From Neisseria meningitidis (GTDB lineage: Bacteria; Pseudomonadota; Gammaproteobacteria; Burkholderiales; Neisseriaceae), in assembly GCA_923184405.1 (NCBI GenBank), contig OV299793.1, positions 2,081,935 through 2,124,927 of the forward strand: a DNA stretch of 42,993 nt. Direction: 5' to 3'. A model generated the notes under the pieces. That model did not search any database, was not told where the DNA came from, and was given only the letters and a program-made list of their open reading frames with translations. Within the stretch, counting starts at the first letter, position 1; each line of letters begins with the position of its first letter. Shown in pieces: positions 1 to 42,993 of the stretch. Position numbers and translations under genes: made by a program.

Positions 1-3000
1 AGTTACGTATTGCCACCCGTTTTCTTCCTCCGCCTGCATAATGCCGACATTTTCCCGCCTGCCTGCCGCTTTTGGCCTGGCAACGCTTTCTGTCTTTCGA
101 CGCATCAAGCCCGGCCGCAATCAGCGCGTCAAGGCTTTGCGCGTTGTCTTTCCGCCTGTTTTTGGCTTCTGCCTTGCCGAGTTTGTCGGAAAGCTCTTGT
201 TCTTTGACCGGATTATGCAGGCGGAACTCGCCGTCTTTGCGGATGACGGTAACGCCACGCGCCGGCATCGACGTGTTCTGTTTTGCAGGGTGAAATTAAG
301 GTTTTCGACGCGGTTTGTTGTCTTTCCTCCCACTACCGTCAATTGTTCGAGGCTTGTAGGTAGGTTCAAGTTGTTTGCATTGCTGACCAAGGTGTAAGTG
401 CTTTCTGGAACTTTCCGCCAGCTTCAATTTGTCGCTGCGGTAGCCGAAGAGTTCCGACATAAAGCGGAATGTTCCTGACTGTTCTACTTGCCGTTTACCG
501 TCAGCGTATTGAAACGGGATTCTACCGAAGCCCGAGGTGTAATCGGATAATAGGAACGGCGCGAACGGCGCGAACGGCGGCGCGGCACATCTGTCACACT
601 GCTTAGATTTGCGCCCCCGCCGCATCGTGGCACGATAGGCGGAGATCTGAGTGTAATGGTGGCGTTGTCAACGTTTAAATTGCCCAATTCCGTGCCTGAC
701 GGCAGCGATCCATTCGCTGTCAAATAAGGGCCAAAGAGTAGGAGCCATTGCTACCGCGGATTTGGCCGGCAAAGCTAGATGCATTGAAAATAGGAATACA
801 GCTCTTATCACATAGGGAGACAAGACCGTTAAATGCGGAATGGCATACGTTTACATCAGCGTTGCGGAAAGCGTCAGACTGCCGTTTTGTACACGTGATC
901 ACTTAGATCAAATGAAGCATTGCCTGAAGCCGATGTGTTGCCGTTTAATGTGGCTTGATTAAATGTTGCTTGGGCATTGCCCATGATAATAAGGTCGCCG
1001 TTTTGGGTGGTGTTGTGGCTGACTGTATAACTTGTATCGCCATTTGCACTAAGATTGCCGTTGAGTGTGGCAAGCCCTGTGAGATTTAAATGAGCGTGAT
1101 CGGCAAGGCTGACATTGCCGCTGATGTCAGTATTAGTCAATGAAGCAATCACTTTATCGTCGGTAATGGTTTTTCGACACAATTTGTCAGACCCGTCCAG
1201 TCCGAACGTGTACAGATTGTGTGGCTTTGATGCGGTGCGACACCAAAAACTGCTTGGGCGTGATTGCTCAAATGCCAATCGCCTTTCACTTTGGCAACAT
1301 TGCGGGAAACCACCGCCTGTCCGCCTTTAATTTGGAAGATTTTCCGCTTTAAATGTGCGGTTGATCAGTCGTAATCCCCACGATTTCCCGCGAGGAATGC
1401 CCTCTATTTGCGACCAATGGTCGTTTAAATGATTGTAGGCGTGCGGTGTTGGTCTGCCGCTGAAAAACAGTTTGCCATTTGTTTGCGTGATGTTGCCGTT
1501 TAAATTTGTTCCGCCGGAAAGCAGCAGGGTGCGGTCTTCTGCAGCGGGCTGGTAAACAAGGTTGAGCCGCCCGTTCGTTTGGTCGTATCTTTCTCGCCAA
1601 ACCAACCGTTGTAGGCAATTTCTTTTTGCTATCAAGCTGTTGTTATTGAAGTTTGTAGCAATATCTTTGTGCCTGTAATGGTAACGGTGGATTCTTTGTC
1701 TTGATTGTGGTTGACAATCATCGCCCCGCCATCGGTATTTTGAATACGGTGGAACGAAAGTGAATGCCCGTTCAAATCAAACGTCCGCCGCGAAGCCGAA
1801 ATAGAGTTTGTCGGGGTTGAACTGATTATCGGCATTCAGTTGCACCGTACCCCTGCCGCTGACCAAGCCGATTTCACTAAAGAAATGCTTTTTGTATTTA
1901 TCATCTGACTGCTGATCTAAAATAACTGACCGTCGCCCACGCTGATCAAGCCTTGGTTTTCCCTTTGGCTTGAACGTGCAGCGTGCCTTTGCCGATTTTG
2001 GACAGGCGGTCGTTTGCCACGCCATTGACTTTCCAAGTAACGGTACTGTCTTCACTGATATGAACGCCCGCGCCTTGCCACGTTTCGTTGTTTTCAGGCG
2101 AGACCGTAAAATCTCCTTGGAAATATAATCCTCCAGCACCTTGGTTGATGTTACTGGTAAGTATCAATTCGCCTTTTCCTTCGTCAATAAAGGAAATATT
2201 TTCTCCAATATTCAGTCCGGGTCGATAACTGTTGACACCACCTGCAGCATGATAAACAGGTTCTTGTGCTGTCTCGGATAAAGAAACATTAAACAATTGA
2301 ACGGTTCGTGTTTTTAATCTATTAGGCAGAGAATTGTGTTCATGTTTGGCGTCGATTTTTCCTGTGCCATTATTATTGTCGTGAAAAGAGTATTTCCCAT
2401 TTTGACGTGGTTCGTAGAATACTGAATGGGTATCTCCAGCAAAGATTTCATCATAGAACCAATCTTTACGAACCAGCTGGAAGCCATTGCTTTTTCCTAT
2501 ATAGGGGTTGCCCGTTTGCATACCCCATTAATTAACCATTTTGCTTTTGGGCATCATAGATAAACATTGGTGAGCCACTGTCGCCAAATGAGCCTCCTGT
2601 TGGTAAAACCATATGGGCTATGTTTAATTTTTCACTACCTAAGCTGACTGTGCCACCACCTGATCCATTTTGTGCAAAGGTATTGCCACCAACGAGCCAA
2701 GAATACGCACTTGCAATATGATATGAACTTTCGCGGTTATTGGAAACATCTTCATCAGATCGCCAATATTGCCTGCCTGCCCCAATACGAACACGGTCAG
2801 GGTAATTATTTTGATCGATATATTTCCGCCCATCCATATAACTGGTCATTTCAACAGGTTCTGCATCGGTTACAAATTTATGTAAACGCGGCATATGATA
2901 ATCGCCGCCATAAGGATGGCCGTTAGTCCCTGCTTTATAATTCATTCCGTTTCACAATTTTATAAGTAAAACAGTGTTGAATCGGGACTGCTTCGCTTCA

Positions 3001-3376
3001 GTCACCAAAATCAACGTTGTTATAGCCGCCGTTATGTGCCACGCTCACAATATATTGATCGCCCACCAATGCCGCCACGCCGTTACGCGACACCACTGAA
3101 AAATCAATCATCAGGGCTTTTGTCATTGATTTGCCGACCAACTCCCTTTTTGTTGTAAACCTCAATATCTTTCGCCCCGACTGCAAACTTGCCTTTATTT
3201 TCGGCAAAGTCGCGATAGTATTGGTAGTTGATGCCGAAATAAGTGTGTCCCGCCCAAGCTTGGGGAAGAATGCCGAACGACAGGCATATGGCTAAGTAAG
3301 CAGGCGAGAAGCGGATGCGGAAGGTTTTCGGGGCTTTGCGATGTGTTTCGGCTGTCCGTTTGTCGGTTGTTTTAAT
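1..3376 (-). pseudogene. app: App adhesin/serine protease autotransporter, frameshifted, 3' end outside window
   Basis: Type V autotransporter: an S6-like chymotrypsin-fold protease domain carried on a long beta-helix passenger and exported through its own C-terminal barrel; in meningococci it is an adhesin that releases itself by proteolysis. Read from 3376 down, the frame gives an extended signal peptide (SPAYLAICLSFGILPQAWA), the catalytic His in VSVAHNGGYNN (near 3020-3050), the active-site Ser in GDSGSPMF (near 2560-2585), then passenger repeats such as NGNLSANGDT and LNGNTSASGN, and an Arg-rich RRRSRRSRRS stretch near 550-600. The barrel lies beyond position 1. The frame breaks near 3140, 2950-3000, 2525, 1950, 1800, 1640, 1330, 890, 720 and 500, mostly at homopolymers. 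The initiation codon appears as ATT (3376-3374), well placed behind an AAGGAAAAA ribosome site at 3387-3379, where ATG is expected. Identity is firm; whether it is truly dead is not. Confidence 0.85.
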
Positions 3377-3509
3377 TATTTTTCCTTATCTGACGGGATT
3401 CGGGCTTGTTTGGAGGGCGCGGCTTCCGCTTCCGGGCGGCGCGCGGGATGTGCCTATATGTGCGGCTTCGGCGTTCGGGCGGATAAGAAGTACGCCCCAG
3501 GATTTGTCA

Positions 3510-4094
3510 TTAAGTTTTGCCTTGGTCTCGGCTTCTTCCAATCACGAAAGCACCCGCCAAGGCAAACACCATGCCGCCGTCAAAGGAGGCGGCGGTTGCG
3601 GGGTAGCCGCTCCATACGAGGAAGACGGCAAAAGCTGTATCAGGATGACGCTGATGAAGCCGTACAGTTGCCCGCGCCTGTTGAAGCGTTTGGTCTTGCA
3701 GTATGGTTTCGTGACGGACGGATTGTTGTTTCTCCGCCATTGCCATAATGCGGTCTGCCCCGTTGCTGATAATGTCGTTGTATTGCGCCAAGTCGGACGG
3801 CGGCGGCAACGGTCCCGAATGGAAACGCCGGGCTATCATTATTTGCACGTACTCGTCGGACAGGGATTTGCTTGACAAGCTCCGGGGATTTGACGACGGT
3901 TTCGACAGCCTGCCGCGCCTTGTCCCGTGCGTTTTCGGTCATTTCCGCGCTTTCTCTATGGCGCGTTGAAAATCGCCGCCGATGTTTTTGAGATCGTCGG
4001 CGGGATTGGGGCGGATGGCGGTTTTTGCGGGATGGAACAGACCCAGCAGCGAGCCTATACCGAGCAGGAGCGCGTATGTGTTTCGTTTTTCCAT
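3510..4094 (-). pseudogene. DUF2335 membrane protein, one frameshift
   Basis: Small membrane protein of unknown function. The start at 4094 ([15 protein letters not shown]) opens with a short hydrophobic segment, followed by a charged region (KARQAVETVVKSPEL). After a frame change near 3870 the reading continues as SLSDEYVQIMIARR, then SGPLPPPSDLAQYN and ADRIMAMAEKQQ, the signature of DUF2335 proteins, and ends in two hydrophobic segments (FAVFLVWSGY and GGMVFALAGAFVIG) before the stop at 3510. Restoring the frame gives about 190 residues. It lies between app and mnmE, is transcribed away from mnmE, and shares a divergent intergenic region with it. Assignment to DUF2335 is by recognisable motif; the molecular role is unknown. 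Confidence 0.6.
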
Positions 4095-4146
4095 ATGGTT
4101 TATATTAGGTCAGGCGGACGGATTTATCAAGCATTTTTGCGGTTTT

Positions 4147-4186
4147 ATGCCGTCTGAAAGCAAAACCGTCGGACTTCAGACGGCAT
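4147..4186. other. Inverted pair of AT-DUS uptake sequences
   Basis: ATGCCGTCTGAA at 4147-4158 faces its reverse complement at 4175-4186 across a 16-base spacer. Such pairs are usually terminators, but this one sits between divergent genes and just upstream of the mnmE -10 box, so here it is more likely an uptake signal, or a terminator of something lost. Confidence 0.8.
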
Positions 4187-4187
4187 T

Positions 4188-4196
4188 TGCTATAAT
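4188..4196 (+). promoter_or_regulatory. Extended -10 promoter for mnmE
   Basis: TGC-TATAAT at 4188-4196 is a perfect extended -10 element lying 28 bases before the mnmE ATG. No good -35 box is present because the uptake sequence occupies that place, which fits an extended -10 promoter. Confidence 0.55.
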
Positions 4197-4224
4197 CGCG
4201 GCTGTTTTGAATTTTCGGGGTTTT

Positions 4225-5572
4225 ATGTCGGATAACGTTCCAACGATTGCGGCAGTCGCTACCGCACCAGGGCGCGGCGGCGTGGGCGTGATATGTATAT
4301 CGGGGAAAAACCTGCTGCCGATGGCAGAGGCTTTGTGTGGGAAAACGCCCAAGCCGCGCGTGGCAACCTATGCTGATTTTACGGACGCGGACGGTCAGGC
4401 AATCGACAGCGGGCTTTTGCTCTTTTTTGCCGCACCGGCAAGTTTTACGGGCGAAGATGTTATCGAGCTTCAGGGACATGACGGGTCGGTAGTGATGGAT
4501 ATGCTGCTGAACCGCTGTTTGGAATTGGGCGCGCGCCTTGCCGAACCGGGCGAGTTTACGAAGCGTGCGTTTTTAAACGACAAACTGGACTTGGCACAGG
4601 CGGAAGGCGTGGCGGATTTGATTGACGCATCCAGCCGTTCGGCGGCGCGTGCGGCGTTGCGCTCGCTCAAAGGCGATTTTTCGCGGCGGATACATGGTCT
4701 AGTCGAAGACTTGATTACCTTGCGGATGCTGGTCGAAGCGACGTTAGATTTTCCCGAGGAAGACATTGATTTTCTCGAAGCGGCAGACGCACGCGGCAAA
4801 CTGGACGGCTTGCGCCGCGCCGTGGATGATGTGCTTGCCAACGCGCAGCAGGGCGCGATTTTGCGCGAAGGTCTGAATGTCGTATTGGTCGGCGCGCCAG
4901 AATGTCAGCAAATCCAGCCTGTTGAACGCGCTGGCGGGCGACGAAGTGGCGATTGTTACCGATATTGCCGGAACGACGCGCGACGCGGTCAGGGAACGTA
5001 TCCTGATTGACGGCGTTCCGGTGCATATTGTCGATACGGCAGGTTTGCGCGAGACGGACGACGTGGTCGAACGCATCGGCATCGAACGCAGCCGCAAAGC
5101 CGTATCCGAAGCCGATGTCGCGCTGGTGTTGGTCGATCCGCGCGAGGGCGTGAACGACAAGACACGGGCGATTTTGGACGCGTTGCCGCCGGAGTTGAAA
5201 CGCATCGAAATCCACAGCAAATCCGATTTGCACGCACACGCGGCAGGCGGGTTCGGTACGGGCGCGGAAACCGTCATCGCGCTGTCGGCGAAAACCGGCG
5301 ACGGCTTGGACGCGCTGAAACGGACGTTGTTGCGCGAGGCCGGATGGCAGGGCGAGAGCGAAGGGCTGTTTTTGGCGCGGACGCGGCACGTCAACGCACT
5401 CAAAGCAGCGCAGGAAGAATTGTCGCTGGCGGCATTGTGCGGCAACCATCAAATCGAGCTGTTTGCCGAACACTTGCGCTTAGCGCAGGTCGCATGCGGC
5501 GAAATCACGGGCGAGTTTACGGCGGACGACCTGCTCGGCGTGATTTTTTCGAGGTTTTGTATCGGAAAATAA
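4225..5572 (+). pseudogene. mnmE: tRNA modification GTPase MnmE, one frameshift
   Basis: With MnmG, MnmE installs the carboxymethylaminomethyl group on U34 of tRNAs reading split boxes. From [20 protein letters not shown] the N-terminal folate-binding domain runs to about residue 120, followed by helical sequence and the GTPase domain; the C-terminal CIGK catalytic cysteine motif ends the protein exactly at 5572. Restored length is about 448 residues, normal for the family. One extra A near 4901 shifts the frame inside the P-loop. After correction the P-loop reads [11 protein letters not shown] instead of NVGKSS, and the NKxD base-recognition motif reads SKSD (5216-5218, AGC where AAC is expected). 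DTAGLRETDD (G3) is intact. Either these are sequence errors or the GTPase is inactive. The start follows an extended -10 promoter by 28 bases. Confidence 0.9.
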
Positions 5573-5651
5573 ACGGATCGAAAGCATCGTGGCGGTGTCC
5601 GGCTGAACATTCCGTTATCCCATAAAAACGGGAATCCGATCCGTTTGGTTT

Positions 5652-5805
5652 TATAGTGGATTAACAAAATCAGGACAAGGCAACGAAGCCGCAGACAGTA
5701 TAGATAGTACGGAACCGATTCACTAGGTGCTTCAGCACCTTAGAGAATCGTTCTCTTTGAGCTAAGGCGAGGCAACGCCGTACTGGATTTTGTTAATCCA
5801 CTATA
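5652..5805. repeat. Correia element (CREE), full-length ~154 bp
   Basis: Begins TATAGTGGATTAACAAAA and ends TTGTTAATCCACTATA, an inverted-repeat MITE typical of Neisseria. The inner region includes a GGTGCTTCAGCACC palindrome. It lies just downstream of mnmE, where CREEs can add promoters, IHF sites or RNase III cleavage sites. Confidence 0.9.
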
Positions 5806-5819
5806 AAGAAACCGTTTTT

Positions 5820-6905
5820 CTCGATAAGTTTCCGTGCCGACAGACCTGGATTCTCACTTTCGTGGAAATGACGATGGAAAAGTTGCCGTGATTTCGGATA
5901 AAGTTACGTAACGCATAATTTCCGTTTAAAACGATAAATGCCCGCAAGCTCAAATCCCGTCATTCCCCAAAAACTAAAAATCAAAAACAGAAATATCGTA
6001 ATTCCAGCGCAGGCCGGAATCTTGAACTTAGATCAACAGCAATATTCAAAGATTAGCTGAAAGTCCGGGAATCTAGATTCCCACTTTCGTAGGAATGACG
6101 AAGTTTAGGTTTCTGTATTTGGTTTTCTGTCCTTGCAGAAATGATGAAATTTTAAGTGCCAGGAATTTATCGGAAAAAACAGAAACCGCTCCACCGTCAT
6201 TCCCGCGCAGGCGGGAATCTAAAATTTCAATGCCTCAAGAATTTATCGGAAAAAACCAGAACCCTTCCGCCGTCATTACCACAAAAGTGAGAATCTAGAA
6301 ATGAAAAGCAGCAGGAATTTATCGGAAATGACCGAAACTGAACGGACTGGATTCCCGCTTTCGCGGGAATGACGGCGACAGGGTTGCTGTTATAGTGGAT
6401 GAACAAAACCAGTACGTCGTTCCTCGCTTTAGCTCAAAGAGAACGATTCTCTAAGGTGCTCAAGCACCAAGTGAATCGGTTCCGCCCTATCCGTACTGTC
6501 TGCGGCTTCGCCGCCTTCTCCTGATTTCCGTTCGTTTGCGGTTATACCCGAGAAATGACCGCTGTTTCTCATCATTCTTTAAGCCTTCGTCATTCCCGCG
6601 CAGGCGAGAATCTAGTATGTTCAGTTTCAGTTGTTTCAGATAAATTCCTGCCGCTTTGGGTTTCTAGATTCCCACTTTCGCGGGAAGGACGCGGAAAGGT
6701 TGCTTTTCGTCATTCCCGCGCAGGCTTCGTCATTCCAGCGCAGCCGAAAATCTAGGTTCGTTCGGTTTCAGTCATTTCCGATAAATTCCTGCCGCATTAG
6801 GAGTTCTAGATTCCCGATTTCGAGGGACAGGACACGGATAAGGTTGCTTTTCGTCATTCCCGCATGCGCGAATCCAGTATATTTCCGCCGTTTTATACAT
6901 TACCG
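5820..6905. repeat. Field of dRS3-type short repeats (NIME-like)
   Basis: Over 1 kb without a gene. It holds repeated copies of the 20-base dRS3 pattern ATTCCCGCGCAGGCGGGAAT (perfect at 6199-6218) and variants (for example near 6077, 6351, 6593, 6668, 6715, 6853), separated by short related spacers containing TTTATCGGAAA. A second CREE is embedded. These arrays are recombination substrates in pathogenic Neisseria. Short open frames here are not credible genes. Confidence 0.8.
6391..6546. repeat. Correia element with a degenerate right end
   Basis: Starts TATAGTGGATGAACAAAACC at 6391 and carries the usual internal GAGAACGATTCTCTAAGGTGCT, but the expected right end AATCCACTATA is replaced by a sequence ending GCGGTTATA near 6546. 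Opposite orientation to the copy at 5652. Confidence 0.75.
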
Positions 6906-6958
6906 GCAAAACCTGTCAACAAAAACCAACACTTCGCAAATAAAAACGATAATCAGCT

Positions 6959-6986
6959 TTGCAAAAATCCACCCCCCTGTTAATAT
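6959..6986 (+). promoter_or_regulatory. fetA promoter with C6 tract (phase-variable type)
   Basis: A run of six C (6972-6977) lies between a -35-like TTGCAA (6959-6964) and a -10-like TAATAT (6981-6986), giving 16-base spacing. It is established that meningococcal and gonococcal fetA transcription varies with the length of a poly-C tract at this place. AT-rich sequence just downstream (6981-7013, AATAATTATTAAG) could include a Fur site, as fetA is iron-repressed, but I cannot define a clear box. Confidence 0.75.
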
Positions 6987-7074
6987 AAATAAAATAATTA
7001 TTAAGTATTTTTCTTATCCTGCCAAATCTTAACGGTTTGGATTTACTTCCCTCCATACTCAACAGTACGAATAA

Positions 7075-9244
7075 ATGAACGCCCCGTTTTTCCGCCTCAG
7101 CCTGCTCTCGCTCACTCTTACGGCAGGTTTTGCCCATGCGGCAGAAAATAACGCCAATGTCGCATTTGATACCGTTACCGTAAAAGGCGACCGCCAAGGC
7201 AGCAAAATCCGTACCAACATCGTTACGCTTCAACAAAAGACGAAAGCACCGCAACCGATATGCGCGAACTCTTAAAAGAAGAGCCGTCCATCGATTTCGG
7301 CGGCGGCAACGGCACGTCCCAATTCCTGACGCTGCGCAGTATGGGTCACAACTCTGTCGACATCAAGGTGGACAACGCCTATTCCGACAGCCAAATCCTT
7401 TACCACCAAGGCAGATTAATTGTCGATCCCGCTTTGGTTAAAGTCGTTTCCGTACAAAAAGGCGCGGGTTCCGCCTCTGCTGTTATCGGCGCGACCAACG
7501 GCGCGATTATCGCCAAAACCGTCGATGCCCAAGACCTGCTCAAAGGCTTGGATAAAAACTGGGGCGTGCGCCTCAACAGCGGCTTTGCCAGCAACGAAGG
7601 CGTAAGCTACGGCGCCAGCGTATTCTGAAAAGAGCGCAACTTCGACGGTTTGTTCTCTTACAACCGCAACGATGAAAAAGATTACGAAGCCGACAAAGGT
7701 TTCCGCAATGTCAACGGCGGCAAAACCGTACCGTACAGCGCGCTGGACAAACGCAGCTACCTCGCCAAAATCGGAACAACTTTCGGCGACGACGACCACC
7801 GCATCGTGTTGAGCCACATGAAAGACCAACACCGGGGCATCCGCACTGTGCGTGAAGAATTTACCGTCGGCGACAAAAGTTCACGGATAAATATTGACCG
7901 CCAAGCCCCTGCTTACCGCGAAATCACCCAATCCAACACCAACTTGGCGTACACGGGCAAAAACCTGGGCTTTGTCGAAAAACTGGATGCCAACGCCTAT
8001 GTGTTGGAAAAGAAACGCTATTCCGCCGATGACAAAGGTAACGGCTACGCAGGCAATGTGAAAGGCCCCAACCACACCCGAATCACCACTCGTGGTGCGA
8101 ACTTCAACTTCGACAGCCGCCTTGCCGAACAAACCCTGTTGAAATACGGTATCAACTACCGCCATCAGGAAATCAAACCGCAAGCAATTTTGAACTCGAA
8201 TTCTCCATCTCCGATACGAAGAAAGATGAGAAAGAACGGTAAAAAGAAATCGATAAGACCGATGGAACAACAAATGAAAGACCGTGCAGATGAAGATACT
8301 GTTCACGCCTACAAACTTTCCAACCCGACCAAAACCGATACCGGCGCGTATGTTGAAGCCATTCACGACATCGGCGATTTACGCTGACCGACGGGCTGCG
8401 TTACGACCGCTTCAAGGTGAAAACCCATGACGGCAAAACCGTTTCAAGCAGCAACCTTAACCCGAGTTTCGGCGTGATTTGGCAGCCGCACGAACACTGG
8501 AGCTTCAGCGCGAGCCACAACTACGCCAGCCGCAGCCCGCGCCTGTATGACGCGCTGCAAACCCACGGCAAACGCGGCATCATCTCGATTGCCGACGGCA
8601 TCAAAGCCGAACGCGCGAGCAATACCGAAATCGGCTTCAACTACAACGACGGCACGTTTGCCGCCAACGGCAGCTACTTCTGGCAGACCATCAAAGACGC
8701 GCTTGCCAATCCGCAAAACCGCCACGACTCTGCCGCCGTCCGTAAAGCCGTCAATGCTGGTTACATCAAAAACCACGGTTACGAATTGGGCGCGTCCTAC
8801 AGCACCGGCGGCCTGACTGCCAAAGTCGGCGTAAGCCACAGCAAACCGCGCTTTTACGATACGCATCCAAAGAAGCTGTTGAGCGCGAATCCTGAATTTG
8901 GCGCACAAGTCGGCCGCACTTGGACGGCCTCCCTTGCCTACCGCTTCCAAAATCCGAATCTGGAAATCGGCTGGCGCGGCCGTTATGTTCAAAAAGCCAT
9001 GGGTTCGATATTGGTGTCAGGTCAAAAAGACCGCAAAGGCAAATTGGAAAACGTTGTACGCAAAGGTTTCGGTGTGAACGATATCTTCGCCAACTGGAAA
9101 CCGCTGGGCAAAGACACGCTCAATGTCAATCTTTCGGTTAACAACGTGTTCAACACGTTCTACTATCCGCACAGCCAACGCTGGACCAATACCCTGCTGG
9201 GCGTGGGTCGCGATGTACGCCTGGGCGTGAACTACAAGTTCTAA
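7075..9244 (+). pseudogene. fetA: FetA (FrpB) TonB-dependent ferric enterobactin receptor, disrupted
   Basis: Outer-membrane 22-strand receptor importing ferric enterobactin and related catecholates. The signal peptide ends TAGFAHA, followed by the TonB-box region DTVTVKG, the plug domain (RELLKEEPSIDFGGGNGTSQ, VQKGAGSASAVIGATNG) and the barrel to the terminal phenylalanine of LGVNYKF. Restored length is about 720 residues, normal for FetA. Damage: loss of one A near 7236, an in-frame TGA at 7626-7628 where GGA is expected, and loss of a T in GATTTTACG near 8380. The surface-loop typing region (about 8190-8290) is also out of frame: the alternative frame gives SISDTKKDEKER and KEIDKTDGTTNER, which is the charged loop expected there, so two compensating indels flank it. 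The fetB-E block follows after two CREEs. Confidence 0.92.
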
Positions 9245-9262
9245 AACGCATATCCCGAAAAA

Positions 9263-9291
9263 ATGCCGTCTGAAAGCCCTTCAGGCGGCAT
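9263..9291 (+). terminator. DUS-based terminator after fetA
   Basis: ATGCCGTCTGAA at 9263-9274 pairs with TTCAGGCGGCAT at 9280-9291 (one mismatch as G-T) across five bases, 19 bases after the fetA stop. Confidence 0.75.
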
Positions 9292-9310
9292 CTGTTCTGA
9301 TAATTTGATA

Positions 9311-9465
9311 TATAGTGGATTAACAAAAACCAGTACGGCGTTGCCTCGCCTTAGCTCAAAGAGAACGATTCTCTAAGGTGCTGAAGCACCGCGTGAATCG
9401 GTTCCGTACTATTTGTACTGTCTGCGGCTTCGTCGCCTTGTCCTGATTTTTGTTAAACCACTATA
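9311..9465. repeat. Correia element, full-length ~155 bp
   Basis: Starts TATAGTGGATTAACAAAAAC and ends TTGTTAAACCACTATA, with the usual internal palindrome. It is separated from the next copy (9688) by about 220 bases holding dRS3-like pieces (CATTCCCGCTCAGGCGCGAA near 9492, and one near 9570) and no gene. Confidence 0.9.
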
Positions 9466-9687
9466 AAGACCGTCGTAGCATCTGCAGCTGTCATTCCCGC
9501 TCAGGCGCGAATCCAGACCTTAGTAACAACAGCAATATTCAAAGATTATCTGAAAGTCCGAGATTCTACATTCCAGCTTTCGCGGGAATGACGAAAGGTT
9601 GCAGGAATGATGAAAAGTGATGGAAATGACGGTTCGGGCATTCCTTAAATTACCCATGCATCGCTGTAAATCTTAGAGATGACGCAA

Positions 9688-9842
9688 TATAGCGGATTAA
9701 CAAAAACCAGTACGGCGTTGCCTCGCCTTAGCTCAAAGAGAACGATTCTCTAAGGTGCTGAAGCACCGAGAGAATCGGACCCGTACTATCTGTACTGTCT
9801 GCGGCTTCATCGCTTTGTCCTGATTTTTGTTAATCCACTATA
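9688..9842. repeat. Correia element, full-length ~155 bp, just before fetB
   Basis: Starts TATAGCGGATTAACAAAAAC, ends TTGTTAATCCACTATA, same orientation and about the same length as the copy at 9311. It lies 72 bases before the fetB start, so any promoter or IHF site in it could affect fetB-E expression separately from fetA. Confidence 0.9.
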
Positions 9843-9914
9843 GATTATCATCTATCCTTTCTAAAGCCGTTCCAATTTGTACCGTCTGGGCTGCCTGGCT
9901 CCAATATCCCCATT

Positions 9915-11010
9915 TTGGAGACACCTACGTTACGTTTGACTGATTTAGCCGTATGTACCGCCCTCGCTTTGGGCGCGTGTTCGCCGCAAAATTCCGACTC
10001 TGCCCCACATGCCAAACAACAGGCGGTTTCCGCCGCACAATCCGAAAGTGCGTCCGTTACCGTCAAAACCGCGCCGGCGATGTTCAAATACCGCAAAACC
10101 CCGAACGTATCGCCGTTTACGATTTGGGTATGCTCGACACCTGAGCAAACCGGGCGTGAAACCGATTTGTCCGTCGATAAAAACCGCCTGCCGTATTTAG
10201 AGGAATATTTCAAAACGACAAAACCCGTCGAAGACGCTGTTCGAGCCGGATTACGAAACCTTCCACGCCTACAAGCCGCAGCTCATCATCATCGACAGCC
10301 GCGCAGCCAAGGCGTTTGACAAATTAAACGAAATCGCGCCGACCATCGAAATGACCGCCGATACCGCCAACCTCAAAGAAAGTGCCAAAGAGCGCATCGA
10401 CGCGCTGGCGCAAATCTTCGGCAAGCAGGCGGAAGCGGACAAGCTGAAGGCGGAAATCGACGCGACCTTTGAAGCCGCGAAAACTGCCGCGCAAGGCAAA
10501 GGCAAAGGTTTGCGGATTTACGTCAATGGCGGCAAGATGTCCGCCTCCGGCTCGTTCACGACTGGCGGCTGGCTGCACAAAGACATCGGCGTTCCCATGT
10601 TGACGAAGCCATCAAGGAAGCGCAGCCACGGTCAGCCTATCAGCACGAATACCTGAAAGAGAAAATCCTGACTGGTTGTTCGTCCTCGACCGCAGCGCGG
10701 CCATCGGCGAAGAGGGTCACGCGGTGAAAGACGTGTTGATAATCCGCTGGTTGCCGAAACACGCTTGGAAAAAGAACAAGTGATAAACCAAGTTACTGAA
10801 ACGTACCCGACAGCAACGAGGCCAGCAAGAACAGCTCAATGCAAGCAAAGACGTTGGAGAATCCGCTCAACGCCGAAACAACCAATTGGAAAAAAGAACA
10901 GCGCTGATTACCCGTTCCCGGAAACACAGATGCAAACCGCTGCCGGCGCTTAAGAGCGGCTGAATGCAAGCAAACAGGTTGCGTGATGCGTTCAACGCGG
11001 CAAAACAATG
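9915..11010 (+). pseudogene. fetB: FetB periplasmic iron-siderophore binding lipoprotein, heavily disrupted
   Basis: Solute-binding lipoprotein that hands enterobactin-iron from FetA to the FetCDE transporter. The N-terminus has a lipobox (ALALGAC, near residues 16-22), then QNPERIAVYDLGML, SVDKNRLPYLEEYF, AAKAFDKLNEIAPTIEMTAD and ESAKERIDALAQIFGKQAEA, all typical of the FepB/BtuF-like class III binding proteins. The first codon appears as TTG (9915) rather than ATG. Frame breaks occur near 10080, 10141, 10235, 10600 and 10660. The 3' end is duplicated: two diverged copies of the last ~40 codons lie in tandem (10753-10871 and 10872-11006). A normal gene would end near NASKQVADAFNAAK. Sequence from 11010 to fetC (218 bases) has no recognisable gene. 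Confidence 0.85.
10753..11006 (+). repeat. Imperfect tandem duplication of fetB 3' end
   Basis: Copy 1 (10753-10871) and copy 2 (10872-11006) both run from GCCGAAAC through TTGGAAAAA-GAACA and CAATGCAAGCAAA / GAATGCAAGCAAA to CAACGC-GAAAC / CAACGCGGCAAAAC. They differ at many places, and each differs from a plausible FetB coding sequence. Either an old duplication that decayed, or two error-rich reads of one locus joined in assembly. Confidence 0.75.
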
Positions 11011-11228
11011 AACGGCGGTATTCGATGCCGTACGAAACACGACAAACCGCTAACTCGCGTTTCAGACGGAAATTCAACGCACTATATCGCGGGAACGGCG
11101 GCAAACCGGTTGTATTGGAACTGCCAAATCCACTGCCCGAGATGGAGGCTTCAAACAAGGCTTTCAGCTCAGACGGTTCGACCGCCTTGTTTGAATCTTC
11201 TACGCCTTAACGCTTTTCCTTTCTGTTT

Positions 11229-12202
11229 ATGACTGCCAAACCAGTTTCCCTCAACCGGACCAACCTCCAGCTGCTGGCGGTATTGTTTGCCGTCAGCCTG
11301 ACGGTGGGAGCTGCCGATTTCCGCTGGTCGGATGCGGTTTTCGCTGTCCGACAGCCAGCAGGTTATGTTCATCAGCCGCCCGCCGCGCACGCTAGCGAGG
11401 GCGCTGACGGACGCGTCGAGGGCGGCGGCGGGGATGATTACGCAGATTTTGATGCGAAACCGCTTTGTCGAGCCTCTTTATGGCGGGCGCGGGTCAAAGT
11501 GCGGCTTTGGGTTTGCTTCTGATGTCCCTGCCGCTGCCACCGCCGCGCCGCTGCTGTACAAAATGTCGGTTGCCGCCGTTGCCGCGTTAATCGGGATGCT
11601 GGTGTTTATGATGCTTATCCGCCGCCTGCGCCGACGGCGCAACTGATGGTGCCTTTGGTCGGGATTATTTTCGGCGGCGTGGTTGAGGCGGTGGCCACCT
11701 TTATTGCGTATGAAAACGAAATGCTGCAAATGCTGGGCGTGTGGCAACAGGGCGATTTTTCCGGCGTGTTGCTCGGACGGTATGAACTGTTGTGGGCAAC
11801 GGGATTTTGGCTTTGTTTGCCTATTTGATTGCCGACCTACTGACGATTTTGGGTTTGGGCGAAACGGTAAGCGTGAACTTGGGGCTGAACCGGACGGCGA
11901 TTCTGTGGTCGGGGCTGATTATTGTGGCTTTGATTACGTCGCTGGTCATCGTTACGGTCGGCAATATTCCGTTTGTCGGGCTGGTCGTGCCGAACATCAT
12001 CAGCCGCCTGATAGGCGACAGGCTGCGCCAAAGCCTGCCTGCGTGGCTTTATTGAGCGCGTCTTTGGCGCTGCTGTGCGACATTATCGGACGCGTGATTG
12101 TGTTTCCGTTTGAAATTCCGGTCTCTACGGTTTTTAGTGTAATGAGCACGGCTTTGTTTTTGTGGCTTTTTGTTGAGGAAACCAGCCTATGCTGCTGTCT
12201 GA
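11229..12202 (+). pseudogene. fetC: FetC iron-siderophore ABC permease, frameshifted
   Basis: Inner-membrane permease of the FecCD family, partner of FetD and of the FetE ATPase. The start MTAKPVSLNRTNLQLLAVLF opens the first membrane helix. Later pieces in other frames show family features: LMRNRFVEPLYGGRGS, AALIGMLVFMMLIRRL, LMVPLVGIIFGGVVEAVATF, VNLGLNRTAILWSGLIIVAL, GNIPFVGLVVPNIISRLIGD (the conserved G-x-IxFxGLxxPxxxR region that contacts the ATPase) and a last helix ending at the TGA at 12200-12202. About 320 residues when repaired, the usual size. Frame breaks lie near 11340, 11500, 11640, 11810, 12050 and 12165. The stop overlaps the start of fetD, as in coupled permease pairs. Confidence 0.85.
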
Positions 12203-13180
12203 AAAAATATCGGTTTTATGGCAGGAAGCAGCCGCCCGTTGTGAGTCGCCTTTGCGGCAGTTGCTGCTGGTTTCAGCATCCCGGTTTACGACGCTCAACG
12301 TCAAACGCGATGGGCGGATGATTTGTAATGCACCTGCGCCTGAACAAGCTTGCCGCGCTGCTGATGGTCGCCTATGCGGTCGTGGCGCGTGTCCACGCAA
12401 CTCTTCCAAACGCTGACCAACAATCCGATTCTGAACCCTCCGATTTTGGGTTTCGATTCGCTGTATGTGTTTCTGCAGACCTTGCTGGTGTTTACGCTCG
12501 GCAGGCGTAGGCTATGCTTCCCCGCCGTTGACGGGCAAATTCGGCTTTGAACTGGTCGTCATGATGGGCGGCCTGCCGCTGCTGTTCTACACGCTCATCA
12601 AACAGGGCGGACGCGATTTGTCGCGCATGATTTTAATCGGCGTGATTTTTCGGGATTTTATTCCGCAGCCTGTCGTCGCTGCTTTCGCGCATGATCGATC
12701 CCGAAGAATTTACCGCCGCGCAGGCGAATATGTTTTGCCGGATTCAATACCGTCCACAGCGAGCTTTTGGGCATAGGCGCGCTGATTCTGCTCGTCAGCG
12801 CGGCGGTCGTTTGGCGCGAACGCTACCGCTTGACGTACACCCTTTGGGGCGCGACCAAGCCGTCAACTTGGGCATCAGCTCACGCGCAACACCTTATGGA
12901 TACTGCTTTGGATTGCCGCATTGGTGGCGACGGCGACCGCCGTGGTCGGTCCGGTAAGCTTTTTCAAGCTTCTCGCCGCCTCGCTTGCCAACCACTTTTC
13001 CCCATCCGTGCGACATTCCGTCCGCCTGCCGATGACGGTTTGTAACGGCAGCATCCTCCTGGTCGGAACGGACAGACCGTATTCGAACACTTCTTGGGCA
13101 TGAAGGCGGTACTAAGCGTGGTGGTCGAATTCTGCGGGCGGACTCGTTTTCCTCTATCTCGTTTTAAAACACAAAAATGA
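12189..13180 (+). pseudogene. fetD: FetD iron-siderophore ABC permease, frameshifted
   Basis: Second FecCD-type permease subunit. The ATG at 12189 (MLLSEKIS) overlaps the end of fetC. Recognisable segments in order: LRLNKLAALLMVAYAVV, LTNNPILNPPILGFDSLYVF (across frames), YASPPLTGKFGFELVVMMGG, LLFYTLIKQGGRDLSRMILIG, MIDPEEFTAAQANMF, AVNLGI, ALVATATAVVGPVSFFKLLAAS, NHFSPSVRHSVRLPMTVC and LVFLYLVLKHK. The native stop is expected at TGA 13178-13180, but one A is missing just before it, so the frame runs on. About 325 residues when repaired. Breaks lie near 12400, 12505, 12650, 12740, 12830, 12880 and 13070. An AT-DUS (13184-13195) follows immediately. Confidence 0.82.
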
Positions 13181-13224
13181 CGGATGCCGTCTGAACGGCA
13201 GCCCGCCCCGAAAGGACAAACCAT

Positions 13225-13850
13225 ATGACGCAAGAACGTTTACCCGAATTTTTCGACCGCGCCCCGACGATGACCGTACAAGACCCGCTTGCCGCATTCC
13301 TCGGCGCGGCCGAAAACAGCATCCTCACTTACCGCTACGCCGATGCCATGCGCCTGTGCGGACATTCCTGCCCGACCGTCGCGGGCGCGTACCTGATGGT
13401 TATCAAAGGTCTGAAAGCCCTTTACGGCGAAGAGCTGCCCGAACGCGGCGGCATCGAAGCCGCCATGCAGGGAGCGCGCGACGAAGGCACGGTCGGCATA
13501 ACCGCATCCGACGTCCAACTCCTCACCGGCGCAGCCCCCGAAACCGCTTGGGAGGCATCGGAATACAGGGACGCTTCGCCCGCCGCCACCTCTTATCCTT
13601 TGGTGCAGGCGAAATCAACGGCACACTCGACCTGCGCCGCAAAGACAACGGCAAAACCGTCGCCGTCAGCCTCAACGCCGACCTGCAACCCTTAGCACCG
13701 CAAATGCGCGAAATAATGCCCAAAACCGTCGGCGGCAGCGCAAGCACCGACGAACTAAAACAATTCGGTGAACTAAAGCAAGAACGCGTCCGTACATTAC
13801 TGACTGAACAAGCCAACAACCCCCAATTTGTAACCGTCAGCGAAATCTAA
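13225..13850 (+). pseudogene. FmdE-like conserved protein inside the fet operon, one frameshift
   Basis: Conserved Neisseria protein of unknown role encoded between the permease and ATPase genes. It starts MTQERLPEFFDRAP, with an AGGAC-like ribosome site 10 bases upstream, and ends NNPQFVTVSEI. Restored length is about 208 residues. RLCGHSCPTVAGAYLMVIKG (residues ~36-55) resembles the GHxCPGxxxG signature of the FmdE family (PF02663), which has a metal-binding Cys/His, so I suggest an FmdE-like fold. Frame is lost near 13553, where a G run in TGGGGCGGC appears shortened; the second half resumes as IGIQGRFARRHLLSFGAGEI. No transmembrane or signal segment is visible, so it is probably cytosolic. 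Position suggests a link to iron or siderophore handling, but that is inference. Confidence 0.6.
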
Positions 13851-13932
13851 ACATACACAAAGAATTCAGAATTTCACATCCCATCTGAAGACCGTGAAAC
13901 AACTTCAAACCAACCCCCGATAAGCATCCGCC

Positions 13933-14707
13933 ATGATTACCATCCGCAACGTCAGCTTCCACATCGGCACTTGCCCCATGCTCGACAACATCAGCCTCGA
14001 CATTCCCAAGGCGGCACCACGCGCTGATCGGCCCGAACGGCGCAGGCAAGTCCACCCTGTTTTCCTTTATGGCGCGGCTGCGACCGCCAAAAAACGGCAG
14101 CATCGTCTACCGCGGCAAAAACCAGCAAACACTCCCACCGCCGAACTCGCCAAAACGCTCTCCATCCTCACCCAGAAAACAGCATCATGAGCCAAATCAC
14201 CGTGCGCGACCTGCTGATGTTCAACCGTTACCCAACCATCAAGGCAGACCGACTGCCGAATGCCGCCGTATCGTTAACGCTGCAATCAAAGAATTACACC
14301 TACAAGACCTCTCCGACCGCTAACAGACCGAACTCTCCGGCGGACAACGCCAACGCGCCATGATTGCGATGGTGTTCTGCCAAAGCACCGACTACGTCCT
14401 TTTGGACGAACCGCTGAACAACCTCGATATGCATCACGCCCGCTCGCTCATGCAGATTCTGCGAAAGCTGACCGCGAACACAAACGCACCACCGTCGCCG
14501 TATTGCACGACATTAACCAGGCAGCCGCCTACGCCGACCACGTCGTCGCCACGAAAAACGGCAGAAGTCGTCCAGACCAGCACGCCCGAAGAAGTGTTCA
14601 CCGTACACAACATCAAAGAACTGTCCGACATGGACGTGGACGTACTCGATTACGAAGGCAACAAACTCATCGTCCACTACACTGTGAAGCTCAAACAGAA
14701 AATGTAG
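13933..14707 (+). pseudogene. fetE: FetE iron-siderophore ABC ATPase, frameshifted
   Basis: ATPase of the FepC/FhuC type that energises FetCD. Starts MITIRNVSFHIGTCPMLDN. Walker A (GPNGAGKST) is encoded at 14030-14053, the signature LSGGQRQRAM at 14333-14362, Walker B with the catalytic Glu (YVLLDEPLNNLD) at 14391-14426, and the H-loop in LHDINQAAAYADHV near 14505-14545. The C-terminus DMDVDVLDYEGNKLIVHY is typical. Repaired length about 255 residues. Breaks lie near 14010, 14130, 14177, 14240, 14320, 14480 and 14565. It closes the fet block; a weak hairpin follows. Confidence 0.88.
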
Positions 14708-14708
14708 G

Positions 14709-14729
14709 CTGAAAGTCTTTCAGACGGCA
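14709..14729 (+). terminator. Weak hairpin with degenerate DUS after fetE
   Basis: CTGAAAG-T-CTTTCAG at 14709-14723 continues into CAGACGGC, a remnant of an inverted uptake-sequence pair two bases after the fetE stop. It may also serve the convergent glnB-like remnant. Confidence 0.4.
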
Positions 14730-14744
14730 CCAACATACGAAAGG

Positions 14745-15085
<341 letters not shown>

Positions 15086-15097
15086 CACATTCCCCAT

Positions 15098-15434
15098 TAA
15101 CCAACGTATACTAACGACAAAAATAACCGAAACAGCCGGCAAACGACTCCCACGCCTACGATTCGCCTAGACGATACGGCGAACTGCCGCAAACCGGCAA
15201 TTCCGCACAAGCGACAATCACGATCTCTGCATCTCAACAAAATCGAAAGGTAACAGCACATCCAAACCTCCATATTCCTAAACGGGCAGGAAATCGACAG
15301 CGCATTCCGAGCTACAAAAATACCTAGGCAGTTACCTGCCGAACCCTTTGACCCTCGCTGCAACCATGCGCATGAGCCCAATTTGCGTAAACCTCAGATG
15401 AACAGATAAAACGCTTTTTCATAAATTTCTTCAT
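15098..15434 (-). pseudogene. Second, more decayed glnB-like copy B in tandem
   Basis: Directly upstream of copy A and in the same orientation. The ATG at 15434-15432 (MKKF) is followed by LRFTQIGLMRMVAARVKGFG, which matches the PII stretch [20 protein letters not shown], and then by CAVDFLP, matching YAVDFLP of PII, at the proper distance. The remainder is full of stops and shifts. Its length (about 337 bases) matches copy A (341), so it looks like a tandem gene duplication that decayed further, or an assembly of noisy copies. Not functional as read. Confidence 0.55.
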
Positions 15435-15524
15435 ACAAAAAATTCAATTGCGAAAACAAGATACCATCTGAAGATTGCCAACATTTTAGGCCAAAATACC
15501 CAAGCAATACAACCCCGTTGCGCG

Positions 15525-15530
15525 TATAAT
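15525..15530 (+). promoter_or_regulatory. -10 box for purL
   Basis: A perfect TATAAT lies 37 bases before the purL ATG. No convincing -35 box is visible at 16-18 bases upstream. Confidence 0.45.
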
Positions 15531-15566
15531 GACAGATTTTACCAACCGCATTTGAGAGCCGAATCC

Positions 15567-18500
15567 ATGTCTGTCGTTTTGACATTGCGCGGCGTTACCG
15601 CCCTTTCCGATTTCCGTGTCGAAAAACTCTTGCAAAAAGCCGCCGCACTCGGACTGCCCGAAGTCAAATTAAGCAGCGAATTTTGGTATTTCGCCGGCAG
15701 CGAGAAAGCATTGGATGCCGCGACTGTCGAAAAACTGCAAGCCTTGTTGGCGGCGCAAAGCGTTGAACAAACGCCAAAAACGCGCGAGGGCTTGCATTTG
15801 TTTTTGGTAACGCCCCGTTTGGGTACGATTTCGCCGTGGGCTTCCAAGGCGACCAATATCGCGGAAAACTGCGGTTTGGCAGGCATCGAGCGCATCGAGC
15901 GCGGCATGGCGGTGTGGCTGAAGGTGCGCTTACCGATGAACAGAAACAGCAATGGGCGGCGTTGCTGCACGACCGCATGACCGAATCCGTGCTGCCCGAT
16001 TTTCAGACGGCATCCAAATTATTCCACCATCTCGAATCCGAAACCTTTCCACCGTTGATGTTTTAGGCGGCGGTAAAGAGGCTTTGGTCAAAGCCAATAC
16101 CGAAATGGGTTTGGCACTCTCCGCCGACGAAATCGATTATCTGGTTGAAAACTATCAGGCTTTGCAACGCAATCCGTCCGGATGTGGAGCCGATGATGTT
16201 CGCGCAGGCAAACAGCGAACACTGCCGCCACAAAATCTTCAACGCCGACTTCATCCTCAACGGCGAAAAACAACCGAAATCCCTTTTCAGCATGATACGC
16301 GACACGCACAACGCGCATCCCGAAAGCACGGTCGTCGCTTATAAAGACAATTCATCCGTGATCGAACGCGCGAAAATCGAGCATTTCTATCCGAATGCGG
16401 CGGAAAACCAAGGCTACCGTTTCCACGAGGAAGACACGCATATCATCATGAAAGTGGAAACGCACAACCAACCGACAGCCATCGCGCCGTTTGCAGGTGC
16501 GGCAACGGGCGCGGGCGGCGAAATCTGCGACGAAAGCGCAACGGGCAAAGGTTCGCGTCCGAAAGCAGGCTTGACCTACTTTACCGTGTCCAAACTCAAC
16601 ATCCCCGGCCTCAAACAGCCGTGGGAACAAGATTACGGCAAGCCAGAACATATTTCCTCGCCGCTGGACATCATGATCGAAGGTCCGATCGGCGGCGCAG
16701 CGTTCAACAACGAATTCGGCCGACCCAAACTGTTGGGCTACTTCCGCACTTTTGAAGAAAAATTTGACGGTCAGGTTCGCGGCTACCACAAACCGATTAT
16801 GATTGCTTACGGCTTGGGCAGCATTCAGGCGCAGCAGACGCATAAAGACGAAATCCCAGAAGGCGCGTTGCTGATCCAACTGGGCGGCCCGGGCATGCTT
16901 ATCGGCTTGGGCGGCGGCGCGGCTTCTTCGATGGATACCGGCACGAACGACGCTTCTTTAGACTTCAACTCCGTACAACGCGGCAACCCCGAAATCGAAC
17001 GCCGCGCGCAGGAAGTCATCGACCGCTGCTGGCAGCTCGGCGACAAAACCCGATTATCTCCATCCACGACGTGGGCGCAGGAGGTTTGTCCAACGCCTTC
17101 CCCGAACTGGTCAACGATGCCGGACGCGGCGCGGTATTCGAGCTGCGCGAAGTGCCGTTGGAAGAACACGGTTTAACGCCTTTGCAAATCTGGTGCAACG
17201 AATCGCAAGAGCGTTATGTGTTGTCGATTTGGAAAAAGATTTGATACCTTCCGCGCCATCTGCGAACGCGAACGCTGCCCGTTTGCCGTAGTCGGTACAG
17301 CGACCGACGACGGTCATTTGAAAGTGCGCGACGATTTGTTCGCCAACAACCCCATCGATTTGCCGTTGAACGTCTTGCTCGGCAAACCGCCCAAAACCAC
17401 GCGTACCGACAAAACAGTTACGCCATCTAAAAAACCGTTTCACGCCGACGATATCGACATCACCGAAGCCGCCTACCGCGTTTTGCACCTGCCTGCCGTA
17501 GCCGCCAAAAACTTCCTGATTACCATCGGCGACCGCAGCGTCGGCGGCATGACCCACCGCGACCAAATGGTCGGCAAATACCAAACCCCCGTAGCCGACT
17601 GCGCCGTTACCATGATGGGCTTCAATACCTATCGCGGCGAAGCAATGTCTATGGGCGAAAAACCGACCGTCGCCCTGTTTGACGCGCCTGCTTCGGGCAG
17701 AATGTGCGTCGGCGAAGCCATCACCAACATCGCGGCGGTCAACATCGGCGACATCGGCAACATCAAGCTCTCCGCCAACTGGATGGCGGCGTGCGGCAAC
17801 GAAGGCGAAGACGAAAAACTCTACCGCACCGTCGAAGCGGTTTCCAAAGCCCGTCAGGCATTGGATTTGAGCATTCCCGTGGGCAAAGACAGCCTGTCGA
17901 TGAAAACCGTATGGCAGGATGGCGAAGAGAAAAAATCCGTCGTTTCGCCGTTGAGCCTGATTATCTCCGCGTTCGCGCCTGTTCAAGACGTACGCAAACC
18001 GTTACGCCCGAATTGAAAAACGTCGAGGACAGCGTATTGCTGTTTGTCGATTTGGGCTTCGGCAAAGCGCGTATGGGCGGCTCTGCATTCGGTCAGGTGT
18101 ACAACAACATGAGCGGCGACGCGCCTGATTTGGACGACACAGGCCGTCTGAAAGCGTTTTACAACGTGATTCAACAGCTTGTCGCCGAAGACAAACTCTT
18201 GGCATACCACGACCGCAGCGACGGCGGCTTGTTTGCCATGTTGGTAGAAATGGCGTTTGCGGCACGGTGCGGCATCGGTATAGATTTAAATTTATTGATG
18301 CACAAATTTATTACCAACCATACCGCTCTGTCTCAATGCATTGCGGCTGAAGAGGTAACTGACGAGCTGAATAATCAGGCAGCCATTACAGTCTTATTTA
18401 ATGAAGAGTTGGGTGCTGTTATCCAAGTTAGAAAACAAGATTGTGCTTATATCGATTCATTATTTAAATCAACAGACTTCACCGATGCTGTCAGACGAAT

Positions 18501-19517
18501 TCGATATCGTGATGTTGACAACGAGTTAATATCCGGCGACGGAAACGGCTATTTCTTGCAACAAAACCTAATCAAACTGCAACAAACCTGGCAGGAAACC
18601 AGCCATCAAATCCAACGCCTGCGCGACAACCCTGCCTGCGCCGACAGCGAGTTTGCCCTGATTGGCGACAACGACCGCAGCGCATTGTTTGCCAACCTGA
18701 AATTCGACGTGAACGAAGATATCGCCGCGCCGTTTATCAACAGCGGCGCGAAACCCAAAATCGCCATCCTGCGCGAACAGGGCGTGAACGGGCAAATCGA
18801 AATGGCCGCCGCCTTCACCCGCGCCGGATTCGATGCTTACGACGTGCATATGTCCGACCTGATGGCAGGCCGCTTCCGCCTTGCCGACTTCAAAATGCTG
18901 GCGGCGTGCGGCGGCTTCAGCTACGGCGACGTACTCGGCGCGGGCGAAGGCTGGGCGAAATCCATCCTGTTCCACCCTGCCTTGCGCGACCAATTTGCCG
19001 CCTTCTTTGCCGATCCGGACACGCTGACATTGGGCGTGTGCAACGGCTGCCGGATGGTCAGCAACCTCGCCGAGATTATCCGGGCACGGAGGCATGGCCT
19101 AAATTCAAACGCAACCTGAGCGAACAGTTTGAAGCACGCCTGAGCATGGTTCACGTTCCGAAATCAGCGTCGCTGATTCTGAACGAAATGCAAGGCTCCA
19201 GCCTGCCTGTCGTGGTCAGCCACGGCGAAGGCCGCGCCGACTTCGCGCTTCACGGCGGCAATATTTCCGCCGATTTGGGCATCGCGCTGCAATATGTGGA
19301 CGGTCAAAACCAAGTGACCCAAACCTACCCGCTCAACCCCAACGGCTCGCCGCAAGGCATCGCCAGCGTTACCAACGCCGACGGCCGCGTGACCATCATG
19401 ATGCCGCACCCCGAACGCGTGTACCGTGCCGCACAAATGAGCTGGAAACCGGAAGACTGGACGGAATTGTCCGGCTGGTACCGCCTCTTTGCCGGCGCAC
19501 GTAAAGCCTTGGGCTAA
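15567..19517 (+). pseudogene. purL: Phosphoribosylformylglycinamidine synthase PurL (large type), multiple frameshifts
   Basis: Fourth step of purine synthesis: FGAR, glutamine and ATP give FGAM. This is the ~1,310-residue fused form with the glutaminase at the C-terminus. Start [20 protein letters not shown]. Then an N-terminal domain, [35 protein letters not shown] (synthase metal/ATP site), [39 protein letters not shown] (other frame), [24 protein letters not shown]-like [29 protein letters not shown], then the glutamine amidotransferase domain with [16 protein letters not shown], the nucleophile Cys in LGVCNGCRM, and [13 protein letters not shown], ending [10 protein letters not shown]. 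Breaks lie near 15930, 16045, 16182, 17050, 17190-17230, 17995 and 19085, nearly all one base lost or gained in a short homopolymer. A low-GC patch occurs at 18270-18545. Probably functional in the real genome. Confidence 0.92.
18270..18545 (+). other. purL: Low-GC mosaic patch within purL
   Basis: Base use changes sharply: 18421-18480 counts 17 G+C of 60, against 30 of 60 in 18661-18720. The reading frame stays open throughout, and the product keeps the PurL core motif [16 protein letters not shown], while flanking residues ([40 protein letters not shown]) look unlike the expected neisserial sequence as I recall it. This is the pattern of a homologous replacement from a low-GC relative. Confidence 0.55.
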
Positions 19518-19534
19518 CCGCCCTACTCAAACCA

Positions 19535-19562
19535 ATGCCGTCTGAAGAATATTTCAGACGGC
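19535..19562 (+). terminator. DUS-pair terminator after purL
   Basis: ATGCCGTCTGAA (19535-19546) and TTCAGACGGC (19553-19562) form a short-loop hairpin 17 bases after the purL stop. Confidence 0.8.
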
Positions 19563-19611
19563 GTTCCGGCATACCATCCTTTAAACGGTATCCGTCCACC
19601 GAGGAACACTC

Positions 19612-20368
19612 ATGAAAATCACCCCGTCAAAGCCCTAACCGACAACTACATTCCGATGATACAGCACGGCAACCATGCCGTCTGCGTCGACCCTTCCGAA
19701 CCCTCGCCCGTCTTGGAATTCCTCGTCCGCAACCGCCTCATGCTTGCCCAAACATGGGTAACTCACCCCCACCCCGACCACGAGGGCGGTGCGGCTGCAT
19801 CTGGCGCGGCTACATAGAATCGCCCGTTTACGGCGAATCCGACATCGAAGCAGCAACCCACACCGTAACCGCATACACCCAATTCACCTTCGGCGACGGA
19901 CAGGTTACCGTTTGGGCAACACCTGGCCACACAGACCGCCACACCAGCTACCTCCTCGAAACTTCAGACGGCATACACGTTTTCTGCGGCGACACCCTGT
20001 TTTCCGCAAGCTGCGGACGCGTGTTCACCAGCACAATCGAACAGCTTTACGACAGCTTCCAACGCTTCAACCGCCTGCCTGAAAACACCCTGTTCTACCC
20101 GGCGCACGAATACACCGCCGCCAACCTGGATTTTGCCGCCCATATCGAGCCGGACAACGCCGACATTCAGACGGCACTGAAAGCGGCAGCGCATACGCCT
20201 ACCCTGCCCGTTACCCTCGCGCACGAACGCCGCGTCAATCCGTTTTTGCGCGTCGACCTGCCGCACGTCAGAGACCGCGCCGAGGCATTGAGCGGGAAAA
20301 CGTTAAACAGCAGCCTCGATACCTTTGTCGCGCTGCGTGAACTTAAAAACCAATACCGGACGAAATAA
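19612..20368 (+). pseudogene. gloB: Hydroxyacylglutathione hydrolase (glyoxalase II), frameshifted
   Basis: Hydrolyses S-lactoylglutathione to lactate and glutathione in methylglyoxal detoxification. The metallo-beta-lactamase fold motif THPHPDHEGG gives the HxHxDH binuclear metal site; TPGHTDRHTSY and FCGDTLFSASCGRVF supply the remaining metal ligands, and YPAHEYTAANL the later His. Start at ATG 19612 after a GAGGAA ribosome site. A C is lost in CCCC near 19625, and a second shift lies near 19795, so the protein reads in three pieces; the main part is open to NQYRTK. About 252 residues when repaired, normal size. An AT-DUS is embedded at 19973-19984. Confidence 0.88.
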
Positions 20369-20491
20369 AACAACGGGAAAACGCAGCCATTCCTAGGATT
20401 TTTATTAAAATCTTAAATAAAATCATACAATCATCGCCAATAGACGAAAGGACACCGTTGCCTTATAATCAAACAAAAACAAAATATATAA

Positions 20492-20596
20492 TATAGTGGA
20501 TTGAATTTAAATCAGGACAAGGCGACGAAGCCGCAGATAATCAGATAGTACGGCAAGGCGAGGCAACGCTGTACTGGTTTTTGTTAATCCACTATA
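20492..20596. repeat. Short Correia element (~105 bp)
   Basis: Starts TATAGTGGATTGAATTTAAA and ends TTGTTAATCCACTATA but lacks the ~50-base central part of the long form, matching the known short CREE class. It sits 77 bases before the ausI start in a 305-base gap, so it could shape ausI transcription. The rest of the gap is AT-rich with no gene. Confidence 0.88.
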
Positions 20597-20673
20597 TAAA
20601 TCCAGCACAAAACGGGATCGGTGATTCTTGTCAGCAAGAATCGTTGATTTTCTCTATTACACGGATAATCATC

Positions 20674-23600
20674 ATGCGCTTCACACATACCATCCCATTT
20701 TGTTCCGTATTGTCCACACACGGTCTTTTTGCCGTTTCACCTGCTCACTCATCCATTGTCCGCAACGATGTCGATTACCAATATTTTCGCGACTTTGCCG
20801 AAAATAAAGGCGCGTTCGCCGTAGGTGCAAGCAATATTTCCATCCAAGACAAGCTGGCAAAATATTAGGCAGGGTTCTCAACGGCATCCCCATGCCCGAC
20901 TTCCGAGTCAGCAACCGACAAACCGCCATCGCCACCCTGATTCACCCCCAATACGTCAACAGTGTCAAACACAACGTCGGCTACGGTTCCATACAATTCG
21001 GCAACGACACCCAAAATCCAGAAGAACAAGCCTATACCTACCGCCTCGTATCACGCAACCCGCACCCGGACTACGACTACCACCTTCCCCGCCTCAACAA
21101 ACTGGTTACCGAAATCTCACCTGCCGCACTCAGCAACGTACCCTTGCTTGGAAACGGCCAGCCAAAGGCCAATGCCTACCTCGATACCGACCGCTTCCCC
21201 TACTTTGTACGACTCGGCTCAGGCACGCAACAAGTCCGCAAAGCAGACGGCACGCGTACACAAACCGCCCCGGCATACCAATACCTGACAGGCGGCACGC
21301 CGCTGAAAGTATTGGGGTTCCAAAACCACGGCTTACTCGTCGGCGACAGCCTGACCGACCAACCCTTAACACCTACGCAATCGCCGGAGACAGCGGTTCC
21401 CCCCTGTTTGCCTTCGACAAGCATGAAAACCGCTGGGTGCTTGCGGGCGTACTCAGCACCTACGCAAACTTCGATAATTTCTTCAACAAATACATCGTCA
21501 CGCAACCCGAATTCATCCGTTCCACCATCCGCCAATACGAAACCCGGCTGGATGTCGGGCTGACCACCAACGAACTCATATGGCGCGACAACGGTAATGG
21601 CGACAGCACCCTGCAAGGGATCAACGAACGCATCACCCTGCCCATTGCAAACCCTTCGCTTGCCCCACAAAACGACAGCAGGCACATGCCGTCTGAAGAT
21701 GCCAACAAAACGCTCATCCTATCCAGCAGGTTCGACAACAAAACACTGATGCTGGCAGACAATATCAACCAAGGCGCAGGCGCATTGCAGTTCGACAACA
21801 ACTTCACCGTCGTCGGTAAAAACCACACATGGCAAGGTGCAGGCGTTATCGTAGCCGACGGCAAACGCGTCTTCCGGCAAGTCAGCAACCCCAAAGGCGA
21901 AAGGCTCTCCAAACTGGGCGCAGGCACGCTTATCGCCAACGGACAAGGCATCAACCAGGGCGACATCAGCATCGAGAAGGCACTGTCGTACTCGCCCAAA
22001 AGCTGCTTCAGACGGCAGCAAACAAGCATTCAACCAAGTCGGCATCACCAGCGGCAGGGGCACGGCCGTCCTCGCCGACAGCCAGCAAATCAAATCCGAA
22101 AACCTCTATTTCGGCTTCAGGGGCGGACGGCTCGACCTCAACAGCAACAACCTTGCCTTTACCCATATCCGCCATGCGGACGGCGGCGCGCAGATCGTCA
22201 ACCACAACCCTGACCAAGCCGCGACACTGACGCTGACCGGCAACCCCGTCCTCAGTCCTGAGCATGTCAGTGGGTGCAATGGGGCAACCGTCCGCAAGGC
22301 AACGCGGCGGTTTACGAATACATCAACCCGCACCGCAACCGTCGGACCGACTACTTCATACTCAAACCCGGCGGCAACCCGCGCGAATTTTTCCCGTTAA
22401 ATATGGAAAACTCAACAAGCTGGCAATTTATCGGCAACAACAGGCAACAGGCCGCCAAACAAGTCGCCCAAGCCGAAAATGCCCGCCCCGACCTAATTAC
22501 CTCCGGCGGATACTTGGGTGAGAACGCGCAAACGGGCAAAGCCGCACCGAGTTACAGCAAAACCAATATCGAATGGGTGAATGGTCCAAACACCCCACAC
22601 AAGCCCTCGCCCTATACGAATACGCCAACCCGCACAGGGGCAGGCGTACCGACGATTACCGCCTCAAAGAAGGCGGCAACCCCAGCGCCTACTTCCCATG
22701 GAATGCCTACAGCACCCAAGACTGGGAATTTCTCGGACATGACAAGCGAAGCAGCCATAGAAAAAAACCGCCATATCGCAAATGCCGCCGTATACGGCCG
22801 GCCCGAATACCGTTACAACGGCGCACTCAACCTGCACTATCGTCCCAAACGCACCGACAGCACGCTGTTGCTCAACGGCGGCATGAACCTTAACGGGGAA
22901 GTCTTGATTGAGGGCGGCAATATGATTGTGTCAGGCAGGCCCGTACCCCATGCCTACGACCACCAGGCCAAACGCGAACCCGTTCTTGAAAACGAATGGA
23001 CCGACGGCAGCTTCAAGGCTGCACGGTTCACCCTACGAAACCATGCCCGACTGACAGCAGGGCGCAATACCGCGCATCTCGACGGCGACATAACCGCATA
23101 CAATCTGTCCGGCATCGACCTCGGCTTTATCCAAGGCAAAACACCGGAATGCTACCGCTCCTACCATAGCGGCAGCACCCACTGCACACCCAACGCCGTT
23201 TTAAAAGCCGAAAACTATCGTGCACTACCTGTAACGCAAGTACGCGGCGACATTACCCTTAACGACCGTTCAGAGCTCCGCCTGGGCAAAGCACACCTGT
23301 ACGGCAGCATCCGTGAAGGCAAAGACACCGCAGTCCGCATGGAAGCAGACAGCAACTGGACACTTTCCCAGTCCAGCCACACAGGCGCACTGACGCTTGA
23401 CGGCGCACAAATTACCCTGAACCCCGATTTCGCCAATAATACACACAACAACCGCTTCAACACACTGACCGTCAACGGCACACTTGACGGGTTCGGCACA
23501 TTCCGATTCCTGAATGGCATCGTCCGAAAACAAAATGCCCCCCTCAAACTGGAAAGGGACAGCCGCAGCGCATTCCAAATCCACGTCAAAAACACCGGAC

Positions 23601-25140
23601 AAGAACCTCAAACAACCGAATCGCTTGCACTTGTGAGCCTCAATCCGAAACACAGCCACCAAGCCCGATTCACCCTCCAAAACGGCTATGACCGATTTGG
23701 GTGCCTACCGCTACATCCTCCGCAAAAACAACAACGGATACAGCCTGTACAACCCGCTCAAAGAGGCCGAACTTCAAATTGAAGCCACGCGTGCGGAACA
23801 TGAGCGCAACCAACAGGCATACAACCAATTACAGGCAACCGACATCAGCAGACAGGTTCAACATGACTCTGACGCGACCAGGTAGGCACTACAGGCCTGG
23901 CAGAACAGTCAAACCGAACTTGCCCGCATCGACAGCCAAGTCAATATCTGTCCGCCCAATTGAAACAGACAGACCCGCTAATAAGCATTCTGACGCGTGC
24001 CCAAAACCTGTGTGCCGCACAAGGATACAGTGTCGATATCTGCCGTCAGGTTGCCAAAGCCGCCGACACGAACGACCTGACACTCTTCGAAACCGAACTG
24101 GATACGTATATAGAACGTGTAGAAATGGCCGAATCCGAACTTGACAAAGCACGGCAAGGCGGCGATGCGCAAGCCGTCAGAAACAGCCCGGCACGCCTAC
24201 CTGAACGCACTCAACCGTCTGTCCCGACAAATCCACGGTTTGAAAACCGGCGTTGCCGGCATCCGTATGCCGAACCTGGCCGAACTGATCATGCGGTCGG
24301 CTAACACCGCCGTTTCCGAACAGGCCGCCGACAATACACGTAGGCAACAGGCGGGACGCCGCATCGACCGCCACCTTACCGATCCGCAGCAGCAAAACAT
24401 CTGGCTGGAAAACGGTACGCAACAAACCGACTACCATAGCGGCACACACCGTCCCTACCAACAAACTACCAGCTATGCACATATCGGCATCCAAATAAGC
24501 ATCACCGACCGTCTCAGTGTCGGTACGATTTTCACCGATGAGCGCACAAACAACCGTTTTGATGAAGGCGTATCCGCCCGAAACCGCAGCAACGGCGCAC
24601 ATCTGTTCGTCAAAGGGGAAAACGGCGCACTCTTTGCCGCGGCAGATTTAGGCTACAGCAACATCCGTACCCGATTTACCGATTATGACGGGGCTGCCGT
24701 CCGCCGCCACGCATGGGATGCAGGCATCAACACTGGCATCAAAATCGATACCAGCATCAACCTCAGACCCTATGAAAGCATCCGTATAAACCGCAGCAAC
24801 GGCAAATGGTACGTACTCGACGGCGCAGAGATAAACAGCCCGGCGCAAATCAAACACATGGCATGCCAGCATCCGTCTCGATAAAACCGTCGAACTGGGT
24901 CAAGCCAAGCTGACCCCCGCTTTCAGCAGCGATTACTACCATACCCGCCAAAACAGCGGTTCCGCCCTCAGCGTCAACGACCGTACCTTACTGCAGCAAG
25001 CCGCCCACGGCACACTGCATACCCTGCAAATCGACGCCGGATACAAAGGCTGGAACGCCAAACTTCATGCCGCTTACGGCAAAGACAGCAACACCGCCCG
25101 CCACAAACAGGCAGGAATCAAAATAGGCTACAACTGGTAA
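20674..25140 (+). pseudogene. ausI: AusI/MspA serine-protease autotransporter, multiple frameshifts
   Basis: Surface autotransporter of the S6 (IgA protease-like) family; in meningococci it is an immunogenic surface protein. The start MRFTHTIPFCSVLSTHGLFA gives a signal peptide, then DYQYFRDFAENKGAFAVGAS, the catalytic His in VNSVKHNVGYG, the Asp region HPDYDYHLPRLNKLV and the nucleophile Ser in AGDSGSPLFAFDKH (near 21390). A beta-helix passenger follows (DNINQGAGALQFDNNFTVVG, LNGGMNLNGEVLIEGGNMIV) and a C-terminal barrel (TSYAHIGIQISITDRLSVG) ending GIKIGYNW, with the terminal aromatic needed for assembly. About 1,430-1,480 residues when repaired. Breaks lie near 20865, 21370, 21995, 22262, 22590, 22660, 23690, 23880, 24170 and 24855. 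It shares a 25-base identical block with app, in opposite orientation. Expression of this gene is reported to vary among strains. Confidence 0.85.
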
Positions 25141-25153
25141 CAAGCCGATAAAA

Positions 25154-25185
25154 ATGCCGTCCGGAACCCGCGTTTCAGACGGCAT
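25154..25185 (+). terminator. DUS-based terminator after ausI
   Basis: A degenerate ATGCCGTCCGGAA at 25154 pairs with TTCAGACGGCAT at 25174-25185 soon after the ausI stop. The following 186 bases up to mgtE hold a possible -10 (TAGAAT at 25221-25226) but no clear -35. Confidence 0.65.
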
Positions 25186-25371
25186 TTGCGTTAAAAATAG
25201 TAAACCGTTCCAAAAGGGAGTAGAATAGTGCCGTTTCCAACCCTGCGCCTGTACCGTCAGGCTTTTATTATGGACCTTCCCAGTTCGTTTTTACTGAACG
25301 CCCCTTCCGATTCCAAACGACAATAACCATCCCGCCGGAATGCCTCCCCGCACACGACGGGCGGAGCATTT

Positions 25372-26825
25372 ATGAGCATCGAACAAACTCCTCCGACACC
25401 ACGACAACGAAGGAATCAAAACCATGCCGAACGCCGTTCCGCTGATTTCGACCGTGTCCACTCCCTCTGCGAAATCCTCGAACCTGCCTTTGAACAAATC
25501 GAAAACGGCACACCGCTCGAAGACGCGCCGCTGCGCGACAAGCTGACCGAGCTGACCGTCCTCTTGAGCGAGCTGCACCCTGCCGACGTGGCGGCAGTGT
25601 TGGAATCGCTGCCGCCGCGCGAACGCAATATCGTCTGGATTCTGGTCAAACCGGAAGACGACGGCGAAGTCTTGCTGGAAGTGTCCGATGCGGTGCGCGA
25701 AACGCTGATCGAGTCGATGGACAAAGACGAATTGTTGGCGGCGGTCGATGATTTGGACGCGGACGAATTGGCGGAGCTGGCAGACGATTTGCCGCACCAA
25801 GTGGTTTATGAAGCCCTGCAGACGCGCGACGAGGAAGAGCGCGCACAAGTCAAAGCGGCAATGTCCTACGAAGACAACCAAGTCGGTGCGATTATGGACT
25901 TCGAGTTGGTCAGCATCCGCGCCGATGTCGCCTGTGAAGTGGTGCTGCGCTATCTGCGCCGCTTCGACAGCCTGCCCGACCATACCGACAAGATTTTTGT
26001 GGTCGATGAAAACGACGTACTGCAAGGCGTGCTGCCCATCCGCAAACTTTTGGTCGCCGATCCCGAAGATTTGGTGGAAAACGTGATGGCGAAAGATGTC
26101 GTGCGTTTCCGCGCCGAAGACGACGTGGAAGAAGCAGCGCAGGCATTCGAACGCTATGACTTGGTTACCGCGCCCGTCGTCGATGAAAACAAAAAGCTCA
26201 TCGGCAGGGTGACCGTTGACGAAATGGTGGACGTGATCCGCGAAGAATCCGAAGCGGATATGTTGAACATGGCAGGTTTGCAGGAAGAGGAAGACCTGTT
26301 CGCCCCCGTCTTGGATTCCGTCAAAAACCGCTGGATGTGGCTCGCCGTCAACCTCTGCACCGCCTTCCTCGCCAGCCGCGTCATCGGCGCGTTTGAACGC
26401 AGCATCGAAAAAATCGTCGCACTCGCCGCGCTGATGCCCATCGTCGCCGGCATCGGCGGCAACTCGGGCAACCAGACGATTACCATGATTGTCCGCGCGA
26501 TGGCGATGGGGCAACTGACAGGCATGCAGGCAGGCAGGCTGTTGAAAAAGAAGTCGGTGTCGCCTTGGTCAACGGCATCATTTGGGGAACGGTCATGGGC
26601 GCAGTATCTTGGCTGCTTTACGGCAGCCTCGGCATCGGGCTGGTTATGATTGCCGCGATGACGCTCAACCTCCTGCTGGCGGCAACCGTCGGCGTATTAA
26701 TTCCCGTGGTAATGGAAAAGTTCGGACGCGATCCCGCACTGGGCAGCTCGGTGCTGATTACCGCCGTTACCGACTCCGGCGGCTTCCTGATTTTCTTGGG
26801 GCTCGCCACCCTATTCCTGCTTTAA
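25372..26825 (+). pseudogene. mgtE: Magnesium transporter MgtE, one frameshift
   Basis: Dimeric Mg2+ channel gated by cytosolic Mg2+. The N-terminal MgtE_N domain (ELHPADVAAVLESLPPRERN, DDLDADELAELADDLPHQVV) is followed by two CBS domains (VSIRADVACEVVLRYLRR to VDENDVLQGVLPIRKLL, and VMAKDVVRFRAEDDVEEAAQ to VDENKKLIGRVTVDEMV), the plug helix, then five membrane helices with the pore motif GGNSGNQTITMIVRAMA. Ends SDSGGFLIFLGLATLFLL-like. 484 residues when repaired. The only break is one A missing from a run near 26545 (LLKK|EVGVALVNG), a typical homopolymer deletion. The start lies at the first ATG, with GGAGC 8 bases upstream. No M-box riboswitch was recognised upstream. Confidence 0.92.
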
Positions 26826-26847
26826 ATGCCGTCTGAACCGCGCAAAA

Positions 26848-26885
26848 ATGCCGTCTGAAGCCCGGAGAAGCTCTTCAGACGGCAT
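26848..26885. terminator. Bidirectional DUS-pair terminator between mgtE and hslO
   Basis: ATGCCGTCTGAA at 26848-26859 pairs with TTCAGACGGCAT at 26874-26885; a further AT-DUS copy at 26826-26837 overlaps the mgtE stop region. The genes converge here, so one hairpin can serve both. Confidence 0.85.
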
Positions 26886-26912
26886 TTGACTATTTATCCT
26901 TGTTGCACAAGA

Positions 26913-27821
26913 TTATTGGACGGTATGCCGGGGCAGCCCTTTGGCAACGCCGACCACATCCTCCCCGAACAGCGCGTTGACATCGGTTTCGTCAAACACA
27001 TATTTGCTGTGGCAGAAATCGCAATCGACTTCGATGCTGCCTTGTTCCACCACCACGCCGCCGACTTCTTCCCCGCCCAGCATCAACAGCATATCGCTGA
27101 CTTTGCCGCGCGAACAGGTGCATGAAAATTCAAACGTTTCCGGCTCGAACACGCGCGGCGGCGTTTCGTGGAACAAGCGGTACAAAACATGTTGCGCATC
27201 CAATTCTGCCAACTCGCCCGCCGTCAGCGTGCGCGCCAGCGTACTGACGTGTTCCCATGCCTCTTCATCCAACACCTCTTCAGGCAGACGCTGCACCAGC
27301 AGACCGCCCGCCGCTTCATCGCTTGCAGACAGGACGATGTGCGTATCAAGCTGTTCGGAACGTTTCATATAGTTCATCAACATTTGCGCGATACCGTCGC
27401 CTTCCAAAGGCACTACGCCCTGCCAGGGTTCGCCGTCTTTGGGCTGCAGCGTCAGCACGAATACGCCGCCCCCGCCCAAAAGATCGACCAAACTTTCATC
27501 TTCACCGATTTCTGCCGCCTCGTCCCACCGCGCGGTCGCACGGACGGTACGGTCGGAAGTCGCTTCCGCAACCAGCATTTTCAGCCGCCCCTGCCCCTGA
27601 ACCTGCACAATCAGCGTGCCTTCGTTTTTGAGGTTGCCCGACAGCAGAACACCGGCAGCCAACAGCTCGCCCAAGGCGCGGCGGATGGCGGCGGGATAGT
27701 TTTTCTGTTTTACAATGTGCTGCCACTCGTTTTCCGGACGGACGTGCAGCCCGCGCACGGGCATATCGTCGAAGATAAAGCGGGTACGCACATCGGCGCG
27801 GTTGATGGCGGTTTGATTCAT
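26913..27821 (-). CDS. hslO: Redox-regulated chaperonin Hsp33
   Basis: Cytosolic holdase activated by oxidation: four cysteines bind zinc when reduced and form two disulfides under oxidative stress, unmasking substrate-binding surface. Intact at 302 residues. Start MNQTAINRADVRTRFIFDDM at 27821 is chosen over an upstream in-frame ATG at 27914 because family proteins begin near RTRFIFD and the extra 31 residues are not typical. Core pieces: RALGELLAAGVLLSGNLKNE, GQGRLKMLVAEATSDRTVRA, GEPWQGVVPLEGDGIAQMLM. The zinc centre is visible as SCTCSR and DCDFCHSKY, about 30 residues apart, giving CxC...CxxC. One of only two long genes here with no frame damage. Divergent from nlpC, convergent with mgtE. 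Confidence 0.97.
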   Translation of the reverse strand: MNQTAINRADVRTRFIFDDMPVRGLHVRPENEWQHIVKQKNYPAAIRRALGELLAAGVLLSGNLKNEGTLIVQVQGQGRLKMLVAEATSDRTVRATARWDEAAEIGEDESLVDLLGGGGVFVLTLQPKDGEPWQGVVPLEGDGIAQMLMNYMKRSEQLDTHIVLSASDEAAGGLLVQRLPEEVLDEEAWEHVSTLARTLTAGELAELDAQHVLYRLFHETPPRVFEPETFEFSCTCSRGKVSDMLLMLGGEEVGGVVVEQGSIEVDCDFCHSKYVFDETDVNALFGEDVVGVAKGLPRHTVQ

Positions 27822-27960
27822 GATTTTCTCTGACTGATTGTTCGGATGGCGGCTATATGGTTGCGGTCGGCGCGAAAACAAGACGGACGGCGGATGCGCT
27901 TCCCAAATTATCAATAAATTATATAAAAATCAACATATTAACTCAATCTAACAAGCCGTT

Positions 27961-27989
27961 TTTGCCAAACAGCCGTTTTTTTATATACA
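27961..27989 (+). promoter_or_regulatory. Candidate sigma-70 promoter for nlpC
   Basis: TTTGCC (27961-27966; -35-like) and TATACA (27984-27989; -10-like) at 17-base spacing, about 75 bases before the nlpC ATG. The 243-base divergent gap to hslO is otherwise AT-rich and holds no gene. Confidence 0.4.
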
Positions 27990-28064
27990 ATCAACAAGAT
28001 ATTTTCGACTGATACAGCATAACATCGCACGGCGGCACGATGCCTCCTGCGCGGAAACACCGAT

Positions 28065-28820
28065 ATGGATTCTTTTTTCAAACCGGCAGTTTGGGCGGTT
28101 TTGTGGCTGATGTTTGCCGTCCGCCCCGCCCTTGCCGACGAGTTGACCAACCTGCTCAGCAGCCGCGAGCAGATTCTCAGACAGTTTGCCGAAGACGAAC
28201 AGCCCGTTTTACCCATCAACCGAGCCCCCGCCCGGCGGGCGGGCAATGCCGACGAACTCATCGGCAGCGCGATGGGGCTTAACGAACAGCCCGTTTTACC
28301 CGTCAACCGAGTCCCCGCCCGGCGGGCGGGCAATGCCGACGAACTCATCGGCAACGCGATGGGGCTTAACGAACAGCCCGTTTTACCCGTCAACCGAGCC
28401 CCCGCCCGGCGGGCGGGCAATGCCGACGAACTCATCGGCAACGCGATGGGACTTTTGGGTATTGCCTACCGCTACGGCGGCACATCGGTTTCTACCGGTT
28501 TTGACTGCAGCGGCTTCATGCAGCACATCTTCAAACGCGCCATGGGCATCAACCTGCCGCGCACGTCAGCAGAACAGGCACGGATGGGTACGCTGATGGC
28601 ACGAAGCGAATTGCAGCCCGGGGATATGGTGTTTTTCCGCACGCTCGGCGGCAGCCGCATTTCCCATGTCGGACTTTATATCGGCAACAACCGCTTCATC
28701 CACGCGCCGCGCACGGGGAAAAATATCGAAATCACCAGCCTGAGCCACAAATATTCGAGCGGCAAATACGCGTTCGCCCGCCGGGTCAAGAAAAACGACC
28801 CGTCCCGCTTTCTGAACTGA
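28065..28820 (+). CDS. NlpC/P60 cell-wall peptidase with N-terminal tandem repeats
   Basis: Secreted peptidoglycan endopeptidase of the NlpC/P60 cysteine-protease family, which cuts stem peptides in the periplasm. Intact, 251 residues. The signal peptide (WAVLWLMFAVRPALA) is cleaved near residue 24. A linker SSREQILRQFAE precedes three 29-residue repeats (residues 44-130) of the form EQPVLPVNRAPARRAGNADE plus LIGNAMGL, then the catalytic domain: Cys148 in FDCSGFM, His201 in ISHVGLYIG, His213 in FIHAPRTGKN. ADELIGNAMGLLGIAYRYGG, the last repeat's tail, is also the normal entry to the domain, so the repeat was made by copying the domain's leading edge. The gene lies between hslO (divergent) and a small hypothetical gene 18 bases downstream. 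Confidence 0.95.
   Translation: MDSFFKPAVWAVLWLMFAVRPALADELTNLLSSREQILRQFAEDEQPVLPINRAPARRAGNADELIGSAMGLNEQPVLPVNRVPARRAGNADELIGNAMGLNEQPVLPVNRAPARRAGNADELIGNAMGLLGIAYRYGGTSVSTGFDCSGFMQHIFKRAMGINLPRTSAEQARMGTLMARSELQPGDMVFFRTLGGSRISHVGLYIGNNRFIHAPRTGKNIEITSLSHKYSSGKYAFARRVKKNDPSRFLN
28194..28454 (+). repeat. Three-unit 87-bp in-frame tandem repeat in nlpC-like gene
   Basis: Units at 28194-28280, 28281-28367 and 28368-28454, each 87 bases (29 codons). They are nearly identical: differences include GAC/AAC at the first codon, ATC/GTC in PIN/PVN, GCC/GTC in RAP/RVP, and AGC/AAC in GSAM/GNAM. Each contains a GCCCGGCGGGCGGGC palindromic core, which favours slippage or recombination. Since 87 is a multiple of three, unit gain or loss would change linker length without breaking the gene. 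Confidence 0.95.
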
Positions 28821-28838
28821 TTTCCCAAGGAATACGCA

Positions 28839-29058
28839 ATGAGTATGCCCGAAATGCCCAAATGGTACGACGATGACGGACAGATCGTGTCCTGTACCGA
28901 AAAGGTCAAAGTGATGTCCGAAAATATGGCCGAGCTGTATCAGACGGCACAAGACGCGTTTGAAGACGCGCTGCTGATGGGTTGCGGCGAACGTCAGTTG
29001 CGCGACTACCTGCTCGCGCTGATTGAAGCGTTTGGAAAATCCCTACCGCAAAGTCTGA
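28839..29058 (+). pseudogene. Small conserved hypothetical protein, probable frameshift
   Basis: Starts MSMPEMPKWYDDDGQIVSCT, 18 bases after the nlpC stop with an AAGGAA ribosome site, so likely co-transcribed with it. The middle (EKVKVMSENMAELYQTAQDA) is acidic and helical, with no signal or membrane segment. As read, the frame would run to about 29147, straight through the strong hairpin terminator at 29076-29101, which is implausible. In the next frame RLENPYRKV ends at a TGA (29056-29058), giving about 73 residues, so I place one indel near 29020-29035. Function unknown. Confidence 0.55.
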
Positions 29059-29075
29059 ACACGCCCCGGTTGCTG

Positions 29076-29101
29076 CGGCACGGTTTATCCGTGCCGTTTT
29101 T
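29076..29101 (+). terminator. Strong intrinsic terminator
   Basis: CGGCACGG (29076-29083), loop TTTAT, CCGTGCCG (29089-29096), then TTTTT. A perfect 8-bp GC-rich stem with a T run, ending the nlpC-hypothetical unit. An inverted AT-DUS follows at 29125-29136. Confidence 0.9.
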
Positions 29102-29202
29102 GCGTTTGAGCGCGGCTTCGGCTTTTCAGACGGCATATTTGACGTTATGATTAAACAGTTAACAAGATTTATCACAACGCCGTCAAAAGACAGACACACA
29201 AC

Positions 29203-29547
29203 ATGAACATCATCCGCGCGCTCCTCATCATCCTCGGCTGCCTCGACGCCGACGAAACCGCCGTTTTCCTAGCAGGCATCAAACTGCCCGACAGCATCGT
29301 CGGCATGGGCGTGCTGTTTGCGCTTTTGCAGGCAGGCTGGGTCAAAACGTCTTGACTGCAACAGCTTACCGACGCGCTGATGGCGAATCTGACGCTGTTT
29401 CTCGTGCCGCCCTGCGTGGCGGTCATCAACTATTTCCATTTGATTGCCGACGATTGGTTTTCGATACTGGTTTCCGCCTCCGCCAGCACTTTGTGCGTAC
29501 TGCTGGTTACAGGCAAGGTTCACCGCTGGATACGCAGCATTATCTGA
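29203..29547 (+). pseudogene. lrgA: LrgA/CidA holin-like membrane protein with a nonsense codon
   Basis: Small four-helix membrane protein; the LrgA/CidA family acts with LrgB in control of murein hydrolase activity or export of small metabolites. Begins MNIIRALLIILGCLDADETA, then VFLAGIKLPDSIVGMGVLFA, where LP(G/D)SIVGM is the family hallmark. At 29353-29355 TGA replaces the expected TGG of TSWLQQL; no frame change is needed and the sequence continues LTDALMANLTLFLVPPCVAV to HRWIRSII and a stop at 29545-29547. 114 residues when repaired. The stop overlaps the lrgB start as TGATG. Confidence 0.85.
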
Positions 29548-30238
29548 TGAACGAAATCCTCAGCCAGCCCAGCGTTCTGCTTTTCCTCACGCTTGCCGTG
29601 TACGCGCTTGCGATTATCGTGCGCACGCGCACGGGCATATCTTCTGCAACCCCGTACTCGTCAGCACTATCGTGCTGATTGCCTACCTGAAAACCCTCGA
29701 CAGCGATTATGCCGTGTACCACAACGCCGCGCAATTCACTGATTGTTGCCTGAAACCCGCCGTCGTCGCTCATGCCGTGCCGATCTACCAAAACCGCCGA
29801 ACCATCTGCCACCAGTGGCTGCCCGTCATCGTTTCGCAGCTTGCGGGCAGCGTTACGTGCATTGTTGCGAAATGTCTTTCGCCAAACGGCTGGGCGCGGC
29901 ACGCGAAGTCGTCCTCCCGCTCGCGTCCAAATCTGATACCAACCCCATCGCCATTGAAATCACCCACTCCATCGACGGCATCGCCGCCATTACCGACGCC
30001 ACCGTCATCAGTGCCAATCTGGTGCGGACAGATCGCCGATGACAACGTCCTGAAGAACACAGTCGGCATGCCTTCGTCCGTGGGTATGTCGCTCGGCACG
30101 GCTTCGCACGCGATGGGGATTGACGCCTGGCTCGAACGCAGCCGCCGAATGGCGGCATACGCGGGACTGGGGCTGACGTTCAACGGCGTACTGACCGCGC
30201 TGATTGCGCCGCTGCTCAGCCCCGTTTTGGGATTTTGA
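29547..30238 (+). pseudogene. lrgB: LrgB/CidB family membrane protein, frameshifted
   Basis: Partner of LrgA. Starts MNEILSQPSVLLFLTLAVYA at an ATG that overlaps the lrgA stop (translational coupling). Frame is lost near 29640 (GGCAACATC shortened), then resumes as NPVLVSTIVLIAYLKTL, WLPVIVSQLAGSVT, NPIAIEIT and, in the last frame, MPSSVGMSLGTASHAMGI and LGLTFNGVLTALIAPLLSPV to LGF. The family motif SHAMGT-like SHAMGI is intact. About 231 residues when repaired. Further breaks lie near 29870 and 30024. Confidence 0.85.
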
Positions 30239-30244
30239 ACCCGT

Positions 30245-30276
30245 TTCAGACGGCATTTCAGCCCATGCTGTCTGAA
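30245..30276. terminator. DUS inverted pair after lrgB
   Basis: TTCAGACGGCAT (30245-30256) and ATGCTGTCTGAA (30265-30276, one mismatch) form a hairpin between lrgB and argJ. Confidence 0.7.
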
Positions 30277-30304
30277 CGCCGACACACTCGCAAGGAGAAC
30301 CGTT

Positions 30305-31523
30305 ATGGCTGTCAACCTGACTGAAAAAACCGCCGAACAACTGCCCGACATCGACGGCATTGCCCTCTACACCGCCCAAGCAGGCGTGAAGAAGCCCTGG
30401 CATACCGACCTGACACTGATTGCCGTAGCCGCCGACAGCATCGCCGATGCAGTCTTCACGACCAACCGTTTCTGTGCCGCGCCCGTCCACATCGCCAAAT
30501 CGCACCTTTTCGACGAAGACGGCGTGCGCGCCCTCATCATCAACACGGGCAACGCCAACGCGGGTACGGGCGCACAGGGCAGAATCGATGCATTGGCAGT
30601 GTGTGCCGCCGCTGCCCGGCAAATCGGCTGCAAACCGAACCAGGTGCTGCCCTTCTCCACCGGCGTGATTCTCGAACCGCTGCCCGCAGACAAAATCATC
30701 GCCGCGCTGCCCAAAATGCAGCCTGCCTTCGGAACGAAGCGGCACGCGCCATCATGACCACCGACACCGTGCCCAAAGCCGCCTCGCGCGAAGGCAAGGT
30801 CGGCGACAAACACACCGTCCGCGCCACGGGCATCGCCAAAGGCTCGGGCATGATTCATCCCAATATGGCGACCAAGCTCGGTTTCATCGCCACCGATGCC
30901 AAAGTTTCCCAACCCGTCTCCAACTGATGACGCAGGAAATCGCCGACGAAACCTTCAGCACCATCACCGTTGACGGCGACACCAGCACCAACGACAGCTT
31001 CGTCATCATCGCCACAAGCAAAAACAGCCGAAGCGAAATCGACAACATCGCCGACCAGCGTTACGCCCAACTCAAAGAATTGTTGTGCAGCCTCGCGCTC
31101 GAACTCGCCCAAGCCATCGTCCGCGACGGCGAAGCTACGACCAAGTTCATCACCGTCCGCGTCGAAAACGCCAAAACCCGCGACGAAGCCCGCCAAGCCG
31201 CCTACGCCGTGGCACGTTCGCCGCTGGTCAAAACCGCCTTTTTCGCCTCCGACCCCAACCTCGGCAGGCTGCTCGCCGCCATCGGTTATGCCGGCGTTGT
31301 CGACCTCGATACTGACCTCGTGGAAATGTATCTCGACGATATTTTGGTTGCCGAACACGGTGGACGCGCCGCAAGCTACACCGAAGCACAAGGGCAGGCG
31401 GTGATGTCGAAGGCCGAAATCACCGTCCGCATCAAGCCGCATCGCGGACAAAGTGCCGCCACCGTCTATACCTGCGACCTGTCGCACGGATACGTTTCCA
31501 TCAACGCCGACTACCGTTCCTGA
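30305..31523 (+). pseudogene. argJ: Glutamate N-acetyltransferase / amino-acid acetyltransferase ArgJ, two frameshifts
   Basis: Arginine synthesis: transfers acetyl from N-acetylornithine to glutamate (and, if bifunctional, uses acetyl-CoA). Starts [20 protein letters not shown] after AAGGAG. The oxyanion-hole region appears as [12 protein letters not shown]; the autoproteolysis site is in [13 protein letters not shown], where the Thr of NMAT becomes the N-terminal nucleophile of the beta chain (the next residue is usually Met, here Lys). Ends [17 protein letters not shown]. Repaired length about 406. One base is missing near 30732 ([11 protein letters not shown] expected) and one C near 30910 (QPVLQLM expected), which creates a TGA at 30925-30927 overlapping an ATG. 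The three-way split is probably artefactual. Confidence 0.92.
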
Positions 31524-31534
31524 CCCGACACGGC

Positions 31535-31565
31535 TTCAGACGGCATACATAAAATGCCGTCTGAA
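31535..31565 (+). terminator. DUS-pair terminator after argJ
   Basis: TTCAGACGGCAT (31535-31546) and ATGCCGTCTGAA (31554-31565) with a 7-base loop, immediately before clcA. Confidence 0.85.
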
Positions 31566-31582
31566 CCGCCGGACAACATGCC

Positions 31583-32990
31583 ATGACCTCCACATTCCCC
31601 CGCCGCCTCGCCCGCAAAATCCGCCAAACCCGCCGCCTGTCGCGCAAAAGCATCGCCTTTCTGTTCCTTTTGGCAGGTTCGGCACTCGTCGCCCTGACCG
31701 CGCTGTTTTTTGCCCATCTTGCCGATTTTGCGCTGGAACTGAACGCCAAACTGGTTCAACAATACCCGTGGTCCGCGTGGGTCGCGCTTCCGTTGGGTTT
31801 GCCGCTTATTGCGTGGCTACACGCAAATTCGCCCCCTTCACAGCCGGCAGCGGCATCCCGCAGGTCATCGCCTCACTGTCGCTGCCCTACGGCGCACAGA
31901 AAACGCGGCTGATCCGCCTCGGGCAGACGCTGCTGAAGATTCCGCTGACCTTTTTGGGTATGCTGTTCGACGTGTCCATCGGACGCGAGGGTCCGTCCGT
32001 GCAGGTCGGCGCGGCAGTGATGGGCGCGTGGGGCGCGTGGTGCAAGAAACACGGCTTGGCATTCAAAGGGATGCAGGAAAACGATTTGATGCCGGCGGGC
32101 GCGGCCGGCGGATTGGCAGCCGCGTTCAACGCGCCGCTGGCGGGCGTGATTTTCGCCATTGAGGAACTCGGGCGCGGCATCATGTTGCGCTGGGAGAGGC
32201 AAATTCTTTTGGGCGGGCTCGCCTCCGGTTTCATACAGGTCGCCATTCAGGGCAACAGCCCGTATTTTTCGCGCTTCAACGCGGCGTATTGGAACATATC
32301 TTTCTGTGGGTCGCACTGTCCGGCCTGGTTTGCGGCGCGGCGGGCGGCCTGTTCGGACGTTTGCTCTATCGCGGTGCGGCGGCGTTTGCACCGCGCAAGA
32401 TACGCGGCTTCATCCGCAACCGTCCGCTGCTGCTGGCGGCACTGATGGGGCTGCTGCTCGCCCTGCTCGGCACGTTCTACCAAGGCAAAACCTACGGCAC
32501 CGGCTACCACGAAGCCGCCCAAGCCCTGCACGGCATCTACGAAGCCCCCTTTGGACTCGCCGCCGCCAAACGGCTCGCCACCGTATTCAGCGAGTGGGCA
32601 GGCGTTCCGGGCGGCATTTTCACTCCCTCGCTGACCATAGGCGCGGTTTTGGGCGAGCATATCGCCGCCATCGCCGACATATCGCAGGGTGCAAACATCA
32701 TCGTCCTCATCTGCATGGCGGCATTTCTGGCGGGCGCGACACAATCCCCGATTACTTCCGCCGTCGTCGTCATGGAAATGACGGGCGGACAAAGCCTGCT
32801 GTTTTGGATGCTAATTGCCTGCATTTTCGCCTCGCAGGTTTCGCGCCAGTTTTCGCCGCGTCCGTTCTACCACGCATCGGGAATGCGCTTCCGCCAGCGC
32901 GTGCTTCAAGAAACCGCCGCCCAAACTTGCAATGCGCCCGCAAGACCGCAAACAGCAAACAGCAAAACGGGAATGCCGTCTGAAAATTAA
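31583..32990 (+). pseudogene. clcA: ClC-family chloride channel/antiporter, two frameshifts
   Basis: Homodimeric inner-membrane Cl-/H+ exchanger or channel. Starts MTSTFPRRLARKIRQTRRLS, basic before the first helix. The ClC selectivity-filter motifs are all present: GSGIPQ, GREGPSVQ (with the gating Glu) and GVPGGIFTP, in order, plus AFLAGATQSPITSAVVVMEM. About 470 residues when repaired. One G is missing near 31819 (WLTRKFAPF expected) and one near 32281 (NGGVLEHIF expected). The last codons, GMPSEN-stop, are encoded by an AT-DUS (32973-32984), so the uptake sequence is part of the coding tail. Confidence 0.9.
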
Positions 32991-33063
32991 AACGCCCTGA
33001 TCAAACGCCTACAGCCGCCTTGATTTGAATACCGTTCCGCCGCCGCTTGAAATTTCAGCAACA

Positions 33064-33102
33064 ATGCCGTCTGAACGACAGAATGCGGTTTTCAGACGGC
33101 AT
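33064..33102. terminator. DUS-pair terminator between clcA and hrpA
   Basis: ATGCCGTCTGAA (33064-33075) and TTCAGACGGCAT (33091-33102). Confidence 0.8.
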
Positions 33103-33141
33103 TTCCCCATCCCGATATTGCCTAAACAAAACCGAAGCGTT

Positions 33142-33150
33142 TGCTATAAT
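33142..33150 (+). promoter_or_regulatory. Extended -10 promoter for hrpA
   Basis: TGC-TATAAT at 33142-33150, 26 bases before the hrpA ATG, the same element and spacing as at mnmE. No -35 box is needed for this class. Confidence 0.55.
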
Positions 33151-33176
33151 TGCACTTTTACCGCACACGCACGCCC

Positions 33177-34568
33177 ATGTTTCCTGATTTCTCCCAAACC
33201 CTCTCCAAAGACCGCCACTTCCTGCAATCCGCCTTCAAAAATCCCAACAAATACGGCGGCTTGTCCAAAGTCGAAGAAAAATACCGAAAATCGCACGAAA
33301 TCTTTTTGAAACGTTTGGCAACCTTGCCTAAACCCGAATTCGACAACACCCTGCCCGTTCACGAAAAACTTGACGAAATCAAAAAAGCCGTTGCCGAAAA
33401 TCAGGTAACGATTATTTGCGGCGAAATAAGTTCGGGCAAAACCACGCAGTTGCCCAAGATTTGTTTGGAACTCGGGCGCGGGGTGGCAGGTTTGATCGGG
33501 CATACCCAGCCGCGCCGTTTGGCGGCGCGCTCGGTAGCAGAGCGGATTGCCGAAGAGCTGAAATCCGAAATCGGCAGCGCGGTCGGCTATAAAGTACGCT
33601 TCACCGACCACACCTCGCGCGATGCCTGCGTCAAGCTGATGACCGACGGCATCCTGCTGGCGGAAACGCAGACCGACCGTTATCTCGCCGCCTACGACAC
33701 GATTATCATCGACGAAGTGCACGAGCGCAGCCTGAACATCGACTTCCTTTTGGGCTATTTGAAACAACGCCTGCCGCGCCGCCCAGATTTGAAAGTCATC
33801 ATCACCTCGGCAACGATAGACGCAGAACGCTTCTCCCGACACTTCAACGGCGCGCCCGTTTTAGAAGTGAGCGGACGGACGCATCCCGTCGAAATCCTCT
33901 ACCGACCGCTGACAAGCAAAGACGAAGACGACGCAGAAGTGGAGTTGACCGACGCGATTGTCGATGCGGCGGACGAATTAGCGCGACACGGCGAAGGCGA
34001 TATTTTGGTATTCCTGCCGGGCGAGCGCGAAATCCGCGAAACTGCCGAAGCCTTACGCAAATCTACACTGCGCCGCAACGACGAAATCCTTTCCCTGTTC
34101 GCACGCCTGTCGCACGCCGAGCAGCACAAAATCTTCCACCCTTCAGGCGCGAAACGCCGCATCGTATTGGCAACCAACGTCGCCGAAACCTCGCTTACCG
34201 TGCCGGGCATCAAATACGTCATCGACACCGGCCTCGCGCGCGTCAAACGCTATTCCGCACGGGCAAAGGTGGAGCAGCTTCATGTCGAAAAAATCTCGCA
34301 AGCCGCCGCCCGCCAACGCTCCGGCCGCTGCGGACGCGTCTCCGCAGGCGTGTGTATCAGACTGTTTTCAGAAGAAGATTTCAACAGCCGCCCCGAATTT
34401 ACCGACCCATAAATCGTCCGCAGCAACCTCGCCGCCGTCATCCTGCGCATGGCATCGCTGAACCTGGGCGATGTGGCGGCATTCCCATTTTTAGAAATGC
34501 CCGATTCGCGGTATATCAATGACGGTTTTCAGGTATTGCTGGAGTTGGGGGCGGTAGAGGCCGTCTGA
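33177..34568 (+). pseudogene. hrpA: HrpA DEAH-box RNA helicase, N-terminal part (split gene)
   Basis: ATP-dependent 3'-5' RNA helicase that resolves stalled ribosomes or structured mRNA. Starts [20 protein letters not shown]. Motif I is [10 protein letters not shown], the DEAH box is DEVHERS, motif III is ITSATIDAE, and motif VI is [12 protein letters not shown], all in one frame. A TAA at 34410-34412 replaces the expected GAA of TDPEI; translation would otherwise continue IVRSNLAAVILRMASLNLGD to LLELGAVEAV and meet a TGA at 34566-34568 inside an AG-type uptake sequence. The protein should continue with RYRLTKLGEQMARLPIDPKI, which is found 4 kb away at 38584, beyond lpt3. The helicase core is thus separated from its C-terminal half. 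Confidence 0.92.
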
Positions 34569-34569
34569 A
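34558..34569 (+). other. AG-DUS at left junction of the lpt3 block
   Basis: AGGCCGTCTGAA, the AG dialect of the neisserial uptake sequence, at the exact end of hrpA homology. Its inverted partner lies at 38539-38550. Confidence 0.8.
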
Positions 34570-36618
34570 AACAAATAGACATGAGAGACAAACTTCGTAC
34601 ACTGATGCAAACCCACCAATGCTATAATAAGTACAAAATACTCGCTCAACGAACAAAACTGCGACAACTAAACAAATAAAACATGAAACAGCCATTTTGA
34701 AAGATATATGCATGGACCAACCTCAAAGACACAAAATACTATAACGACAATACCAAACTTGACAACCATAAGAATGTATAACGGACAAATACTACAAATT
34801 ATCGATGGTGCGAATCGCGACACGTAAAACACGAATACCATTCATCATGAAGTACAATACAGGAAAAAGCACTTAGAATTTCTTCTCATAGCCTCGCACA
34901 AGTACAACCACTGATCACAAACAAATAGCAAACCAAGAGTGAAAAAACATATCCACATTACGCTCAAAACACCCAATCGAATCGTCTATGAAAAAGCAAA
35001 AACCACAGACGGTATAAGAGCGCATAAATCATTACTAAACGATACTAATTCGACAGTACAAAAATTATTAACTAACCGAGGTAAAAGTGCTAGAAAATAG
35101 TCAAAATCTCAACCGCCCTCAAAAAGTGGCCACTGCAAACACAAAGCTAGCTATCTACCAGATGAATAGAAACATCCTCACCGCCCCAGATAATTACAGA
35201 TCATAGCAAATCATCTGCAAATCTCTGCAATAGATAATCACGCATGTATTAAGAATAAAATAAAAGTGATGGAGAGCCAGAAATAATCTATAATCTAGAA
35301 CCAGATTCAACAGTTCATGAATAAACAGTTTCCAAATCAGATCAGCCAGAATTACATAGCGATAAAGGAATAACTCCAAATCTAGTAGCATACCACCCAA
35401 AACTTACGACCTGAATTGTTCAAACCAAATCAAAAAACACCAAAATCAAAAAGCTCCAACTCGAATAACAAAACAATAAAACATCAAACATTATCATACG
35501 AAAACTGAAAACAAACAGCGGGAAAATCATGAAAGAAACTATACAGAAAAAACAACAACCATCATTTTAGGCAGTATTAAACAAATATAACCTGTTGAAA
35601 TCAGGAAAAATAGTTAAGATATCCCAACGAACCTCTAATAAAATCCAGAATGGACCAGCATACAAACGAGGAACACAAAGAAATTAATGCATCAGAAACA
35701 CACACTGAAAAAATTTAGCAAGAATGCCATCTAAGCATCAAAGGTTCTCAAATTGAGGTTTACATTGTAGGATGAAAGACATAATGACAACTAGTGAACA
35801 ACAATAACTACCTCACACCCATATCCAAACTCACAAAATCTTTTTAACCAAACTGCAGTAGAATTAGAAACATTGAAAATAAAACAGATACTCAACTCAA
35901 GAATACTCGATAAACTTAATGGTCAAAAGCAGAACTAATTCACTGCGTCAAACCCCAATGTAGTAAGGCAATGACGCATAGGAAGAAACTGCATAACAAA
36001 CGTAGGGCGCGCTGACGCAAAATGAGCCCAGGAAAGGAAACTTGGAAAGAAAACCGATGAAGAATGCCAACAACCACCAATTGCAACGCTACTAAAAAAG
36101 CACTCAAAGCACAAAACTTCATCACATAAACAGAACTGCAAATAGCATACCTACAAACCCATAAAAATAAAGATCCAATACAAAAACCCATACAAAGGAC
36201 ACAGATTAGAAGCAACAAAAAACCATGATAACCTAAGCCACCAAGCGTTGTCACAAAAACCGAGAAAACGCACGCAACCCCAACAGTCGAAACATAACAA
36301 GACATTCACACCTGCGATAATTACAACATTAAAAGAAAGCACCAAAGATGAATTGCTAAAAGCTGACAGATGCTGACCAGTTCTTGATAAGCTAAAACCA
36401 TCAGAGAATATGCATGCAGCATACAGAAAGACTGCATGAAACAACATCAAACTAGACTATAAAACAAAAAATCGAGTAACCTGATTTCTAACTGAGTCAA
36501 ACAAGCGCCAGTCTCATTACAGCAAACAATACAGCAATAACCAAACTCGACCAACAAATACCGCACATGAACAACAAACCGAAAATTGCACATAAACTGC
36601 CAGAACTATACAGCATCT
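34570..36618. other. A/C-rich, AT-rich stretch without credible genes
   Basis: About 2 kb between the hrpA N-terminal part and a second hrpA fragment. The plus strand is strikingly A- and C-rich: 34741-34800 counts A30 C12 T12 G6, and 36061-36120 counts A28 C18 T8 G6. Open frames are short; the longest, on the minus strand (35940-36305 and 36151-36450), translate to hydrophobic T-driven strings with no motif I recognise. It could be a decayed minus-strand membrane-protein gene, foreign DNA, or poor sequence. Confidence 0.6.
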
Positions 36619-36699
36619 AAAAATGCCCGATTCACGGCAGATAAATGACGGTTTTCAGCGTGTTGATGCAATTGGGCGCATAGAGACCGTCTTAAAACA
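36619..36699 (+). repeat. Diverged second copy of an hrpA segment
   Basis: Matches 34494-34572 (end of the hrpA N-terminal part: AAATGCCCGATTC, then AATGACGGTTTTCAG, then a degenerate AG-DUS reading AGACCGTCTTAAAA) with numerous mismatches. Together with the first copy it flanks the A/C-rich stretch as direct repeats. Confidence 0.8.
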
Positions 36700-36835
36700 A
36701 AATCATTCTTAATAAAAAGACAGACCAACTTTCAGATACAGACGGCTTAAAACATTCAAAAACTAATAGTTATTACAAAAGGGAATATAGGACCCCAAAA
36801 CTCAATCGGTAAACTTTTATTGTGAACTCTCAATT

Positions 36836-38410
36836 ATGAAAAAATCTTTCCTTTCTCTAATTCTGTATTCGTCCTTACTTACCGCCAGCGAAATTGCTTA
36901 TCGCTTTGTATTTCGAATTGAAACCTTACCGGCTGCAAAAATGGCAGAAACGTTTGCGCTGACATTTGTGATTGCTGCGCTGTATCTGTTTGCGCGTTAT
37001 AAGGCGACGCGTTTGTTGATTGCGGTGTTTTTCGCGTTCAGCATTATTGCCAACAATGTGCATTACGCGGTTTATCAAAGTTGGATGACGGGCATCAATT
37101 ATTGGCTGATGCTGAAAGAGATTACCGAAGTTGGCGGCGCGGGGGCGTCGATGTTGGATAAGTTGTGGCTGCCTGCGTTGTGGGGCATGTTGGAAGTCAT
37201 GTTGTTTTGCAGCCTTGCCAAGTTCCGCCGTAAGACGCATTTTTTCTGCCGATATACTGTTTGCCTTCCTAATGCTGATGATTTTCGTGCGTTCGTTCGA
37301 CACGAAACAAGAGCACGGTATTTCGCCCAAACCGACATACAGCCGTATCAAAGCCAATTATTTCAGCTTCGGTTATTTTGTCGGACGCGTATTGCCGTAT
37401 CAGTTGTTTGATTTAAGCAAAATCCTGTGTTCAAACAGTCTGCGCCAAGCAAAATCGGGCAGGGCAGTGTTCAAAATATCGTCCTGATTATGGGCGAAAG
37501 CGAAAGCGCGGCGCATTTGAAATTGTTTGGCTACGGGCGCGAAACTTCGCCGTTTTTAACCCAGCTGTCGCAAGCCGATTTTAAGCCGATTGTGAAACAA
37601 AGTTATTCCGCAGGCTTTATGACGGCAGTATCCCTGCCCAGTTTCTTTAACGTGATACCGCATGCCAACGGCTTGGAACAAATCAGCGGCGGCGATACCA
37701 ATATGTTCCGCCTCGCCAAAGAGCAGGGCTATGAGACGTATTTTTACAGTGCTCAGGCTGAAAACCAAATGGCAATTTTGAACTTAATCGGTAAGAAATG
37801 GATAGACCATCTGATTCAGCCGACGCAGCTTGGCTACGGCAACGGCGACAATATGCCCGATGAGAAGCTGCTGCCGCTGTTCGACAAAATCAATTTGCAG
37901 CAGGGCAGGCATTTTATCGTGTTGCACCAACGCGGTTCGCACGCCCCATACGGCGCATTGTTGCAGCCTCAAGATAAAGTATTCGGCGAAGCCGATATTG
38001 TGGATAAGTACGACAACACCATCCACAAAACCGACCAAATGATTCAAACCGTATTCGAGCAGCTGCAAAAGCAGCCTGACGGCAACTGGCTGTTTGCCTA
38101 TACCTCCGATCATGGCCAGTATGTTCGCCAAGATATCTACAATCAAGGCACGGTGCAGCCCGACAGCTATCTCGTGCCGCTGGTGTTGTACAGCCCGGAT
38201 AAGGCCGTGCAACAGGCTGCCAACCAGGCTTTTGCGCCTTGCGAGATTGCCTCCCATCAGCAGCTTTCAACGTTCCTGATTCACACGTTGGGCTACGATA
38301 TGCTGGTTTCAGGTTGTCGCGAAGGCTCGGTAACGGGCAACCTGATTACAGGTGATGCAGGCAGCTTGAACATTCGCGACGGCAAGGCGGAATATGTTTA
38401 TCCGCAATGA
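36836..38410 (+). pseudogene. lpt3: LPS inner-core phosphoethanolamine transferase Lpt3, two frameshifts
   Basis: Inner-membrane enzyme that moves phosphoethanolamine from phosphatidylethanolamine to position 3 of heptose II in the LPS inner core, an epitope-defining change. Starts MKKSFLSLILYSSLLTASEI. Five hydrophobic segments come first (TFALTFVIAALYLFARY, LLIAVFFAFSIIANNVHYAV, LPALWGMLEVMLFCSLA, ILFAFLMLMIFVRSF), then the periplasmic sulfatase-fold domain: IVLIMGESESAAHLKLFGYG carries the nucleophile position, then HQRGSHAPYG and YTSDHGQY, metal ligands of the family. Ends GKAEYVYPQ at 38408-38410. About 525 residues when repaired. Breaks near 37235 and 37430. Among Neisseria PEA transferases the location beside hrpA and the GESESAAH motif favour Lpt3 over LptA or Lpt6. 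Confidence 0.8.
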
Positions 38411-38538
38411 GTGGCGTAAAACCAATAAAGACAAATTTAGATGATGTCGGGAAGATGCCCGACCGACAAGACTATGCAAAATATGAAAAACCAAGTACGC
38501 GGATCAGGCATGGATGCACGATCCAATCCGGCCAATGT

Positions 38539-38550
38539 TTCAGACGGCCT
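38539..38550 (-). other. Inverted AG-DUS at right junction of the lpt3 block
   Basis: TTCAGACGGCCT, reverse complement of AGGCCGTCTGAA, about 35 bases before hrpA homology resumes. With the left copy it brackets the whole inserted block. Confidence 0.75.
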
Positions 38551-39765
38551 GCAAAACAGTTCGGGTCATATCGGTACCAACACGCGTTACCGCCTGACCA
38601 AACTCGGCGAACAAATGGCGCGCCTGCCCATCGACCCGAAAATCGCGCGCATTTTGTTGGCGGCGAAGAAGCACGACTGCATGGCGGAAATATTGGTGAT
38701 CGCGTCCGCGCTGTCGATTCAAGACCCGCGCGAGCGGCCGCTGGAAGCGCGCGATGCCGCCGCCAAGGCGCACGAGCGTTTTACCGACAAGCAATCTGAC
38801 TTTCTTGCCTATCTGAACATTTGGGACAGCTTCCAGCGCGAGCGCGACAAGGGCTTGTCCAACAAGCAGTTGGTGCAGTGGTGCCGTCAATATTTCCTGT
38901 CGCACCTGCGGATGCGCGAGTGGCGCGAGCTGCACCACCAGCTTGCCCAAACCGCGATTGAAATGGGTTTGACCATCAAGGAAGCGGCTTTCAGACGACT
39001 TTCCGAAATCAAGCAGCTTACGTCGTCTGAAAACCCAGGCGATCAAGACCTATCCGCCAAACGCAAACAAAAACAACTGGATAAAAAACAACACCGCGCC
39101 CAAATCCGCGCCGCCAAAGAAGCGGGCTACGAACAAATCCACCGCGCCCTGCTCACTGACCTTATCGCCAACGTCGGCATGAAATCGCCCGACGGCAACG
39201 ACTATACCGGCGCGCGCGGCAGCCGCTTCCACCTTTTCCCCGCCTCCGCCCTGTTCAAAGCCAAACCCAAATGGGTGATGGCGGCAGAACTCGTTGAAAC
39301 GACAAAACTTTATGCGCGCGACGTCGCCGTTATCCAGCCCGAATGGATTGAGCAGGAAGCCCCGCACCTCGTCCGCTACCACTATTTCGAGCCGCACTGG
39401 GAACAAAAACGCGGCGAAGTCGTCGCCAGCGAACGCGTGACGCTTTACGGCCTGACCGTATTGCCGCGCCGCCCCGTGCCTTACGGCAAAGTTGCGCCCG
39501 AAGAAGCACGTGAAATCTTTATCCGCAGCGCGTTGGTGGCGCAGGAATGCGATTTGAAAGCGGATTTTTTTGTCCACAACAAAAAGCTGATTAAAGAAAT
39601 TACCGAACTCGAACACAAATCGCGCAAGCAAGACGTGTTGGTCGACGACGAAGCCCTGTTTGCGTTTTATAACGAACGCCTGCCCGAAATGGCTTGGAAA
39701 GACGCGCAAGGCAGCGTTTGGGAAGTGAAGATTCCGTACGGATTATTGAATCTGACAAAGCCGAG

Positions 39766-39777
39766 AGGTCGTCTGAA
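39766..39777 (+). other. AG-mucDUS uptake sequence variant in hrpA
   Basis: AGGTCGTCTGAA, the dialect known from the N. mucosa group, just before the repeat insert. GTCGTCTGAA-like copies also occur near 38993 (inverted) and 39024, whereas genes outside hrpA carry ATGCCGTCTGAA. Confidence 0.7.
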
Positions 39778-39846
39778 AATGAGCGCAACGAGTTTCGTAA
39801 AAACAAGCGTAATGGGTCTCGCCAAAATGAAAATCACGGCAACACC

Positions 39847-40400
39847 GTAGGTTGGGTTGAAAACCCAACATCAGCCGCAACTGCAAAAACTGTTGGGTTT
39901 GACAACCCAACCTACGCTACTCAGCAAACCACCCCCTCCCCCGAGAGGGAGGGTCGGGGAGAGGGCAAAACAGTTGCCGCACAAACCAACTTTTCCGCAA
40001 CCGCAGCAAACCTCGCACAAACCCTCTCCCGCAGGAGAGGGAGCAGAGTGCCGCAGCTTCAGCGGTTTCAAACGACCCGCATCCTGCAAATCCCCAGCAA
40101 ACCGACCCCTCCCCCGTAGGGAGGGCTGGGAGAGGGCAAACAGTTGCCACCCAAACCAACTTTTCCGCAACCACAGCAAACCCTCTCCCACAGGAGAGGG
40201 AACAGAGTGCCGCAGCTTCAGCGGTTTCAAACGACCTGCACCCCGCAAAACCCCAAAAACCGTCTCCCTCCCCCGTGACGACAGCGCTGCGGAAAGGGCA
40301 AAACCGTTGCCACCCAAACCAACTCATCCGCAGCCTCAGCCCTCTCAGACGACTCCAAACCCAAAACGCAGCCAGCACCCCAAAAAAACCGTCTGAAACC
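39847..40400 (+). repeat. Inverted repeat plus ~3 degenerate GC-rich tandem units inside hrpA
   Basis: GTAGGTTGGGTT...AACCCAACCTAC (39847-39915) forms a long inverted repeat. It is followed by three related units starting near 39930, 40103 and 40262. Each has a CCTCCCCCG...GGGAGGG hairpin, AGAGGGCAAA...GTTGCC and ACCAACTTTTCCGCAACC; the first two also carry CCTCTCCC-CAGGAGAGGG and GTGCCGCAGCTTCAGCGGTT. No frame runs cleanly through. It resembles intergenic repeats seen in neisserial genomes, not coding sequence. Confidence 0.75.
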
Positions 40401-41890
40401 CCTACCCCTCGCCGACATCCGCACCTTCTAAGCCTGGCTCACAACCGCCGAACGCGACAACCCGCGCCTGCTGTTCCTCAGCCGCGACGATCTGATGCAG
40501 CACGCCGCCGCACACATTACCGAAGAACAATTCCCCAAATTCTGGCAAACCGCAGACGGCAAATTCGAACTTGCCTACCGCTTCGAGCCGCACCACCCGC
40601 TCGACGGCGTAACCCTCACCCTGCCGCTTACCGTCCTCAACCGCATGCACGCGCCATCGCACGAATGGCTCGTGCCCGGCATGATGCGCGAAAAAATCCA
40701 GCTGCAGATTAAAGCACTGCCCAAGCAAATCCGCCGCATCTGCGTGCCCGTGCCCGAATTCATCACCCAACTTTTAAGCCAAAACCCCGACCGCAACGCC
40801 CCCATCCTGCCCCAACTCGCCCAAGCCATCGCCAAAACCGCAGGCGACATCCGCATATTCGAGCAAATCAACCAAGACGAATGGGCCGCGTTCAGGCTGC
40901 CCGAACACTGCTATTTCAACCTCCGCATCATCGACGACGGCGGACAAGAATTAGCCAAAGGCCGCAATTTAATCCAAATCCAACAACAACTCGGCCAAGC
41001 CGCCGCCGTTACCTTACGCGACAACACCCAAGAACTCGAGCGCGACAACGTCACCGCATGGGACATCGGCATCCTGCCCGAATCCATCAAATTCGCACGC
41101 GGCAAACAACAGCTCACCGGCTATCTCGGCCTGCAAAAAGAAAAAGACGGCCGCATCGCCCTGCGCCTGTTCGACACAATAGAAGCCGCAGAACAGGCAC
41201 ACCGTCAAGGCGTGATAGAACTCATGAAACTACAACTAAAAGAACAAGTTAAAGACCTGAACAAAGGCATCCAAGGCTTCACCCATGCCGCCATGCTGCT
41301 CAAACACATCAACGCCGACACCCTGCGCGACGACCTCACCCAAGCCGTCTGCGACCGCGCCGTTATCGGCGAAGACGAGCTGCCGCGTAACCAAAAAGCC
41401 TTCAAAGAGCAAATCAAACGCGCCTGCAGCCGCCTGCCTGCCGTCAAAGAAGACCTCAGCCGCTACCTGCAGGAAACCGCAGCCGCCTACGCCGAACTCA
41501 ACAGCAAACTCGGCAAACACCCATTGACCCACCTCCTACGCCAACGCCTGCAAACACTGCTTATAGAATACTTCGCCACCCGCACCCCGAGGGTACAATG
41601 GCCGCGCCTCCCCATCTACCTCAAAGCCATGACCCTGCGCCTCGAAAAATACAGTAGAAACCCTGCCCGAGACGCAGCCCGCGAAGCCGATATCCAAGAG
41701 CTGGAACAAATGTGGCAGGAAAAAACAGACAGCCTGATTAAACAAAGGTCTCCCCATTTCAGACGGCCTCGCCGCGTTTAAATGGATGATTGAAGAATTG
41801 AAAGTGTCGCTGTTCGCGCAGGAATTGAAGACACCGTATCCGGTGTCGGTGAAGCGGTTGTTGAAAGAGTGGGAAGATCTTGAAAAGGAA

Positions 41891-42993
41891 AGATGCTGTC
41901 TGAATATTTTCAGGCTGATGGTTTATCTGACCAACCGATGTTGCCGACATCTATGTAAGAACCTCTCAACCAAAACAAACTACCAATTAGAAACATCTTT
42001 GGCAGATTCCTTTAAAGTCTCAGCTTCCTGTTCGAGATTTATGACAGCAATTCCTAAATCAGTTAGCATATTTCGCAATGCGCTTCAAAATACACCTTTA
42101 CACAAGCTCTGGTTCAACACAACACTAATTTCTCTTCGCAAACAAAGGATATCGTCTTTCTATATACATCCTGTCAGAAAACATTCCAAATTCATGCGTC
42201 TGTTAAGCCTAACGCACACATCTCAGACTACCAAATTGTCTTTTGATTATTAATATATTTGCAATTGAAGTTATGAACATGAGCGATATTAGCTTGTTCC
42301 AAACTACGACAATAAAAAAGATGAAGCATCGGCATCAGCAATCTTCTTGAAAGATATCACGAGATTCATATTTTGTATTTTCACTATTTTTACATATGTT
42401 CTAAACAGTACTAATCAAGCATCTAACTGCACTAATGCATAACCAGCATCAAATCAAGTATGATCTACAGTTTTTGAATAGTCAATATTACAAATATAAA
42501 ATTTTAATACCATCTTTTAAATTCACCCATTTCCTTCGAATCTAAAGGCAATCGACCAATAGAATGCAGAAACTTAACTCCGAAACGCTTAACCAACCAT
42601 GATTGCAGCACTTAAATAACTGCTATCAAGAAAAAAATCATTCTGAACCAGTATGCAACTCTGATGAAAATACCATAACAATGACAAAATGACATGCACA
42701 AAAATACTAAGCAAGCCAGAGAATTGTAAAACAGCATTACACGCAAGTATGCAAAGCTCCAATGCAAACAACGATTCAAATAACATACTAAGGATATTAC
42801 CCAACCTAATCACAATTATGTAAAGGCCAAGAATTACGATATCACACCTCCTGCCACTTTCACTTCGCCACCTTTCTTTTTCTTTCCACCTGCTCCATGG
42901 CTCGAACGATTTCCCAAGGAAAACCTGCAACTTGAAGTTTTAGGATGCTTCAATCCAATGATGTCCAGCACATGTAACTGAACGGGCGGTTAC
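41891..42993. other. AT-rich window end with no identified gene
   Basis: After hrpA, a degenerate DUS pair (ATGCTGTCTGAATATTTTCA, 41891-41910) is followed by about 1 kb of AT-rich sequence (42421-42480: A23 C12 T18 G7). The only coding-like traces are on the minus strand: LTDLGIAVINLEQEAETLKE plus SAKDVSNW (about 42064-41981) and EFGMFSDRMYIERRYPLFAK (about 42196-42137). They are in different frames with stops between, and I do not recognise the family. Short frames elsewhere, such as 42930-42589 minus, show no supporting motif. Confidence 0.45.

Follow-up and report, generated by a model that had tools for sequence, protein, structure and literature searches.

The window analysed here, a stretch of 42,993 nucleotides from Neisseria meningitidis, contains a gene for the RNA helicase HrpA that is interrupted by about 4 kb of other DNA carrying lpt3, and this raises the question of what such an insert is doing inside a core gene. 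An earlier note on this DNA had described the insert together with an inverted pair of AG-dialect uptake sequences (AG-DUS) at its borders, and both are real (Table 1). The note had read them as a cassette that was delivered by transformation, recombined at the uptake sequences and traded a helicase for an enzyme modifying the lipopolysaccharide. It is argued here that the window, with a probability of about 0.8, is one form of a cargo slot found across the genus, which lies between two selected hrpA genes and is swapped by recombination. The gene lpt3 is only one of many cargoes in the hrpA gap, the contents of which differ by species and often are anti-virus defence genes.

Table 1. Features of the window around the interrupted hrpA gene (positions counted within the window).
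Feature	Position	Strand	Remarks
hrpA N half	33177..34568	+	ATPase core to first part of winged-helix region; TGA stop borne by the DUS
AG-DUS at N-half stop	34558..34569	+	exact AGGCCGTCTGAA
PARIS AriAB gene remains, in A/C-rich block	34798..35729	+	by blastn/tblastn; stops throughout frame
PIN7/NYN gene remains	36050..36454	+	62% over 418 columns, E 1.6e-16 to L101
Scar C', relic of hrpA C-half start	36540..36600	+	76% to 38597-38646
Scar N', relic of hrpA N-half end with degraded DUS	36618..36697	+	
lpt3, lipooligosaccharide phosphoethanolamine transferase	36836..38410	+	broken frame, separate reading-frame pieces
hrpA C half, first part	38474..39850	+	own start MQNMKNQ; core from RYRLTKLGEQ at 38585
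AG-DUS, inverted	38539..38550	-	exact AGGCCGTCTGAA; within translated hrpA-C leader
REP-like repeats in hrpA-C linker	39922..40340		C half shifts frame near here
hrpA C half, last part	40495..41781	+	

On the left side, hrpA homology ends at the DUS, as had been noted, and this DUS supplies the in-frame stop of the N half (GAG GCC GTC TGA); an extra in-frame stop lies at 34410-34412 within the window's N half, the counterpart of which in relatives comprises 463 aa. On the right side, homology was correctly seen to resume at about 38577-38585, but the DUS that had been taken as the edge sits about 35-46 bp upstream of it. The MQNMKNQ-type start of the C half is conserved among relatives. The window's own hrpA-N, hrpA-C and lpt3 are all three broken; intact lpt3 copies were found in relatives, and positions 36812-39687 are 98% identical to the genome G001. 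Single-base indels relative to G001 occur in many frames of the window, and three private indel runs fall into lpt3 and hrpA-C, versus none or one in nine relatives. Small indels relative to G001 also split argJ, a ClC-type channel gene and others (named from sequence) at 29000-33000 and elsewhere in the window. The broken frames, those of argJ and the channel gene included, would be either sequencing errors or pseudogenes. REP-like repeats are located in or beside the frames at three places in hrpA, namely those of Table 1, in L163, and in L119 and L120 near the position corresponding to 33845 of the window.

Full-length HrpA (from L022) was searched at the protein level against 46 Neisseria genomes. 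The gene is split at the same loop in 34 of them, intact in nine and unclear in three (G011, G019, G021), and no second full hrpA was seen in the split genomes in this search. Of the split loci, 33 were read base by base together with their slots; in the 34th (G008) about 31 kb separate the halves, which lie on opposite strands and both have open frames. In all 33 loci the N half is closed at the same point (LELGAV plus a few residues) by a stop of its own, its usual start is present in 32, L118 extending further upstream, and the C core begins at RYRLTKLGEQ or nearby. In intact alleles LGAV is followed by five loop residues and then L-T/S. The in-frame start of the C half is MQN in 26 and MQx in four of the 33 loci and neither in three (L114, L116, L146), L116 having an ATG-started MNDRQ leader in place of MQN. 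The split point is the only length-variable loop of that stretch among 16 HrpA sequences, and in G083 an intact hrpA carries an in-frame repeat insert in this loop. An AlphaFold model of the junction region is weak (mean pLDDT 62) and is used as mild support only. Among the matches listed, hrpA is also split in other genera of the family, at least in L161 (G099) and L160 (G065), and L162 (G066) shows the N half only.

Such a split could mean that hrpA is dead in Neisseria, one ancient insertion having killed the gene and left a wreck that is a landing site only. Both halves are indeed broken in the window, and the C half is broken or out of frame in three of the 33 loci, by an early stop in L110, a frame change near the end in L142 and the start in L114; of the 33 C frames, the fetched sequence includes the stop for 18 and runs out before one for the other 15. 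Against this stand the N frames, which are open in all 33 loci, and median dN/dS values, which are about 0.1 for each half, as for intact hrpA. For the N half the medians are 0.121 in split (528 pairs) and 0.092 in intact alleles (36 pairs), for the C half 0.087 (527 pairs) and 0.090 (31 pairs used, five saturated). The dN/dS of a dead gene is expected to drift towards 1. Purifying selection acts on both halves of hrpA as it does on the intact gene, and because of this result the death of the gene appears very improbable. In L114 (G002), a run of eight C before the hrpA-C core puts the MQN start out of frame, which is a possible case of phase variation of half a helicase.

Both halves match full-length HrpA (L022), comprising the DEAH helicase core and the HrpA-type C-terminal part. 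The N half of the relative L105 aligns with E. coli HrpA over residues 41-460 with 611 bits (PDB 6zwx; further structures 6zww and 9gft); HrpA is one chain in E. coli, however, and two in most Neisseria. Because both halves are still selected, we infer that the two chains most likely come together as a single helicase.

The slot between the halves measures 996 to 10563 bp with a median of 2322 bp in the 33 split loci. It contains lpt3 in ten of them and a 272-bp remnant of it in one, and the other 22 have no match, which together with the continued selection on both hrpA halves leaves the idea that the helicase was traded for lpt3 without support. Forty slot proteins, likely ones first, were scanned with PADLOC and 23 reached 150 bits, one of these belonging to a gonococcal isolate that is not among the 33 loci. 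In 16 of the 33 slots a gene scores 150 bits or more against a PADLOC model, compared to none of 20 core genes taken as controls (best control 108 bits), an enrichment that refers to slot proteins chosen with the likely ones first. A PADLOC match gives a family name and is not a proof of defence. The families are type II RM (L103, L106, L135, L137, L139), Mokosh (L108, L112, L147), retron-type RT (L114, L144), PARIS AriAB (L116), SoFic-like Fic (L118), a TIR of the CAP12/PDC-S35 kind (L134), DarTG (L136), GmrSD (L141) and a PtuA-like/PDC-M01 pair (L148). A PIN7/NYN gene occurs in L101, L102, L113 and L140, and the remaining slots encode small HTH proteins, hydrolases, redox genes or unknowns, several cargo genes being without a family. 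That defence cargo is present in 16 and not in all of the 33 slots counts against the slot model.

The contents also differ within one species. In N. gonorrhoeae 2022NG-0076 the slot opens with a SIR2-like gene, a defence candidate (541 bits to PDC-S25), and in N. gonorrhoeae 2022NG-0032 with a 228-aa HTH gene; the right part of the slot, which includes lpt3, is shared by both isolates and 99.3% identical over 1912 bp. If the split were maintained by an active mobile element with hrpA as its target, this would account for the precise common site and for the Y1/RAYT-type genes encoded in L113 and L115, a similar one being present in L161. However, no integrase or recombinase family was found among the slot proteins scanned with Pfam, and the cargo varies in size, strand and content and has no common ends beyond hrpA, so that an element of this kind is extremely doubtful.

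The window contains four AG-DUS (0.01 expected) and 19 AT-DUS. At the N stop an exact DUS is found in 17 of the 33 split loci, the form GTCGTCTGAA, which we take to be a DUS dialect, in four and neither in 12; in the ten lpt3 carriers the respective numbers are five, two and three. Upstream of the C core, 22 of the 33 loci have an exact DUS at a distance of no more than 150 bp, and none was found between 60 bp before and 120 bp after the junction motif in the nine intact alleles. The DUS are present with or without lpt3 and therefore mark the site rather than the cargo. A cassette that recombined exactly at the DUS and put lpt3 in place of the helicase, as the earlier note had it, would explain the DUS at both borders of the window and the border codon that is common to lpt3 carriers. 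This account is nevertheless very unlikely to be right, given the 12 split loci, three of them lpt3 carriers, that lack a DUS at the N stop, the 22 loci in which lpt3 has no match and a helicase that was not lost. It is also contradicted by intact close relatives without a junction DUS, including L153, an observation that its author had named as contrary to it. What stands of the proposal is that foreign cargo lies at a precise hrpA codon, for which transformation with homologous recombination is the best account; DUS as its edges are not supported in the form proposed. The DUS may help the uptake of such slot fragments, and nothing in these loci shows crossovers at them.

Within the slot of the window, the A/C-rich block with the PARIS and PIN7/NYN remains is followed by the C'-N' scar and then by lpt3. 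The composition of the block is as had been described (AT skew up to 0.53), but the block contains recognisable gene remains. Its part at 34798-35729 aligns with the L116 gene (Neisseria canis protein P0001) by blastn at 57% over 962 columns (E 2e-20), and AriAB homologues match this relic by tblastn down to E 3e-16. No intact AriAB frame was found in the window's PARIS relic, which is homologous with stops throughout. Because AriAB and PIN7/NYN homology is found on the plus strand, with stops throughout, the first cargo of the window strain was probably a PARIS and PIN7 set that is now ruined, or else badly sequenced. The internal hrpA duplicate that had been pointed out was confirmed and comprises two pieces in the order C, then N, as 36540-36589 is 76% identical to the start of the hrpA C half at 38597-38646, and 36618-36658 is 88% identical to 34492-34532. 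The same C'-N' order, with one cargo before and another after, is found in L108 and L135, and L106 has the C' relic alone. These scars with their flanking cargoes fit an imperfect recombination that joined two versions of the slot in tandem.

The two relic alignments show a net T-to-A change on the plus strand (83 versus 24 and 18 versus 4). Patches with a T-to-A excess are located at 34572-36617 and 41875-42966, their genes lying on opposite strands. Poor sequence quality as the cause of a window-wide lean of changes towards A was considered and dropped, as private substitutions of relatives lean similarly in hrpA and lpt3; the T-to-A excess that remained after this comparison is that of the A/C-rich block and the contig tail, and it may be due to decay or to a sequence artefact. 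The block had no phage match, and among plasmids only a 63-bp hrpA piece was matched, from a gonococcal chromosome filed there. No RNA family reached the gathering score over 33000-42993. The contig tail at 41875-42966 (L128 1287-3395) matches genes for a Vsr-like endonuclease and a GHKL-type ATPase of G001 with 58-79% per 200-bp bin, and in G001 these genes adjoin a C5 methyltransferase (all named from sequence). The tail is a further accessory block directly past hrpA-C.

Intact alleles are also found among close split relatives. L151 and L153 are 93-99% alike to these in most bins left and right of the junction, the identity of L151 being 88% in the junction bin and that of L153 94-99% on both sides. 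The split or intact state therefore changes between close relatives. In the tree, the clade that unites the split alleles takes in three intact ones as well, with a support of 50, and because of this a single origin of the split is not shown.

The mechanism that we propose for the slot starts from hrpA being encoded in most Neisseria as two genes, which divide at a loop of the winged-helix region where indels are tolerated. The N half stops at the junction, often on a DUS, and the C half begins again at the conserved MQN leader. The conserved halves would act as homology arms, and after DNA uptake recombination in these arms would swap the intervening cargo. Imperfect exchange would stack two cargoes and leave the C'-N' scar between them, as may have occurred in the window, L108 and L135. 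More tentatively, and at somewhat below even odds, HrpA would consist of two chains in most Neisseria, the split would persist for its benefit as an anti-phage slot fed by transformation, with both arms needed, and split and intact states would interconvert.

In Neisseria, minimal mobile elements (MMEs) are described, in the accessible parts of the sources, as differing whole-gene cassettes between conserved flanks without dedicated mobility genes, with 'over 30' sites and with RM systems as common cargo (PMC3898611, PMC3082526). Compared to this description, the hrpA slot likewise has conserved flanks with different whole-gene cassettes, as found in the 33 split loci and the two N. gonorrhoeae isolates, and no integrase family among the cargo proteins scanned. 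It differs in its flanks, which are two ORFs yet halves of one ancestral core gene, both kept, and in a range of cargo well beyond the RM systems named in those parts. By analogy, the hrpA slot may operate in the manner of an MME that sits inside a core gene. Snyder reportedly compiled a catalogue of MME sites in 2007, and the hrpA slot may already be listed among the known ones. The core defence hotspots of P. aeruginosa, as far as the accessible part of the source describes them, are also fixed chromosomal places with exchangeable anti-phage systems (PMC10250203); unlike these, the hrpA slot is located inside a gene that is kept as two genes. The meningococcal 'HrpA' in the accessible text of PMC2527323 and PMC9072670 is a two-partner-secretion protein and a different gene. 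No literature linking the hrpA helicase to an MME or a defence slot was found in a search that left out the MME catalogue and most subscription papers, and within the literature found there is no report of flanks that are selected halves of one helicase or of a cargo that is broadly anti-phage across the genus.

If this reading is true, a conserved RNA helicase would be the product of two genes across most of the genus, including the gonococcus, and lpt3, a surface-modifying gene, would share an exchange slot with defence genes. The hrpA gap would then be a fixed place to seek new defence systems of Neisseria, and split and intact alleles in close relatives offer a clean comparison for asking why a core gene should stay open to such exchange.
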